This document shows, one piece after another, positions 1 to 64,000 of a stretch of DNA of 64,000 nucleotides. The stretch is taken from NCBI GenBank assembly GCA_029265975.1, contig JAJUGN010000001.1, positions 62,001 through 126,000 of the forward strand. Reading direction: 5' to 3'. The notes under the pieces were generated by a model. The model saw nothing but the letters and a program-made list of their open reading frames with translations, searched no databases and was not told the DNA's origin. Numbering within the stretch: position 1 is the stretch's first letter; each line of letters begins with the position of its first letter. The stretch is from Clostridiales bacterium. GTDB taxonomy: Bacteria; Bacillota; Clostridia; Oscillospirales; Oscillospiraceae. Made by a program: the position numbers and the translations under genes.

Positions 1-1021
1 ATTCTTCTCCCGCATCTATGTCCCAAAGATTATCCTGAATGTCCTCTATAATTCCCGTTTTTACTATCAGAGCCGCCTGACGGATAGCATTGGCAAAAGC
101 GTTTGCGTTAGAGGAGCCGTGCGCCTTGATGACCGGCTTGCTGACGCCCAGGAAAACCGTTCCGCCGACCTCGGTATAGTCAAGCCGCTTCTTGAAATCG
201 CGCAGCGGCTTTTTTACTATCGCCGCCGCCAGGTTTGTCATGGCGTTTCTGAGGAATATCTCTTTCAAACCGCCCAAAATAAACGAAGCGGTCCCTTCTA
301 TCGCCTTCAGAAGTATATTCCCTGAATAACCGTCGCATACCACAACGTCCGCAAGCCCGAAAAGAACATCCCTCGCCTCAATATTGCCTATGAAGTTGAT
401 GCGCTCCTGCTCCTTCAGCTCGTTAAGCAGCTTGTATGCCTGCCGCTGAAGCTCCGTGCCCTTTCCCGGCTCGGCGCCTATATTCAAAAGCGCGACGCTC
501 GGACTCGGCTTGTTCAGCAGGTTCGCCACATAGCTTGAGCCCATGAATGCGAACTGCACGAGATATTCGGGCGTGCATTCGGCGTTCGCCCCGCAGTCGA
601 TAAGCAGGCAGCCCCCGTTTTCGGTAGGCAGAATTGGAGCAAGCGCGGCTCTCCTTATGCCTTTTATGCGCTTTACAACGAGCGTAGCGCCCGAAAGAAG
701 GGCCCCGGTATTGCCCGCCGAAACAAAGGCGTCGCCCTCTCCGTCACGCAGCATTCTCAGCGCCACCGCCATTGAGGAGTCTTTTTTGTTTCTGACAGCC
801 GTCGAAGGATCGTCCTCCATATCGACAACCTCCGACGCATAGGCTATCTCGATTCCCTGAGGCAGAGTTTTTTTACCCTGTTCTTCCAGACATGTCAGGA
901 TTTTTTCTCCGCGGCCGACGAGTATTATCTCAATACCGTCTTCCCCGGCGACTTTCAGAGCCCCTTTTACAACCTCCGATGGCGCGTTGTCTCCGCCCAT
1001 GGCGTCAACTATTATTTTCAA
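1..1021 (-). CDS. plsX: Phosphate acyltransferase PlsX (3' end cut by window edge)
   Basis: PlsX converts acyl-ACP and phosphate to acyl-phosphate, the first step of phosphatidic acid synthesis in most Firmicutes. The ORF track misses it because it runs off the left edge with no stop. Reading the minus strand gives an N-terminus KIIVDAMGGDNAPSEVVKG, then TAVRNKKDSSM and an NIGAEPGKG motif, all characteristic of PlsX. The start is a TTG at 1021 with GGAGG eight bases upstream, and it overlaps the trmFO stop (TTGA overlap), so the two are translationally coupled. About 340 codons are visible. The identification is secure; only the C-terminal end is missing. Confidence 0.93.
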   Translation of the reverse strand, partial: MKIIVDAMGGDNAPSEVVKGALKVAGEDGIEIILVGRGEKILTCLEEQGKKTLPQGIEIAYASEVVDMEDDPSTAVRNKKDSSMAVALRMLRDGEGDAFVSAGNTGALLSGATLVVKRIKGIRRAALAPILPTENGGCLLIDCGANAECTPEYLVQFAFMGSSYVANLLNKPSPSVALLNIGAEPGKGTELQRQAYKLLNELKEQERINFIGNIEARDVLFGLADVVVCDGYSGNILLKAIEGTASFILGGLKEIFLRNAMTNLAAAIVKKPLRDFKKRLDYTEVGGTVFLGVSKPVIKAHGSSNANAFANAIRQAALIVKTGIIEDIQDNLWDIDAGEE

Positions 1022-2331
1022 TTCAGATTTCCTCCCGCCGCTAATCGGTCAATTATTTCCAGCGCCCTCTTGGATATCTCCATATTTTTGTTCCTCTTGC
1101 CCCTGATTCTCTGGTCAAGGGCCGCGATTATACCGAAATTGATATTCATCGGCTGAAAATCCGACACGGACTCGTCGCTCACATACAGCGCCAGGGCCCC
1201 TATCGCTGTTTCTTTCGGAAAACACACAGGGTCGAGAGCCCTTAATTCCCGCGCCGTTTCGATTCCGCACAAAAGTCCGGAGGCCGCAGACTCCACATAG
1301 CCTTCGACGCCGGTTATCTGTCCCGCAAAGCGTATCCTTTTTTCGCGGCGAAGCCTGTAATATCGGTCCAGAAGCCGCGGCGAATTGAGATAGGTATTTC
1401 GGTGCATGACGCCGTACCTGACATATTCTGCGTTTTTGAGAGCGGGTATCATAGAAAAAACACGCTTCTGCTCAGGAAAGGCCAGGTGAGTCTGAAAGCC
1501 CACAAGATTGTACAGCGTGCCGCTTGCGTTGTCGCGACGGAGCTGGACCACGGCATAATATTCCTCTCCCGTTTCAGGATTCCTCAAGCCGACGGGCTTA
1601 AGAGGTCCGTAGCGCAGAGTGTCCTCTCCCCTTCTCGCCATCACCTCGACCGGCATGCAGCCCTCGAATACGGCGCCGTCTTCAAAGCCGTGGACATGAG
1701 CTTCCCTTGCGGTTTTCAGCTCGTTCCAGAAAGCCAGGTACTCTTCCTTTGTCATCGGGCAGTTAATATAGGAGGGGGTTCCCCTGTCATATCGGGACGC
1801 AAAAAAAGCGCTGTTCATGTCGACGCTTTCCATGGTCACTATCGGCGCAGCCGCGTCGTAGAAGTTCAGGTATTCTTGGTCCGGAAAAAGACTGTTTATG
1901 CTTTTGGACAAAGCCTCCGAGGTCAGAGGGCCCGTAGCGACGATAACGCATCCTTCGGGTATCTCCGTGGCCTCCTCCGATTTCACTTCTATATTCGGAT
2001 GCCCTTTGATGCTTTCCGTCACCAGGGCCGAAAAAGCTGTTCTGTCCACCGCGAGAGCGCCTCCGGCCTCGACGCGTGTACGGTCGGCGCATTTTATGAT
2101 AAGCGAATCAAGGCGTCTCATCTCTTCCTTCAGGAGTCCTACCGCATTTGTGAGCTCGCCGCTGCGCAGGGAATTGGAGCAGACAAGCTCGGCGAAATCG
2201 CAGCTCACATGGGCGGGCGTCATTTTGGCGGGCTTCATTTCAACAAGACTTACCCTTATTCCTCTTTCAGCCAGCTGCCAGGCGGCTTCGCAGCCGGCGA
2301 GGCCGGCTCCTACGACTGTGACGCTGTTCAT
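1018..2331 (-). CDS. trmFO: tRNA (uracil-54-C5) methyltransferase, folate/FAD-dependent TrmFO
   Basis: TrmFO makes ribothymidine at position 54 of tRNA using methylenetetrahydrofolate and FADH2. The 437-residue protein has the expected length, an N-terminal FAD-binding GAGLAGCEAAW motif, the ELVCSNSLRS and GCMPVE segments that carry the conserved cysteines, and the C-terminal FQPMNINFGI signature. The ATG overlaps the topA stop by four bases, and the stop overlaps the plsX start, so it sits in a tightly packed operon. Placement directly after topA and dprA is the usual Firmicute order. Confidence 0.96.
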   Translation of the reverse strand: MNSVTVVGAGLAGCEAAWQLAERGIRVSLVEMKPAKMTPAHVSCDFAELVCSNSLRSGELTNAVGLLKEEMRRLDSLIIKCADRTRVEAGGALAVDRTAFSALVTESIKGHPNIEVKSEEATEIPEGCVIVATGPLTSEALSKSINSLFPDQEYLNFYDAAAPIVTMESVDMNSAFFASRYDRGTPSYINCPMTKEEYLAFWNELKTAREAHVHGFEDGAVFEGCMPVEVMARRGEDTLRYGPLKPVGLRNPETGEEYYAVVQLRRDNASGTLYNLVGFQTHLAFPEQKRVFSMIPALKNAEYVRYGVMHRNTYLNSPRLLDRYYRLRREKRIRFAGQITGVEGYVESAASGLLCGIETARELRALDPVCFPKETAIGALALYVSDESVSDFQPMNINFGIIAALDQRIRGKRNKNMEISKRALEIIDRLAAGGNLN

Positions 2332-4586
2332 TTGTCATTACTATCCTTTTTGACTTTGTTTGAGGCAGTTTTTTTCTGTTTGTTTTTTCTGTCGGTAACG
2401 GAATTTTTCGGCTCGGCCTCTTTTTTTGTTTTCCCGCCCTTCGCCTCCGCTTCGGTTGCGGCGTTTTCCTCCGGTGATGCTGCCTTCCGCTTGTATCCCC
2501 GCTTTTCCTCCGGCACAAACTTCGGGCATGCCTCGTTGATGCAGAATGGTTTGCTAAAGCCTCTCCCGGATTTTTTGAACATTGTCTGACCGCATTCCGG
2601 ACAATTTTCCTTTACGGGAACGTCCCATGTCATAAAGCCGCAGGACTGCCCCTTTTCGCAGGCATAATAGGCGAAGCCACGCTTTGAGCTGCGCTTCAAA
2701 ATTCTGCCTCCGCATTTCGGGCATTTGCCCGGCATTTCCACAACTATCGGCTTTGTATTGTTGCACTCCGGATACCCCGGACAGGCGAGAAAGCGTCCGA
2801 AACGCCCGCTCTTAACGACCATGTTTCTTCCGCACTTGTCGCATATCTCGTCAGATACCTCGTCGGGAATCTTTATCCGTTCGCCCTCAAGGGCCTTTTC
2901 AGCGTTTTCTATCTTCTCCTCGAAGCCCTCGTAGAATTCGCCGAGAACGTCCCTCCATTCCCTGCGTCCCTCTTCGACCTCGTCGAGGCTGTCCTCCATC
3001 CGGGCGGTAAACTTCAGGTCCACAATATCGGAAAACCGTTCCTTCATAAGCTCCGTAACCACGGTGCCCAGAGGGGTGGGGCGTATATATTTGCCCTCGC
3101 GCAGGACGTACTCTCTTTCAGTTATGGTTGAAATTGTCGGCGCGTAGGTTGACGGACGTCCTATTCCTTTTTCCTCCATTGCGCGTATGAGCGTGGCTTC
3201 GGTGTATCTCTGAGGCGGCTGCGTGAATTTCTGCTCCTTATTCATCTTTCTCAGCGCGGCCGCTTCTCCCTCCGTCAGCTCGGGGAGCGGAGACTGCTTC
3301 TCTTCCTTTTCCTCGTCCCTGCCCTCCTCGTATACCGCGCTGTAACCGGGGAACTTTATCGCGGAGTGCGACGCCTTAAACGTATATCCGGCCGAAACGA
3401 AATCTATCGCTACGTTGTCATATACGGCGTTTGCCATCTGAGAGGCGAGAAAACGGCTCCAAATGAGGCGGTACAGCTTATATTGATCGGGCGTTAAATC
3501 CTTTTTTATACTGTCAGGCGTCAAGGCCACATGGCTTGGCCTTATCGCCTCGTGGGCATCCTGGGCGGAGTTTTTGCTCTTGAATACGCGCGGCGCCTTC
3601 GGATAATAGCTCTCTCCGTAATGCGACATGACGAAATCCTTTGCGGCGGCAACGGCCTCCTCGGATATTCTGAGCGAATCCGTCCTCATGTAGGTTATCA
3701 GGCCGATCGTGCCCTCTCCCGCTATATCCACACCTTCGTAAAGCTGCTGGGCAACGGACATGGTGCGCTTGGGCGTCATTGAGTATTTTCGTGAGGCCTC
3801 CTGCTGAAGCGTCGAGGTTATGAAAGGCGGAGACGGTGATTTCTGCTTTTCGGAGATTTTAACCCCGCTTACGATGAATCTGTCTTCCGAAACCGCGGCG
3901 ATGACCGCGTTGACATCGTCTTCACATAAAAGCTGCTGCTTTTTGTCGTTAAAGCCGTAGAAGCCGGCCGTAAATTCGACGCCCTTAGCCTCAAGCACGG
4001 CGTCGAGCAGCCAGTATTCTTCGGGAACAAAGGACTTTATCTCCTCTTCCCTGTCCACAACCATTCTGGTGGCGACCGACTGAACCCTTCCCGCTGAAAG
4101 GCCGCGCTTGATTTTACGCCAGAGCAGAGGACTTATCTTATAGCCTACGATACGGTCGAGTATCCTTCTCGCCTGCTGGGCATTCACAAGGTTCAAATCG
4201 ATTTGTCTGGGTTTTTTTATGCTCTCAATGACCACTTTTTTCGTTATTTCATTGAAAGTGACGCGTTTTGCCTTGTCGTCGCTCAGATTCAAAAGCTCCT
4301 TGATGTGCCAGGAAATCGCTTCCCCCTCGCGGTCGGGGTCCGTGGCGAGATAAACCTCATTGCTTTCGTTTACCGCGGCGCGCAGCCTCTCTATGGTCTC
4401 TTCCTTTCCCTTGATAGGCTTGTAGCAAGGCCGAAAGCCCTTGTCGATATCCACTCCCAGCTCGCTTTTGGGAAGGTCGCGCAGATGACCCATCGTAGCG
4501 GTAACTCTATAATCCCCGCCCAGGTATTTTTCTATTGTCCTGGCCTTGGCCGGGGATTCCACAACAACAAGGTTGGTTTTCGCCAT
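2328..4586 (-). CDS. topA: DNA topoisomerase I
   Basis: Type IA topoisomerase that relaxes negative supercoils. The 752-residue protein begins with the Toprim segment LVVVESPAKARTIEKYLGG and carries the acidic DPDREGEAISWH motif. The active-site tyrosine lies in GLITYMRTDSLRIS. Three C-terminal zinc-ribbon repeats follow, each with paired CxxC motifs (CDKCG, CPKCG, CPECG), and then a Lys-rich tail of about 60 residues (KRKAAS to KKDSNDK) that probably contacts nucleic acid. A GAGGA ribosome site precedes the ATG. It sits between dprA and trmFO. Confidence 0.97.
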   Translation of the reverse strand: MAKTNLVVVESPAKARTIEKYLGGDYRVTATMGHLRDLPKSELGVDIDKGFRPCYKPIKGKEETIERLRAAVNESNEVYLATDPDREGEAISWHIKELLNLSDDKAKRVTFNEITKKVVIESIKKPRQIDLNLVNAQQARRILDRIVGYKISPLLWRKIKRGLSAGRVQSVATRMVVDREEEIKSFVPEEYWLLDAVLEAKGVEFTAGFYGFNDKKQQLLCEDDVNAVIAAVSEDRFIVSGVKISEKQKSPSPPFITSTLQQEASRKYSMTPKRTMSVAQQLYEGVDIAGEGTIGLITYMRTDSLRISEEAVAAAKDFVMSHYGESYYPKAPRVFKSKNSAQDAHEAIRPSHVALTPDSIKKDLTPDQYKLYRLIWSRFLASQMANAVYDNVAIDFVSAGYTFKASHSAIKFPGYSAVYEEGRDEEKEEKQSPLPELTEGEAAALRKMNKEQKFTQPPQRYTEATLIRAMEEKGIGRPSTYAPTISTITEREYVLREGKYIRPTPLGTVVTELMKERFSDIVDLKFTARMEDSLDEVEEGRREWRDVLGEFYEGFEEKIENAEKALEGERIKIPDEVSDEICDKCGRNMVVKSGRFGRFLACPGYPECNNTKPIVVEMPGKCPKCGGRILKRSSKRGFAYYACEKGQSCGFMTWDVPVKENCPECGQTMFKKSGRGFSKPFCINEACPKFVPEEKRGYKRKAASPEENAATEAEAKGGKTKKEAEPKNSVTDRKNKQKKTASNKVKKDSNDK

Positions 4587-4611
4587 AGAAGGATGTCCTC
4601 ATTTCTTAATA

Positions 4612-5853
4612 TCATGCTCCGCCGTTCTTAACGATAAGCGAATAGCGCCTGCCCTTTCCCGCAACTGCATATCCCCTCAGCTCCAACGACGTCAGCGCCG
4701 AAAGCACGCGGTCGGGCGATTGCCCCGACAGTTCTATTATATCGTCAATATGCATCTCGGTTTTCCGCATCACCGAAATTACTCCGAGCTCGTCCTCGCT
4801 TAATTCCTCAAGCTGCGCCTGCAAGCCAATATATCCCTGCTCGGAGCCGTTGTCAAGCGATAATTCCGCCGGATTGCTCGAAAGCGGTACTGCGGAAGCG
4901 CTGTTTCCGGGAGCGCCGGGCAGTTCCTCGTCCCTCAGCGCCTTCAGCTTCTGCGCCGCACGGAAGATTTTCTGCGGATACGCCCTTTCGTATTCGCTTA
5001 CAATGTCCCAGCCCGACATTACGGGGATCGCGCATTTATCCTTAAGAAGCGCGTTTGAGCCCTCACAGGCCGGGGAGTCGATATTGCCCGGAACCACGAA
5101 TACGTCCCGTCCCTGCTCCTGGGCTCTGAGAGCGGTAATGAGCGCACCGCTCTGCTTGGGAGCCTCCACTATCACTACTCCGGCGGATATCCCGCTTATA
5201 ATCCTGTTTCTTGCCGGAAAATTAGCCGCGTTCGGGGCGGTTCCGGGCGGATACTCACTGATAAGCGTACCCGCACTTGCAAGATCATCCTGCAGGTATC
5301 TGTTCTTAGCGGGATAATAAACGTCTAAGCCCGTGCCGAGAACCGCGATTGGCCTGCCGCCTGCCCTGAGCGCGCCCAGTATGGCGGCGGTGTCGATTCC
5401 TTCCGCCAGACCGGAAACGATTACGCCCCCCTCTTTTGTCACCTCGTAGCCGAGCTGCTCGGCGACTCGAAGCCCATAAGGGGTGGCGCGCCTCGTACCC
5501 ACCATGCCGATTAGCACTTCATCGTCTATAACCGGAAGCTTTCCCTTTATGTAAAGCAAAAGCGGAGGGTCATATGTGTTTATCAGGCGATAAGGGTAAT
5601 CCGAATCCTGTCTGGTCAATATCCTTATATCGTTCTCATCGCATTTGCGCCATATTGCGTAGGCTCTTTCCAGCCCCTTGTCTTCAAGCCGCTCAAGCTC
5701 CGCTTTTGAAGCGATTCCGGCGGAGCTCAGATGCTTTCCGCCGGCAAAATAAAGCTCTTTCGGGCCGCCGAAATAGTCCAGCAGCGCATTTGCGGTTTTC
5801 AGGCTGACACCCTGCAGAGCGGAAAGCCACAGCCAGTATTTAGGTCCGGACAT
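4612..5853 (-). CDS. dprA: DNA-processing protein DprA
   Basis: DprA loads RecA on incoming single-stranded DNA during natural transformation. The order is an N-terminal helix-hairpin-helix-like region (residues 1-70), a Rossmann domain with GMVGTRRATPYG and VSGLAEGIDTAAILGAL (roughly 110-290), a linker, and a C-terminal winged-helix segment (about 345-405). I place the start at the ATG at 5853 because GAGGGG lies five bases upstream; the ORF-track start is a GTG two codons earlier. The product is about 413 aa, longer than minimal DprA because the C-terminal domain is kept. Other competence genes are not in the window. Confidence 0.93.
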   Translation of the reverse strand: MSGPKYWLWLSALQGVSLKTANALLDYFGGPKELYFAGGKHLSSAGIASKAELERLEDKGLERAYAIWRKCDENDIRILTRQDSDYPYRLINTYDPPLLLYIKGKLPVIDDEVLIGMVGTRRATPYGLRVAEQLGYEVTKEGGVIVSGLAEGIDTAAILGALRAGGRPIAVLGTGLDVYYPAKNRYLQDDLASAGTLISEYPPGTAPNAANFPARNRIISGISAGVVIVEAPKQSGALITALRAQEQGRDVFVVPGNIDSPACEGSNALLKDKCAIPVMSGWDIVSEYERAYPQKIFRAAQKLKALRDEELPGAPGNSASAVPLSSNPAELSLDNGSEQGYIGLQAQLEELSEDELGVISVMRKTEMHIDDIIELSGQSPDRVLSALTSLELRGYAVAGKGRRYSLIVKNGGA

Positions 5854-5879
5854 GCGCACCCCTCCAGCCTCAATTCATA

Positions 5880-6629
5880 TCAGAATTTATATAGCTCCCA
5901 CATTATTACGGCGGCCGCAACGGCGGCGTTCAATGATTCACAGGCGGGGTTCATGGGTATGGTAAGCCTTTTCTCCGATGCAGAAAACAGCTCTTTGCTG
6001 ACTCCCCTGCCCTCGTTTCCTATGGCAACCGCCACGTTTTTTTCCTTTTTCAGCTCGGTTATCGGAATACAGTTCTCGTCCATGCCGGTAGCATAGAGAG
6101 GTATTTTTTCTTTTTTCAGCTTTTTAATCAGCTCGCTCAGATCCATCTGAAGTATTCGCTGCCTGAAAATCGCTCCCATCGAAGCCCTGACTGTTTTAGG
6201 ATTATACGGATCTGCCGAAGCGCCTGTCAGAATTACGCTGTCCATCAGAAAGGCGTTTGCGGTCCTTATGATTGTTCCCGCATTGCCGGGATCCTGGATA
6301 TTTTCGAGTATTATATGCCTTCCCGCGCTGATTTCTTCGAGGCCGGGAGGAATTTTGCATGAAAAAATGATATCGGGTGCGCTTTCCATCGGCGAAACGC
6401 TCTCCAGAACATCCCTCGGCACCTTAACGCACCTTATGTCCGATTCTGCGTCCGGCCTTTCGCCGCAGTAAAGAACAGCGGCAATCGAAGCGGAATGCCT
6501 GGTTGCCTCTTCATAAAGCTTGGCGCCCTGACAGAGATACTCCCCGCACTCCATGCGGTAGCTTCTGTCCGAGCCAAGCCTTTTCATATGGACTACGAGG
6601 GGATTCTTCCTGCTGCTTATTGTTTCCAC
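5880..6629 (-). CDS. TrmH/SpoU-family RNA 2'-O-methyltransferase
   Basis: A SPOUT-class SAM-dependent methyltransferase that modifies ribose 2'-OH in rRNA or tRNA. The three SpoU motifs are visible: NIQDPGNAGTIIRTA (motif 1), AIGNEGRGVS (motif 2) and IPMNPACESLNAAVAAAV (motif 3). An N-terminal L30e-like substrate-binding region (residues 1-95) precedes the catalytic domain. The 249-aa length fits the TrmH/RlmB/YsgA group, but the target nucleotide cannot be told. The start is a GTG with GGGGG upstream. It lies between lysS and dprA on the same strand. Confidence 0.88.
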   Translation of the reverse strand: METISSRKNPLVVHMKRLGSDRSYRMECGEYLCQGAKLYEEATRHSASIAAVLYCGERPDAESDIRCVKVPRDVLESVSPMESAPDIIFSCKIPPGLEEISAGRHIILENIQDPGNAGTIIRTANAFLMDSVILTGASADPYNPKTVRASMGAIFRQRILQMDLSELIKKLKKEKIPLYATGMDENCIPITELKKEKNVAVAIGNEGRGVSKELFSASEKRLTIPMNPACESLNAAVAAAVIMWELYKF

Positions 6630-6649
6630 GGCATTTCCCCCGTTTTCCT

Positions 6650-8149
6650 CTATTCCTCGACGGGCTTCATCGTGGGAAACAATATCACATCTCTTATGGA
6701 GTCGCTGTTAGTAAGCAGCATGGCCACTCTGTCCACGCCTATTCCGAGCCCTCCGGTCGGCGGCATGCCGTACTCCAGCGCGTTTATATAGTCCTCGTCC
6801 ATCATCCCCGCCTCGTCGTCTCCCGAAGCGCGCAGCTCCACCTGGCGCTGGAAGCGCTGCTTCTGGTCGACAGGGTCGTTAAGCTCGGAAAAAGCGTTGC
6901 CCATCTCGCTGCGGCATATGAAAAGCTCAAAACGCTCCGTGAGCCTAGGATCCTTGGGGTTGCGCTTGGCAAGGGGCGACACTTCCACTGGATGCTGGGT
7001 AATGAACGTCGGCTGTATCAGCTTGTCTTCCACAAGCTGGTCAAAGCACTCGAACAAAAGATTCCCCCAGGTTTTTTCCTTGGGCAGCTCTATATTGAGC
7101 GGCTTAACGGCGTTTTGAGCTTCCTCGTCAGTGGAAAAAGACATGAAATCCACGCCGGTATGCATTTTCACGGCCTCGGCCATAGTCATTCGCGGCCAGC
7201 CCGGAGTGAGATCTATCCTGTTGCCCTGCCACTCCAGCTCATAGGCGCCTAGCAGCTTCTGGGCGGCGGAGGAGAGCAGCTCCTCAAAAAGATCCATCAT
7301 GTCGTTATAGTCGGCGTAGGCCTGATAAAGCTCGACGGTGGTAAACTCGGGGTTGTGCTTCGTATCCATTCCCTCGTTGCGGAATATCCTGCCGATCTCG
7401 TACACGCGCTCCATTCCGCCCACGACAAGCCTCTTGAGGTGCAGCTCAGTCGCGATCCGCATATACATATTGAGATTCAGCGTATTGTGATAAGTTATGA
7501 AAGGCCTTGCATTGGCACCACCGCATATGGTGTTCAAAACGGGAGTTTCCACTTCGATGTAGCCTCTGCTGTCGAGAAAGTCCCTTATATGCTTTATGAA
7601 TCTGCTGCGTATCTCAAAATTGCGCTTTACTTCGGGGTTCATTATCAGGTCCACATACCTCTGCCTGTAACGGAGCTCCTGATTTGTAAGTCCGTGAAAT
7701 TTTTCAGGCAGCGGCTGCAGCGACTTTGCAAGCAAAGTCACCGCTTTGGTATGCACAGATATTTCGCCTCTCCTGGTTCTGAAAACAAATCCCTCGGCGC
7801 CTATTATATCGCCTATGTCCCACTTTTTGAATTCAGAATATGTTTCTTCCCCGAGATCGTCTATCTTTATATAAAGCTGTATACGGCCCTTGGCGTCCTG
7901 CAAATCGCAGAAAAAAGCCTTGCCCATGTCCCTTTTGGACATGATCCGGCCGGCAAGCGCTACATCCTTGTTTTCGATTTGTTCGAAGTTCTCCTTGATG
8001 TCTGCGGAATAAGCTGTGCGCTCAAACTTTGTGACCGCAAACGGATCCCGCCCATCGCTCTGAAGCTTTTTGAGCTTATCTCTTCTCACCTTCAGAATTT
8101 CGGAAAGATTCTCTTCCCCGGAAAGCTCCAAAACATTGTCGTTTGTCAT
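6650..8149 (-). CDS. lysS: Lysyl-tRNA synthetase, class II
   Basis: Charges tRNA-Lys. An N-terminal OB-fold anticodon-binding domain (residues 50-170) is followed by the class II catalytic core with motif 2 ([18 protein letters not shown]) and motif 3 ([14 protein letters not shown]). The length, 499 aa, is typical. I chose the ATG at 8149 because GGAGG lies five bases upstream; the ORF-track start is four codons earlier and has no ribosome site. Its operon neighbour upstream is greA, a common Firmicute pairing. Confidence 0.96.
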
Positions 8150-8258
8150 CGTATCCTCCATATAAGGCTTCGCGTAAAATAATAAAAGTTATCTTTGCAC
8201 ATCAAAGCAACATCAAACGCGCGCCGGTGAAATTCCCCTCGGAAATCGCACGGCTCGG

Positions 8259-8285
8259 TCGCCGCGCCGAAAGTCCGCGCGGCGA
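8259..8285 (-). other. GC-rich hairpin just after greA
   Basis: A perfect nine-base inverted repeat, TCGCCGCGC and GCGCGGCGA, around an eight- to nine-base loop begins seven bases after the greA stop. No T run follows on the minus strand, so it is more likely an mRNA-stability or partial-attenuation element between greA and lysS than a full terminator. Confidence 0.4.
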
Positions 8286-8291
8286 GTAAAA

Positions 8292-8768
8292 CTACTTCTT
8301 TATATCCAAGATCTCAAAGTTCAGCTTGCCCGAAGGCACGTCAATGCTGACCTTGTCGCCCTTTTTATGGCCAATAAGTCCGGAGCCCAGGGGGGATTCG
8401 TCCGATATCTTGCCCTCCATGGGATTGGCCTCCTGCGATCCCACAATTTTATAGACCGCTTCCTCGTTCATGTCAAGATCGTATACCGTTACGACGCTTC
8501 CCATGGATATTTTGCTGGTTTCCTTGGCGCCTTCGATAAGCTCCGCGTTTTCGATAAGGTTTTTGAGCTCGGCTATCTTCGTATAGAGCTTTGCCTGCTC
8601 GGTCTTCGCCTCGTCATATTCGCTGTTTTCCGACAGGTCGCCGAAGCTGCGCGCTTCTCTGATCTGCTCCGCAACTTCCTTTTCCCTTACCGTCTGAAGG
8701 TACTCGAGCTCGGCCTTGAGCTGCTCCAAGCGCTCCGCGCTCATCTTATACTTAGTTTCTTTTGCCAT
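8292..8768 (-). CDS. greA: Transcription elongation factor GreA
   Basis: GreA rescues backtracked RNA polymerase by stimulating transcript cleavage. The N-terminal coiled coil (about residues 5-75) carries the conserved ARSFGDLSENSEYDEAKTEQ tip region with the acidic residues. The C-terminal FKBP-like domain ends in GHKKGDKVSIDVP. Starting at the ATG at 8768 gives 158 aa, the usual length; AAAGGG lies upstream. It has a consensus promoter of its own. Confidence 0.96.
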   Translation of the reverse strand: MAKETKYKMSAERLEQLKAELEYLQTVREKEVAEQIREARSFGDLSENSEYDEAKTEQAKLYTKIAELKNLIENAELIEGAKETSKISMGSVVTVYDLDMNEEAVYKIVGSQEANPMEGKISDESPLGSGLIGHKKGDKVSIDVPSGKLNFEILDIKK

Positions 8769-8820
8769 ATCATTCACCCTTTCAAACAGGAATTAATTTC
8801 TATATAAAATACAATTCGGT

Positions 8821-8849
8821 ATTATATTGTTTTTAGAATGTTCTGTCAA
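8821..8849 (-). promoter_or_regulatory. Consensus sigma-A promoter of greA
   Basis: On the minus strand TTGACA, a 17-base spacer and TATAAT lie about 50 bases upstream of the greA start. Both hexamers are perfect consensus, so strong constitutive expression of greA-lysS is expected. Confidence 0.85.
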
Positions 8850-8877
8850 GCATAAGCTGACGAATGAAAAACCGCTT

Positions 8878-8910
8878 TTACAAAACTCTCTGCCTGTGAA
8901 GGCAGAGAGT
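8878..8910 (-). terminator. Intrinsic terminator after the M23 peptidase gene
   Basis: A ten-base perfect stem (ACTCTCTGCC with GGCAGAGAGT, six-base loop) is followed on the minus strand by TTTTG. It lies about 60 bases after the stop of the M23 gene and upstream of the greA promoter, separating the two transcription units. Confidence 0.8.
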
Positions 8911-8967
8911 ATATTATAGACAATTTTCAGATTAAATAATGCATATTATCGCAAAAAAACTGATAAA

Positions 8968-10167
8968 TCACCAGCTTCGGATATAGCCGGACAGGTAATT
9001 AAGGGGATTTACATAAGCGCCGTTTTCAATTATCTCGAAATGTATGTGCGCGCCGAACGAATATCCCGTAGACCCGACCTTGCCTATTACCTGGCCCTGT
9101 TTCACGGCCTCGCCTTCCGCCACAAGCCTTTTGCTCATATGAGCGTAAAGCGTGTATCTTCCGCTGCCGTGGCTTATCATGACATAATGGCCGTATGAAG
9201 AGCTGTATGTCGAGGACACGACGGTGCCGCCGTCGGAAGCGTAGATGCTTGTACCATAGCTTGCTCCTATATCGACGCCGTTATGCTTCCTCCAAACTCC
9301 GTTCAAAAGATCGGCGCCGAAGGGAGAGGTTATGTATCTGCAATCGGAGGGCCATATGTAGTTGCCGTTCGCGCCCGGATTCGTTCCCGAGTTTTGGGCG
9401 TCGAGCTCTTTTGCAAGCCTTAGAATTTCCTCCGCCAGCGCCTGCTCGGCCGCCTCAAGCTCCTCAATCGTAGCCTTATCCTCGTTTATCAGCCTGTCAA
9501 GCTTTTTAATAAGATCCTGGGCCTCCGCCACCTGCTTGCTAAGCTGCGCCTTCATCTGCTCCTGCTGGGCCTTGGCGCTTTCCACGCTGCTTTTATTGGT
9601 CTCCAGAGACTTTTTTATCGATTCCGCCTCGGCTTTGGCGGCCCTCAGCTTCCTTACCACGTCCTGCTCATTCGAGTAGACCTGGGAAATGAAGTCCAGC
9701 ATGCCCAGCATGTCGCTGAAGCTTTTCGCACCGAAAAGGACCGAGAGGTACGAAACGTTGCCGAGCTCTTCCGAGGAGCGAAGCTGCTTGTTGAACTTCT
9801 GCAGCCACATCTGCTCGGTATTGTAGGCTTCTTCGTATTTTTTCTCCTGGCTGGCTATCTGCTGGTTGAGCTGACTTATCTGCGCGCTGTAATTCTCTAT
9901 CATGTCCTCGGTATACGACACCTGCTGATCGAGAAGGCGCTTCTGAGCCGCAATATCGGTCTTTTTGCCCTTGTTCGCGTCTATTTTCGACTGCAGGGCC
10001 TCCTGCTGACGCTTAAGCTCCGCCTGGCGCGCCTGAAGCGCGTCTATATCGGCCTGGGTAACTGCCCTGGCTCCCCCCGCGGTTACGATAATCGTAAGCA
10101 TCGGCACTATGATCAGCAGAGCCATTACAATCGCCATTATCGCAAATAAAAGCCTGCGTTTTTTCAT
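8968..10167 (-). CDS. Murein hydrolase activator / M23 (LytM) peptidase with coiled coil, EnvC-like
   Basis: A secreted cell-wall hydrolase or hydrolase activator partnered with FtsEX. An N-terminal membrane or signal segment (KKRRLLFAIMAIVMALLIIV) is followed by a long coiled coil (roughly residues 45-250, rich in K, E, Q and A) and a C-terminal M23 domain. Zinc-binding motifs HNGVDIG, the YAHMS segment and AHIHFE are intact, so the enzyme itself may be active. I use the ATG at 10167, which has GAGGAATC in front. The preceding ftsX stop overlaps this start region, supporting joint expression and function of FtsE-FtsX-hydrolase. Confidence 0.93.
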   Translation of the reverse strand: MKKRRLLFAIMAIVMALLIIVPMLTIIVTAGGARAVTQADIDALQARQAELKRQQEALQSKIDANKGKKTDIAAQKRLLDQQVSYTEDMIENYSAQISQLNQQIASQEKKYEEAYNTEQMWLQKFNKQLRSSEELGNVSYLSVLFGAKSFSDMLGMLDFISQVYSNEQDVVRKLRAAKAEAESIKKSLETNKSSVESAKAQQEQMKAQLSKQVAEAQDLIKKLDRLINEDKATIEELEAAEQALAEEILRLAKELDAQNSGTNPGANGNYIWPSDCRYITSPFGADLLNGVWRKHNGVDIGASYGTSIYASDGGTVVSSTYSSSYGHYVMISHGSGRYTLYAHMSKRLVAEGEAVKQGQVIGKVGSTGYSFGAHIHFEIIENGAYVNPLNYLSGYIRSW

Positions 10168-10177
10168 GATTCCTCCG

Positions 10178-11065
10178 CTATACATTGAGGTATTTCCTTA
10201 TTACCGTAAGGCTTCCGCCGGCTCCGACAATAAGTCCTGTCGCAACAAATATTCCCAGAAGCGGAAGCGCAAGCTGTCCGAAAGGAACGGTCTCTATAAG
10301 CTTCATCGTAGACGACTTGTTTATCTCCATAACGAGGAAATAGTATATTGCCCACTGGAGCAGAAAAGCGATAAGAGCACCCACAAAGCCGAGTATAAGG
10401 CCCTCAAAGACAAAGGGCCAGCGAATGAACGCGTTTGTGGCCCCCACCATTTTCATTATCGCGATCTCCTCGCGCCTGTCAAAAGTGGTCAGCTTTATGG
10501 TATTGGACATTATAAACATTGAAATGACAAGCAAAATTACGATTATTATTATGGAAACCGTGCTCACAATGCGTGTAATCGTTACAAATCCCTGGGATAT
10601 TTCGAGGTGCGCGTTTACCTTAACTATTCCCTTCACGGCTTCCAGGTTCTTCTTGGACTCGGCCATCTTTCCGATTTCCTTGAGGTACACTATGTATCTG
10701 TGGCGCAGAACGCTCGAGTCTATGCCCTTGAAAAGATCGTTGTCCCCGAACTGCGAAAGATAGCTTTTGAGCGCCTCGTCCTTCGAAACAAACTTGGCGT
10801 CGGCCACATTCGGTATAGCCTTCAGCTCCTTTTCAAGCTCTTTAGCCTGGTCGCCCGTAAAGGCCTCGTCCACAAAGGCAAGCATCTGGTTCTCGGACTC
10901 CCACTTTTTTATCATGCTTTGCACATTTATCGTAAGCAGGGTGAAGCTTCCCATTATTATAAGGCAGGCGACAATGATGCTCACCGAAGCAAAGGACATG
11001 AAGCCGTGGGTGAATATGCTGTTTACGCCCTCTTTTAAAAAGTAGCTGTATCTGTTACGTCTCAT
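10178..11065 (-). CDS. ftsX: Cell division protein FtsX
   Basis: Permease-like subunit of the FtsEX complex, which signals across the membrane to peptidoglycan hydrolases. The 295-aa protein has one N-terminal membrane helix (about residues 22-45), an extracytoplasmic loop (about 50-165) and three C-terminal helices (about 170-290), with the EIAIMKMVGATN segment typical of the FtsX core. It overlaps ftsE by 11 bases, and the gene for the M23 effector follows. Confidence 0.95.
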   Translation of the reverse strand: MRRNRYSYFLKEGVNSIFTHGFMSFASVSIIVACLIIMGSFTLLTINVQSMIKKWESENQMLAFVDEAFTGDQAKELEKELKAIPNVADAKFVSKDEALKSYLSQFGDNDLFKGIDSSVLRHRYIVYLKEIGKMAESKKNLEAVKGIVKVNAHLEISQGFVTITRIVSTVSIIIIVILLVISMFIMSNTIKLTTFDRREEIAIMKMVGATNAFIRWPFVFEGLILGFVGALIAFLLQWAIYYFLVMEINKSSTMKLIETVPFGQLALPLLGIFVATGLIVGAGGSLTVIRKYLNV

Positions 11066-11741
11066 AATTGTAGTACCCGTCCATCCCGTCGCTGATAAGC
11101 TTTCCGTTGTCTATCGCTATCACCCTCTTGGAAAAACGGTTGACCAGTTCCTTTTCATGCGTAACTACGAGTACCGTCGTGCCAAGCTTGTTTATGCGTT
11201 CCAGCAGCGTCATTATCTCGAGGCTTCGGGCCGGGTCGAGATTTCCGGTCGGCTCGTCCGCTATTATGAGCTGAGGATTGTTGACCAGGGCCCTTGCGAT
11301 CGCAACTCTCTGCTGCTCTCCGCCGGAAAGCTCGTTAGGCTTCCTTCTTGTTTTTGTGTCCAGACCTACTAGCTCCAACACATACGGGACGCGCCGCTTT
11401 ATATCCCTGCTCGAAGCGCCTACGGCGTGCATGGCGAAGGCCACGTTATCGTAGACGTTCTTCTTGTCGATAAGCCTGAAATCCTGGAACACGACCCCGA
11501 GAGTACGCCTTAAAAATGGCATCTGCGCCGGTTTGATCGTTTCAAGATCGTATCCGTTCACTATTATGCTTCCCAGCGTAGGCGCTATTTCTCCGGTGAG
11601 CAGCTTTATTATGGTGGACTTGCCGGAACCTGAGGGGCCCACGAGAAACACAAACTCGCCGTCTTTTATTTCCGCAGTTATTCCCTTAAGCGCTTTCGTG
11701 CCGTTCTCGTAAGCCTTGCATACATTAACCATGCGAACCAT
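11055..11741 (-). CDS. ftsE: Cell division ATP-binding protein FtsE
   Basis: ABC ATPase that pairs with FtsX. Walker A is GPSGSGKST, the signature is LSGGEQQR, and Walker B is LIIADEPTGNLD. The length of 228 aa is standard. GGAGG lies six bases before the ATG. It follows the CdaR-type regulator by 23 bases and overlaps ftsX, so one transcript probably carries all of them. Confidence 0.96.
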   Translation of the reverse strand: MVRMVNVCKAYENGTKALKGITAEIKDGEFVFLVGPSGSGKSTIIKLLTGEIAPTLGSIIVNGYDLETIKPAQMPFLRRTLGVVFQDFRLIDKKNVYDNVAFAMHAVGASSRDIKRRVPYVLELVGLDTKTRRKPNELSGGEQQRVAIARALVNNPQLIIADEPTGNLDPARSLEIMTLLERINKLGTTVLVVTHEKELVNRFSKRVIAIDNGKLISDGMDGYYNYET

Positions 11742-11764
11742 GCCGAACCTCCAAAAGAACAGCT

Positions 11765-12856
11765 CTATCTGCTTATTCCCTGTGAGTTTAAGTATTTGCT
11801 GACCATCATGGCGACCTTAAATACTATCGCGTGGTCAAACTCTCTCAAGTCAAGCCCCGTAAGCTTCTTGATTTTTTCGAGCCTGTACACGAGAGTGTTC
11901 CTGTGGACAAACAGCTTTCTGGAAGTCTCCGAAACGTTAAGGTTGTTCTCAAAGAATTTTTTAATCGTATAGAGGGTTTCGTTGTCGAGAGATTCTATCG
12001 GGTTCTTCCTGAACACCTCGGAAAGGAACATCTCGCACAGCGTCGTCGGAAGCTGATAGATGATACGCCCTATGCCGAGGCTGTCGTAGCTAATTATCGT
12101 CTTTTCCGTGTCAAACACCTTTCCGACCTCAATAGCCACCTGCGCTTCCTTATAGCGCTCCGCAAGCATGCGAAGGTGCCTCGCCACCGACCCTATGCCG
12201 ATGACGGTCTTTACCAGCAGCTCGGAATTGACGGCGTTCTCAATCTTGGAAGCTATATTCCGCAGCTCTTCGGTCTCGACATCCTCCGTCACCTCTTTTA
12301 TAAGAACCACGTCCGTCTCATTCACGCTGATGACAAAATCCTTCTGCCTTTCGGGGAACATGGTCTGGACGATCTCGAGAACAGAAACGTCCGTCCTGTC
12401 AGTCTGGCGTATAAGAAAAACCGCCCTCGAAACATCCATGTTGAAATGAAGTTCCTTAGCGCGAACATATATGTCTCCCGGGAGAATATTGTCCGAGATG
12501 ATATTCTTTATAAACGCGCTCTTATCGTACTTTTCCTCATAATAAGTCTTTGCCTCGTTGAAGGCAATCGCTGCCAGCACGCATATGCATTTCGCCTCGG
12601 CATCCTCGCCCTCCACAAAAACGGTATAATCCAGGCTGCCGTCCCAGCCGCCCAGTGACTTTACCGTTTTGCCCTTGAACAGAGCGACCTGATCGGCGTT
12701 TTCCGCAAGAACGCCCGAAACCTGTCCGAGTTTTGTTCCGATAAGAGAAAGCTCGTTACAGGCAATAACAACTCCGTCGGAATCGACGACGCCCAAGACT
12801 CTTTTGGTCGCATCCTTCATCTGGACTATTACGCTTTGGAAAATTCTTCCCGACAT
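11765..12856 (-). CDS. PucR/CdaR-family transcriptional regulator
   Basis: A 363-aa protein with an N-terminal region resembling the sugar-diacid recognition fold (residues 5-130), a central GGDEF-like segment (about 140-260) and a C-terminal PucR helix-turn-helix (LFVHRNTLVYRLEKI KKLTG). GGGGAG precedes the ATG. It leads the ftsEX-M23 operon, an arrangement also seen in other Clostridia, so it may regulate cell-wall or metabolic genes. The ligand is unknown; the diacid label is family inheritance, not evidence of substrate. Confidence 0.82.
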   Translation of the reverse strand: MSGRIFQSVIVQMKDATKRVLGVVDSDGVVIACNELSLIGTKLGQVSGVLAENADQVALFKGKTVKSLGGWDGSLDYTVFVEGEDAEAKCICVLAAIAFNEAKTYYEEKYDKSAFIKNIISDNILPGDIYVRAKELHFNMDVSRAVFLIRQTDRTDVSVLEIVQTMFPERQKDFVISVNETDVVLIKEVTEDVETEELRNIASKIENAVNSELLVKTVIGIGSVARHLRMLAERYKEAQVAIEVGKVFDTEKTIISYDSLGIGRIIYQLPTTLCEMFLSEVFRKNPIESLDNETLYTIKKFFENNLNVSETSRKLFVHRNTLVYRLEKIKKLTGLDLREFDHAIVFKVAMMVSKYLNSQGISR

Positions 12857-12921
12857 ATAGTTCTCCCCTTAAGTAGTATTACATCGCCCCATAACTCTTT
12901 AGTCAAATTGCACACATAACT

Positions 12922-12950
12922 ATAATAGCTTGTATCTTGTCGTTTTTCAA
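12922..12950 (-). promoter_or_regulatory. Promoter of the CdaR-type regulator / ftsEX operon
   Basis: Minus-strand TTGAAA, a 17-base spacer and TATTAT lie about 65 bases upstream of the regulator ATG, inside a strongly AT-rich 249-base gap. No other clear feature was seen in that gap. Confidence 0.65.
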
Positions 12951-13105
12951 TATATATTTACAATTTAATTTGTAAATTTTTTATTGTTTTTGCTCCATTT
13001 ATGCTTTTTTTGTAAGCAGCGTAAGGTTAATAGCCGCAATTTCCGGTTTGGAAAGCCGGATTTTTACATTAAATTGACGAATACAAGCTGAGTGCAGGAC
13101 CAGTA

Positions 13106-13828
13106 TCAATGCTCGATTTCAGAGTTTAACGAAAGCGCTATTTCTTCTTCCGCAAGATCCCTCCACCGGCCGGGGTCAAGCTTCTCGTCAAGACTCAGGC
13201 CTCCTATGGAGAGCCGCTTCAGATACAAAACCCGTTTTCCCCGGCTTGCCAGCATCCTTTTCACCTGATGGTACTTCCCTTCGCTCACCGATATGACGCA
13301 TTCGTTTTCCGACAATATCTCAAGTTCGGCGGGAAGGCATTTGGTTCCGTCTGCAAGCACCAGTCCCTCCCTCATTTTTTCGGAGTCGCTTTTGTCGAGA
13401 ATCCCCTCCACCTTTGCATAGTACCTTTTGCTTATATTGCTTTTGGGGGAGATGACCCTGTGGGCGTAGTCGCCGTCATTCGTCAAAATCAGAAGTCCCT
13501 CGGTATCCTTGTCCAGCCTGCCTACCGAAAAAAGCCCCTGGCGCCTGAGCTGCGCGTCAAGCAGCTCCATTACGGTTCTTTCTCTCCGGTCCTCCGAAGC
13601 GCAGACGTAACCTGCCGGCTTGTTGAGCATCACATACCGAAACTGCTTATACTCCACCGTAACGCCGTCAACACTTATCCTCGCTTTTTCCGCTTCAAGC
13701 TTAATATCTCCCGAAACCGCCACGTCGCCGTTTACGGCTACCCTGCCGTTTCTTATAAGAGCTTTTATCTCACGGCGCGAGCCGACGCCCATGTCGGCCA
13801 GGATTTTGTCGAGGCGCAGAAGAGGCAT
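13106..13828 (-). CDS. Pseudouridine synthase, RsuA/RluB family
   Basis: Isomerises uridine in rRNA. An N-terminal S4 RNA-binding domain (LDKILADMGVGSRREIKALI) is followed by the catalytic domain with GRLDKDTEGLLILTNDG, which holds the catalytic aspartate. I use the ATG at 13828 (AGGAAGG five bases upstream), trimming 27 codons from the ORF-track entry and giving 240 aa, normal for RsuA. The exact rRNA position is not deducible. A second paralogue (rluB type) lies at 20050-20760. Confidence 0.9.
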   Translation of the reverse strand: MPLLRLDKILADMGVGSRREIKALIRNGRVAVNGDVAVSGDIKLEAEKARISVDGVTVEYKQFRYVMLNKPAGYVCASEDRRERTVMELLDAQLRRQGLFSVGRLDKDTEGLLILTNDGDYAHRVISPKSNISKRYYAKVEGILDKSDSEKMREGLVLADGTKCLPAELEILSENECVISVSEGKYHQVKRMLASRGKRVLYLKRLSIGGLSLDEKLDPGRWRDLAEEEIALSLNSEIEH

Positions 13829-13975
13829 ATGAGCCTTCCTTTCATAGGAATAATTATTTGAGCGTTTTCCCTTTTCTATAAATGATTTCTTGTATCGCAG
13901 GCAAAACATGCAGATTTTAACATAAAAACGGGATAAGCCGAATAGGCTGTACCATCATCGTCGGGAGGGATATCC

Positions 13976-14470
13976 ATGTTAATATTCACCGCCAAACTCA
14001 ACCGCAAAAGAGCCGTTATGATCATCGTCGCGCTGGCGGTCGTTCTTAGCGCAATAATCATAATAGCAGGCCTGCGCGACAGAAAAAGAACCGAGCCCGC
14101 GGCGAATCAGGTAAGCACAAGCGGGATAAAAACCAATGAGGACAGGGTAAGATACCTTGAATCCTTCGGATGGAAGGTAAAGCCGCAGCCGAAGGAGGAG
14201 CAGGACGTAGTGATCCCCCGCGAGTTCAGCAAGGTGTATGCCGATTACGCGAAACTGCAGAAAAAACAGGGCTTCGAGCTCTCCAAATACGGCGGCACGG
14301 AAGCCAGACGCTACACATATGAGATTCTCAATTATCCGACCGGGGAAAAGGGAGTGGTGGCCGACATCATCGTATACCGCAACTGCGTCATAGCGGGCGA
14401 CGTCCAATCGACCGCCTTGAACGGCTTTATGCACGGTCTGAACGAAAAAATCACGCCGACTAACAAGTAG
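13976..14470 (+). CDS. DUF4830 membrane-anchored protein
   Basis: A 164-aa protein of unknown function and the only plus-strand gene in the first 38 kb. It has a short basic N-terminus, one membrane helix (VMIIVALAVVLSAIIIIAG, about residues 14-32) and an outward-facing domain containing YLESFGWKV, QGFELSKYGG and RYTYEILNYP. I recall these as features of the DUF4830 family of Clostridia. GGAGGG lies six bases upstream of the ATG. It is monocistronic between an rsuA-type gene and ispH-S1. Confidence 0.78.
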   Translation: MLIFTAKLNRKRAVMIIVALAVVLSAIIIIAGLRDRKRTEPAANQVSTSGIKTNEDRVRYLESFGWKVKPQPKEEQDVVIPREFSKVYADYAKLQKKQGFELSKYGGTEARRYTYEILNYPTGEKGVVADIIVYRNCVIAGDVQSTALNGFMHGLNEKITPTNK

Positions 14471-14545
14471 GAGGCCGGCCGATTTAGCATTTTCCCTTAA
14501 GCCGTAACGCAGAACTCCTCCCGCCGGAAGGGTGTTCAGCAAGCA

Positions 14546-14581
14546 GCACCCCTTAAGCAGCTTTTGTCTGCCAAGGGGTGC
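14546..14581 (+). terminator. Hairpin between convergent DUF4830 and ispH-S1 genes
   Basis: A nine-base perfect stem, GCACCCCTT and AAGGGGTGC, lies between two convergent stops. A short TTTT follows eventually on the plus strand, and none follows on the minus strand, so it is at best a weak shared terminator. Confidence 0.45.
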
Positions 14582-14597
14582 GTCGCGTTTTCATATG

Positions 14598-16610
14598 TTA
14601 TTCGGCTGCGGGAGCGTCGTCTGAGGAATGCTCCGCGTCTTCAGACGCCGCATTTTCCGGGATGTTTTCCTTGCCGAGCAGCGCCCTTATGCTGAGAGAC
14701 ACCTTTTTCTTGTCGTTGTCGATGTCGATGATCTTCGCTTCGACCTCCTGCCCCTCCGAGAGCGCGTCCGAAGTTTTGGCGATCCTCCGGTCGGCAATCT
14801 GCGAAATATGGATGAGCCCGTCGACTCCCGGCACGATCTCGGCAAAAGCTCCGAAATCCATAAGCTTCACTATCCTGACGTTTGCAACGGCTCCGACGCT
14901 GTAACGGCTCAAGAAGATTTCCCAGGGATTCTCGTCTTTGCTTTTGCAGGTTAAGGATATCTTTTTCTTCTCCTTGTCGAAGGAGAGCACATAAACGGTT
15001 ATTTTATCTCCCACATTGACGGCTTCTGCGGGATTCTTTATACGCTTCCAGCTCAGCTCGGAAACATGGACCATTCCGTCGATGCCGCCTATATCGACAA
15101 AGGCTCCGTAAGAGGTAAGCGATTTTACAGTACCTTCAAATCTGGCCCCAACCTCTATGGTCTCCCAGATCTTTTCGGCGGCCGCTTTTCTTTCCTCCAT
15201 CTGGGCGGCTTTTATCGAGCCTACCACCCTGCGCCTGGAACGGTTAACTTCCTTGATCCGGAGCGCAACCTTCTTCTTCAAAAGCTCGGACATCGGAGTA
15301 TCCTTGGAAAGCCCCGATTCCGAAGCGGGCACGAACACGCGCACTCCCTTAACGGTCACGACTATGCCGCCCTTGTTCTCCTCGGTGACGACTCCGGTCA
15401 GCGTGGCTCTGGCTTCCTTTGCCTCTTCAATGGTTTCCCAATTCTTAACGGCATCGAGGCGCTTTTTGGAGAGCATTATGGTGCCCTCCACATCGTTGAC
15501 TCTTATCACATAGGCCTCTATCTCGCTGCCTATTTTTATATCTTCAAGCTTTACATCCGGGTCATCGGAGAACTCTGAAACCGGTATGTATGCCGAATGC
15601 TTAGTGCCGAGATCGACCGAAATCTCCGTCGGAGAAACGCTTTCGACAATACCTACCACTTTTTCCCCTGCGCTCAAAGTCTTGATGTTTTGTTCCAAAA
15701 GTTCCGCAAAGCTGGTCTCCTCTTCAGCCTTGTTTTCCGCCTCGCCGGCGATGACTTCCAGACCCTTGATTTCTTCCGTCATCTTGTTGTAAACCTCCTT
15801 AATAATCCATGCGGGGGTTGAAGCGCCCGCTGTGATGCCTACCGTATGGTATTTTTTCATTTCCTCGAAGTCAATATCTTCGGCTTTTTCCGCAAAAAAA
15901 ACCCGCGGACACTTTTCCGCACAAATCTCCGCAAGCCGCCTTGTATTGGCGCTCGAACCGCCTCCGATAACCACCATAGCATCACAGATCTCAGAAAGCT
16001 CCGCCGCTTCCCGCTGCCGCCTGGATGTTGCTCCGCATATTGTATCAAATACTTCGTAGTTTGTACACTCTTTTTTTATTAAATTATTGCAAACTTCCAT
16101 ATTTGTGCAATTCTCAGTAGTCTGGTACACTACGGTCAGCGGGATGTCCCTGTTTCCATTTTCCGCAAGCCACGCAGACATTTCGTCAGCGTTTTTGAAC
16201 ACGGCGGCGTCTTTGCACCAGCCGCATATCGCCGTAACCTCGGGGTGCTCTGCCGTGCCGATTACTATCGGCTTTCTGCCCTTTTTTGAGGCTTCGCTTA
16301 CGATTTTATGGATTCTCGAGACGTTCGGGCAGGTGGCGTCAACGATTTTGCAGCCTTTGCCCTCCAATATGCTTATTTCATTTGCAGTCACGCCGTGAGA
16401 GCGCAGTATCACGGTTTCCCCTTCCGGCGCGTCCTCGGCCCTTTCAAGCTGCGATACGCCGCGCTTTTTAAGCGCCTCCACGACCCTGTCGTTATGAATA
16501 AGCGACCCCAGAGTATAGCATGCCCCTTCCTCCGAGGCGCTCTCGGCCAGCTTTACCGCGCGTTCCACGCCGTAGCAGAAGCCCGCTGTTTTGGCAAATA
16601 TAAGCTTCAA
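14598..16610 (-). CDS. ispH: Fusion of 4-hydroxy-3-methylbut-2-enyl diphosphate reductase (IspH) with ribosomal protein S1 domains
   Basis: The N-terminal 280 residues are IspH, the last MEP-pathway enzyme, with the three cysteines for its Fe-S cluster in GFCYGVERA, DATCPNVSR and DTICGATSR. From about residue 310 four S1 RNA-binding repeats follow; the third and fourth (SYGAFVDIGGIDGMVHVSEL and MDFGAFAEIVPGVDGLIHIS) are the most canonical. The tail is acidic. This fusion is known in Clostridia. The start is TTG with GGAG upstream and overlaps the plsC stop. It is co-directional with cmk and plsC. Confidence 0.94.
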   Translation of the reverse strand: MKLIFAKTAGFCYGVERAVKLAESASEEGACYTLGSLIHNDRVVEALKKRGVSQLERAEDAPEGETVILRSHGVTANEISILEGKGCKIVDATCPNVSRIHKIVSEASKKGRKPIVIGTAEHPEVTAICGWCKDAAVFKNADEMSAWLAENGNRDIPLTVVYQTTENCTNMEVCNNLIKKECTNYEVFDTICGATSRRQREAAELSEICDAMVVIGGGSSANTRRLAEICAEKCPRVFFAEKAEDIDFEEMKKYHTVGITAGASTPAWIIKEVYNKMTEEIKGLEVIAGEAENKAEEETSFAELLEQNIKTLSAGEKVVGIVESVSPTEISVDLGTKHSAYIPVSEFSDDPDVKLEDIKIGSEIEAYVIRVNDVEGTIMLSKKRLDAVKNWETIEEAKEARATLTGVVTEENKGGIVVTVKGVRVFVPASESGLSKDTPMSELLKKKVALRIKEVNRSRRRVVGSIKAAQMEERKAAAEKIWETIEVGARFEGTVKSLTSYGAFVDIGGIDGMVHVSELSWKRIKNPAEAVNVGDKITVYVLSFDKEKKKISLTCKSKDENPWEIFLSRYSVGAVANVRIVKLMDFGAFAEIVPGVDGLIHISQIADRRIAKTSDALSEGQEVEAKIIDIDNDKKKVSLSIRALLGKENIPENAASEDAEHSSDDAPAAE

Positions 16611-17185
16611 GGTTTCAGCTCCTCTATTTTCTGCATAAGCTCTTTAGCATATACGGAATACGTTTCGGAACCGGCCTTTATTTTATCTATATAATAAGGT
16701 TTGCCGATTACGACTTCCACGGCGCTAAAAAGCCTCTTTTCGCGGGGTATATATACCGGAACAATCGGAGCCCCGGTTTTCACGGCAAGCATGATGACCC
16801 CGGTTTTTGCCTCCGAATCCTCCTCCGAATCGACTCTCCGCCCCTCCGGAAAAATGCCTACTTTTCCTCCGCTTTTAAGTATAGACAGGGCGGTCTTTAT
16901 GGACTTGATATCCGCCTGCCCCCTTTTGACTCCGAAAATCCCGGCTTTTTTCAGCAAAAATCCCAGAACCGGTATGCGCATAAGCTCGTCCTTGGCCATA
17001 AACCTTATATGATGCCGGAATCCCGCTGCGAAAGCCACCATAATCGGATCCTTCAGCGATGTATGGTTGCCGCATATGAGGGCGGCTCCGGAGGGTATGT
17101 TCTCCCTGCCTCTCTGTCTTACCCTGTGCAGGAGGCTGAAAAAGGGATAAACGAGTATATAGTATAGCTTATATAAACGGCTCAT
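16607..17185 (-). CDS. plsC: 1-acyl-sn-glycerol-3-phosphate acyltransferase
   Basis: Adds the second acyl chain to lysophosphatidic acid at the membrane. The catalytic HX4D motif is NHTSLKDP, and the second motif is GIFPEGRR. The 192-aa length fits PlsC. An N-terminal amphipathic segment (RLYKLYYILVYPFFSLL) anchors it. The start overlaps the cmk stop (ATGA) and the stop overlaps the ispH TTG, so cmk, plsC and ispH-S1 are translationally coupled. Confidence 0.94.
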   Translation of the reverse strand: MSRLYKLYYILVYPFFSLLHRVRQRGRENIPSGAALICGNHTSLKDPIMVAFAAGFRHHIRFMAKDELMRIPVLGFLLKKAGIFGVKRGQADIKSIKTALSILKSGGKVGIFPEGRRVDSEEDSEAKTGVIMLAVKTGAPIVPVYIPREKRLFSAVEVVIGKPYYIDKIKAGSETYSVYAKELMQKIEELKP

Positions 17186-17853
17186 AGTCCGAGACGCTCC
17201 GTAATGATTCTCAGCACCTCTTCGATGCTTTCCTCGAGGGTTTTCTCCGTAGTGTCCAAAAATACGGAATCCGGCGCCGGCTTAAGAGGGGCTATCTCCC
17301 TGCTGCTGTCGTTTTTGTCGCGGTACTGCATGTCGCTGAGCACCTCTTCATAGCTGCATGCAGCTCCTTTTTCAAGGAGCTCAAGGAATCTGCGCCTTGC
17401 CCTGGCTTCCGGGGAAGCCGTGAGAAAAATCTTTACGCTGGCGTTCGGAAGAACGACAGTGCCTATGTCGCGCCCGTCCATGATGACGTCGTAGCGTTCG
17501 GCGAGGTCACGCTGCATACCGAGCAGGAAAGCCCTGACGGCGGGCATCGCGGAAACGTCCGAGGCGTAGATGGACACCTCGGGAGTCCTTATGCTTTCCG
17601 ATACGTCTTCGCCGTTGAGTATCATATGCTGTACTCCGGCCTCGTCGTACTTAATGTCTATTTTTATCTTCTGAAGAAGCGCGCCGACCGCTTCCGAGTC
17701 TTTTGAACCCGCGTTGTTCATTTTGGCGAAAAGCCCGACGGCCCTGTAAATCGCTCCCGTATCAACATATATGAACCCGAGCCTTTTGGCCGCAATCCTT
17801 GCTATGGTGCTTTTTCCCGCTCCGGAAGGGCCGTCTATGGCTATACTACGCAT
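17182..17853 (-). CDS. cmk: Cytidylate kinase
   Basis: Phosphorylates CMP and dCMP. The P-loop is GPSGAGKST near the N-terminus, and MDGRDIGTVVLP is the NMP-binding segment of Cmk. The ORF-track entry starts 32 codons too early. AAGGAG lies nine bases before the ATG at 17853, giving 223 aa, the usual length, with an eight-base overlap with the upstream flavoprotein gene. Confidence 0.95.
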   Translation of the reverse strand: MRSIAIDGPSGAGKSTIARIAAKRLGFIYVDTGAIYRAVGLFAKMNNAGSKDSEAVGALLQKIKIDIKYDEAGVQHMILNGEDVSESIRTPEVSIYASDVSAMPAVRAFLLGMQRDLAERYDVIMDGRDIGTVVLPNASVKIFLTASPEARARRRFLELLEKGAACSYEEVLSDMQYRDKNDSSREIAPLKPAPDSVFLDTTEKTLEESIEEVLRIITERLGL

Positions 17854-19099
17854 CGCTTGCATTCTCCTTGATTTTAGACGCGCTTTTACCGGCGAGAACG
17901 GCGGTAGACCACGCGATCTGTAGATTATAACCGCCCGTATAGGCGTCAACGTCTATTATCTCACCCGCGAAATAGAGTCCTTTTACGATTTTCGACTCCA
18001 TCGTCGCCGGATTGATATTTCTGGTGCTCACCCCGCCCGAGGTGATTATCGCCTCGTCTATCGGTCTGGGGCCTTTCACCTCAAGAGCAAATTCCTTCAA
18101 AAGCCTGACAATATTCCTGCGCTGCTCCCTGGTGACTGAGTGCGCCTTGGTGTCGGCGGCAATTCCAGAGCGTTCGACAAAAACGGGTATCATGAGTCCC
18201 GGCAAAATATCGTCCAGCGCGTTCTTAAAATCGCGGTTTGAGTATTTTTCAAAATCTCTCAGCAAACGGGCGTCGAGCTTCGCTTCGTCGAGCCCGGGCT
18301 TCAAATCTATTTTTATCGTATACTTGTCGTCTCTGAAATCGCGCATATGCGCGCTGGCCGACAGTACAAGCGGTCCGGAAAGGCCGAAATGGGTAAACTG
18401 CATTTCCCCGAGCTCCCTGAAAATCAGCCTGCCCTTTTTGTTATACGCGGAAAGGGTTACGTTCCTCAGTGAAAGACCCTGCATTCTGGGACAATAATCT
18501 TCAGCCGTTTCAAGCGCCACGAGCGAAGGGCGGGGCTGCACGATTTCATGCCCGAGCTGCTCCGCCATCCTGAATCCGTCTCCGCTGGAGCCCGTCTTGG
18601 GATAGCTGAGGCCGCCGGTACACAGTATAACGGCGCCGCAGGAAATCTCGCCCCTGTCGGTGTGCACGGCCGAAACGGCTCCGGACTGAGTAATTATACG
18701 GCTGGCGCGGGCTTTGATTATGCTCACGCCGCGGCTCTTCATATAACGTATAAGAGCCTCGGCTATGTCGTTTGCGTTATCCGACGCGGGAAAAACCCTG
18801 TCTCCGCGCTCGGTCTTAAGCGGGACGCCGAGCCTTGTGAACAGGGCCATGGCGTCGGCCGGAGTGAAGCCGCTGAGTGCGCTGAAAAGGAACTTTCCGT
18901 TCTGAGGAATATTGTCCATCATTTTTTGCACGGAGCAGTTGTTCGTAACGTTGCAGCGTCCTTTTCCGGTTATGCGCAGCTTAAGCCCCAGCCTCTCGTT
19001 TTTTTCAACAAGCGCGACGCTCGCTCCGCTCTCTGCCGCGGCGGCGGCCGAAAGCATGCCTGCCGCTCCCCCTCCTATAACGACGACGTCATGTTTCAC
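17846..19099 (-). CDS. HI0933-family NAD(P)/FAD-dependent oxidoreductase
   Basis: A flavoprotein of the HI0933/BaiN-like family. It begins with an FAD-binding VVVIGGGAAGMLSA motif, contains GKGRCNVTNNC near residue 50 and ends with FAGEIIDVDAYTGGYNLQIAWSTA, the family signature. I prefer a GTG start at 19099 because it places the dinucleotide fold at residues 3-15, as in relatives; the ORF-track start is a TTG 13 codons earlier. The physiological substrate is uncertain. It overlaps both cmk and the RpiR gene. Confidence 0.88.
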   Translation of the reverse strand: MKHDVVVIGGGAAGMLSAAAAAESGASVALVEKNERLGLKLRITGKGRCNVTNNCSVQKMMDNIPQNGKFLFSALSGFTPADAMALFTRLGVPLKTERGDRVFPASDNANDIAEALIRYMKSRGVSIIKARASRIITQSGAVSAVHTDRGEISCGAVILCTGGLSYPKTGSSGDGFRMAEQLGHEIVQPRPSLVALETAEDYCPRMQGLSLRNVTLSAYNKKGRLIFRELGEMQFTHFGLSGPLVLSASAHMRDFRDDKYTIKIDLKPGLDEAKLDARLLRDFEKYSNRDFKNALDDILPGLMIPVFVERSGIAADTKAHSVTREQRRNIVRLLKEFALEVKGPRPIDEAIITSGGVSTRNINPATMESKIVKGLYFAGEIIDVDAYTGGYNLQIAWSTAVLAGKSASKIKENASDA

Positions 19100-19952
19100 C
19101 TTTCTCGTAAACCTCGTATTCGGACCATATTTTTTCAAGATCGTTAAAAGTGCCGGACAGCCTGTCCCCGGTCTCGGAGCCCAAAGCGACTATCAGCGCG
19201 TTTATCAGCGAAAGCGGGGCGACCAGAGAATCGAGGAAGGACACCATATCGCTTTTCGCCAGAAGCTTGATTCCCGCCACCTTGGCGATGGGCGAATCCT
19301 CGTTGTCCGTAATCCCTATTACGGTAGCCGAGCGGTCCTTCGCGAACCTGAGGGTCTTTATCGTTCTTGTCGAATACCTCGGAAAGCTTATGCCTATAAC
19401 GACGTCCTCGCTGTTCAAATGGAGCATCTGCTCTATTATCTCGCTTATGGAAGCGTCGTCCACGACCTTTACGCTGTCAAAAAGAAGATTGAGATAAAAG
19501 CCCATAAATACCGACAGCGCTTTTGACGAGCGCGAGCCGAGTATGTATATGCGCCTTGCACGGGTAATGGCCTTTACGGCGGCGTAAAACTCCTCCCTGC
19601 TGGTCTCCTCGGAAGTCTCGCGCAGCTTTTCCATGTCCCAGTGGAACACCGTGTCGAGCACGTCCTTGGAACCCATTATGTCCCTGGTAACCTTGATCCG
19701 CTGCACCGATGTCGATCGGGTTCTAATCAATTCCTGGAGAGCTTTTCGCATGCCGGGATAGCCGTCGTACCCCAGCTCCGAGGCGAAGCGGACTACCGTC
19801 GATTCGCTTACCCCGACGGTTTTGCCGAGTTTCGACGCAGTCATGAACGCCGCCTTATCGAAGTTTTCCTCAAGATATTTTGCAATTCTGCGCTGGCCCT
19901 TGGAAAATTTTGAATACTGCTTTTCTATTACAGAAAGTACATCCTTATCCAA
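19089..19952 (-). CDS. MurR/RpiR-family transcriptional regulator
   Basis: An N-terminal HTH_6 domain (residues 1-80, with ASKLGKTVGVSESTVVRFA) and a C-terminal SIS sugar-phosphate isomerase domain (about 120-260, with YILGSRSSKALS and IGISFPRYSTRTI). Such proteins sense phosphosugars and repress amino-sugar or central-carbon genes. The 287-aa length is normal. The start is TTG with GGAGG seven bases upstream. No sugar operon is adjacent, so the target is unknown. Confidence 0.9.
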   Translation of the reverse strand: MDKDVLSVIEKQYSKFSKGQRRIAKYLEENFDKAAFMTASKLGKTVGVSESTVVRFASELGYDGYPGMRKALQELIRTRSTSVQRIKVTRDIMGSKDVLDTVFHWDMEKLRETSEETSREEFYAAVKAITRARRIYILGSRSSKALSVFMGFYLNLLFDSVKVVDDASISEIIEQMLHLNSEDVVIGISFPRYSTRTIKTLRFAKDRSATVIGITDNEDSPIAKVAGIKLLAKSDMVSFLDSLVAPLSLINALIVALGSETGDRLSGTFNDLEKIWSEYEVYEKGET

Positions 19953-19983
19953 GTACAGACCTCCAAAAAATTATAATAATTAA

Positions 19984-20012
19984 ATAATACATTTTTGCAG
20001 GAATAAAATCAA
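19984..20012 (-). promoter_or_regulatory. Promoter of the RpiR regulator
   Basis: Minus-strand TTGATT, a 17-base spacer and TATTAT lie about 32 bases upstream of the TTG start. Two TTGCAA palindromic hexamers flank the region just upstream, a possible operator pair. Confidence 0.6.
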
Positions 20013-20049
20013 TAATAATTTGCAACGTACTACATGACAACTTGCAAAA

Positions 20050-20760
20050 TCAAAGGCTTTGAAGATACCTAACCTCCGCATCGGTGAGATATCTCCACTT
20101 TCCGTATCTGAGCTCGCCCAGCATAAGCCTGCCTTCAGATATTCTTTTGAGTCTTTTTACCGTAAGCCCCGCCTGCTCGCACATTTTCCTTATCTGCCTG
20201 TTCCTACCCTCGTGTATGGTTACGCTGAGACTGGCGGTTTCGCCTGTTTTCTCCAGTATTTTCACGGAGGCGGGGGCCAGCTTGCAGCCGTCTATGACCA
20301 TAGGCTCGCCGAGCCTGTACACGGAGCTGTCTATATCGCTTCCGCTGACCTTGACGATATAGGTCTTGGGTATCTCAAATTTCGGGTGCATAAGCGAATT
20401 TGCAACGTATCCGTCATTTGTCATTATAAGGAGTCCCTCAGAGTTATAGTCGAGCCTGCCCACGGGATATACTCGCGCGGGGCAGTCGGATACAAGATCG
20501 GCGACCGTCCTGCGACCCAGCTCGTCGCTCATTGTCGTAACAAAACCCCTGGGTTTATGGAGCATAATATAGACCCTGTCGCCCGGATCGCCCAGCATGA
20601 CTCCGCGCACCTCTATTTTATCCTTATCCGGGTCGGCCTTGCCGCCTAAAACCGCCGTCTTGCCGTTAACCTTTACCAAGCCTTCCTCTATGAGCTTTTC
20701 AGCCTCCCGGCGGGACGCGATTCCGTAAGCGGATATAATTTTCTGGAGTCTTTCCTTCAT
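20050..20760 (-). CDS. rluB: Pseudouridine synthase, RluB/YpuL type
   Basis: S4 domain at the N-terminus (LQKIISAYGIASRREAEKLI), then the catalytic domain with GRLDYNSEGLLIMTNDG containing the catalytic aspartate. In E. coli RluB modifies 23S U2605. The 236-aa length fits the family. Its position downstream of scpAB and gerW is the standard Firmicute location for the RluB-type paralogue, which supports the symbol over RsuA. Confidence 0.88.
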   Translation of the reverse strand: MKERLQKIISAYGIASRREAEKLIEEGLVKVNGKTAVLGGKADPDKDKIEVRGVMLGDPGDRVYIMLHKPRGFVTTMSDELGRRTVADLVSDCPARVYPVGRLDYNSEGLLIMTNDGYVANSLMHPKFEIPKTYIVKVSGSDIDSSVYRLGEPMVIDGCKLAPASVKILEKTGETASLSVTIHEGRNRQIRKMCEQAGLTVKRLKRISEGRLMLGELRYGKWRYLTDAEVRYLQSL

Positions 20761-20798
20761 TTTTCCACCTTCACGCCCATATATGGGCTTTTACAAAT

Positions 20799-20831
20799 AA
20801 GCACCGCCCGTTACTTTTCCGGGAGGTGCTT
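20799..20831 (-). terminator. Hairpin between gerW and rluB
   Basis: A seven-base outer stem AAGCACC/GGTGCTT encloses a CCG/CGG inner stem; ATTTGT follows on the minus strand. It may cause partial termination ahead of rluB. Confidence 0.4.
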
Positions 20832-20841
20832 ACCTTATCGT

Positions 20842-21234
20842 TTATTGCTTGGATTTGTCCTTTCCGACAAGTTCCTGAACCTTCTCGACAAGCTCCGGTA
20901 TAAGCTCTATCACTCTGTCCACAGTTGTCGCCGCCGGCGGCGATATGTTTACGAGCTTTACATTTTCATCCTTGATCACCAGAAATGCGACCGGCACTAT
21001 GTTTATTCCGGCGGCCCCTCCGCCGGCAAAAGGATTAGGAGCGCCCGCCACCTGTGCTTTAGATGCAAAATCTCCTCCTCCGCAGCCGAAACCGAAGCTC
21101 ACTTTGGAAACCGGTATCATTGTTATCCCGTCCGGGGTAACAATCGGCTGTCCCACAACAGTGTTAACATCGACCATTTCACGGATCTTCTGCATTGTTA
21201 CTTCCATCAGGTCGCCGATAGGATGCTTTTCCAT
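20842..21234 (-). CDS. gerW: Spore germination/outgrowth protein GerW (YtfJ family)
   Basis: A 130-aa protein with the complete GerW/YtfJ core: PIGDLMEVTMQKIREMVDVN, then GQPIVTPDGITMIPVSKVSFGFG and a Gly-rich GGGAAGINIVPVAF segment. In Bacillus subtilis YtfJ is made in sporulating cells and is needed for normal germination. Its presence is the main evidence that the organism belongs to a spore-forming lineage. It lies after the DUF2953 gene, the same order as ytfI-ytfJ. Confidence 0.93.
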   Translation of the reverse strand: MEKHPIGDLMEVTMQKIREMVDVNTVVGQPIVTPDGITMIPVSKVSFGFGCGGGDFASKAQVAGAPNPFAGGGAAGINIVPVAFLVIKDENVKLVNISPPAATTVDRVIELIPELVEKVQELVGKDKSKQ

Positions 21235-21235
21235 T

Positions 21236-21832
21236 TTATTTTTCTTCCTTTCCCGATTTCGTGTCTTTTGACTTAATGTATAATGAGAGAATCGGCAAAC
21301 CGATATAAATCAACTCCCATACCGCCGCCGAAATTTTCGCCCGGACAAAAATATACGGTTCTTTGAGCTCGTAGCTGAAGGACGTTTCAAAATCGCGCTT
21401 CCTTATGTCAAAATTCTGCTCAAGCACGGGTATCAGCATGCCCATCGCCGCCGTTACGCCGCCGTAGGCAATAGCCACGGCCGCGGGATCGGAGCCCCCC
21501 GCCGCAAAATACAGCGTAAGGTCATCCACCCTGAGCTTTCGCTTCAGCCTGTCCCCAGCAGCTGAGATATAGGAAAGGTATTTCCTAAACTCTGAGAATT
21601 TTCCGCCCTTCTCCCTCTCCGGCTCCTTTTTTGGCGGAGCGGTCTCTCGCGGCCTTCTCTTCCTTTTTATTTTCTCTTTTCCGGCGGCGGGAAACACCCG
21701 GAACTTTAGCGGCCCTATGCTAAAGTCGGCCAGGATTCCGTTCTCGCCGTATTCGATTTGAACACCGGCTCTAAGCAGCATTATTATTGCAATAAGCAAG
21801 AAAACCGAAAGGATAACATACAGCGCAATCAA
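21236..21832 (-). CDS. DUF2953 membrane protein (YtfI-like)
   Basis: A 198-aa protein of unknown function with an N-terminal membrane helix (ALYVILSVFLLIAIIMLL), a basic linker (KRKRRPRETAPPKK), a central LYFAAGGSDPAAVAIAYG segment and a second hydrophobic stretch near the C-terminus. This architecture and its place between scpB and gerW match DUF2953, typically sporulation-associated. The start is a TTG with GGAGG seven bases upstream. Confidence 0.85.
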   Translation of the reverse strand: MIALYVILSVFLLIAIIMLLRAGVQIEYGENGILADFSIGPLKFRVFPAAGKEKIKRKRRPRETAPPKKEPEREKGGKFSEFRKYLSYISAAGDRLKRKLRVDDLTLYFAAGGSDPAAVAIAYGGVTAAMGMLIPVLEQNFDIRKRDFETSFSYELKEPYIFVRAKISAAVWELIYIGLPILSLYIKSKDTKSGKEEK

Positions 21833-21834
21833 TG

Positions 21835-22425
21835 CTACACCTCCGAAACCTGGTTTTCCTTCCCCGCTATGGCTTCTATGGCGCTTTGGAGCTCAAGCTG
21901 CCGCTCGCTTTTCGAAGCCTCCGGCAGCATCGGCAGTTCATCAAGCGATGTAAGCCCGAAAGTTCTCAAAAAAGCCTTTGTCGTACGGTAAACCGTCGGT
22001 CTGCCGGGCACTTTGAGCTTTCCGCATGGCTCGATAAGTCCTTTTTCCTCCAGACTGCTCACCGTGTAGGAGCTGTCGACGCCTCTTATCTGCTCAACAT
22101 AAGCCTTTGTGGCGGGCTGGAAATACGCTATTATAGCGAGCACCTCAAGCGCGGTCTGAGAGAGCTGCGCCGGCTTCCTCGTCTCGAGCGTGCGCCTTAT
22201 AACATCCGCGAATTCCGGAGATGAGCAAAGCTGAAGGGAATTTTCAAGCCTGACCAGCCTTATTCCGCGCCTATTCATTATATAGGCATCCGCAAGGCGG
22301 GCGGCCACGTCCTCTATAACCCGCTTGTCCTGTTCGAGCACATCGGCTATCCTGCCTATTGCAACAGGCTCGCCCGCAGCGAACAGGATGCCTTCGACCG
22401 CCGCTTCAACATCTTTGATCTCCAT
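21835..22425 (-). CDS. scpB: Segregation and condensation protein B
   Basis: Dimeric winged-helix subunit of the SMC-ScpAB condensin. The sequence starts AAVEGILFAAGEPV and contains TALEVLAIIAYFQPATKAYVEQIRG, the ScpB signature. The 196-aa length is normal. It begins immediately after the scpA stop. Confidence 0.95.
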   Translation of the reverse strand: MEIKDVEAAVEGILFAAGEPVAIGRIADVLEQDKRVIEDVAARLADAYIMNRRGIRLVRLENSLQLCSSPEFADVIRRTLETRKPAQLSQTALEVLAIIAYFQPATKAYVEQIRGVDSSYTVSSLEEKGLIEPCGKLKVPGRPTVYRTTKAFLRTFGLTSLDELPMLPEASKSERQLELQSAIEAIAGKENQVSEV

Positions 22426-23184
22426 TCAATTCACCTGATTCCCGGCGCAGCTCACGGTTAAATTTTCGTCTGTTCCGATGAAAATTATACTGCCCATTTT
22501 ACAAAGTTCAAGCACTGAAATAAAGGTGGCAACGAGCTCCGTCCTGCTCATTCGCGCGGAGAGCAGCTCCGTTATCCTGATAGCTCCTCGGGCCTTCAGC
22601 ATTGAAAGTATCTCCTCGGTCTTTTGGGTCACCGAATAAACAATTTTCTGCGGCATCAGATCCTTTGCCGCGGCTTCGATATCGGGTACGTCGTTCTTAA
22701 ATACCGCCAGCATCGCAAGCATAAGGTCGTTCTTATCGTGGCTGTATATGTATTCCCCGCCATCCCTCAAGGGTTCGGGAGGCTTCGTATAATATCCCGA
22801 GCCCCTTGCCTGGCAGGCCGCCAGAAAATCCGCCGCAAACTTTATTCTTCCGAAGCCGTCGCGCCGCTTCAGCTCCTCAAGAGACTGCATAAGCAGCTCC
22901 AGCTCGGTCACCGGCTCGTCCTCCGGGGCAACCAGCGTTTTCGCCTTAATATATATAAGGTGGGAGGCCATAGCGACGAACTCGCTCGCTATTTCAAGAT
23001 CCATCTTCTGCATCTGGGCAAGATAATCTAGGTACTGCTCCAGTATTAGTGAAATCTGGACGTCGCGTATCTCGATTTTATTTTTGCTCAGAAGAAGAAG
23101 TATAAGAGAAAGCGGCCCTTCGAAATCCTCCGTATCATCCCTTGTTTTTACTATCCCCTCAAGCCTGAACGTGGGATTTTCCAT
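22426..23184 (-). CDS. scpA: Segregation and condensation protein A
   Basis: Kleisin subunit that bridges the SMC heads. The N-terminal FEGPLSLILLLLSKNKIEIRD segment and ASHLIYIKAKTLV are typical, and the C-terminal winged helix covers roughly residues 175-245. The 252-aa length is normal. It is directly coupled to scpB and follows the M50 protease gene. Confidence 0.95.
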   Translation of the reverse strand: MENPTFRLEGIVKTRDDTEDFEGPLSLILLLLSKNKIEIRDVQISLILEQYLDYLAQMQKMDLEIASEFVAMASHLIYIKAKTLVAPEDEPVTELELLMQSLEELKRRDGFGRIKFAADFLAACQARGSGYYTKPPEPLRDGGEYIYSHDKNDLMLAMLAVFKNDVPDIEAAAKDLMPQKIVYSVTQKTEEILSMLKARGAIRITELLSARMSRTELVATFISVLELCKMGSIIFIGTDENLTVSCAGNQVN

Positions 23185-23203
23185 TAGCGCACCGCCCGTA
23201 TAA

Positions 23204-23860
23204 TTAATATCCCAAAAATACTATTGAACGCAGAAAAACATATATTTTTGAAAAAACCACATATATGGAGTTTCCGAAAAACCCCGAGAACAGCAGCAGC
23301 ATCAAAAGAAGCATGCCGTAGCGCTCAAAGCGCATGAGCTGCATATACAACGAATTAGGGAGTATCGAAAAAAGAACCTTCGAGCCGTCAAGCGGCGGTA
23401 TGGGAATAAGGTTGAACACGCCGAGGTAAACGCTTATCTGCGCCGTCGTGGTAATAAAAGTATGGACCGTAAAACCGGCTGCGCCCATCACAAAAAAGCT
23501 TAAAAGCACCCTGTCAAGGATCAGCAGAGCAATTGCGAGCAGAATATTGGACAGCGGGCCCGCGAGCGCGGTAATGGCCATGTCCCTTTTGGGATTTCTG
23601 AAGTTGTACATATTTACCGATACGGGGCGCGCCCATCCGAAACCCACAACTATCAGCATGATGAGGCCGAAAGGGTCTATATGGCGCAAAGGATTCAGGC
23701 TCAGCCTGCCCTGGGTCTTAGCCGTCTCATCACCCAGCCTGTACGAGACATAGCCGTGGGAAATTTCATGGAACACGACGCATATAAGCGCCGGAACGGC
23801 GCGGAAAAGCAGGCGGTAAATCCCCGACCAGTCAAGATTGTAGAATATATCGTTAAGCAT
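23204..23860 (-). CDS. Site-2-protease-like M50 family membrane metalloprotease
   Basis: A 218-aa multi-pass membrane protein with zinc ligands in FHEISHGY and a second active-site motif in NLIPIPPLDGSKVL. The RLSLNPLRHIDPFG segment is shared with the YwhC/rhomboid-neighbour group of S2P homologues. About five or six helices are evident. It has no PDZ domain, so it is not RseP; its substrate is unknown. It precedes scpA, as in many Firmicutes. Confidence 0.9.
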   Translation of the reverse strand: MLNDIFYNLDWSGIYRLLFRAVPALICVVFHEISHGYVSYRLGDETAKTQGRLSLNPLRHIDPFGLIMLIVVGFGWARPVSVNMYNFRNPKRDMAITALAGPLSNILLAIALLILDRVLLSFFVMGAAGFTVHTFITTTAQISVYLGVFNLIPIPPLDGSKVLFSILPNSLYMQLMRFERYGMLLLMLLLFSGFFGNSIYVVFSKIYVFLRSIVFLGY

Positions 23861-23874
23861 ATGGCTCCCGTCCG

Positions 23875-24462
23875 TCAGTTCGGAACATATTTGTCTATCT
23901 CGGCCAAAAGCTCCGCCCTGCCGCTTCCGCTTTCAGCCGAGAAGAGCAGGAGTTTTATCTCACCGCCGATGCCCAATGAATTTTTTATAAGACTCAAATT
24001 CGGCTCGATTTCGCTTTTTTTAAGCTTGTCGGATTTATTGGCTATGATGATGAAGGGGCGTCCGGTTTCCTTGAACCAGTTCGCCATAGTGGCATCGTCG
24101 GATGTCGGCTTGTGCCGGCTGTCGACTATCAATATGCCGAGGGTTATGAGCTCTTTCGCCGCGAAATAGCTCTCCATAAGCGAGGCCCAGCGCATTTTTT
24201 CGGATGCCGCGACCTTGGCGTAGCCGTATCCCGGCAAATCCGTAAAATAGGCTTTTTTATCGATCAGAAAATAATTGATGTGCGCCGTCTTGCCCGGCAC
24301 CGAGCTGACCCTCGCAAAGTTCCTGCGGTTCACGATTTTATTAATCACCGAGGATTTCCCGACGTTGGATCTGCCGGCGAATACTATCTGAGGCAGGCCG
24401 TCTTTAATGAAATCCGATTCCCCGGCAGCTGATTTGATGAATTCAGCGTTAAAATAGTTCAT
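23875..24462 (-). CDS. engB: Ribosome-biogenesis GTPase EngB/YsxC
   Basis: Essential GTPase for 50S assembly. G1 is GRSNVGKSS, G3 is DLPGYGYA and G4 is NKSDK. The 195-aa length is typical. It lies between ispF and the M50 protease gene on the same strand. Confidence 0.95.
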   Translation of the reverse strand: MNYFNAEFIKSAAGESDFIKDGLPQIVFAGRSNVGKSSVINKIVNRRNFARVSSVPGKTAHINYFLIDKKAYFTDLPGYGYAKVAASEKMRWASLMESYFAAKELITLGILIVDSRHKPTSDDATMANWFKETGRPFIIIANKSDKLKKSEIEPNLSLIKNSLGIGGEIKLLLFSAESGSGRAELLAEIDKYVPN

Positions 24463-24474
24463 TTCAATCTCCGA

Positions 24475-24966
24475 TTAAATATGCTGAAAGCCGGTTTTCT
24501 CATTTATCAGTACAACAGCGTGAGCGGCTATGCCGAGAAGCGCGCCGGTAAATCCCAGCCCCTCCTCGGTCGTCGCTTTTACGCTGACATTCCTTATATC
24601 CGTGTTCAAAACCTCTGCAAGGTTTTCTCGCATCAGCATGATATATGCCGCGATTTTCGGCTTTTCCGCCACTACCGTGACGTCTACATTCCCGATTTCA
24701 AATCCGTTGTCGGAGAGGCTGCGCTTTACTCTCCTTAAAAGCTCCATGCTGCTTATTCCCCTGTACTCAGGGTCGGAAGGAGGAAAATGCTTCCCGATGT
24801 CGCCCATCGCCGCCGCTCCCAGAAGCGCGTCCATGAGTGCGTGTACGGCGACGTCTGCATCCGAGTGGCCCTTAAGGCCGTATTCATAAGGGATTTCGGC
24901 GCCGCAGAGGACAAGCTTCAGGCCCTTTTCAAAGCGGTGGACATCGTATCCGTGCCCGATTCTCAC
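24475..24966 (-). CDS. ispF: 2-C-methyl-D-erythritol 2,4-cyclodiphosphate synthase
   Basis: MEP-pathway enzyme forming the cyclic diphosphate. The metal-binding motifs GHGYDVHRF and DADVAVHALMDALLGAA are present, as is the TTEEGLGFTG segment. The 163-aa length is normal. The start is a GTG overlapping the ispD stop (GTGA), so the ispD-ispF pair is coupled. Confidence 0.96.
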   Translation of the reverse strand: MRIGHGYDVHRFEKGLKLVLCGAEIPYEYGLKGHSDADVAVHALMDALLGAAAMGDIGKHFPPSDPEYRGISSMELLRRVKRSLSDNGFEIGNVDVTVVAEKPKIAAYIMLMRENLAEVLNTDIRNVSVKATTEEGLGFTGALLGIAAHAVVLINEKTGFQHI

Positions 24967-25697
24967 TCTCTCGCTTCCCTTCCTCTCAAAACAGCCTCGG
25001 CAACCGCCAAATCTTCCGGCGTGGTTATCTTTATGTTATTGTAATCTCCCTCGGTTATCACAACTGGGATTCCGAGCCTCTCAAGCGCCATGCAGTCGTC
25101 CGTAAGCTCTGCACCGGATTTTATCGCTGCGGTCAGCGCCGCCTTTATGACGTCGGTTTTGAAAACCTGGGGAGTCTGCACGGCGTAAAGCAGAGACCTG
25201 TCCGGCGTGTCCTTAACTTTTCCCGAGCTTACCGTTTTTATTGTGTCTTTAACCCTGACGGCGGGAGCGGCGGCTTCCGACCGAGCAGCGGCCAGGACGG
25301 CGGATTCTATGACTCTTTCGGTCACAAGCGGTCTCGCCCCGTCGTGTATCGCCGTCAAAACCGATTTCTCGGATACCTCCATCAGCCCTTTATACACTGA
25401 ATCGCTGCGCTTTTCTCCGCCTTCTATTACTTTTGAGAGCTTTTTGACCCCGTTTTTAGCCGCAAGCTCGCATATGGCGGCCATCTCTTCGCCTCTTGCC
25501 GAGACGATTATCTCGTCTATACAGCCGCTTTTTTCAAAAGCCAGAATGCTCCTCAGCAGCACCGGCACGCCGTCAAGCTTAGCAAAAAGCTTGTTTATGC
25601 CCCGCATGCGCTCTCCGCTGCCCGCGGCGACGATAACCGCGCTGCAGAACAGGCGGTTCCTCTCAGAGGATTTAGGCTTGGTAAACAAGGCTGTCAA
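24963..25697 (-). CDS. ispD: 2-C-methyl-D-erythritol 4-phosphate cytidylyltransferase
   Basis: Couples CTP to MEP. The nucleotide-binding VIVAAGSGERMRG, HDGARPLV and VKDTIKT motifs are clear. The 244-aa length includes about 17 extra N-terminal residues. The start is TTG with GGGG seven bases upstream. With IspF here and IspH at 14598, three of the seven MEP enzymes are in this window. Confidence 0.95.
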   Translation of the reverse strand: MTALFTKPKSSERNRLFCSAVIVAAGSGERMRGINKLFAKLDGVPVLLRSILAFEKSGCIDEIIVSARGEEMAAICELAAKNGVKKLSKVIEGGEKRSDSVYKGLMEVSEKSVLTAIHDGARPLVTERVIESAVLAAARSEAAAPAVRVKDTIKTVSSGKVKDTPDRSLLYAVQTPQVFKTDVIKAALTAAIKSGAELTDDCMALERLGIPVVITEGDYNNIKITTPEDLAVAEAVLRGREARE

Positions 25698-25790
25698 ATC
25701 ATCGCCCCTTTATATAAAAAGAGCTGTGATTACAGCCCTGTTTATTATATATTCAGCGCCCTATATTACAATTTGATGCGCTCGAAAACT

Positions 25791-26264
25791 CTACATGACC
25801 GAGTTTATAAGCTCCTCGACCGCTTCATATGAGGAATGTTTTGAAAGAACTATCTCCGATATGAGTATCTGCTTTGCGCTGCGGAGCATTTTCCTTTCGC
25901 CGGTCGAGAGGCCTCTTTCGAGGTCCCTGGCCATAAGCCCCTTTACCACCCTCGCGACTTCGATGAGGTCGCCGCTTTTTATTCTCAGCATATTCTCCCG
26001 GTAGCGCCTGTTCCAGTTCTGCGACATGTCTATTTCGATGCCGGAGATTGCGTCGATAATGCTGTCGGCCTGGCGCTCGTCGATTATCGGCCTTACCCCT
26101 ATCTCCTCGCAGTTTTCCGTGGGTATCATCACGAGCATGCCCCCTACAGGCAGCTTAAGGACGTAGTATTCCCTTATTATTCCGTTTATTTTCTTTTTTT
26201 CTATGTCCGCGATAATCCCGGCGCCGTGCATCGGGTGCGCTATCCTGTCTCCTATATTGAACAC
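25791..26264 (-). CDS. CarD/CdnL-family RNA polymerase-binding regulator
   Basis: Binds the RNA polymerase beta subunit and stabilises open complexes. The N-terminal Tudor-like domain (FNIGDRIAHPMHGAGII, GMLVMIP) is followed by a helical DNA-binding domain (about residues 65-157). The ORF-track start is 12 codons early: AGGAGG sits seven bases before the GTG at 26264, and this gives 157 aa, the CdnL length. It is monocistronic or leads into ispD-ispF. Confidence 0.9.
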   Translation of the reverse strand: MFNIGDRIAHPMHGAGIIADIEKKKINGIIREYYVLKLPVGGMLVMIPTENCEEIGVRPIIDERQADSIIDAISGIEIDMSQNWNRRYRENMLRIKSGDLIEVARVVKGLMARDLERGLSTGERKMLRSAKQILISEIVLSKHSSYEAVEELINSVM

Positions 26265-26315
26265 GGGAATACCTCCTTCCTGATTCCTGAAAATGAGCAT
26301 ATCTCATCACATTTT

Positions 26316-26343
26316 ATTATACACCTTTTTATTTTTTAATCAA
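26316..26343 (-). promoter_or_regulatory. Promoter of the carD-type gene
   Basis: Minus-strand TTGATT, a 16-base A-rich spacer and TATAAT lie about 50 bases upstream of the GTG start and just after the tuf terminator. Confidence 0.65.
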
Positions 26344-26392
26344 GTAAGACCTCAATATTTTTTATTTAATAAAAATGCTTAAAAAATAACGC

Positions 26393-26432
26393 AAAACAAA
26401 AAGTTAAGCCCGCATCTGAGCGATGCGGGCTT
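26393..26432 (-). terminator. Intrinsic terminator after tuf
   Basis: An 11-base perfect stem (AAGCCCGCATC and GATGCGGGCTT, five-base loop) followed on the minus strand by AACTTTTTG starts about 14 bases after the tuf stop. It closes the long rpoB-to-tuf series. Confidence 0.9.
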
Positions 26433-26445
26433 AAAAGTCCGTAGA

Positions 26446-27645
26446 TTACTGGAATACTTCAATGACGACGCCGGAACCGACAGTTCTGCCGCCCTCGCGG
26501 ATAGCGAAGCGGAGACCGGTTTCAATCGCGATAGGAGTGATGAGCTCGACTATCATGTCGACGTTGTCGCCGGGAACGCACATCTCGGTGCCTTCCGGAA
26601 GCTGGATGATACCGGTAACGTCAGTCGTGCGGAAATAGAACTGCGGACGATAGTTGTTGAAGAACGGGGTGTGGCGCCCGCCCTCTTCCTTGGTCAGAAC
26701 GTAGACCTGGCCCTTGAACTTCGTGAGGGGCTTGATGCTGCCGGGCTTCGCGAGAACCTGACCTCTTTCGACGTCGTTCTTCGCAATGCCGCGGAGAAGC
26801 GTTCCCACGTTGTCGCCGGCCTCGGCGTACTCAAGGGTCTTGTGGAACATTTCGGTTCCTGTTACGACAGACTTCTTGGTGGGCTTTATGCCGACTATTT
26901 CGACTTCGTCTCCGACCTTGACTCTTCCGCGCTCTACACGGCCCGTGGTAACGGTGCCGCGGCCCGTGATGGTGAACACGTCCTCAACAGGCATGAGGAA
27001 GGGCAGGTCGGCCTTGCGCTCGGGGGTGGGGATGTAGCTGTCAACAGCGTCCATAAGCTCCTTGATGCAGGCGTACTCGGGAGCGTTCGGATCCGTGGAG
27101 GTGCTGGCAAGTGCGTTCAGGCCGGAGCCCTTGATGATGGGGATGTCGTCGCCGGGGAACTTCTCCTTGTTCAGAAGCTCGCGGACTTCCATCTCGACAA
27201 GCTCGATGAGCTCGGGATCGTCAACCTGGTCGATCTTATTAAGGAAAACAACGATGGCGGGAACGCCGACCTGACGGGCGAGGATTATGTGCTCGCGGGT
27301 CTGCGCCATGGGTCCGTCGGAAGCGGCGATGACGAGGATCGCGCCGTCCATCTGCGCGGCTCCGGTGATCATGTTCTTGATATAGTCCGCATGTCCCGGG
27401 CAGTCGACGTGGGCGTAGTGGCGCTTCTCGGTTTCATATTCAACGTGGGCGGTATTGATGGTAATACCTCTTTCTCTCTCTTCGGGAGCCTTGTCGATCT
27501 GGTCGTATGCTTCGAACTTGGCCTTACCGAGGAAGCTGAGGTACTTGGTAATAGCAGCTGTAAGCGTAGTCTTGCCATGGTCAACGTGACCGATGGTTCC
27601 GATATTTACGTGGGGCTTTGTTCTCTCAAACTTTTGCTTAGCCAT
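26446..27645 (-). CDS. tuf: Elongation factor Tu
   Basis: Delivers aminoacyl-tRNA to the ribosome. The P-loop [18 protein letters not shown] and NKIDQVDD motifs are intact, with domains II and III following. The 399-aa length is standard. GGAGG precedes the ATG. A possible separate promoter lies in the 113-base gap after fusA, which would help to raise expression. Confidence 0.98.
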
Positions 27646-27702
27646 GGTGAGTTGTCCTCCTTATAATCAATTAAATAATATCTTATTGTTAGTAACGGAG
27701 CT

Positions 27703-27731
27703 ATTTTACAGCAGTGACGCTGTTTTTGCAA
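27703..27731 (-). promoter_or_regulatory. Candidate internal promoter for tuf
   Basis: Minus-strand TTGCAA, a 17-base spacer and TAAAAT lie in the gap between fusA and tuf, about 58 bases before the tuf ATG. The hexamers are imperfect, so this is only probable. Confidence 0.5.
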
Positions 27732-27758
27732 CATTTTTTTACCTTTGGGAACCGATTC

Positions 27759-29837
27759 CTACTGTCTTCCAGAGGAGTTGATTATACTGTCCTGGATGGA
27801 TTTCGGTATTTCGATATAGTGGCTGGGTTCCATGCTGTAATTTCCTCTGCCCTGTGTCCTGCTTCGAAGATCCGTCGCATATCCGAACATCTCGGAAAGC
27901 GGAACATTGGCTTCGATCTGGGTCGCGCCGTTTCTCGTCTCCATTCCGAGTATCTGTCCGCGGCGGGAGCTTATATCGCCCATAACGTCGCCCATATACT
28001 CCTCCGGAACCATGACGACTACCTTCATTATAGGCTCGAGGATAGTCGGGCTCGCTTTCTGGCAGGCTTCCTTGAAGGCCATGCTTCCCGCTATCTTGAA
28101 CGCCATTTCCGAAGAGTCGACCTCGTGGAACGAACCGTCGAAGAGCGTTACCTTGACGTCTACGACATTGAAGCCGGCCAGCACGCCGGACTGCATCGCG
28201 CCCTGTATGCCCTGATCGACCGCCGGGATATACTCCTTGGGTATGGCGCCGCCCACGATTTTGTCGATGAACTCGTAGCCTTTGCCGGATTCGTTGGGTT
28301 CGACAGTAATCTTGACGTGGCCGTACTGACCCTTTCCGCCTGACTGGCGGACGTATCTGGTATCGGCGGTGGCAGATTTCTTGATTGTTTCCTTATATGC
28401 GACCTGCGGCTTGCCGACATTGGCCTCCACCTTGAACTCGCGCAGGAGCCTGTCCACTATAATTTCGAGATGGAGCTCTCCCATTCCTGCGATAATCGTC
28501 TGTCCCGTCTCCGCGTCGGTATAGGTCTTGAAGGTCGGATCCTCTTCCGCGAGCTTTGAGAGCGCTATTCCCATTTTTTCCTGTCCGGCCTTTGTCTTCG
28601 GCTCTATCGCCACTCTTATTACCGGCTCGGGGAATTCCATAGACTCGAGTATTATGGGGTTTTTATCGTCGCAGAGCGTATCGCCGGTAGTGGTGTTCTT
28701 AAGTCCGACGACCGCTGCAATGTCTCCGGAATAAACGGTTTCTATATCCTCCCTGTGGTTGGCGTGCATCTGAAGAATGCGCCCCATACGCTCCCTGTTC
28801 CCCTTGGTGGAATTTATGACCGTAGTGCCGGAGTTCACGGTTCCTGAATATACGCGGAAGAAGGAAAGCCTTCCGACGTAAGGATCCGTCATAATCTTGA
28901 ACGCGAGAGCCGAAAACGGCGCGCTGTCGTCCGCGGGCCTCGTTTCAGTTTCGCCGGTATCGGGGTTTGTACCTTCAATCGGAGGTATATCCAAAGGCGA
29001 AGGCATATAGTCCACAATCGCGTCTAATAGTTTCTGCACTCCCTTGTTGCGGTAGGATGTGCCGCAAACCACGGGAACCATCTCGTTGGCTATGGTCGCT
29101 TTCCTTATGGCGGACTTTATCATATCCACCGGGACCTCTTCGCCTTCCAGATACAGCATCATGATCTCGTCGTCGAAATCGGAAACCGCCTCAAGCAGGG
29201 CAGTTCTGTACTCAAGCGCAAGCTCTTTCATATCCTCGGGAATTTCCTCGACGCGCATGTCTTTTCCGAGCTCGTCGTAGTAAACGTCGGCCTTCATTTC
29301 GACTAAGTCAACAATTCCCTTGAATTCCGACTCGCTGCCTATCGGCAGCTGGATCGGAACGGCGTTGCACTTGAGCCTGTCGCGGATCATGCTGAGAACA
29401 CGGTAAAAATCCGCGCCCATAATATCCATTTTATTGACGTAGATCATGCGGGGAACATGGTAGCGATCGGCCTGCCGCCAGACGGTCTCAGACTGTGGCT
29501 CAACCCCGCCCTTGGCGCACATGACGGTGACGCTCCCATCGAGAACCCTGAGGGAGCGCTCGACCTCGACCGTAAAATCGACGTGTCCGGGAGTGTCTAT
29601 TATATTGATGCGGTGTTCCTTCCAGAAACAAGTGGTCGCGGCGGAGGTTATGGTAATGCCTCTCTCCTGCTCCTGCTCCATCCAGTCCATAGTGGCGGCG
29701 CCCTCGTGGACCTCGCCCAGCTTGTATGTGCGTCCTGTATAAAACAGTATGCGCTCCGTCGTGGTGGTCTTGCCCGCATCTATGTGCGCCATTATTCCGA
29801 TATTTCTCGTATTCTTGAGGGTACATTGCCTTGGCAT
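27759..29837 (-). CDS. fusA: Elongation factor G
   Basis: Translocase GTPase. The P-loop [23 protein letters not shown] and NKMDIMGA motifs are present, and domains II-V follow through the C-terminal [10 protein letters not shown] segment. The 692-aa length is standard. It lies between rpsG and tuf as in the usual str operon. Confidence 0.98.
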
Positions 29838-29871
29838 AAATCTTCTCCTATTTCAATTATCCGCAAGCGGA

Positions 29872-30342
29872 TTACCAGCGGTAATGCGAGAACGCTCTGT
29901 TTGCCTCGGCCATCTTGTGCATGTCTTCCTTCTTCTTGACCGAGTTCCCGGTATTATTGCTTGCATCCATGATTTCTGCGGCCAAGCGTTCCTTCATTGT
30001 CTTTTCGCTGCGCGATCTGGAATAATTCGTGATCCAGCGCAGTCCGAGCGTCTGTCGCCTCTCGGGTCTCACCTCGATGGGGACCTGATAGGTTGCGCCG
30101 CCTACGCGGCGGGCCTTAACTTCAAGCGAAGGCATGATGTTTTCCATCGCCTGAATGAAAACGTCGAGAGCGGACTTTCCGGTCTTCTGCTCGATCGTCT
30201 CAAAAGCGCCGTAAACTACCTTCTGCGCTACGCCCTTTTTGCCGTCCAGCATTATGCTGTTGACCAGCTTTGTCACCAGAACCGAATTGTACAGCGGATC
30301 GGGCAAAATTTCTCTTTTGGGTACGTTACCTCTTCTGGGCAC
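29872..30342 (-). CDS. rpsG: 30S ribosomal protein S7
   Basis: Primary 16S rRNA-binding protein of the small-subunit head. The sequence [19 protein letters not shown] is diagnostic. The ORF-track start includes the ribosome site itself: GGAGGG lies seven bases before the GTG at 30342, which gives exactly 156 aa, the usual S7 length. Confidence 0.97.
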
Positions 30343-30490
30343 TATGCGTCCCTCCTTCATAAAATGATTTCATAGGTACTCGAAAGAAATTATTCCTCCG
30401 TGAATGCCTGCCTCAAGATAACATACCTATTATAATATATCAAAATATGTTAATCTTCCGGCAAGGCACCGCCTTGCTGAAAAGCGGGTC

Positions 30491-30937
30491 TTACTTCTTG
30501 CGTCCTGCAGCAGCCGCGGCCTGACCGGGCTTCGGTCTCTTCGCGCCGTACTTGCTTCTTCCCTGCATGCGCTTTGCAACGCCCTGCGAATCAAGCGTTC
30601 CGCGGATGATGTGATATCTCACGCCGGGGAGATCCTTGACACGCCCGCCGCGGATCATAACAACGGAGTGCTCCTGAAGGTTATGTCCTATGCCGGGGAT
30701 GTAGGCAGTCACTTCGTAGCCGTTCGAGAGGCGTACGCGGGCGATCTTGCGAAGCGCCGAGTTGGGCTTTTTGGGCGTCGAGGTTCTTACCGCCGTGCAG
30801 ACTCCTCTTTTCTGCGGAGACGGAAGGTCGGTTTCCCTGTTTTTCAGAGTGTTGAGACCCTTCTGCATTGCCGGTGAGGTGGATTTATAGGTGACCTGTT
30901 CCCTGCCCTTTCTGACGAGCTGATTAAAAGTGGGCAT
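30491..30937 (-). CDS. rpsL: 30S ribosomal protein S12
   Basis: Decoding-centre protein. The 148-aa sequence contains [10 protein letters not shown] and [13 protein letters not shown], which carry the two lysines where streptomycin-resistance changes usually occur; both are wild type. The C-terminal [10 protein letters not shown] extension is as in Clostridia. A small hairpin (GCAAGGC/GCCTTGC, 30461-30477) lies 14 bases after the stop, before rpsG. Confidence 0.97.
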
Positions 30938-31006
30938 TATTTTCCTCCTTTCCTTATTTAATATATTTTTATCGGAATAAATAATTTAATCCGTAAAAAT
31001 GCCTTT

Positions 31007-31249
31007 TTATTTCAACAATACGGCAGCCGCGGCTCCTACTTCGATTCCGCAGGCGTCCCCTAGCTCCCTCATCGTCGGAACCGACACGGTTTCGACTCCG
31101 TTTGCTCTGCAAAGCTCCAGAAGCGAAAGCCTTATCCGATTTTCGGAGTCCTCCGCAATGAAAACAGCCGCCGCGCTTCCGTTCTTTACAGCTTTGCGGC
31201 ACTGATTCAAACCAACTAGCTTTTTGCCGGTTTTTAATTCTGAAAGCAC
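31007..31249 (-). CDS. L7Ae/L30e-family ribosomal protein-like RNA-binding protein (YbxF type)
   Basis: A small kink-turn RNA-binding protein of the L7Ae/L30e/S12e family, like B. subtilis YbxF, always found between rpoC and rpsL. The core GLNQCRKAVKNGSAAAVFIA and the C-terminal LGDACGIEVGAAAAV are typical. I use the GTG at 31249, five bases after GGAAGG, giving 80 aa, which matches the family; the ORF-track entry is 13 codons longer and has no ribosome site. Confidence 0.88.
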   Translation of the reverse strand: MLSELKTGKKLVGLNQCRKAVKNGSAAAVFIAEDSENRIRLSLLELCRANGVETVSVPTMRELGDACGIEVGAAAAVLLK

Positions 31250-31321
31250 AGCAACCTTCCTTCCGCAAACTGCATAGTATTTTAGCACAGTATTTGCGCA
31301 GAGTCAACAAATATATTTTGA

Positions 31322-31360
31322 GGGGGCGCAGCTTTCCTTTACAATTCTCGCCGCGCCCCT
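31322..31360 (-). other. GC-rich hairpin between rpoC and the L7Ae-family gene
   Basis: On the minus strand AGGGGCGCGGC pairs with GCTGCGCCCCCT around a loop of about 17 bases. There is no T run directly after it, so it may be an attenuation, processing or protein-binding site within the polycistronic mRNA rather than an end point. Confidence 0.4.
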
Positions 31361-31443
31361 CGCGAACAGATAAACACAGTAAAAATTATTTTATACCTGA
31401 TTAACGCCCCGGAAAAGAAAATCCGTGTAAAAATCTCGCAAAA

Positions 31444-34400
31444 TCATTCGCAGGAGGACTCCGTCTCCACAAAATCCCTGTAAAGGCCGAGGCCGGAACC
31501 CGCCGGAATCAGCTTTCCTATTATGACGTTCTCCTTGAGTCCTATAAGGTGGTCGATTTTCCCCTTTATGGCGGCTTCGGTCAGCACCTTAGTTGTTTCC
31601 TGGAAGGAGGCGGCGGACAGGAAGGATTCCGTGGCCAGCGAAGCCTTTGTGATTCCCATAAGGAGCCTTGTGCAGGTAGCGGTTCTGAGCTCCGTTTCGC
31701 CTGCTGCTATCCTGTCGAGGATCTTCTGATTGGCGTCCTTGAACTCAAACACATCCACAGTAGCCCCGGAGAGAAGCTCCGTGTCTCCCGGATCCTCCAC
31801 TCTCACCTTTCTCATCATCTGACGGCATATGACCTCGATGTGCTTGTCGTTTATATCGACGCCCTGCTGGCGGTAGACTTTCTGGACCTCCTGAATGAGA
31901 TAGTTCTGCACGGCCTCCACGCCGCAGATGCGAAGCACGTCGTGCGGGTTGAGCGAACCGCTCGTAAGGAGCGTTCCCTTTTCAATATAGTCGCCGTCCG
32001 CCACCTTGATGCCGGAGTTAACGGGCGCTATGACGGATCTGACTTCTCCGTCCTGCTCGTTTATTACATTTATCGTGTATACGCTGTTCTTTTTGGTTTC
32101 CTCGATGGTGACGCGGCCGCTGATTTCCGAAATCTGGGCCATCTTTTTCGGCTTTCTGGCCTCGAAAAGCTCCTCGACTCTCGGAAGTCCCTGTGTAATG
32201 TCGTCTCCCGCGATGCCGCCCGAGTGGAAGGTACGCATGGTCAGCTGCGTTCCGGGCTCGCCTATCGACTGAGCCGCTATGACGCCCACAGCCTCGCCCG
32301 CGCTGACCGGCTCGCCGGTGGCAAGGTTGATGCCGTAGCATTTCGCGCAGACGCCGCGCCTCGCTTCGCAGGCAAGAACGGTTCGTATTTTTATTTTTTT
32401 GATTCCCGCCGCGGTTAGCGCAGCGGCATCCGAAAAGAGCAGCATATGGTCTCTGTCAAATATGATCTCGCCCGTTTCGGGATGGACTATGTCGTCCGCC
32501 GGGAATCTTCCGTGAATGGCGTCCGCGAAGCTCAGGATCACCTGGCCCTTTTCCATAATCTCCGAAACCTCGATGCCGTCATGCGTACCGCAGTCATGCT
32601 CCTTTATTATGACATCCTGCGAAACGTCCACCAGGCGGCGGGTAAGGTAACCCGAGTCGGCGGTACGAAGCGCCGTGTCCGCGAGGCCCTTTCGAGCGCC
32701 TCTGGAGGAGATGAAGTATTCAAGAACGGTGAGGCCTTCGCGGAAGTTTGCCTTGATCGGGATTTCTATCGTTTTTCCGGCCGTGTTTGCCATGAGTCCG
32801 CGCATACCCGCAAGCTGGCGTATCTGGTTCATGCTTCCGCGGGCTCCGGAGTTCGCCATCATAAAGATGGGGTTGAACTCATCCAAAGCGTTCTGAAGCG
32901 CGTTGGTAACGTCCTTCGTGGTGCGCTCCCACTCCTCGACGACCAGCCTGTAACGCTCGTCGTTGGTAATAAGCCCGCGCTTGTACTGCTTTTCAATGTT
33001 GAGGACCTTCTGCTCGGTTTCGTTTATTAGCATTTTCTTGGCTTCCGGAACCGTCATGTCGGAAATCGAGATCGTTATGGCTCCGAGCGTCGAGTATTTG
33101 AAGCCGAGAGCCTTGATGTTGTCGAGCACCTCGGTGCTCCGCGTGAAGCCGTGCTTTGAAATGCACTTGTTGACTATGTCTCCGAGCTGCTTCTTTCCGG
33201 TCTTGAAGTTTATCTCATAGTCCAGCATATGCTCGGGGTCGTTCCTGTCCACAAACCCCAGGTCCTGCGGGATCGGCTCGTTGAAGATTATGCGGCCGAC
33301 GGTCGTGCTTATCAGCTTTGTCACTACCTCGCCGTTAATCTCTTTCTGGACCCTGACCTTGATCGGGGCGTGGATTCCAACCGCCCCCTCGTCGTAAGCC
33401 ATGATGGCTTCGTTCGGAGATGAGAAGACCTTTCCGCTGCCGGGCTCCTCGCGCTCGTAGGTCAGATAATAGGCCCCCAGTATCATGTCCTGGGTCGGTA
33501 CTGTGACCGGCTTTCCGTCCTGGGGACGGAGAAGGTTGTTAGCCGACAGCATCAGTATCCTCGCTTCCGCCTGGGCTTCCGCTGAAAGAGGAACGTGAAC
33601 CGCCATCTGGTCTCCGTCGAAGTCTGCGTTATAGGCCGTGCAGACCAGCGGATGCAGCTTGAGAGCCCTGCCTTCGACCAGCACCGGCTCAAACGCCTGT
33701 ATGCCGAGCCTGTGAAGCGTCGGAGCGCGGTTCAACAGCACCGGATGCTCCTTGATTATAACGTCAAGCGCGTCCCATACCTCCGTCTTTCCCTTGTCGA
33801 CCATTTTTTTGGCGCTCTTTATATTATTCGCGACGCCGTCCTGAACAAGCTTCTTCATGACAAATGGCCTGAAAAGCTCGATAGCCATTTCCTTCGGCAG
33901 ACCGCACTGATAAAGCTTGAGCGTCGGCCCGACGACAATAACGCTTCGTCCGGAATAGTCCACGCGCTTTCCGAGCAGGTTCTGGCGGAAGCGTCCCTGC
34001 TTTCCCTTCAGCATATCGGAAAGCGATTTCAGGGCGCGGCTGTTTACGCCGGTTACCGCCCTGCCGCGCCTGCCGTTGTCGATAAGGGTATCGACGGCCT
34101 CCTGAAGCATTCTCTTCTCGTTCCTGACTATAATGTCGGGAGCGTTGAGCGCTATCAGCCTCTTCAAACGGTTATTCCTGTTTATTACCCTGCGGTAAAG
34201 GTCGTTTAGGTCGCTCGTAGCGAAGCGTCCGCCGTCCAGCTGCACCATGGGGCGTATCTCCGGCGGTATGACGGGAAGCACGTCTATGATCATCCATGTC
34301 GGCGAGTTGCCCGACATTCTGAACGCCTCCACCACCTCGAGACGCTTTACGAGCTTGGCTTTCTTCTGACCAGAAGCGTCCTTAAGCTCGGCGCGAAGCT

Positions 34401-34965
34401 CTTCGGAGAGCTTTTCGCAGTCGATATCGGCAAGCAGTTCCTTGACCGCCTCCGCGCCCATTCCCGCCTTAAAGTCGTCCTCATACTTTTCGCGCATGTC
34501 GCGGTATTCTTTTTCGGTCAGTATCTGATTTTTCATAAGGGGCGTGAACCCCGGGTCCGTAACTATATACGCCGCAAAGTAAAGAACTTTCTCAAGCACG
34601 CGCGGCGATATGTCGAGTATAAGACCCATTCTCGAGGGTATGCCCTTGAAATACCAGATATGTGAAACGGGCGCCGCGAGCTCTATATGGCCCATGCGCT
34701 CCCGGCGGACCTTTGACTTTGTCACCTCTACTCCGCAGCGGTCACATATCTTGCCCTTATAGCGGATTTTCTTGTACTTTCCGCAATGGCATTCCCAGTC
34801 CTTGGTCGGCCCGAATATCCTTTCGCAGAAAAGGCCGTCGCGCTCGGGCTTAAGCGTCCTGTAATTGATGGTCTCGGGCTTTTTAACCTCTCCGTATGAC
34901 CAGGCTCTTATCATTTCGGGAGATGCTATGCCGATCTGGATGGCTTCAAACGGTGTGTAACTCAT
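31444..34965 (-). CDS. rpoC: DNA-directed RNA polymerase subunit beta'
   Basis: Catalytic subunit of RNA polymerase. The magnesium-binding [17 protein letters not shown] motif is intact. The N-terminal zinc-binding cysteines are in [20 protein letters not shown], and the second zinc site is in [13 protein letters not shown]. The 1173-aa length is standard for Firmicutes without lineage insertions. It starts five bases after the rpoB stop. Confidence 0.98.
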
Positions 34966-34970
34966 ATCTA

Positions 34971-37900
34971 TTAATCCTCCTCATCCAGAATTTCGTCGTC
35001 TTCATCGAAATCGTCGTCCAGCAGGGTGCTGTCGTCTTCCTCGTATTCGTCGTAGTCTTCGGAATCGTCGAAACCGTCTATATCGGCGTCCTCTATCGTA
35101 TACCCGCCGAGCTCTATTTCGTCGTCGTCCGCCTGATACAGATTCTCGTCCTTTATGCCCGAATAATCGTCGTCGTCGTCCGCCTTAAGCTCTATTTCAA
35201 CGCCGTCGGCGTCAAGAACTCGGACGTCCAGGCAAAGCGACTGAAGCTCCTTGACAAGAACCTTGAAGGACTCCGGCACTCCCGGCTGCGGTATGTTGTT
35301 GCCCTTGACGATGGATTCATAGGTGCGAACGCGCCCCGTGACGTCGTCCGATTTTACGGTCAGTATCTCCTGAAGCGTATATGCGGCGCCGTAAGCCTCG
35401 AGAGCCCAGACTTCCATTTCTCCGAAGCGCTGTCCTCCGAACTGGGCCTTTCCGCCCAAAGGCTGCTGGGTCACCAGCGAGTACGGGCCGGTGCTCCTCG
35501 CGTGGATCTTGTCGTCGACAAGATGGTGGAGCTTGAGGAAGTAAACATAGCCCACGGTAACGGCGTTGTCGAAGGGCATTCCCGTTCTGCCGTCGTAAAG
35601 GACGCTCTTGCCGTCGCTCCTGAGCCCCGCCATTTTGAGCGTATCGCGTATTTCCAGCTCATTCGCGCCCGAGAATATGGGAGTCGCGACCTTCCAGCCG
35701 AGCGCCTGGGCGGCATAGCCCAGGTGGACCTCGAGAACCTGCCCTATATTCATACGCGAGGGAACGCCCAGAGGATTAAGCACTATGTCAAGCGGCGTGC
35801 CGTCGGGCATATACGGCATATCCTCTCTCGGCAGTATCCTCGAAACGACGCCCTTGTTGCCGTGCCGTCCGGCCATCTTGTCGCCTACCGAGATTTTTCT
35901 CTTCTGGGCTATATAGCAGCGCACGACCATGTTTACGCCGGGATTCATTTCGTCCCCGTTTTTGCGCGTGAATACTTTAACGTCGACGACTATCCCGCTT
36001 TCGCCGTGCGGCACCTTCAGCGACGTGTCTCTTACTTCTCTTGCCTTTTCTCCGAAAATCGCGCGGAGCAGCCTTTCCTCGGCGGTAAGGTCCGTCTCGC
36101 CCTTGGGCGTGACCTTTCCGACAAGTATATCGCCTGCGTGCACCTCCGCGCCGACGCAGATTATTCCGCGCTCGTCGAGATACCTGAGCGCGTCCTCGCC
36201 CACGCCGGGAATGTCCCTTGTGATCTCCTCCGGCCCGAGCTTTGTGTCTCTCGCGTCTATTTCATGCTCCTCTATGTGAATGGATGTGAACACGTCGTCG
36301 TGCACCAGCCGCTCGTTTATAAGGATCGCGTCCTCGTAGTTGTAGCCTTCCCAGGTCATGAAGCCTACCAGAACGTTTCTTCCGAGCGAAAGCTCGCCCT
36401 GGCATGTGGACGTGCCGTCGGCCAGAACCGTATCCGCGGTAACGCGCTCCCCGACTTTGACTATCGGCCTCTGATTTATGCAGGTGCCCTGGTTGCTCCT
36501 GGCAAACTTTGTGAGCCTGTAATCCCTCACCCTGCCGTCGTCATACTTTACTCTTATGCTTGTTGAATCGAGCTTGACGACGGTTCCGTCGCCCTCCGCC
36601 ATTATTACGACGCCTGAATCCACAGCGCACTTGTGCTCGATGCCCGTGGCGACTATGGGCGCTTCGGTGACGAGCAGCGGCACGGCCTGGCGCTGCATGT
36701 TCGCGCCCATCAGGGCGCGGTTGGCGTCGTCGTTTTCAAGGAACGGTATCATCGCGGTGGCGATGGACACCATCATTCTCGGGGAAATATCGACAAAATC
36801 GACAAGCTCCTTGTCAACCTCTATTATTTCGTCCTTGTGCCTGCAGGTTATGCGCTTATTCAGGAGGACGCCGTTTTCGTCGGTCGGCTCGGTAGCCTGC
36901 GCCACTATATACTGGTCTTCCTGGTCCGCGGTAAGATAGCACACCTCGTCGGTAACGCGCCCCTCCTTTTTATCCACTCTGCGGTAGGGAGTGACAAGGA
37001 AGCCGTACTCGTTTACTCTGGCATAGCTCGCGAGATAGGATATAAGCCCGATGTTCGGTCCTTCGGGCGTTTCTATGGGGCACATTCTTCCGTAATGGCT
37101 GTAATGCACGTCGCGGACGTCAAAGTTCGCTCGTTCCCTCGAAAGTCCGCCGGGACCGAGGGCCGACATTCTGCGCTTGTGGGTAAGCTCGGCAAGCGGA
37201 TTTGTCTGGTCCATGAACTGGCTGAGGGGCGAGGAGCCAAAAAATTCCTTTATCGCCGCCGTAACGGGCCTTATGTTTATGAGCGACTGCGGCGTGACTA
37301 TGTCAAGGTCCTGAAGAGTCATGCGCTCCCTTATGACGCGTTCCATGCGCGAAAAGCCCACCCTGAACTGATTCTGCAGAAGCTCTCCGACGCTTCTCAT
37401 GCGGCGGTTTCCGAGGTGGTCTATGTCGTCCTCCTCGCCTATGTTGTGCGCGATGCAGTTCAGGTAGTTTATGGAGGCGAAAACGTCGTCGGGTATTATA
37501 TGCTTCGGTATCAGCTCGTCAATATTATCGAGCACGGCGGCGCGCAGAGCGTCGCCCTCGTATTTTTCCATAAGGTCGCGGAGTATTATGAACCTGACCT
37601 TTTCCTTTATCCCGAGCTCGGCGGGGTCAAAATCAACGAAATCGGACATGTCTACCATGCCGTTTGAAAATACTTTTACAGGCTTGCCTTCGGAAAGAAG
37701 AGTAAGCTCGACAACGCCCCTCCGCTCGATCAGATCGGCCTTCTCATCGCTTAAAACCTCTCCGCTCTCGGCCAGTATCTCGCCGGTAATGGGGTCAGCC
37801 ACCGGGAAGGCAAGCTTATGATTCGCTATTCGCCTTGCGAGGGCGAGCTTCTTGTTGAACTTGTAGCGGCCGACCGCGGAAATGTCGTATCTGCGAGGCG

Positions 37901-38735
37901 CGAAGAAGAGGCTGTCCAAAAGCGCCTCCGCGCTGTCAACCGTCGGGGGGTCGCCCGGACGCAGGCGTCTGTATATTTCGATAAGCGCCTCTTCCCTGTT
38001 TCGGCAGGTGTCCTTATCAAAGGTCGCAGCCATGCGCTCGTCGTCTCCGAATATCTCTTTTATCTGTTCGTTGGTGACGGCGCCGCCGATAGCCGAGGGC
38101 ATGGAGAGCCAGGAATACGGCTTGTCTGGCTTGGGCGCACCCATAGCCTTTATAAGCCAGGAAACCGGCAGCTTGCGGTTTTTGTCTATGCGGACGTAAA
38201 ATACGTCGGAAAGGTCTGTTTCGTACTCAAGCCAGGCGCCTCGGTACGGGATGATGGTCGCGCTGTAAACGGTCGCGGCTATCTTGTCCTTGCGTTTTTC
38301 AAAGTAAACCCCGGGGCTCCTGATGATTTGGGAAACGATTACGCGCTCGGCGCCGTTTATGATAAAGGTTCCGCCCGCAGTCATAAGCGGGAGGTCGCCC
38401 ATAAATATTTCCTGTTCCTTGATTTCCTCGGTTTCCTTGTTCCTCAGGCGTACGCTGACCTTGAGCGGCGCGGCATAGGTCGCGTCTCTGGCCTTGCATT
38501 CCTCCTCCGTGTATTTCGGCTTTTCATTCATCGAATAATCGATAAACGAAAGCTCAAGATTGCCGGAATAGTCCGAAATGGAAGCGACATCCTTAAAGAC
38601 TTCCCTCAGACCCGTTTCAAGGAACCAGTTGTACGAGCTTTTCTGGATCTCCAAAAGATTCGGCATATCCTGAATCTCGTCGATCTTGGCAAAGCTCTTG
38701 CGCATCGTTTTGCCGTAGTAGACGTCCTTGACCAT
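34971..38735 (-). CDS. rpoB: DNA-directed RNA polymerase subunit beta with long acidic C-terminal tail
   Basis: The start is the ATG at 38735 (AAGGAG 11 bases upstream), trimming 56 codons from the ORF-track entry and giving about 1254 aa. The rifampicin region [20 protein letters not shown] is wild type at the usual resistance positions. The conserved [10 protein letters not shown] and [18 protein letters not shown] segments are present. After the usual end ([12 protein letters not shown]) comes a tail of about 70 residues in which roughly half are Asp or Glu. Unlike most bacteria, rplJ-rplL do not lie directly upstream; a divergent gene does. Confidence 0.97.
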
Positions 38736-38906
38736 CAGGGCTTTCACTCCTTGTACATTAGTTTTTGGCACGCGGTATAAAAACTGCACGCACGGGCAAG
38801 TTGTTACTAATTCTGCAACCGCTGTTGCTTTTTTCGAAAAAAGTGCTAGAATAGCGTTAGAGATATAGAGTAGGCGGGCTGTGTGGATTGGTACATATAG
38901 CAAGTC

Positions 38907-38935
38907 ATTATATCAGGCTTGGTTTATTATGTCAA
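38907..38935 (-). promoter_or_regulatory. Perfect-consensus promoter of rpoBC
   Basis: Minus-strand TTGACA, a 17-base spacer and TATAAT, both exact consensus, about 170 bases upstream of the rpoB ATG. The predicted start near 38900 gives a leader of about 165 bases in which no clear terminator was seen. The hexamers overlap the first codons of the long version of the divergent ORF. Confidence 0.85.
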
Positions 38936-39047
38936 GCTTTTTATACTTGTTTTTGTCTTTTTGTTTGTTTTAGCGGCGAAGCTTTATGTTTCGCCGTTAT
39001 TTATTTGCAGAGATTTTTATCGCAGGTCTTTTACGGAGGTGCTCGCA

Positions 39048-40262
39048 TTGGCGTTTATCATACTGTTCATATTGCTTGCCGTGGCGTCGGCGGCCTTCCT
39101 GCTTTGGCGCGAGCGGCTGCTTCGTAACATATACGAGCTTTCCATATGCATAATACTGCTAACCTTGCTTATGGACTTAAGGCTTTATTTTCTGCCGTAT
39201 GCCACGCTGGACTACAAGGATTTCCTCCAGAAATGGATCGATTTTTTCCGTGTCGCCGGCGGCTTCAAGGGGCTCAGATACTCCATAGGAAATTACAATG
39301 TCCCTTATCTGTATTTCCTCGCCCTGTTCTCGTATTTCCCTCTGTACGATCTTTACTTAATAAAGCTCCTCTCCGTAGCTTTCGACATTGTCCTGGCGTT
39401 TTCGGGACTCAAGCTGGTTTCCGTTTTCACGGAGAACCGCCTGAAAAGGCTCGCCGTCTTTTTTCTTATACTCGTTCTCCCGACGGTGGTGCTCAACGGT
39501 TCATGCTGGGCGCAGTGCGATTCTATATACGCCTCCTTCGCCCTGCTCGGCTTATACTTCATGCTGAAAAACAAGCCTGTCCTGTCGGTGGTGATGCTGG
39601 CGCTTTCATTCGGTTTCAAGCTTCAGGCAGTCTTCATCATGCCTGTGTATTTAAGCTTTCTTATTGCAAGGAGAATGAAAGTACGGCATCTGCTGGCTTT
39701 CCCGCTGACATATGCGGCTCTCGTTCTTCCCTCCGTAATTGCGGGCCGCCCCTTTTGGGACACCGTCACGCTCTATTTCAATCAGGTGGACACCGTTGGC
39801 GACGGCCTCAACTACAACGCCCCGACAATATTTTCGTTTTTTGATATTGACAAGTCGGTCCTCGCGGCAAGGCTCGGCATAGCCGCGGCTTTTATCTTCA
39901 TTATTATAGTTTATGTCGCGGTTTACAGAAGTCGGGCAAACATTACGGACGAGGTCCTCTTTTCCCTTTCGCTTATTTTTTCGGTAGCCGTTCCCTTCTT
40001 TCTGCCGCACATGCACGACCGCTATTTTTTCATTGCCGACATTTTATCCCTCTGCTACGCCGTGCTGCGCTCAAGACGATATCCTGTCGCGATTCTGGTT
40101 TCCTTCGCATCTCTTCTGGGCTACTATGCCTATCTTATGAAGCGCTACCTTCTCACCATGAATTTCGGCGCCGTCGCCCTCGTTATAGTGCTTTTCTGCC
40201 TTTTGTACGACCTGAACCGCATGCTTAACGGCGATTCGCAAATGACTGGCAACGCTCGCTAG
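39048..40262 (+). CDS. Polytopic membrane glycosyltransferase (GT-C fold, GT87-like)
   Basis: A membrane protein with about ten helices, probably transferring a sugar from a polyprenyl-phosphate donor. An early acidic motif (LRLYFLPYATLDYKDFLQKW) follows the first helix, as in GT-C enzymes, and NGSCWAQCDSIYASFALLG resembles GT87/mannosyltransferase relatives. I place the start at a TTG at 39048 because GGAGG lies eight bases upstream. The ORF track begins at 38919 inside the rpoB promoter and has no ribosome site. The extra residues are hydrophobic but come from a T-rich stretch. The acceptor is unknown. Confidence 0.72.
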   Translation: MAFIILFILLAVASAAFLLWRERLLRNIYELSICIILLTLLMDLRLYFLPYATLDYKDFLQKWIDFFRVAGGFKGLRYSIGNYNVPYLYFLALFSYFPLYDLYLIKLLSVAFDIVLAFSGLKLVSVFTENRLKRLAVFFLILVLPTVVLNGSCWAQCDSIYASFALLGLYFMLKNKPVLSVVMLALSFGFKLQAVFIMPVYLSFLIARRMKVRHLLAFPLTYAALVLPSVIAGRPFWDTVTLYFNQVDTVGDGLNYNAPTIFSFFDIDKSVLAARLGIAAAFIFIIIVYVAVYRSRANITDEVLFSLSLIFSVAVPFFLPHMHDRYFFIADILSLCYAVLRSRRYPVAILVSFASLLGYYAYLMKRYLLTMNFGAVALVIVLFCLLYDLNRMLNGDSQMTGNAR

Positions 40263-40316
40263 AACGAAAAACGCTTTTCCAGGACGGATTCCCTTTGAAA
40301 TGCGCTTTTTTCGTTT
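40263..40316 (+). terminator. Terminator after the glycosyltransferase gene
   Basis: AACGAAAAACGC pairs imperfectly with GCGCTTTTTTCGTT about 27 bases on, starting right after the stop; the 3' arm is itself T-rich. Plausible intrinsic terminator. Confidence 0.45.
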
Positions 40317-40343
40317 GACTTTCTCCGGATTATATGTTATATT
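40315..40343 (+). promoter_or_regulatory. Promoter of the riboswitch and P-type ATPase
   Basis: TTGACT, a 17-base spacer and TATATT lie about 20 bases before the riboswitch. A transcript starting near 40350 would include the whole aptamer. Confidence 0.7.
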
Positions 40344-40360
40344 TCCCATATAATTTAATA

Positions 40361-40530
40361 CTCATGAGGGAGTAGTTGGCACAAAAAAGTGCGGCAAGTC
40401 AACATCCTGGCTGATTACAGTCTGGCTTGTCTTAAATAACGAGACTCATGTATAACTGTGCCGGCTATACATGAGCTTCCCATCGGTTTACGCCCGGGTA
40501 TGGCTTTGACAGTTATACCCGGGTTTGTTA
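40361..40530 (+). ncRNA. yybP-ykoY (manganese) riboswitch with transcriptional terminator platform
   Basis: The aptamer shows the yybP-ykoY hallmarks: GGGAGTAG after the first P1 strand, GTCAACATCCTGG, and CGAGACTCATG at the end. P1 is CATGAG (40363-40368) with CTCATG (40445-40450). Downstream, CTCATGTATA (40445) can pair instead with TATACATGAG (40466). GTATAACTGT (40450) can pair with ACAGTTATAC (40509), which would block the terminator CCCGGGTAT/ATACCCGGG (40493-40523) that ends in TTTGTT. This logic predicts that metal binding turns expression on, as known for Mn2+ sensors of this class. The controlled gene is the P-type ATPase. Confidence 0.88.
40493..40530 (+). terminator. Riboswitch-controlled terminator
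   Basis: Nine-base perfect GC-rich stem CCCGGGTAT/ATACCCGGG with a 13-base loop, followed by TTTGTTATTT. It lies between aptamer and gene, about 110 bases before the ATPase start, and its 3' arm is shared with the antiterminator pairing. Confidence 0.8.
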
Positions 40531-40639
40531 TTTGGGAGGAATGCGGGATGTGATTGCTGCAAGACGGCGATCGAAATTATATAAACACCGATATTAAACA
40601 TAATATTGTTATATTTGAAAGAGAAAAGAGGTAGTATCT

Positions 40640-43345
40640 TTGACTGAACAATGGTATCTTCATACGGCTGAGGATGTCTGCAGGGAGCTGCAAACAGACC
40701 TTGCCGCCGGCCTGAGTCCGGCAGAAGCTAAGCAAAGGCTTGAGAGATACGGGCACAACGAGCTTGCTCAAAAGAAGGGCCCCGGAATACTCTCCATGCT
40801 TCTGGACCAGCTGAAGGATTACATGGTCATAATACTTATTATCGCAAGCATAGTGTCCATCCTCGTCGGCGAGGTCACCGACTCAATAGTGATTATCGGA
40901 ATAGTCATTCTAAATTCCTGTCTCGGAGTATTCCAGGAATACCGTGCGGGGAAAGCTCTTGAGGCTCTGAAAAAAATGTCCGCTCCCAACGCCAAGGTAA
41001 TACGCGGCGGGGAGCAGCTGTCCATACCGGCTTCCGAGCTGGTGCCCGGCGACCTCGTTACTCTCGATACCGGAGACTACATCCCGGCCGACCTGAGGCT
41101 CATAAGCACGGTTAACCTTAAGGTTGAGGAGGCGGCGCTAACCGGAGAATCCGTCCCCGTTGAAAAGCATGCGGAAATCACGCTTAACGGCGAGGTAGGT
41201 CTCGGCGACAGGAAAAACTGCGGCTTTATGAGCACTATCGTGACATACGGCAGAGGCGCCGGAATCGTAACCTCGACCGGAATGAACACCGTGATAGGTA
41301 AGATCGCCGAGATGATACAGGAGGAGGATAAGGAGGAAACTCCCCTGCAGAAAAAGCTCGCCGAGATGGGCAAATTTCTCGGCACCGCCTGCCTTATAAT
41401 CTGCGGGCTGGTCTTTGTTCTGGGCCTTTTCAGGGGCGAGCCCCTGCTTGAAATGTTCATGACCGCCGTTAGCCTTGCGGTAGCCGCCATACCCGAGGGG
41501 CTCCCCGCCGTGGTGACCATAGTTCTGGCCCTCGGGATGCAGAGGATGGTAAAGCACAATTCCATCATGAAAAAGCTGCACGCAGTCGAGACACTCGGAA
41601 GCACGACCGTAATATGCTCCGACAAGACCGGCACCCTCACGCAGAACCAGATGACGATAGTCAAGATGTACGTTCCCGGAACCGAAATGGACGTCTTGGG
41701 CGAAGGCTACAATCCGGCTGGCTGGATCAGCATTGACGGCCACAAAATCGACGTCGCGGACGAGCCCGCCGTAAGGCGTCTTCTGGAGATACAGGCCCTT
41801 TGCAACGACGCCAGGCTGGAGCAGCGCTCCGAAAACGGAGAAAACTACTGGGGCATAATCGGCGATCCGACCGAGGGCGCCATGATCGTCGCCGCGGCGA
41901 AGGCTGGTATCGACCGGCTGAAAATGAACGAACTGCACCCGCGCCTTCAGGAAATCCCCTTTGATTCGAAGCGAAAGCTCATGACTACCTTCCACAAGGG
42001 AAGCGGGGACAAGTTTTATTCTTTCACCAAGGGCGCGCCCGACATACTCGTGGAACGCTGCGACCGTATCATGAGAAGAGACGGCAGTATCGAACCCATA
42101 ACTTCCGAGGACGTGAAGGCAATACTCGACGAAAACAAAAAGCTCGCCTCCATGGCCTACCGCGTGCTTGCAATGTCCTTCCGGGAGGTCGGCAGCGTGC
42201 CGGAGCATCCTGATTCCGAAAGCGACGAGCAGGCGATGGTATTCTGCGGGCTTGTCGGAATGATCGACCCCCCGCGCCTTGAGGCCGCGGAGGCCATAAA
42301 AATCTGCAAATCGGCAGGCATACGCGTCGTAATGATAACCGGCGATTACCGCGAGACAGCGGCGGCAATAGCGAAACAGCTCGGCATAATCGAATCGGAC
42401 GATCAGGTTCTTGCCGGCGCCGATCTCAGCCGGATGAGCGAAAGCGAGATAGCCGAGGCAGCAAAAAACGTCAACGTCTACGCCCGCGTTTCACCGGAGC
42501 ATAAGGTGGCCATCGTGCAGGCCATAAAGGCCAACGGAAACATCGCGGCCATGACGGGAGACGGGGTAAACGACGCCCCCGCCCTTAAGCGCGCCGACAT
42601 AGGCATAGCGATGGGCATAACGGGAACGGACGTCACCAAAGAAACGGCCGACATGATACTGACCGACGACAACTTCTCGAGCATCGTCAAGGCGGTCGAG
42701 GAGGGTCGCGTGATATACAGCAACATAAGAAAGTTCGTATTCTTCCTGATGTCCTGCAACGTCGGCGAGATACTCGTCATATTCCTCTCAATGATCCTCA
42801 ACTGGCCCATCCCGCTTCTCCCCATCCATCTTTTATGGGTCAACCTTCTGACGGACGCGCTGCCTGCGCTGGCTCTCGGCACCGAGAAAAAAGAACCCGG
42901 ACTGATGAAGGAAAAGCCCCGAGATCCCAACGAATCGATCATAAACAAGCCCATGCTCATCAACATCGCGGTCCAGAGCGTAGCGATGACCGCCGCCGTA
43001 CTTGCCGCCTTCTATTTCGGGTGGACGAAATACGGCATCGACACGGGCCGCACATACGCTTTGGTGGCTCTTATAATGAGCGAGCTTTTCAGGGCCTACA
43101 CCGCGCGTTCCGAGAAGTTCTCCGTTTTCAGAATCGGGCTATTCAGCAACCGCAACATGAATATCGCCGCCCTGGTTTCCTTTGCCCTGCTGGTAATGAT
43201 CATAATAGTCCCGGGTCTTCGCTCCATATTCAACGTCACGCCTTTCGCCTGGTACGACTGGGACTTTGTAATACTCGTAGCGCTGATACCCTTTGTTTTC
43301 GGAGAGCTGACAAAACTGGTAAAAAGAGCTTTCAACAAGTCTTAG
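40640..43345 (+). CDS. P-type (P2) cation-transporting ATPase, probably Mn2+/Ca2+ exporter
   Basis: A 901-aa calcium-ATPase-like pump. An N-terminal cation-ATPase domain is followed by the actuator motif LTGESVPVEK, the helix-4 PEGLPA metal site (AAIPEGLPAVVTIV), the phosphorylation site SDKTGTLTQN, and the hinge MTGDGVNDAPALK. About ten helices are present; the helix-6 region reads LLWVNLLTDALPALALGTEK. The start is TTG with AGAGG upstream. Control by a yybP-ykoY riboswitch points to manganese export or homeostasis, as for L. lactis YoaB; calcium transport cannot be excluded. Confidence 0.92.
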   Translation: MTEQWYLHTAEDVCRELQTDLAAGLSPAEAKQRLERYGHNELAQKKGPGILSMLLDQLKDYMVIILIIASIVSILVGEVTDSIVIIGIVILNSCLGVFQEYRAGKALEALKKMSAPNAKVIRGGEQLSIPASELVPGDLVTLDTGDYIPADLRLISTVNLKVEEAALTGESVPVEKHAEITLNGEVGLGDRKNCGFMSTIVTYGRGAGIVTSTGMNTVIGKIAEMIQEEDKEETPLQKKLAEMGKFLGTACLIICGLVFVLGLFRGEPLLEMFMTAVSLAVAAIPEGLPAVVTIVLALGMQRMVKHNSIMKKLHAVETLGSTTVICSDKTGTLTQNQMTIVKMYVPGTEMDVLGEGYNPAGWISIDGHKIDVADEPAVRRLLEIQALCNDARLEQRSENGENYWGIIGDPTEGAMIVAAAKAGIDRLKMNELHPRLQEIPFDSKRKLMTTFHKGSGDKFYSFTKGAPDILVERCDRIMRRDGSIEPITSEDVKAILDENKKLASMAYRVLAMSFREVGSVPEHPDSESDEQAMVFCGLVGMIDPPRLEAAEAIKICKSAGIRVVMITGDYRETAAAIAKQLGIIESDDQVLAGADLSRMSESEIAEAAKNVNVYARVSPEHKVAIVQAIKANGNIAAMTGDGVNDAPALKRADIGIAMGITGTDVTKETADMILTDDNFSSIVKAVEEGRVIYSNIRKFVFFLMSCNVGEILVIFLSMILNWPIPLLPIHLLWVNLLTDALPALALGTEKKEPGLMKEKPRDPNESIINKPMLINIAVQSVAMTAAVLAAFYFGWTKYGIDTGRTYALVALIMSELFRAYTARSEKFSVFRIGLFSNRNMNIAALVSFALLVMIIIVPGLRSIFNVTPFAWYDWDFVILVALIPFVFGELTKLVKRAFNKS

Positions 43346-43352
43346 ACCGACG

Positions 43353-43402
43353 CTGTAAAAAATCGGGGGGCGAACATTTGTCCGCCCCCCGATTTTTTAC
43401 AG
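43353..43402. terminator. Strong bidirectional terminator between ATPase and pgsA
   Basis: A 20-base perfect stem, CTGTAAAAAATCGGGGGGCG and its complement, with a ten-base loop. Both arms have six A/T runs next to the GC core, so it can end transcripts from both convergent genes. It starts seven bases after the ATPase stop and ends just short of the pgsA stop. Confidence 0.92.
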
Positions 43403-43406
43403 CTTT

Positions 43407-43946
43407 TTATTTCCTGTAGTTCAGTAGCTTTGCGTTTTTTATAAAGTACTCTATTCCCGACCACAGGGTTACCAGCGTCATGACCGTATAGCACACCGTG
43501 TCTATTGCAGTCATGATGTTTTTTCCCCTTACGGGCAGGAGCATGATGCAGATGGCTATAATCGAAACCGCTGTCTTGATTTTTCCCGACATGGCCGCGG
43601 CGATGACCTTGCCCTCGCCTACCGCCACAAGCCTCAGGCCTGTAACCGCGAATTCCCTCGCGATAATTATCATCGCCGCCCAGCTTGGCATCTGCCCGCG
43701 CTCGACAAAAACTAAAATAGCGGCTGTAACGAGGAGCTTGTCGGCCAGGGGGTCAAGAAATATCCCGAAATTAGTGCTTTGATTGTATTTCCTCGCGATG
43801 TATCCGTCTATGCTGTCGGTTATGCTTGCAAGAATAAATATAACAAGCGCAATTATCTGGGCATATTCCTCGCGTACCAGGACGGCGGCCATGAAAACCG
43901 GTATCATGGCGACTCTGAGCAGAGTAATTTTGTTCGCGGTAGTCAT
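43407..43946 (-). CDS. pgsA: CDP-diacylglycerol-glycerol-3-phosphate 3-phosphatidyltransferase
   Basis: Makes phosphatidylglycerol-phosphate in the membrane. The CDP-alcohol phosphotransferase motif is complete (DSIDGYIARKYNQ then FGIFLDPLADK). About five helices fill 179 aa. The start overlaps the rimO stop. With PlsX and PlsC it adds a third phospholipid enzyme to the window. Confidence 0.95.
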   Translation of the reverse strand: MTTANKITLLRVAMIPVFMAAVLVREEYAQIIALVIFILASITDSIDGYIARKYNQSTNFGIFLDPLADKLLVTAAILVFVERGQMPSWAAMIIIAREFAVTGLRLVAVGEGKVIAAAMSGKIKTAVSIIAICIMLLPVRGKNIMTAIDTVCYTVMTLVTLWSGIEYFIKNAKLLNYRK

Positions 43947-45265
43947 TCTAACACCTCTCCGAGAAGATCTCCGTCGATTACGTCCTTTATAAGCACCTTA
44001 ACGAACTGTCCTTCCTCCGCCGCTCCCTCTAAGTAAACCTTTCCGTCGATGTCCGGTGAATCGGCATAGCTCCTTCCGCACATAAGCCCGGTTTCGGGAT
44101 CAAAGCCCTCTACCAGTATCTCCTCGGCTCTGCCCAGGCGGCTTTCGTTGAACTCGTCGATTATCTCGGACTGAAGGTTGACGAGAAGCTCCGCCCTGCG
44201 CTCCGCGGTTTCCTGATCCGGGCGTCCGGGCATTTCCGCCGCCGGCGTGCCTTCCTCGGGCGAATACGCGAATATTCCCGCCCTCTCGATTTTTGCTTCT
44301 CGGAGAAACTCCGAAAGCTCTTCATACTCCGCCTCGCCTTCACCGGGGAGTCCCGTTATTATGCTTGTCCTGAGAACCACCCCCGGAATCCTCTCTCTGA
44401 GCTTTCTGAAAAGCGCCCTGATTTCTGCGCCGCTTCCCCGCCGGTTCATAAGCTTCAGTATTCCGTCGTTTATATGCTGAATCGGTATGTCAAGGTACTT
44501 AAGGACCTTCTCCTCCGAAGCGATGACGCCTATGAGCTCGTCGTCTATTTCGTCGGGGTAAAGGTAGTGCAGGCGTATCCATCTCACGCCTCCTATCAGG
44601 CAAAGCCTTCGAACAAGCTCCGGAAGCTTCCGCTCACCGTAAAGATCCGTTCCGTATCTCGTAACATCCTGTGCTATGACAATTAATTCTCTCACGCCCA
44701 GGGCGGCAAGCTCCTCGGCCTCCTTCAGGACGTTCTCTATCGGACGGCTCCTGTATTTTCCTCTGAGCTTCGGTATTACGCAGTAGGAGCAGCGGTTGTC
44801 GCAGCCCTCAGCCACCCTGAGATAAGCCCATCCCGGTCCCGTCGTCACTATCCTTTCGGTTTCGGACACCGGCGCGTTTATGTCGCCGAAACGGCTGACA
44901 GTCGCGCCTCCCATAACCTCCCCGAGCACCTCGGAGATCTCATCGAAGCTGCCGCAGCCGAGTATGCCGTCCACCTCTGGCAATTCCTTGAGGATTTCTT
45001 CCCTGTAACGCTCGGAAAGACATCCGGCTACAATGATTTTGCTTATCCTGCCCGCGTTTTTCAGCTCGGCGAACTCGAGTATGTTTTCTATCGCCTCGCT
45101 TTTGGCGCTCTCGATAAAACCGCAGGTGTTTATTATTACTACGTCTGCATTCTCGACAGAGCCGGATATGTCAAATCCGGCCTCGTGCAGCTTATAGAGC
45201 ATCTGCTCGCTGTTCACCATATTTTTAGCGCATCCGAGCGATACCATTCCTACTTTGCAGGGCAT
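43943..45265 (-). CDS. rimO: Ribosomal protein S12 methylthiotransferase RimO
   Basis: Radical-SAM enzyme that methylthiolates Asp88/89 of S12. The N-terminal domain has VSLGCAKNMVNSE with the first auxiliary-cluster cysteine, then INTCGF. The radical-SAM motif is CDNRCSYCVIPKLRG, and a C-terminal TRAM domain follows (about 375-440). I use the ATG at 45265 with GGAGG seven bases upstream, trimming 21 codons. Its target gene rpsL is also in this window. Confidence 0.96.
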   Translation of the reverse strand: MPCKVGMVSLGCAKNMVNSEQMLYKLHEAGFDISGSVENADVVIINTCGFIESAKSEAIENILEFAELKNAGRISKIIVAGCLSERYREEILKELPEVDGILGCGSFDEISEVLGEVMGGATVSRFGDINAPVSETERIVTTGPGWAYLRVAEGCDNRCSYCVIPKLRGKYRSRPIENVLKEAEELAALGVRELIVIAQDVTRYGTDLYGERKLPELVRRLCLIGGVRWIRLHYLYPDEIDDELIGVIASEEKVLKYLDIPIQHINDGILKLMNRRGSGAEIRALFRKLRERIPGVVLRTSIITGLPGEGEAEYEELSEFLREAKIERAGIFAYSPEEGTPAAEMPGRPDQETAERRAELLVNLQSEIIDEFNESRLGRAEEILVEGFDPETGLMCGRSYADSPDIDGKVYLEGAAEEGQFVKVLIKDVIDGDLLGEVLE

Positions 45266-45267
45266 TC

Positions 45268-45891
45268 CTATTCCTCCGACAGGCGCAGATCCTCGTATCT
45301 CGAAAGCGCCTCTTGTATCTCGTCCCATGAAAAGCCGCGGCGGTAAAGCGCGTCCGCGGCCTTTTTTATTTCTTTTCTGTCATTGCTTCCTTTCAGCCTC
45401 AAAGCGAGGAAGCGGTCGATAGAGTCCTCGTTTGCGGAGTACCTGCTCAGAGCGTCCTCCCACAAGTCCCGGGGTATGCCGCGCCGGAAAAACTCGTCCC
45501 TGATTTTTGCGGCCCCGTAGCCTCTTGCGGCAAAGCGCCTTGCTATCATCTCCGCATAGTCGGAATCCCTTAGGGCGCCCAAATCCTTAAGCCACTCCGC
45601 GGCTTCCGAAGCGTCCTTCTCGGAGCTGCCCTTCTCGACGAGGCGCCTTTTGAGCTCGTATTCCGACAGAGGACGGGCGCTTATCATCGCTGCGGCCTTC
45701 GATCTGGCGTTTTTTCTGCGCAGAGCGGCCTTCAGCTCCTTTAATTCCGTTTCGTCAAACTCCCTGCCGGCAAAAAGTCCGAGCTCCGAAACCGACGACA
45801 GGTCGGCCTTCAGAGAAGTGCCGTCGTCAAATCGGAGCGTTACGGCTTCGCCGCCGCGACCGGACTTCTCTGTCCCCACGAGCCTTATCAT
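45268..45891 (-). CDS. recX: Regulatory protein RecX
   Basis: Inhibitor of RecA filament growth. The 207-aa helical protein contains [21 protein letters not shown] and [20 protein letters not shown], typical of RecX three-helix repeats. The start overlaps the recA stop by four bases, so both are made together. Confidence 0.92.
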
Positions 45892-46985
45892 GCCTCAAAA
45901 TCTTCCGCAGTAACGTCTATCGCCGGCCCGGCGGTCTTTGTAATCGCCTTTGACTGAAGGCCCGCAAGCCTGAAGGCGTTTTTCCTTATTTCCTCCTCGA
46001 GCTCTGCTGCAACCGAGGGGTTTGCCTTGAGAAAGTCCCTGACGCCGTCACGCCCCTGGACCCGGTTCCCGGAAACCGTATACCATGAGCCGCTCTTGTC
46101 TATAAGATCCAGCTTTACGCCCAGGTCTATAATCTCTCCCGTCTTGGAAATGCCTTCCCCGTATATGATGTCAAACTCGGCTTCCTTGAACGGGGGCGCC
46201 ATCTTGTTCTTGGTGATTTTCACCTTGGTGCGGTTTCCGATTAGCTCCGAACCGTTTTTCAGCGTTTCGGTACGGCGCACGTCGATGCGGACGCTGGCGT
46301 AAAACTTGAGAGCCCTGCCCCCGGTGGTCACCTCGGGATTACCGTAGGATACGCCTATTTTCTCTCGGAGCTGGTTTATGAATATCACGATGCAGTTCGT
46401 TTTTGATATGGAGCCTGCAAGCTTCCTCAGAGCCTGAGACATCAGCCTGGCCTGGAGGCCCACAAACGAATCGCCCATTTCACCCTCTATCTCCGAACGC
46501 GGCACAAGAGCCGCGACGGAGTCGACCACAACGATGTCCACGGCTCCGGAGCGCACCAGCGCCTCTGTGATGTCCAGGGCCTGCTCGCCCGTATCCGGCT
46601 GGGATATAAGAAGGTTGTCTGTATCGACTCCGAGAGCTCGCGCGTAATCCGGGTCGAGCGCATGCTCCGCGTCCACGAACGCGGCCTCTCCGCCCAGCTT
46701 CTGGGTGGAAGCGATAATGTGGAGGGCAAGCGTCGTTTTACCGGAGGACTCCGGTCCGTATATCTCTATTATGCGCCCCTTTGGCACTCCTCCTATGCCC
46801 AGCGCGAGGTCGATCGAGAGCGAGCCTGTCGGGACGGCCTCCACGTTTATCTTGGCGTTGTCCCCAAGCCGCATGACCGCTCCCTTTCCATATGTCTTCT
46901 CTATATGCGCGAGCGCGGTTTCAAGCGCCTTTTTCTTGTCGGAAGCGGGAGCCGCCGACTCCACCATCTTTTTCTTTTCTGACAT
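45888..46985 (-). CDS. recA: Recombinase RecA
   Basis: Strand-exchange protein. Walker A is [12 protein letters not shown], with [12 protein letters not shown] and the [17 protein letters not shown] segment following. I use the ATG at 46985 with GAGG upstream, giving 365 aa and trimming ten codons. Only 22 bases separate it from prmC, and no CGAAC-N4-GTTCG LexA box was seen there, so SOS control, if any, must act further upstream. Confidence 0.97.
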
Positions 46986-47007
46986 ATCCAACACCTCAGC
47001 CTTTATT

Positions 47008-47874
47008 TTAGACAAGCTTTGCCGCTACTACGCGGTCTATGCCCTGCAGGTCCTTAACCGTCTTGTAATATATGAAGTTATTTTGCGCCAGAATGTTTCT
47101 TACCTCCTGGGCCTGGCCTATCCCGCATTCCACAGCCGCAAACGCCCCCGGTTTGAGCACCCTGCGCCATTTGGAGGCGAGGTGTCGGTAGAAGTCAAGA
47201 CCGTCCGCGCCGCCGTCGAGCGCTTCGCGCGGTTCATAATCCCTGACCTGCGGGTCCAGCCCTTCAATATCGGAGCTGGGGATATACGGCGGATTGCAGA
47301 CTATTATGTCGAACATGCCTATTAGCCCTGGCGGGTTCTCTCTTATATCGGCTTTTACGCAGGTAGCGCGGCTCGTAAGCCTGCTTCTGAGGATATTTGC
47401 ACGGCAAACCCTCAGCGCCTCCTCGGAGTTGTCGGCCAGGACTACGCGAACGGAAGGAAGCTCCTTCGCGATGGCCAGCCCTATGCAGCCGCTGCCGGAG
47501 CAGAGATCCAACACCCTCGCTTCCTCCCTGCCCTTCAGCAGCTCAATCGCAGTGCTTACCAGCGCCTCGGTGTCCGCGCGGGGTATCAAAACGTCTTTTG
47601 TGACTTTCAGGGGAATGCCGTAAAATTCCCATTCCCCCGTAATATACGCTACCGGCTCGCCCTTCAGGCGCCGCCTGATGAGAGCCTCGACCTTTTCCTC
47701 ATATTCGGTTCCGGCATAGAGCCTGGCGTCCCGTATGAACTCCTCGGTGGTCTTGTTGGCCGCCGCGGACAATATTATCCGGGCTTCCAGGCTGTATTCG
47801 CTGACTCTGGCCGCTTTAAGCTTTTTTCTCGATTCCAGGTATATTTCATTATAGGTTTTAGGCAGCAGAAACAC
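47008..47874 (-). CDS. prmC: Peptide chain release factor N5-glutamine methyltransferase
   Basis: Methylates the GGQ glutamine of release factors. The N-terminal helical domain is followed by the methyltransferase fold with [16 protein letters not shown] and the catalytic NPPYIP. The 288-aa length is normal. The start is probably GTG. The release factor gene prfA, a usual neighbour, is not here. Confidence 0.94.
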
Positions 47875-47906
47875 CCCCAGCTAAAAACGACCTGAAAAAA
47901 CGACAA

Positions 47907-48845
47907 TTACCACTTATCCGCGTCCTTCCGCTCAGGAATCACCATCGTCAGCGCTTTAACGGCAACCTCGATCATAGAGTCGTCCGGCTCGAAGACCGTA
48001 AGACGCTGAAGGGCTCTGCCGGGATAGGAAAGAACGGAGGATACGAGGTTGTCGTGTCTTCCTACCCATCGGTTTATTTCATAGCTTATGCTTACGACGA
48101 CGGGTATGAGCAGAATCCTTAGCGCCATACGAACAAGAGGATTGGACCAGCGCACAAACGAGAACACCAGTATGCTGACTATCATTACGACAAACATGAA
48201 GCTTGTTCCGCATCTCGGATGCTGCGTAGGCTGCACCCGCACGTTTTCAAGGGTCAGCGGAAGCCCCTTTTCATAGCAGAATATGGACTTGTGCTCGGCC
48301 CCGTGATACTCGAAGACTCGCCGTATGTCCTTCATCCTGGATGTCAGCCAGATGTATATCAGAAATATCGCTATCCTCAGGACGCCCTCGACAAGGTTTT
48401 TTACAAATCCTGAGCCGATATACGGGGTGATGAAGCCCGCGAGAAGCGTAGGCAGCAGAAAAAAGAGCGCCACCGAAAACAGAGTCCCGAGCACTGCCGA
48501 AAGGGTAAGGATAAATTTCTGCGCCTTTTCCGAGCCGATTTTTTCTTCAATCCATTTGTCCAGCTTGTCCGGCTCGTAGTCCTCTCCCGCGGACTGTTCG
48601 GCGGAAAACATGAGGGCGCTCATGCCCTTGGCCATGCTGTCGATGAATGTCACAGGCCCCCTGATAAAGGGCAGTCCCAGAACGGGATGGCGGTCCTTAG
48701 TGAGCCTGAGCTCCTCTTCCTTTGTGACAAGGCCGTCTTTTGTGCGGACCACTATCGCCTGTTTGTTCGGCCCGCGCATCAGTATTCCTTCAATAAGCGC
48801 CTGCCCGCCTATCGTAGTGCGGAAAGCGCCGGGTTTCTCTTTCAT
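47907..48845 (-). CDS. DUF1385 membrane protein
   Basis: A 312-aa protein of unknown function common in Firmicutes next to prmC. Recognisable segments are IGGQALIEGILMRGP at the N-terminus and EYHGAEHKSIFCYE after about residue 190. Three or four membrane helices are evident (for example ILTLSAVLGTLFSVALFFLLP). I use the ATG at 48845 with GGAG five bases upstream. It leads the DUF1385-prmC-recA-recX-rimO-pgsA series. Confidence 0.9.
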   Translation of the reverse strand: MKEKPGAFRTTIGGQALIEGILMRGPNKQAIVVRTKDGLVTKEEELRLTKDRHPVLGLPFIRGPVTFIDSMAKGMSALMFSAEQSAGEDYEPDKLDKWIEEKIGSEKAQKFILTLSAVLGTLFSVALFFLLPTLLAGFITPYIGSGFVKNLVEGVLRIAIFLIYIWLTSRMKDIRRVFEYHGAEHKSIFCYEKGLPLTLENVRVQPTQHPRCGTSFMFVVMIVSILVFSFVRWSNPLVRMALRILLIPVVVSISYEINRWVGRHDNLVSSVLSYPGRALQRLTVFEPDDSMIEVAVKALTMVIPERKDADKW

Positions 48846-48938
48846 AAGTTCTCCAAGCACGTTGCTCGCATAGGTTTCCGAGCAAAAAACGAGCTCGCTT
48901 CGGAACCTGGCACAACATAATTTTTTATCTGTTCAGTC

Positions 48939-48967
48939 ATTATAGCATATCTTTTCCGATATGTGTA
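48939..48967 (-). promoter_or_regulatory. Promoter of the DUF1385-prmC-recA operon with an inverted repeat in the spacer
   Basis: Minus-strand TACACA, a 17-base spacer and TATAAT lie about 94 bases before the DUF1385 start. The spacer contains a perfect inverted repeat CATATC-N6-GATATG (48946-48963), a candidate repressor site. It does not match a LexA box. Confidence 0.55.
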
Positions 48968-49019
48968 GTGCTTTGAAATTTTTTGAGACGATTTGGCGGA
49001 CGTTCTTTTGAGTTAACAC

Positions 49020-49048
49020 TTGAAATCTGAACTGCAATATTGTATAAT
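49020..49048 (+). promoter_or_regulatory. Promoter of tRNA-Leu
   Basis: TTGAAA, a 17-base spacer and a perfect TATAAT end 15 bases before the mature tRNA, fitting a short 5' leader to be removed by RNase P. Confidence 0.8.
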
Positions 49049-49063
49049 CCAACTTGCGTTTGC

Positions 49064-49150
49064 GCCGGTGTGATGGAATTGGCAGACGTGCTGGACTCAA
49101 AATCCAGTGGTAGCGATACCGTACCGGTTCGACCCCGGTCACCGGCACCA
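49064..49150 (+). tRNA. tRNA-Leu (anticodon CAA)
   Basis: Acceptor strand GCCGGTG pairs with CACCGGC, followed by A and an encoded CCA. The anticodon stem CTGGA/TCCAG holds loop CTCAAAA, so the anticodon is CAA, reading UUG. A long variable arm (TGGTAGCGATACCG) marks a class II tRNA, consistent with leucine. The T arm contains GGTTCGACCCC. Confidence 0.96.
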
Positions 49151-49160
49151 GATTTTTGCT

Positions 49161-49202
49161 TAAGGGATCAGCTTCCTGCTTTGTCAGGAAGCTGATCCCT
49201 TA
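49161..49202 (+). other. 18-bp perfect hairpin after tRNA-Leu
   Basis: TAAGGGATCAGCTTCCTG and its exact complement around loop CTTTGT, ten bases after the tRNA CCA. No T run follows, so by itself it is not a typical terminator; it may protect or process the tRNA 3' trailer. Confidence 0.6.
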
Positions 49203-49250
49203 TCACCCTGCTCAAATGCTTCAGATTCGGATAACCGCGCCAGACCGAAC

Positions 49251-49289
49251 AAAAATCCTTGTAACAGCTTGGTACAAGGATTTTTGTTT
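49251..49289 (+). terminator. Intrinsic terminator downstream of tRNA-Leu
   Basis: AAAAATCCTTGTA pairs perfectly with TACAAGGATTTTT (nine-base loop) and is followed by GTTTT. It likely ends the tRNA transcript about 100 bases past the CCA. Confidence 0.8.
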
Positions 49290-49362
49290 TGGCATATTTC
49301 TGCAAAGTATATATGAATCGCTATAGATATTTTGGTAAATACGCAGAAATTTGTATATATAT

Positions 49363-49391
49363 TTGAAACCGACGCTCATTAGGTCTATACT
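49363..49391 (+). promoter_or_regulatory. Promoter of the SulP gene
   Basis: TTGAAA, a 17-base spacer and TATACT lie about 46 bases before the chosen SulP start. Confidence 0.7.
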
Positions 49392-49436
49392 TTCGATTTG
49401 TGTCTGTTAATTAAACATTTCTGGAAGGTGAATGCT

Positions 49437-51113
49437 TTGCTACGCAGCTATTTGTCAGATTTGAAGTCAGAATTTAGGGGATACAGCGGCGGAAAGATTC
49501 TAAAAGACCTGATGGCGGGTGTAACAGTAGCCGCCGTCGCGCTTCCGCTCGCCCTCGCTTTCGGAGTGAGCAGCGGCGCGGACGCAGCCTCGGGGCTTAT
49601 TACCGCTATAATAGCGGGTATTGTAATCAGCGCTTTGTCCGGCGCTTTTTATCAGATCTCCGGTCCTACCGGCGCCATGGCCGCCGTTCTGGTTTCGGTT
49701 ATTGCAAAATACCAACTGCAGGGGGTTTTTATCGCCACTCTTCTGGCCGGAGTCATTTTGCTGCTGGCAGGGCTGTTTCATTTGGGCAGGCTTACCGCCT
49801 TTATACCTTCTCCGGTGATAACCGGCTTCACCTCCGGTATAGCCGTCATAATAGCGCTTGGTCAGCTGGACAATTTATTCGGCGTTAAATCTATAGGCGA
49901 ATCTGCCGTGGAGAAGCTGCTCAGCTATTCGAAAATTGGTTTTCATCCTAATCCCTACGCGGTGGCAATAGGTCTTTCAGTCATACTATTTATGCTCGTT
50001 TTTCCAAGAAAGTGGAATGCGGTAGTACCCGCATCACTGCTCGGCATCATTATTGCGACTGCGGCGGTCAGTATTTTGAGGCTCGATGTTAAAACTGTCG
50101 GCGAGATACCGAAAACTCTCCTGCCTGCAGAGCGGCTAAGTCTTGCTTCAGTATCCCCTGAAGCCGTTAAGAACCTCATTGCTCCCGCCTTCAGCATTGC
50201 GATGCTGGGAATGATCGAAAGCCTGCTTTGCGGCTCCAGCGCGGGAAGGATGACAGGAAAGCTTTTGAACAGCGACCAGGAACTTATCGCGCAGGGCGTC
50301 GGAAATATAATCCTTCCGTTTTTCGGCGGCATCCCCGCTACCGCTGCTATAGCAAGGACCAGCGTTGCCATCAAATCCGGTGCGCAGACGCGCCTGACCG
50401 GCATATTCCACTCCATCGTACTGCTCATTTCCATGTTTCTTCTCGCGCCCGTCATGTCCTCTATTCCCCTCCCGGCTCTAGCCGGCGTGCTTTTGGTCAC
50501 CGCTTACAGAATGAACGAATGGGAGGCAATAAAGTATATCTTTTCTCGCAGGTTCAAGGGCGCTATTCTGAAATATCTCGTGACCATGCTGGCGACAGTA
50601 TTTTTCGATCTCAGCATAGCCATAGTCATAGGCGTGCTCCTCGCCCTGGTTTTGCTTGTTAAACGGCTCTCCAGTCTGGAAATAAACTGCGAAAAAATCG
50701 ATATGGACAGAGCCGGAATTTCGGATCCGACGCTCAGGCAGCGATACGGAAACGCCTGCGTTGTATACATAACAGGCTCTCTGATCTTTGCCAATACCCA
50801 CGAAATAGAAAATATCAGATCCATGATTGGCGATATCTGCGATACGGTGATATTTTCGATGCGCGGAGCATCGCATATGGACGTGTCCGGAGCCCAGACC
50901 CTTTTGGAGGTAATAAAAGAACTGAAAGCGCGTGGAATCGACGTCGCGATTTGCGGCCTTCCCAAAGCAACCATGGAAATAGTGGAGCGTTCTGGCATTG
51001 CGGAGCTCCTTGGAAAAGACAGCTTTTACTGGAGCGTTGACCGTATCCTCCTCGAGAACAGGGCATGCCCGTATATGGCTAAGGCGGCCGGCGCCGAACT
51101 ATATAATATTTGA
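49437..51113 (+). CDS. SulP-family anion transporter with STAS domain
   Basis: A membrane transporter for sulfate, bicarbonate or a similar anion. A core of about 12 hydrophobic segments (KILKDLMAGVTVAAVALPLALAFG is the first; GFTSGIAVIIALGQLDNLFG is in the middle) is followed by a C-terminal STAS domain (about 440-545) with FSMRGASHMDVSGAQTLLE, which keeps the conserved serine region. I use the TTG at 49437 because GGAAGG lies eight bases upstream; the ORF track begins 13 codons earlier. The substrate is not deducible. Confidence 0.9.
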   Translation: MLRSYLSDLKSEFRGYSGGKILKDLMAGVTVAAVALPLALAFGVSSGADAASGLITAIIAGIVISALSGAFYQISGPTGAMAAVLVSVIAKYQLQGVFIATLLAGVILLLAGLFHLGRLTAFIPSPVITGFTSGIAVIIALGQLDNLFGVKSIGESAVEKLLSYSKIGFHPNPYAVAIGLSVILFMLVFPRKWNAVVPASLLGIIIATAAVSILRLDVKTVGEIPKTLLPAERLSLASVSPEAVKNLIAPAFSIAMLGMIESLLCGSSAGRMTGKLLNSDQELIAQGVGNIILPFFGGIPATAAIARTSVAIKSGAQTRLTGIFHSIVLLISMFLLAPVMSSIPLPALAGVLLVTAYRMNEWEAIKYIFSRRFKGAILKYLVTMLATVFFDLSIAIVIGVLLALVLLVKRLSSLEINCEKIDMDRAGISDPTLRQRYGNACVVYITGSLIFANTHEIENIRSMIGDICDTVIFSMRGASHMDVSGAQTLLEVIKELKARGIDVAICGLPKATMEIVERSGIAELLGKDSFYWSVDRILLENRACPYMAKAAGAELYNI

Positions 51114-51225
51114 TAAAGAGTTTCCTCGCTCTCGCTTGATCCAAACCGCTGCTCAAGAAAACCGATTAGCCCGCCTGCTCTGCCTGGCTTTGTTTTATTC
51201 GGCTTGAAATTGCTTTTTCTCTGCT

Positions 51226-53949
51226 TTACGCCGTTTTCGTGCATGCCGCTTTGCTCTCTGCCTCTCTCTCGCCTGCCCTTGCTTCGACGAGTCCGTACTT
51301 CACTTTGATCCTGTCCAGCTTTTCCAGCATGGGCCGGGAAATGAACCACAGGAAGAAAACGGTTGCGGCTGCCTGCACAAGGTCAAACGGAAAGCCTGTA
51401 AGGTAAGCGGCTATGAACATCGGGAGCGTCGGGTGATCGTTATATTGAATAACAAACGACGGATTCATCAGACCGCCGTAAACAACAACCGCGGCAAGCC
51501 CCCCGAATATGCACAGAGACAGCCTGCTCCTGCGAAGAACGCCCTTCCGGAACAAAACGCCCGCGAAAAAACCTATGATTCCCATTGCGAACATCTGCCA
51601 CGGCGTCCACGGGCCCTGTCCGAACATCATGTTAGACGCCAGCATAGTCACGGCGCCGACAAGGAAACCGGACTCGCCTCCGAATGCGACGCCGGAAATG
51701 ATCACGATTGCCATTACCGGCTTGAACTGCGGCAGCATGAAGAACGCCGCCCTTCCGGCAACGCCCAGAGCGCAGAGGGCTGATATGACTACAAGCTCCC
51801 GTGCCTGCGGCTTCCTCCCCTCAAAAACGAGGAAAAACGGCAGCATGATTTCTAGTATGATTAGCAGCGAAATGAAGTAATATTTCCGGTCTCCAAACCA
51901 GAAAATCCCTACAAAGATTGTCATCGGTATGGCGACTAAAATCATCGCGGCCGCCGCTGCCGTTCTCTTTGAAAGCCTTCGCTGTCCGGCGGGAACCTGC
52001 TCGTTTTCGATCGGCTTTTCGCTCCTTCGGCTGACGGCCGCGCAGAGCGTTATAAACGCGGCGATAAAAACGCCGGGCAGCCACTTAGGTCCGCTTCCAG
52101 GCGGCCACGGCTCGAAAACGGATATCGCGGCGGCGGCGAGAGCTATCGCGCCCGTTGCCCCGGCCAGGAGCTTCCGCCAAGGCGGAAGCTTTTTTGTCTC
52201 TGTATGCGGCGCGGATTTTAACGCCCCGTCCGGTATTCCCGAAACCTCCGGAAGCGGCGCTTCCTCCGGAATGGTCGGCGCCGGCGGAGCCTTTCCGCCG
52301 CTGGCGACGATAATGTCCTCGTCGGTTACGGCCTCCGGCAGCAGGTGGCGCGCCATGCGGCTGGCGGCCGTAGTGTAAAAGCTGTTTCCCGAAAAAAAAG
52401 CCCGTGGCTTGTTCTCCGTGACGATTGAACCGTCAAAAAACAGCGCGCATCTGTGGGCATATTTCGCGCAAAACTCAATGTCGTGGCTCACCATTACAAC
52501 TGCAACGCCCCGGCGCAGAAGAGCATTCAGAATTTCAGCGAAAATCTGCTTAAACCCGGCGTCAAGACCTTTTGTCGGCTCGTCGAGCAGCAGGATTTCG
52601 GGGTCGAGCAGCAGGATTTTCGCCAGCGCGGCCCTCTGCTGCTCACCGCCGGAGAGATCAAAGGGATGGCGCTCCAGCAGTTCCTCCAGCCGGCACAGCC
52701 TGACAACATACGACAGACGGCGGTCATGTTCCTCCTTCGGGAGCTTTCGTCCCTTAATGATTTCATGCAAATCCTCGCGCACCGTCTTTTTCACGAACAG
52801 CGCCTGCGGATTCTGCGGAAGTACGCCGAGAAGATTGTCAAAAATATTTTTACCGCCCCTTAATTCCATGCCCTTGAGCAGGACTTTCCCCCGGTACGGT
52901 CTGTTTATTCCGGAAATGACCGAAAGCGTCGTTGTTTTGCCGGTTCCGTTTCCGCCCAGAACAGCCAAAAGCTCGCCTTTGTATGCTTTGAAGCTCAGTC
53001 CGCGCAGCACGTCCGGCAGATCCTTTTCGTATCTGAACCATACGTCCCTGAGCTCAACGACCGGCTCGCCGCGGCCGGTTTTCTCTGGTGCGGCCGCCGG
53101 AACCTCAGACAGTCTTCGCTCAGCCGCCAGCCCGTCGAGCCAGAGCCGCCCCTCACGGACGGTAACAGGGCAGCGTCCAGCGGAGGTAACGGCGGCGAAA
53201 ACGCGCATCGGGACAGGCATGGCTAGATACATTCCGTGCCCGTGCAAGCGCAGGCTCTCTCCGACCTCCCCCGGAGTGCCGTCGAATACAATTTTTCCGG
53301 AATCCATGACCAGCACTCGGTCGCTCATCGGGAAGACCTCCTCCAGCCGATGCTCCGTCATAATGACAGTCGTGCCCAGCTCGCGGTTGAGCTTGCCGAC
53401 TGTGGCGAGAAAATCTGCCGCGGCGATAGGATCAAGCTGACTTGTCGGCTCGTCGAGTATAAGGACCGAAGGCTGCATAGCCATGATCGACGCGAGATTC
53501 AAAAGCTGCTTCTGCCCGCCCGAAAGCTCCGTCACGCTCTTGTAAAACCAGTCCTGTATCCCGAAAAAGCTGGACATTTCGGCAACGCGACCGCGTATTG
53601 CAGGCGTATCCATGCCGAGACTCTCCAGGCCGAAGGCCAGCTCGTGCCATACCTTATCCGTCACAATTTGATTATCCGGATTTTGCTGCACGAAGCCTAT
53701 TTGCGCGCTCTGTTCCCGCCGGTCGATTTTGCTCAGCGGGCGGCCGCAAAAGATAATCTCGCCGCTCGATCTCCCGTGCGGGGTAAGCGCCGTCTTGAGA
53801 TGACGGAGAAGGGTCGATTTCCCGCAGCCGGACGGCCCCGTGAGAACCACAAACTCGCCCTGCCCCACTGAGAAACTCAGATTGTCCAGAGCCTTCCCTG
53901 TCTGCCCCGGGTAAGAAAAGGTCAGGTTGCTGATTTTGAAGCAGTCCAT
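51226..53949 (-). CDS. ECF transporter fusion: two ABC ATPase domains plus membrane S-like domain
   Basis: One 907-aa chain holds the two energy-coupling ATPases and a substrate-binding-type membrane domain. First ATPase (1-280): GPSGCGKST, LSGGQKQ, LILDEPTSQLD. Second ATPase (about 295-530): GGNGTGKTT, LSGGEQQR, LLLDEPTKGLD. After a Pro-rich linker (about 550-600), roughly eight helices follow, including PVMAIVIISGVAFGGESGFLVGA and GPWTPWQMFAMGIIGFFAGV, resembling ECF S components. GGAGG precedes the ATG. The T-component gene upstream overlaps it by 28 bases, which fits a complete ECF importer made from two polypeptides. Confidence 0.9.
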   Translation of the reverse strand: MDCFKISNLTFSYPGQTGKALDNLSFSVGQGEFVVLTGPSGCGKSTLLRHLKTALTPHGRSSGEIIFCGRPLSKIDRREQSAQIGFVQQNPDNQIVTDKVWHELAFGLESLGMDTPAIRGRVAEMSSFFGIQDWFYKSVTELSGGQKQLLNLASIMAMQPSVLILDEPTSQLDPIAAADFLATVGKLNRELGTTVIMTEHRLEEVFPMSDRVLVMDSGKIVFDGTPGEVGESLRLHGHGMYLAMPVPMRVFAAVTSAGRCPVTVREGRLWLDGLAAERRLSEVPAAAPEKTGRGEPVVELRDVWFRYEKDLPDVLRGLSFKAYKGELLAVLGGNGTGKTTTLSVISGINRPYRGKVLLKGMELRGGKNIFDNLLGVLPQNPQALFVKKTVREDLHEIIKGRKLPKEEHDRRLSYVVRLCRLEELLERHPFDLSGGEQQRAALAKILLLDPEILLLDEPTKGLDAGFKQIFAEILNALLRRGVAVVMVSHDIEFCAKYAHRCALFFDGSIVTENKPRAFFSGNSFYTTAASRMARHLLPEAVTDEDIIVASGGKAPPAPTIPEEAPLPEVSGIPDGALKSAPHTETKKLPPWRKLLAGATGAIALAAAAISVFEPWPPGSGPKWLPGVFIAAFITLCAAVSRRSEKPIENEQVPAGQRRLSKRTAAAAAMILVAIPMTIFVGIFWFGDRKYYFISLLIILEIMLPFFLVFEGRKPQARELVVISALCALGVAGRAAFFMLPQFKPVMAIVIISGVAFGGESGFLVGAVTMLASNMMFGQGPWTPWQMFAMGIIGFFAGVLFRKGVLRRSRLSLCIFGGLAAVVVYGGLMNPSFVIQYNDHPTLPMFIAAYLTGFPFDLVQAAATVFFLWFISRPMLEKLDRIKVKYGLVEARAGEREAESKAACTKTA

Positions 53950-54818
53950 TTTCTGTCCTCCGAAATATTTATAACGACAGGCGCGATGCAGAGCGAAAAA
54001 TACGCGAAAAATACGCTCAGCGTGAATGCGCCGGAGAAGACGCCCTTCATGGTCGGATAATAACGCCAGCTGAGCCCGCCGAGCAAGGCGCCGAGGACAA
54101 TATACGAACCGCAGAGCAGCAGGAAAACGAGCGCTTTGAGGTCGCGCTTGTCAAAGCGATATATAGAAAACGCCGTACGTCCGGGCAGACCGTATCCGCG
54201 GCTCTTCATGCTGTCCGCCGTTTCAATGGCGTTCTCAAGCGCCCATGTCACCATGATCGACAGGATGGTAAGCCCGTTTTTGGCGCGTTGCAGAACGCCG
54301 CCGCTCGACGCGTCGCGCCCGATGCACTTCTGCGCGTCGGAAACCACCCTGATCTGCGCTTTGAACTTTGGCACAAAGCGCAGCGTCATGGAGAGCAAAA
54401 GCGACATGGCCGGTATGAGGCGTCCGAAAAGATACACGAACTTGTCCGAAGTCATAACTGCGTTGTAGCAGGAAAACCATGATATGACTGCGACAAGCAT
54501 GGCCGCAGCCGAAATGCCGTAGGCAATAGACTCCAGCGTGAGCGGATTTCCGCTCGGCAGGTATGTTAAAATTGTCGCGCCCTTATGGCTGAAGGCCGGA
54601 TTTAATAGCGCCGCGAAAACAAACATCGGCAGCATACAGACAAGGCTGAAGCGCACGGCCTTCCGGCCGTTCAGATAGATGGAATAAGCTGTCGCTCCGA
54701 AAAGCGAAGCGGAAAGGCAAAAAGGATGTGTAAAAACCATCGAAAATGCAAGCACGAGCCCGAAATACAGGAAATTTATAAGCGGGTGATAGCTTGAAAA
54801 CGTGTCCCTGTTGACCAT
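53922..54818 (-). CDS. ECF transporter T component (transmembrane EcfT-like)
   Basis: The scaffold subunit that couples ATPases to the S component. The 298-aa protein has four to six helices in the N-terminal half and the coupling segments SADSMKSRGYGLPGRT and an Arg-containing VSDAQKCIGRDASSG, as in EcfT/CbiQ-type proteins. It begins six bases after the DUF4430 gene stop and overlaps the ATPase fusion gene. Confidence 0.88.
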   Translation of the reverse strand: MVNRDTFSSYHPLINFLYFGLVLAFSMVFTHPFCLSASLFGATAYSIYLNGRKAVRFSLVCMLPMFVFAALLNPAFSHKGATILTYLPSGNPLTLESIAYGISAAAMLVAVISWFSCYNAVMTSDKFVYLFGRLIPAMSLLLSMTLRFVPKFKAQIRVVSDAQKCIGRDASSGGVLQRAKNGLTILSIMVTWALENAIETADSMKSRGYGLPGRTAFSIYRFDKRDLKALVFLLLCGSYIVLGALLGGLSWRYYPTMKGVFSGAFTLSVFFAYFSLCIAPVVINISEDRKWTASKSAT

Positions 54819-54824
54819 TTTGCC

Positions 54825-55754
54825 TCACGACCCTACGGCATAGTAGCCGCCGACATCTATTCCGAGGTTGCAGGTATAGACCCACTCCACGACATCGCCC
54901 TCTTTAAGCTGATATCTTGAGCATCCGTAATTCGGAAACCAGCCGTTGACCCTGTACATCCAGCCGGACAGCTCGCCGCAGTCGAACTCGTACAGGTTGT
55001 TGATGCCCTCGATGTATACCGAGTTGTACATTGGCGTGTTCCTGAATTCCATGTGTATCTTTGCCTTTTTCATTTCTCTCTGAAGCACGTTAAAAACGCT
55101 CTCCCCCTTATAAAAAGTGACGGTTTTTGCGGCGAATATGACTCCGTCCCTGGGCACGAGCTCCCATTTGTTCTTATCCAGCCAGGACATATTCCGCAAA
55201 ATTGTATCGCAGCGCACGGATAGAGTGCAGGTGTGGACCTCGTCGGTTATTACCGCGTTTTGCGGCTCAACCGGAACAGGCTTTCCCGATGGAACGGGAT
55301 CGGTAAAATATTTGTCTTTTCCGGTGGAGGGATTTATTTCCATGCCCTGGGATTTGGAATACTCCTCAGAGCCTTTTTCCACCCCTTCGGACGATTCTCC
55401 TCCGGACAGGGCCCTCGCCGTCTCCAGTTTCCCGTCGGCGGTGAGAGGCCGCCCCTTTCCGGAGTCCGGAGCAGCCGCCTTTAACGCGGACTCTTCGCCC
55501 GGCTTCGCTGTGTTTATGTCCGGAACAGGTGCTGCCGAAGCGGAGGATTCGGACGCTCCCGCCCCGGACTTGGTCTCCTCGCGCCCGGCGGCGGAGGGCT
55601 CGGCCTTAGCGGGCGCGGAGACGGTTCCTTTGGATACGCTCCACCCCCTCAGGCCCGGAGCGTTCCCGCCGTACCAAAAAGAAAATCCCAGTACCGCAAG
55701 AAGCAGTATCGGCGCTAATATTTTCCATTTATAATTCTTCCTCATATTTTTCAT
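54825..55754 (-). CDS. Membrane-anchored DUF4430 protein, transcobalamin C-domain-like
   Basis: An extracellular ligand-capture candidate. A basic N-terminus and one helix (WKILAPILLLAVLGFSFWYGG) anchor it. A disordered Ala/Ser/Glu/Gly-rich linker spans about residues 40-165. The C-terminal DUF4430 domain (about 175-300) shows FYKGESVFNVLQREMKKAK, GELSGWMYRVNGWFPNYGC and YQLKEGDVVEWVYTCN. DUF4430 is the fold of the C-terminal domain of transcobalamin and intrinsic factor. I use the ATG at 55754 with AAGGTG upstream. The ligand is inferred, not shown. Confidence 0.85.
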   Translation of the reverse strand: MKNMRKNYKWKILAPILLLAVLGFSFWYGGNAPGLRGWSVSKGTVSAPAKAEPSAAGREETKSGAGASESSASAAPVPDINTAKPGEESALKAAAPDSGKGRPLTADGKLETARALSGGESSEGVEKGSEEYSKSQGMEINPSTGKDKYFTDPVPSGKPVPVEPQNAVITDEVHTCTLSVRCDTILRNMSWLDKNKWELVPRDGVIFAAKTVTFYKGESVFNVLQREMKKAKIHMEFRNTPMYNSVYIEGINNLYEFDCGELSGWMYRVNGWFPNYGCSRYQLKEGDVVEWVYTCNLGIDVGGYYAVGS

Positions 55755-55764
55755 GTATGTCACC

Positions 55765-57426
55765 TTACAGCAAATTCGCTTTTCCCAGCAGGTTGAAAAT
55801 CATCTGCGCGACCTCCGCTCTCGTTATGGGCAAAAGCGGGCGTATCTCAAGATCGCTTTGAGAAAGGATGTCGCTTGCGTAGCAGAAAGCCAGCGAAGGA
55901 CGCGCCCACGCCGAAGCCGTAACATAGTCCTCAAACTGCGCCAGTATGTCGCGCACAGCCCCGTCGTCAATCGCCGTATCCATGCCGCAGAGCTTTGCCG
56001 CGCGCGCCACCATAACGGCCGCTTCCTGCCTGGTAATCGTACCCCCCGGATTAAAGGCAGTATCCGAAACGCCTTTTATGATGCCGTAGCTGCTTGCAGT
56101 ATCCACAAATCCGGCAAACCACTCCGACGAAGGCACGTCGGAGAACGCTCCGCGCGTTTTTGCCGCAAGCCCCAGAGCTTTAACTGCGACAGCGGCAAAT
56201 TCAGCGCGGGTCATTGTGCTGTCCGGCCTGAAAGTGCCGTCTTCGTAGCCGCTGATTATACCGCGAGACGCCAGCGCCTGTATCGCGGAAATCGAGTCGC
56301 TGAACACCACGTCGTCGAAGGTGATGCCGGGCTTGCTTATTGGCACGGCTCTTACGTCGGCGTTTTTGTTTTCAAGCCCTTTGCCGGACGCAAAGCCGCT
56401 TTTGCCCGAGGCTGAAATATTTATGGCGTCGCTCATGCGGTAGAGGCTTTTTTTGCCGTCCCGCTGACGCATGGCGGCTACAATTCCGTAAAAGCCCTGT
56501 TCCGTCGCCATCTGATTTGAACCGCTGCCGTCGGCGGTATGCCGGAACCCTTTGCCGGGCAGGTAAAAGGTCATCAGGTTATCCAGTAGCGTGCAGCCGT
56601 TTTTCACAAATCTTGGGTCGTCAAGAGGGATACCAAGCTCCGTGAGCGCGACAATAATTTGTACGACGCTTTCGGAGTTGGGCTTGCCCCAGCTGGAGTA
56701 CCCGCCCTTTTCATTCTGCTTTTTGGACATGCATTTCAGGGCTTCTTCGGTTGCTTTCCTGACGTCGTCTCTGTACTGGTACTTCGCCAGCGCCTGAAGC
56801 GCCATACCGGTGATATCCGGGTCGGCCACCGAGTCCCCCGAGGTAGCGGCTGCGGTGCCTCCGAAGAGTGAGAACCCCCCGTCCGGCAGCTGGCAGGCCA
56901 GAATGCGGTCTATGTACATGTCGCGCGTCGCCTGAGTCTTTGCTTCCGGGTTTTTCGGCATCTCATAATTGCCCGCATCCAGGGCGATTAAAGCCCAAAT
57001 CGGGCCGTTGAGTCCCTGCCAGATAGTCTTTTCGTAATCCCCCAACGGCGTCAGAAGGTTGTATCCAGCCACGTTCCTGGGGTCTTTGCCTATTGCGGTC
57101 AGCGCAAGAACCACCCGGGAGTACTCGGTGTACTTTTTCTGGTGAAGGACTCCCTTGCAGGCCGAGACGTATCTTTCCACGACGGCGTAGTACTTTTGGT
57201 AGTATTCCTCCGGCACGCTGCAGCCGCTGCGTGCCAGTCCCAGCACAGCCCATTCCCCGCCTATGGAGCCCACCTGCGGCTCTTTTGCGGTTTTATAGAC
57301 ATAAGCCGCCGTATCGCTGACAGCTGCGTTCAGCGCGTCATCCGAAGCGGCCAGCGCGGAAAAGCCAGCCTCTGTCATAAGAAGCAGCGCCAGCAGAAGC
57401 GCCGCCCCCCTCTTTTGGATATGCAT
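55765..57426 (-). CDS. Secreted alpha/alpha-toroid (prenyltransferase-like) protein with three SLH domains
   Basis: Cell-surface protein with a signal peptide (KRGAALLLALLLMTEAGFSALAA), an alpha/alpha-toroid domain like squalene cyclases and the N-domain of transcobalamin (about 30-310, with repeats such as DPDITGMALQALAKYQ and SESVVQIIVALTELGI), and three SLH motifs at about 365-553 (ISGYEDGTFRPDSTMTRAEF is the clearest; the third is divergent). SLH repeats would bind it to secondary cell-wall polymer. It heads the operon with the DUF4430, EcfT and ATPase genes. Enzymatic cyclase motifs (DXDD, QXXDGSW) were not seen, which favours ligand binding. Confidence 0.86.
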   Translation of the reverse strand: MHIQKRGAALLLALLLMTEAGFSALAASDDALNAAVSDTAAYVYKTAKEPQVGSIGGEWAVLGLARSGCSVPEEYYQKYYAVVERYVSACKGVLHQKKYTEYSRVVLALTAIGKDPRNVAGYNLLTPLGDYEKTIWQGLNGPIWALIALDAGNYEMPKNPEAKTQATRDMYIDRILACQLPDGGFSLFGGTAAATSGDSVADPDITGMALQALAKYQYRDDVRKATEEALKCMSKKQNEKGGYSSWGKPNSESVVQIIVALTELGIPLDDPRFVKNGCTLLDNLMTFYLPGKGFRHTADGSGSNQMATEQGFYGIVAAMRQRDGKKSLYRMSDAINISASGKSGFASGKGLENKNADVRAVPISKPGITFDDVVFSDSISAIQALASRGIISGYEDGTFRPDSTMTRAEFAAVAVKALGLAAKTRGAFSDVPSSEWFAGFVDTASSYGIIKGVSDTAFNPGGTITRQEAAVMVARAAKLCGMDTAIDDGAVRDILAQFEDYVTASAWARPSLAFCYASDILSQSDLEIRPLLPITRAEVAQMIFNLLGKANLL

Positions 57427-57922
57427 ATTAATTCGCCTCCCTGTTTTTTGGACTGAGTAAAGCCGGTAAGCGTCTTTTTTACGGAAATCGGTTTGTCCGG
57501 CAGATTCATGGGTGATATTTGCTTTTTATTCACTTCTTTTTATTGCTTTCAGCCTGATAAAACGAAAAAAGAGGCCCGGCGGCTTCGGGACAAGTATCCC
57601 GCTCCGCCAAACCTCCGTTTTTCGGTCGGCTTCCGGCTCAAAAACGATGCCGTAGCTATTTAGTTTCGCACCTGAAGGCTGTGCCGGCTTTAATTCCGGA
57701 CAAAGCCGCTCTGTTTTATCAAAGCGCACGCTCACATGGCGCCGGGCTCAGAATATCGGTTCCGTTTCGCCTCTCATGGCCTTAAATCCTTTACGGCTGA
57801 GGAAAAATCCCCATCCGGTTTCATCGTGTGACAGGTCCATTCGTCATGATCGCTGAAAAATGCCGTCCCGGTAACGCGGTACTCACCCGCTTTGCCTGCC
57901 GTGTACTGCCCAAAATATTACA
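57427..57922 (-). promoter_or_regulatory. Long structured 5' leader of the toroid/DUF4430/ECF operon, class unassigned
   Basis: About 495 bases lie between the predicted transcription start and the first gene. The region contains several short inverted repeats (for example GCGG-N7-CCGC at the 5' end) and ends in an intrinsic terminator at 57561-57615, 134 bases before the gene. A long leader plus terminator implies attenuation by a riboswitch or similar RNA. I searched by eye for the cobalamin B12 box, T-box, SAM, TPP, FMN and yybP-ykoY motifs and found no convincing match. Short ORFs here (for example 57526-57735) have no ribosome site. Confidence 0.6.
57561..57615 (-). terminator. Leader terminator upstream of the toroid gene
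   Basis: On the minus strand GAGGTTTGGCGG pairs with CCGCCGGGCCTC over 12 positions, three of them G-U. A nested CGGGA/TCCCG stem sits inside, and TTTTTT follows. It precedes the gene rather than following one, so it most likely regulates read-through. Confidence 0.8.
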
Positions 57923-57927
57923 GATAT

Positions 57928-57956
57928 ATTCTATCCCGTCGCGGTGAAATTGTCAA
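57928..57956 (-). promoter_or_regulatory. Promoter of the toroid/DUF4430/ECF operon
   Basis: Minus-strand TTGACA (perfect), a 17-base spacer and TAGAAT. Its position sets the length of the leader at about 495 bases. Confidence 0.8.
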
Positions 57957-58025
57957 TACGCGCAAGACGGCATTTGAACCGGCAAATATCCCTTATAAAA
58001 AATTAATGAAAATCGAATTTTTCTC

Positions 58026-58056
58026 TTGACTTTGCCCTTAGGTAAAGCCTTACACT
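58026..58056 (+). promoter_or_regulatory. MerR-type promoter with 19-base spacer and dyad operator
   Basis: TTGACT and TACACT are separated by 19 bases, the over-long spacing typical of MerR-controlled promoters. The spacer holds the dyad CTTTGCC-N4-GGTAAAG (six of seven pairs). It lies about 40 bases before the merR-type gene, so autoregulation is likely. Confidence 0.8.
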
Positions 58057-58097
58057 GTAATCAGAACATGTTCTTATAACTTTCAGGCGGTGGAAAA

Positions 58098-58898
58098 ATG
58101 CTTACGATAGGGGAATTCTCGAAAATCAGCAGGGTGTCTTCCAAGACTCTCCGCTACTATGACCAGATAGGACTTCTGAAGCCTGGATATGTTAGCTCGG
58201 ATTCCGGATACAGGTATTACGAGGTTTCCCAGCTTCGCACCATGCTTTTGATTTCAAGGCTGAAGCAGTATCAGTTTTCGCTGCCTGAAATTGCCGCGGT
58301 AATATCGAAAAATGACGACAGCTATTTAAAAACGCTGATTCTCTTAAAAAAGAACCAGCTTAAATCGCAAATCAGCAGTCAGCAGGCGATCCTGAAGCAG
58401 ATGGAGCAGGACATTGAACAAATTGAAAGGTGTGAAAACTTCATGAATACAGAATATATGGTAAAAACCGTCGTCTTTGAACCGGTAAATATTTATTCCA
58501 TAAGAAAAAACATGGGGCTCAAAAATTTTGAGGAAGCCTTCGGAGAGCTTTTTGCGGGTCTGGCGCGAAAACGCCTGAAGCCCGCCGGTCCCTCTCTTTC
58601 ACTCTATCACAGCGAGGATTTCAACCCCGAATGCACGGACATCGAGGTCGGCGTCGTAGTCTCCGAAAGCAAGGGGGACGGAATCAGAAGGCTTGATCCC
58701 GGCCTCTGCTGCTTTGCAACGAGGATAGGAGCTTATGACGATTTCACGGCTTGCTATGCGGCCCTGGCGGAGTGGACGGAACGCGAGGGCTATGTGATTT
58801 CAGGACCCCCGATGGAGCTCTATGTAAAGGGCTGCGACAACAACGTAAGCCCTGATGAGTATGTTACGGAGATTTATTACCCGATAAAAAAGAAATAA
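58098..58898 (+). CDS. MerR-family transcriptional activator with GyrI-like effector domain
   Basis: A 266-aa regulator resembling BmrR/BltR. N-terminal MerR winged helix (MLTIGEFSKISRVSSKTLRYY to about residue 75), dimerisation coiled coil (about 78-118), and C-terminal GyrI-like small-molecule-binding domain (about 125-265, with LYHSEDFNPECTDIEVGVVV and GPPMELYVKG). Such proteins sense lipophilic cations or antibiotics and activate efflux. No efflux gene is adjacent; the nearest gene on the same strand is an amidohydrolase behind a terminator. Confidence 0.9.
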   Translation: MLTIGEFSKISRVSSKTLRYYDQIGLLKPGYVSSDSGYRYYEVSQLRTMLLISRLKQYQFSLPEIAAVISKNDDSYLKTLILLKKNQLKSQISSQQAILKQMEQDIEQIERCENFMNTEYMVKTVVFEPVNIYSIRKNMGLKNFEEAFGELFAGLARKRLKPAGPSLSLYHSEDFNPECTDIEVGVVVSESKGDGIRRLDPGLCCFATRIGAYDDFTACYAALAEWTEREGYVISGPPMELYVKGCDNNVSPDEYVTEIYYPIKKK

Positions 58899-58912
58899 GG
58901 CATAAAAAATTT

Positions 58913-58950
58913 ACGAAAAGTCCTTGAAATCAGGGACTTTTCGTGTTTTA
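58913..58950 (+). terminator. Intrinsic terminator after the merR-type gene
   Basis: ACGAAAAGTCC pairs with GGACTTTTCGT (ten-base loop) and is followed by GTTTTATT. It separates the regulator from the amidohydrolase gene. Confidence 0.85.
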
Positions 58951-58982
58951 TTAGGTTCATATGCGAAGGGGGCTTTCAGCGT

Positions 58983-59837
58983 ATGTACGAGTGTCACGGG
59001 CACGTCGCCATGGACGGCGTCGATTTCGGCGCCGCGATGGCGAGGCATAGAAACGGGGTCGACAAGGAATTTGTAAGACGGAACTTGAAATCCTGTGCGG
59101 AGGCGGGGATCTCCTTTTTCAGGGACGGAGGCGACAGATGCATGGCTTCCGCCTTTGCCGGAGAGATAGCCGGCGAATATGGTATAGACTACCGCACGCC
59201 TGTTTTCGCCATCCATAAGCACGGATACTACGGCTCGATCGTCGGTCGCTCTTTCCGCAGCATGAAGGACTTTGCGGCTCTTGTCGCGGAAGCGAGAAAG
59301 CTGGGCGCGGATTTTATAAAAATAATGGCTTCGGGCATATTGGGCTTCAAAACCGACGGCAAAATCGGAGGCCCGTCCCTTACTTATGAAGAAATGCGCG
59401 AGGCTGTCAGAATCGCTTCAGGAGAAGGCTTTTGCGTCATGGCGCATGTAAACGGCGCCGAAAATATAAAAAACGCCCTCTCGGCCGGCGTAAAAAGCAT
59501 CGAGCACGGCTTTTGGCCCGACAGCGGGGTGATCGAATACTTTCTTCAGTCCGGGGCAGTCTGGGTGCCTACCGTAGCCACCGTTCGCAACCTTTTGGGC
59601 CGCGAGGGCTTCTCCTGCGAGGTCTTGGGAAGAATTCTTGAAACGCAGGGCGCCGTGCTCAGGGAGGCTTATGCGAAAGGCGTGCTGATAGCCTGCGGCA
59701 GCGACTCCGGCGCCATAAATGTGCCTCACGGAAAAGGCACCCATGACGAGCGCTCATATCTTAAGGAGCTAGGAATAGACACGGAGCGGGGCGACAGGAG
59801 GATATCCGAGCTTTTTCGCGCAGAAGGGGCATATTAA
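58983..59837 (+). CDS. Compact amidohydrolase-superfamily protein
   Basis: A TIM-barrel metal hydrolase of 284 aa. The HxH motif is at the very start (ECHGHVAMDG), a likely carboxylated-lysine strand is ADFIKIMASGI, further ligands are in MAHVNG and IEHGFW, and the final catalytic Asp is in CGSDSGA. It lacks the N-terminal beta-sandwich most relatives have, so it is a minimal barrel rather than a truncation: AAGGGGG lies before the ATG and a terminator lies upstream. Relatives act on dipeptides, imides or cyclic amides; the substrate here is unknown. Confidence 0.78.
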   Translation: MYECHGHVAMDGVDFGAAMARHRNGVDKEFVRRNLKSCAEAGISFFRDGGDRCMASAFAGEIAGEYGIDYRTPVFAIHKHGYYGSIVGRSFRSMKDFAALVAEARKLGADFIKIMASGILGFKTDGKIGGPSLTYEEMREAVRIASGEGFCVMAHVNGAENIKNALSAGVKSIEHGFWPDSGVIEYFLQSGAVWVPTVATVRNLLGREGFSCEVLGRILETQGAVLREAYAKGVLIACGSDSGAINVPHGKGTHDERSYLKELGIDTERGDRRISELFRAEGAY

Positions 59838-59842
59838 ATGCT

Positions 59843-59870
59843 TCGGGCGCGGTTCATACGCCGCGCCCGA
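59843..59870. terminator. Hairpin between convergent amidohydrolase and M24 genes
   Basis: Ten-base perfect stem TCGGGCGCGG/CCGCGCCCGA with an eight-base loop, six bases after the amidohydrolase stop. Only a weak T run follows, so termination efficiency is uncertain. Confidence 0.45.
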
Positions 59871-59922
59871 CCTCGGTTTCAATTTGCCGCAGGAATCAAA
59901 CCCCTTGTTTTGCTCTTTGAGG

Positions 59923-61077
59923 CTATTTTATTTCCTTTATAAGATCCTCATAATACGGGGACCCCGTGTATTTTTCGGTCATATTTACGGCCTCTCCCTC
60001 CGTCGACACAAAGGTGTCTGAGTAGAGAACCCCGTTGCCGTTCCTTAGTATGCTGGGGTGCAGGGTCAGGATCATGTTGGGCTTTATCTCCATCTTGACG
60101 CTTCTTCCTATGGAAATGCCGTCGCCCAGATCTATGCCCATGCCGTGTCCGGACCAGACTCCCGTTTCGCAGTTATGCTTTGCGACAACGTCCTCTACGG
60201 CAATCGCCACATCCGCTATAGTGTTTCCGGGCCTGAACTTTCTTCTGCCCGCCTCGAGCGCCTCCTTGACTATCTGCAGTACGTCGTATGCATCCTGATG
60301 CGCCTTTTTTGACATGAAAATCGGTCTGATTATCTGGGACCAGTAGCCGTATGGTCCCGCAGCCTCGCAGGAGTAGACGAAAATGTCGTCCGGACCGATT
60401 TGCTTGTTTATGGGCCTGTTTATAAACGGGTACGGCTCCGTCGAACGGCAGAGCACCAAAAGCTCCAGCGCTCCGCGGGAGCGGAGGAAGCCTTCGGCCA
60501 GTCCGATTATTTCAAGCTCGGTTTTTCCCGGCTCTATGAATTTCACAACCTGCTCGAAGGATTCTATCGCTATGTCGCAGGTGTACTGTATAAGGCTGAG
60601 CTCGTAAGCCGACTTGGGCGCTTTCTTTTCAACGAAGGCCGCAGTGATATCGACGAATTCGGCCTTTGTATCCTTTATCCGGTTCCAGAACGAAAGCGGA
60701 AGGTCGCCCATATTGGGTATTCCTATGCGGGGGCGCTCTCCGGGAAGGCTGTTAATAAAGTCGACTATTGCCCCCACCTGATTTTCCCTTAGGAGCACCT
60801 GCTCTTCCGGCAGTATGGATTTATACAGCGCGTGAAAGTGCGTATCGACCCTTCCGACCAGGGCGTAGGGCACTCCGCCCCTTTTCATGTAGCTGAACAT
60901 CCTGTTTATGTTCGGATAGAGATCCGTCATGAATTTCACGTCCGCCTCATACGCTATTGCGTTGGCCGCGTGGCATATCATGGCATCGACGCCGGTTTCC
61001 GCCATAAGCTCGTTAAGCAGCGCTGTCCTTCTTTCTCTCTCTGCGGCGCGTTCCTCGCCGGTCTTTGTAATTATCAT
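59923..61077 (-). CDS. M24 (creatinase/prolidase fold) protein lacking most metal ligands
   Basis: A 384-aa protein with an N-terminal creatinase-N domain (about 1-150) and a pita-bread catalytic domain (about 160-375). The metalloenzyme motif D-x10-D is replaced: where Asp residues are expected it reads FVYSCEAAGPYGYWSQIIRP. One glutamate position reads LTLHPSIL instead of an EPG motif. The histidine in WSGHGMGID and the last glutamate in VSTEGEAV remain. Loss of metal ligands is known in creatinase, so a non-peptidase C-N hydrolase is plausible. GGAAGG precedes the ATG. It is downstream of the OYE gene. Confidence 0.82.
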   Translation of the reverse strand: MIITKTGEERAAERERRTALLNELMAETGVDAMICHAANAIAYEADVKFMTDLYPNINRMFSYMKRGGVPYALVGRVDTHFHALYKSILPEEQVLLRENQVGAIVDFINSLPGERPRIGIPNMGDLPLSFWNRIKDTKAEFVDITAAFVEKKAPKSAYELSLIQYTCDIAIESFEQVVKFIEPGKTELEIIGLAEGFLRSRGALELLVLCRSTEPYPFINRPINKQIGPDDIFVYSCEAAGPYGYWSQIIRPIFMSKKAHQDAYDVLQIVKEALEAGRRKFRPGNTIADVAIAVEDVVAKHNCETGVWSGHGMGIDLGDGISIGRSVKMEIKPNMILTLHPSILRNGNGVLYSDTFVSTEGEAVNMTEKYTGSPYYEDLIKEIK

Positions 61078-61123
61078 TCATTTCACCTTCCTGTCTGATT
61101 TTTTGTATCTTATTGTTTATTAC

Positions 61124-61167
61124 CGGTCAGGCGCAATCATCAGGACAAAGAATGACTGCGCCGACCG
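61124..61167 (-). other. Hairpin between OYE and M24 genes
   Basis: CGGTC-A-GGCGCA pairs with TGCGCC-GACCG around a 21-base loop, with one bulge. No T run follows on the minus strand. Possible partial terminator or mRNA stabiliser. Confidence 0.35.
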
Positions 61168-61186
61168 ATAAAAGAGGGGGGGCGGA

Positions 61187-63139
61187 TTATAACACGTCCA
61201 GGGCGGCGTGATAGCCCGTATAAATGGCTTTTCTCACGTTTGCAACGCCGGAGCAGTCTCCGATCGGTCTGAAGAAAGGCACGTCGCATTCGGCAAAGCG
61301 TTCAAGCAGCTCGCTTCTCGCCCTCAGCCCCACGCTGTAAATCACCGTGTCGGCCTCGATAAAATGCCGGCCGTTTGAATTTTCGACGTATACTCCCTTA
61401 TCCGTGACCTCCTTGCAGGTTGTGTTCACCATGTAGCTTATCCTGTCTGATAGTCTTTCGAACGTCTCCATTATCATGGGCTTGGTTATGTGGTTGGCCT
61501 GAACCGCGACGTCACCGGTCATTTCGACAACTACGACGTTCTTTCCAAGCTCGGCGAAGTGGAGGCCCGTCTCGCATCCAGTGAGGCCGCCGCCTATTAT
61601 AACTATTTTGTTTCCTACTTTTTCCGGATGCTCCTCTATATCCTTGCAGCTCAGGGCGCCGTTTTCGACAAGGCCCGGAATTTTAGGGACTATAATCGTG
61701 CTGCCCGCAGCCAGGATCAGAGCGTACGGCGCAAGCTCCTCGATCATTTCCGGAGTGGCCTCGACACCGGTGCGGACGTCTATCTTCGACTTTTTGACCA
61801 GATATATGAGATGCTCCTTGAACGCCTTAAGCTGAGTCTTGTGGCAGTCGTGAGACAGATAGTTCAGGGTCCCTCCAAGCTCCTTTTCCTTCTCGAAAAG
61901 AATAACCTCGTGTCCGCGCTCCGCGGCGGTCACGGCGGCCTTCATGCCTGCGGGCCCTCCGCCCACAACGACCACCCTGCGCGAGTGGGCCGGAGGCTGC
62001 CTCTGTATGATGTCGAGCAGCTCGTGTCCCACGTTCGGGTTTACGTCGCAGCCGAACTCGCCGTGGTCAAAGTTGCCGAGGCAGTTCATGCAGCGCACGC
62101 AGGGTGTGACGTCCAGCTCCCTGCACTCTCTCCATTTGTTTGGCGTCTGCGGATCAGCCAGTATCTGCCTGGCCATATATATTATGTCGGCGTCGCCGTC
62201 GCGTATTATGCGGTCGAGCTCCGCGGGGTCCGAGCCGTACCCTCCTACGGTCGCGACCGGAATTTTCACATGCTTTTTTACTTCTTTTGCAAGATACAGG
62301 TTGCAGCCCTCAGGCCCTCCGGGCACCATGATTCCCGGGAAGGTATACTGGTTTGTGGTATAGTAGGACCCTGCCGACATATGAATTATGTCTATGTATT
62401 CCTGCGCCATTACGGCAAACGCGCAGACATCCTCCAGCGTAATGCCGTTTTCCATGTGCTCGTCGCCGCTCATGCGGAATTCGACAAGCAGGGTGTCTCC
62501 GACCGCCTCGCGGACAGCCCTCAGTATTTCGAGCGGGAAACGCGCCCTGTTTTCCAGCGAGCCGCCGTATTCATCGGTCCTCCAGTTGGTCGCGGGCGAA
62601 AGGAACTGGGAGAAAAGCCAGCCGTGTCCTCCGTGAATCTGCACCATTTTGAAGCCGCAGTCGCGCATCATGACGGCCGCTCTCGCAAAGTCCCTGCACA
62701 CCTCGGCCATCGTTTCCTTGTCGAAGGCCTCCACCTGAACTCCGTCGTCGCGAACATACGAGTTGGGTCCGTGCGGATTAAGGCCGTTTATAAACCGCGG
62801 CCATGTGGTGTCCCCCGCGTGGTAGAGCTGTATGGACGGCACAGCGCCGTGGCGCGCAATCGCGGAGGCCATTTTCGTAAAATCGCTGCGGTACTTGAGC
62901 ATCGCAACGTCGCCCGATGTCTTGCGGCTCGCAAAGCGGCTGTCTATCGTGCATTCGCTTGTCGTTACGCCGCCGGCGCCGCCTCTCGCCTTATCCTCGA
63001 TATACATTATCCTTTTTTCGTCCGGAGCTCTGTGTTCCGGGCTTGTGGGCGTCATGGAGCAGGGACCCGCTATGATTCTGTTTCTGAAACGTACGTTTCT
63101 AATCACAAGAGGACTGAAAAGATTCGGATATTTTTTCAT
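61187..63139 (-). CDS. OYE-family NADH:flavin oxidoreductase, 2,4-dienoyl-CoA reductase/BaiCD-like
   Basis: A 650-aa multi-cofactor reductase. The N-terminal FMN barrel (about 1-345) has QIHGGHGWLFSQFLSPATNWRTDEYGGSL. A 4Fe-4S site follows in CVRCMNCLGNFDHGEFGC. The C-terminal FAD/NAD part has VVVVGGGPAGMKAA and IVIIGGGLTGCETG. Relatives reduce enoate or dienoyl-CoA double bonds, including in bile-acid dehydroxylation and trimethylamine dehydrogenase-like enzymes. The substrate cannot be told. GGAAGG precedes the ATG. The divergent LysR gene is the probable regulator. Confidence 0.92.
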   Translation of the reverse strand: MKKYPNLFSPLVIRNVRFRNRIIAGPCSMTPTSPEHRAPDEKRIMYIEDKARGGAGGVTTSECTIDSRFASRKTSGDVAMLKYRSDFTKMASAIARHGAVPSIQLYHAGDTTWPRFINGLNPHGPNSYVRDDGVQVEAFDKETMAEVCRDFARAAVMMRDCGFKMVQIHGGHGWLFSQFLSPATNWRTDEYGGSLENRARFPLEILRAVREAVGDTLLVEFRMSGDEHMENGITLEDVCAFAVMAQEYIDIIHMSAGSYYTTNQYTFPGIMVPGGPEGCNLYLAKEVKKHVKIPVATVGGYGSDPAELDRIIRDGDADIIYMARQILADPQTPNKWRECRELDVTPCVRCMNCLGNFDHGEFGCDVNPNVGHELLDIIQRQPPAHSRRVVVVGGGPAGMKAAVTAAERGHEVILFEKEKELGGTLNYLSHDCHKTQLKAFKEHLIYLVKKSKIDVRTGVEATPEMIEELAPYALILAAGSTIIVPKIPGLVENGALSCKDIEEHPEKVGNKIVIIGGGLTGCETGLHFAELGKNVVVVEMTGDVAVQANHITKPMIMETFERLSDRISYMVNTTCKEVTDKGVYVENSNGRHFIEADTVIYSVGLRARSELLERFAECDVPFFRPIGDCSGVANVRKAIYTGYHAALDVL

Positions 63140-63521
63140 TTTAGTGCCTTCCTGTCACAATACTTTTTATCTTCGGACACGGCAAAAAACATGTCCGGAA
63201 CTCGAATATACCGATATTATATACTATCAGTCTAAAAAAATCCAGTACCTATAACTTATTATCGTTATAAAAATTAAACAAATAAAAGTCCGAATTGCGT
63301 CCAGCGGCCGTCGAATGAGCTTGCGGATTATCTGAAAACAGGTCTTTTTGTCGGACATTTACTCTTTCCGATTAAAATTAACACGCTATATATAAATAGT
63401 CAAATTCAAATAACGTATTCAGTTCATAAGTTTTTCTTATGAGCCATTTACTGCAAGCTTAAGCTGTGATATAGTTTTCCTCGCGGTTTTTTTATCAAAA
63501 ATAACTGTTTGGGTGGATCGG
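63140..63521. other. 382-base intergenic region between OYE and LysR genes with two inverted repeats
   Basis: AT-rich divergent control region. A TATAAT hexamer (minus strand, near 63218) precedes the OYE gene, with a poor -35. Inverted repeats TATAAC-N8-GTTATA (63250-63269) and CATAAG-N5-CTTATG (63425-63441) are candidate LysR boxes. No coding potential was seen. Confidence 0.6.
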
Positions 63522-64000
63522 ATGGACTTTGCAAGGATAAGGTACTTTGTGGACGTGGTCAAATTCGGCAGCTTTACCAAAGCGGCTCACGCAAATTACA
63601 TTTCGCAGACGGCAATAAGCCTCCAAATCGCGGCGCTTGAGTCCGAGCTCGGCATAAGGCTCATAAACAGAAGCAAAAAGGGCTTAACCGTAACGGAAGC
63701 GGGACGATCCTTTTACGACAGCTGCATTCAGATCCTGAGCCAGTATTCGCGCTCGGTGTCGATAGCAAAATGTGTGGATCAGGGCCTCTCCGGCAGAATT
63801 ACTCTCGGGGTTTCTCTCGGGATGAATAATCGCCATATTCACAACGCGATTTACGAACTTCTTGAGAAATACAAAGACGTGGCGATAATGATGCGCGCGG
63901 GCGCGCCTGCCGACCTGCGTCATATGCTGAAAGCGGTGGGAATAAATATGGCGGTGGCTCTTCCCTACGATTTTTATTCACTGCCGAATGTTACCATAGA
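63522..64000 (+). CDS. LysR-family transcriptional regulator (3' end cut by window edge)
   Basis: Not in the ORF track because no stop lies in the window. From the ATG at 63522 (GGGTGG upstream) it reads MDFARIRYFVDVVKFGSFT KAAHANYISQTAISLQIAALE, the LysR winged helix, followed by the start of the effector domain (GRITLGVSLG). About 159 codons are visible. It is divergent from the OYE-family gene, the classical LysR arrangement, so it probably controls that gene and the M24 gene downstream. Confidence 0.92.
   Translation, partial: MDFARIRYFVDVVKFGSFTKAAHANYISQTAISLQIAALESELGIRLINRSKKGLTVTEAGRSFYDSCIQILSQYSRSVSIAKCVDQGLSGRITLGVSLGMNNRHIHNAIYELLEKYKDVAIMMRAGAPADLRHMLKAVGINMAVALPYDFYSLPNVTI

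Follow-up and report, generated by a model that had tools for sequence, protein, structure and literature searches.

A putative Mn2+ riboswitch with a proposed relayed expression platform upstream of a predicted cation-transporting ATPase gene in a Clostridiales genome

The ATPase leader, its aptamer, and their relatives

The window, i.e., the whole stretch of 64,000 nucleotides that was analyzed, contains a gene for a predicted P2-type cation-transporting ATPase preceded by a structured leader (Table 1). The gene product scored 739.5 bits against its best family model (cut-off 798.3) and is considered a putative cation exporter, whose transport substrate we infer. One promoter-like site was found with 1.2 expected by chance; its position is the main argument in its favor, as it ends directly 5' of the aptamer, with a predicted transcription start near 40350. 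Between the terminator and the ATPase start lie both a GGAGG-like site and a short open reading frame (40534-40593), and the same arrangement was seen in the related locus L183 (~346-300, minus strand). The peptides of both short frames are unlike each other; the frames are probably due to chance, but may represent a leader peptide.

Table 1. Coordinates of the features assigned in the leader and of the controlled gene (window positions)
Feature	Position	Strand	Details
Promoter-like sequence	40315-40343	+	TTGACT-17-TATATT, TG ahead of -10; 10/12 consensus matches
Mn2+ (yybP-ykoY) aptamer, putative	40363-40450	+	P1 5' strand to P1 3' strand; RF00080 sub-threshold match and relatives
P1 5' strand CATGAG	40363-40368	+	partner 40445-40450, 6 bp
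P1 3' strand CTCATG	40445-40450	+	common to P1 and anti-antiterminator (AAT) hairpin
AAT hairpin CTCATGTATA/TATACATGAG	40445-40475	+	40445-40454/40466-40475, 10 bp, perfect
AAT 5' arm GTATAACTGT, outer antiterminator strand	40450-40459	+	partner 40509-40518
AAT 3' arm GGCTATAC, inner antiterminator strand	40463-40470	+	partner 40498-40505
Intrinsic terminator hairpin	40492-40524	+	14 pairs, -22.7 kcal/mol
Terminator 5' arm segment GTATGGCT	40498-40505	+	inner helix with AAT 3' arm, 8 bp including G-U
Terminator 3' arm segment ACAGTTATAC	40509-40518	+	outer helix with AAT 5' arm, 10 bp, perfect
Terminator U-run TTTGTTAT	40524-40531	+	
Predicted P2-type cation-transporting ATPase (PMR1/SERCA-like), controlled gene	40640-43345	+	TTG start; TIGR01522

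The aptamer matched RF00080 over the full model length with 25.1 bits (E 4.9e-5, 501-base search), below the gathering cut-off of 45 bits. An Rfam search at gathering level gave no match at the site, and a scan of the window's own genome with RF00080 gave none at E <= 0.001. The L1 motif GGGAGTAG (the GGGAGUAG motif of the RF00080 class) is present at ~40368-40375, and both L1 and L3 vary little or not at all in 13 relatives. Helices P1.1, P1.2, P2, and P3 of the four-way junction were recovered with 95.2% of the cells paired in these relatives, a value reached by none of 500 shuffles, and double changes occur at 14 of 21 aptamer pairs; P1.2 (40375-40378/40437-40440) is among the covarying helices. 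In solved riboswitch members, an L3 adenosine coordinates Mn2+ and confers Mn2+ specificity (PMC6754395). By analogy, the Mn-sensing adenosine would correspond to A40404, which is invariant in the 13 relatives. A predicted P2-type cation ATPase located downstream of the aptamer is moreover the gene context expected of a Mn2+ riboswitch. The leader is therefore very probably a divergent yybP-ykoY Mn2+ riboswitch, sub-threshold but coherent, with Mn2+ as its presumed ligand. A preliminary description of the region had named it a manganese riboswitch; the search against RF00080 that it suggested as a check missed the gathering score, while the identity is supported by the sub-threshold match, L1, A40404, and the covariation of the aptamer.

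Extension of this analysis toward related genomes was based on an order-specific aptamer model (R1) built from 13 loci. At the family level R1 matched 201 of 401 genomes, and at the order level 213 of 394. Eight of 201 family genomes reached E <= 0.001 with RF00080, and 16 related loci likewise lacked a match at the gathering score. The RF00080 cut-off is thus undiscriminating here, because none of the 201 family genomes passes it while R1 matches half of the genomes searched. This in turn indicates that an order of Clostridia carries probable Mn2+ riboswitches which are largely missed by the curated model and are found by R1. The majority of the distinct loci (113 of 140) precede exporter-type genes, i.e., 70 MntP-type genes (assigned by PF02659) and 43 ATPase genes similar to that of the window. 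Two genomes each contain a pair of Mn aptamer matches on the same contig and strand, either ~0.65 kb (G134:C66, 27638-27731 and 28382-28473) or ~3.2 kb apart (G071:C11, 55871-55963 and 59173-59268); these pairs may be tandem or serve adjacent exporter genes.

Mutually exclusive pairings and comparative tests of arm exchange

Downstream of the aptamer, the six bases 40445-40450 are used by both P1 and the AAT hairpin. Shared arms make these pairings mutually exclusive: the AAT hairpin excludes P1, and the antiterminator excludes both the AAT hairpin and the terminator. The P1, alternative stem, 10-bp antiterminator, and terminator proposed in the preliminary description are all present and exactly placed. 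Its view of the antiterminator as one 10-bp helix holds for the outer helix, but overlooked an inner helix (40463-40470/40498-40505) whose support in relatives is no weaker. Within 40445-40523, none of 3,000 dinucleotide shuffles contained two perfect 10-bp inverted repeats, and three contained at least one; the folding energy of the leader is 4.1 sd lower than that of shuffles. On the minus strand, a match resembling a terminator (40476-40444) was set aside, being the AAT hairpin read in reverse.

The arms of the AAT hairpin and the terminator are in register, with 40450/40470/40498/40518 and the next seven positions representing closed four-pairing cycles. Therefore, once both hairpins are open, each arm of one can pair with an arm of the other. 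In the window, both exchange pairs at position 40455/40465/40503/40513 are Watson-Crick, against A x C and G-U within the hairpins.

To evaluate this exchange across loci, the arms of each of 47 non-redundant loci were paired with each other and with those of other loci. Own arms paired better than between-locus arms in the outer helix (-3.89 vs -2.89 kcal/mol, z -4.3) as well as in the inner helix (-8.80 vs -6.96 kcal/mol, z -4.9), with 0 of 5,000 permutations reaching either value, figures which are inflated by relatedness among the sequences. The same permutation of control arm pairings had no effect in the 47 loci (AAT5:T5, z 0.6; AAT3:T3, z -1.7). In the unselected alignment of 47 sequences, 75.1% of the antiterminator cells are paired compared with 69.7 +/- 1.0% in shuffles (0 of 500), whereas slid registers reach at most 44%. 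The number of double-change cells (83 vs 42 +/- 8 in shuffles) is subject to the same inflation of covariation by relatedness, and neither the pairs with a double change nor the number of pair types exceeded shuffles in this alignment. The inner helix is retained in 81% of the cells in relatives and the outer helix, moderately, in 70%. We prefer the 47-sequence alignment over a 21-sequence alignment (A2), because the latter was partly selected after stem lengths had been seen; within A2, 90.5% of the AAT hairpin cells are paired. Should the terminator have originated as a copy of the AAT hairpin, part of the exchange pairing would be due to descent.

On a closer taxonomic scale, the 36-base switch core was matched in one record, a metagenome-assembled genome of the same genus (G004). 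The same-genus relative L002/L183 has an unchanged 31-nt AAT hairpin and altered terminator arms, with the exchange pairs retained as G-U.

Folding energies and length-resolved folding

Folding of 40358-40531 gave -66.3 kcal/mol for the AAT hairpin plus terminator, -56.2 kcal/mol for P1 plus terminator, and -49.9 kcal/mol for P1 plus antiterminator. The AAT hairpin accounts for -12.6 kcal/mol, dropping to -0.6 kcal/mol once the P1 3' strand is removed. That an open P1 lets the alternative stem trap the antiterminator strand and the terminator form, as previously suggested, agrees with AAT plus terminator being the lowest fold. For closed P1, the preliminary description had predicted antiterminator formation and gene expression; its ON logic stands, but even with P1 enforced the finished terminator is favored over the antiterminator by 6.3 kcal/mol at equilibrium. 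A reading on minimum free energy alone was rejected, as it gives the OFF fold only and termination regardless of P1. As equilibrium favors the finished terminator even with P1 closed, the switch can only work kinetically, during transcription, and the resulting ON state would be speed-dependent and may be leaky.

We approached this by length-resolved folding, which treats every length as at equilibrium and is distinct from a kinetic simulation. With P1 closed, the antiterminator wins at available 3' ends of ~40511-40521 and the terminator from 40522 onward. With P1 open, the AAT hairpin persists to 40514, the antiterminator prevails briefly at 40515-40519, and the terminator forms from 40520-40521. 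Closure of P1 thus delays the terminator by ~2 nt in the window. Over 44 loci the median delay is 2.2 nt, with shuffles at ~0, and 34 of these loci exceed all six of their own shuffles (6.3 expected). Some 8-10 bases of RNA are assumed to be concealed in the polymerase, so that the crossover lengths coincide with the polymerase transcribing the U-run.

Platform types and the proposed switching mechanism

A mechanical search for intrinsic terminators, in which some automatic assignments are wrong (e.g., L009), allowed the classification of the platforms of all 140 loci. Only a terminator containing the P1 3' strand (direct platform) was detected in 42 loci, only a terminator separate from P1 in 50, both types in 47, and none in one. 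The window belongs to the second class and is not of the direct type, as its terminator starts at 40492 and the P1 3' strand ends at 40450. The relayed platform is common in the order and not restricted to the window. The earlier statement that most described members have simpler platforms applies to the L. lactis riboswitch (PMC11087558), but separate terminators are about as common as direct ones in this order. Several loci with both types, among them L075 and L124, have a P1-overlapping terminator closely followed by a second terminator with similar arms; such tandem-terminator loci possibly represent a stage between direct and relayed control. With terminators of all three kinds on one aptamer, the order offers a natural series to study the evolution of platforms and the kinetic share of switching.

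The yoaB-leader Mn2+ riboswitch of L. lactis shares with the window the P1.1 switch helix, L1, P1.2, and L3 with its Mn-sensing adenosine; there, Mn2+ closes P1.1 and blocks an intrinsic terminator, resulting in an ON switch (PMC11087558, PMC6754395, PMC9190785). In contrast to L. lactis, where the P1.1 3' strand lies within the terminator stem, the terminator of the window is clear of P1 and the AAT hairpin would relay the signal via a two-helix antiterminator. The direct-terminator Mn riboswitches of the order (e.g., L004, L010, and L133) have a near-identical aptamer, P1 3' strand, and CTCATG...CATGAG hairpin. In these direct loci the hairpin runs into a U-run and is the terminator, whereas the equivalent of the window lacks a U-run, which is carried by the second hairpin, and is assigned as anti-antiterminator. 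A comparable theme is known from trp-type attenuators, consisting of four arms in which the pairings 1:2 and 3:4 compete with 2:3, occupation of strand 1 leaving strand 2 free for strand 3. The pairings, covariation, permutation, and length-resolved folding of the window conform to this four-arm scheme. In the trp type, strand 1 is taken up by a stalled ribosome, whereas a metal-stabilized aptamer helix would have this role in the window, and an additional 1:4 helix extends the pairing to a long duplex. In S-box and FMN riboswitches, P1 competes with the antiterminator and the antiterminator with the terminator, ligand-bound P1 being the anti-antiterminator that turns the gene off. In the window, by contrast, the alternative hairpin of the unbound state would be the anti-antiterminator and the ligand would turn the gene on. 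No anti-antiterminator of Mn riboswitches was found in the literature searched, although its absence is not proven thereby.

Based on these data, we propose, with a probability of roughly 0.75, that the leader acts as a yybP-ykoY (Mn2+) riboswitch with a relayed platform, which turns on transcription of a cation-export ATPase gene. The pairings, their conservation and covariation, and the energies are computed results, and the ligand, the kinetic course and direction of the switch, and the transport substrate are inferred. Without Mn2+, P1 would be open and its 3' strand (40445-40450) would zip into the AAT hairpin (40445-40475), locking both antiterminator strands and permitting the independent terminator (40492-40524) to form. 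With Mn2+, P1 would be held closed and the AAT hairpin would collapse. In the emerging RNA, its freed arms could then capture those of the terminator, with the AAT 3' arm forming the inner helix on the terminator 5' arm and the AAT 5' arm the outer helix on the terminator 3' arm. The two hairpins would thereby exchange both arms for one long duplex. The terminator would be delayed beyond the U-run and the gene read. Such a strand logic would correspond to a trp-type attenuator (1:2 and 3:4 vs 2:3) with an extra 1:4 helix, P1 replacing the stalled ribosome. The Mn2+ sensor class is already known, and this exchange form of the platform recurs across the order. As a tentative extension, which we regard as plausible but somewhat short of an even chance, this might be a clade-wide platform in which terminator and AAT hairpin are sequence copies exchanging both arms; it would have arisen by duplication of a P1-overlapping terminator with loss of the first U-run, wobbles and mismatches setting the race and P1 shifting terminator completion by ~2 nt just before the U-run. 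If this copy-and-exchange reading is true, a riboswitch moves from direct to relayed control with its aptamer unchanged.

Two alternatives concern the hairpins themselves. The terminator could be a tandem copy of an ancestral P1-overlapping terminator, its complementarity to the AAT hairpin reflecting descent, so that the antiterminator was never useful and the second hairpin acts as a near-constitutive terminator or attenuator. The occurrence of direct, tandem, and separate terminators in the order, the likeness of terminator and AAT hairpin in sequence and register, and the equilibrium preference for the terminator irrespective of P1 are in line with this copy-only scenario. We nevertheless judge it improbable, since the exchange pairs match better within than between loci in many genera and against null controls, and since a silenced exporter gene beside a conserved aptamer makes little sense. 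Moreover, the AAT pair 40455/40465 is unpaired in most relatives (A x C in the window), but pairing of the AAT 3' arm with the terminator 5' arm is retained there, and in the window the Watson-Crick character of both exchange pairs at this position contrasts with a mismatch and a G-U in the hairpins. Less easily dismissed, though still rather unlikely, is that only the trp-like inner helix works and the 10-bp outer helix is incidental. The better retention of the inner helix in relatives (81% vs 70% of the cells) and several loci retaining mainly this helix (e.g., L052 and L060) point in this direction. Against it, the outer helix passes the permutation (z -4.3, 0 of 5,000), is perfect over 10 bp in the window, and has to start at 40511-40512 before the antiterminator overtakes other folds.

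A further alternative concerns the ligand. The yoaB gene of L. lactis, which we take to encode a P-type ATPase, is of relevance in this respect. The RF00080 score under the curated cut-off and the best family models of the controlled gene, being calcium-transporting ATPases, would be compatible with sensing of another divalent ion, e.g., Ca2+ or Cd2+. We consider this very improbable in view of the invariance in relatives of L1 and of the L3 adenosine conferring Mn2+ specificity (PMC6754395), the presence of the same aptamers upstream of MntP manganese exporters in many relatives, and the position of the L. lactis Mn2+ riboswitch in front of yoaB (PMC9190785).

A different arrangement was observed in the mntP leaders L009 and L011, both from the genus of the window, where the post-aptamer hairpin pairs back across the entire junction (AACGAGACTTATCTGCG/CGCAGATAAGTCTCGTT). 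This hairpin lacks a clear U-run, and a GGAG resembling a ribosome-binding site follows shortly downstream; the platform of these two loci is possibly translational or of another type.
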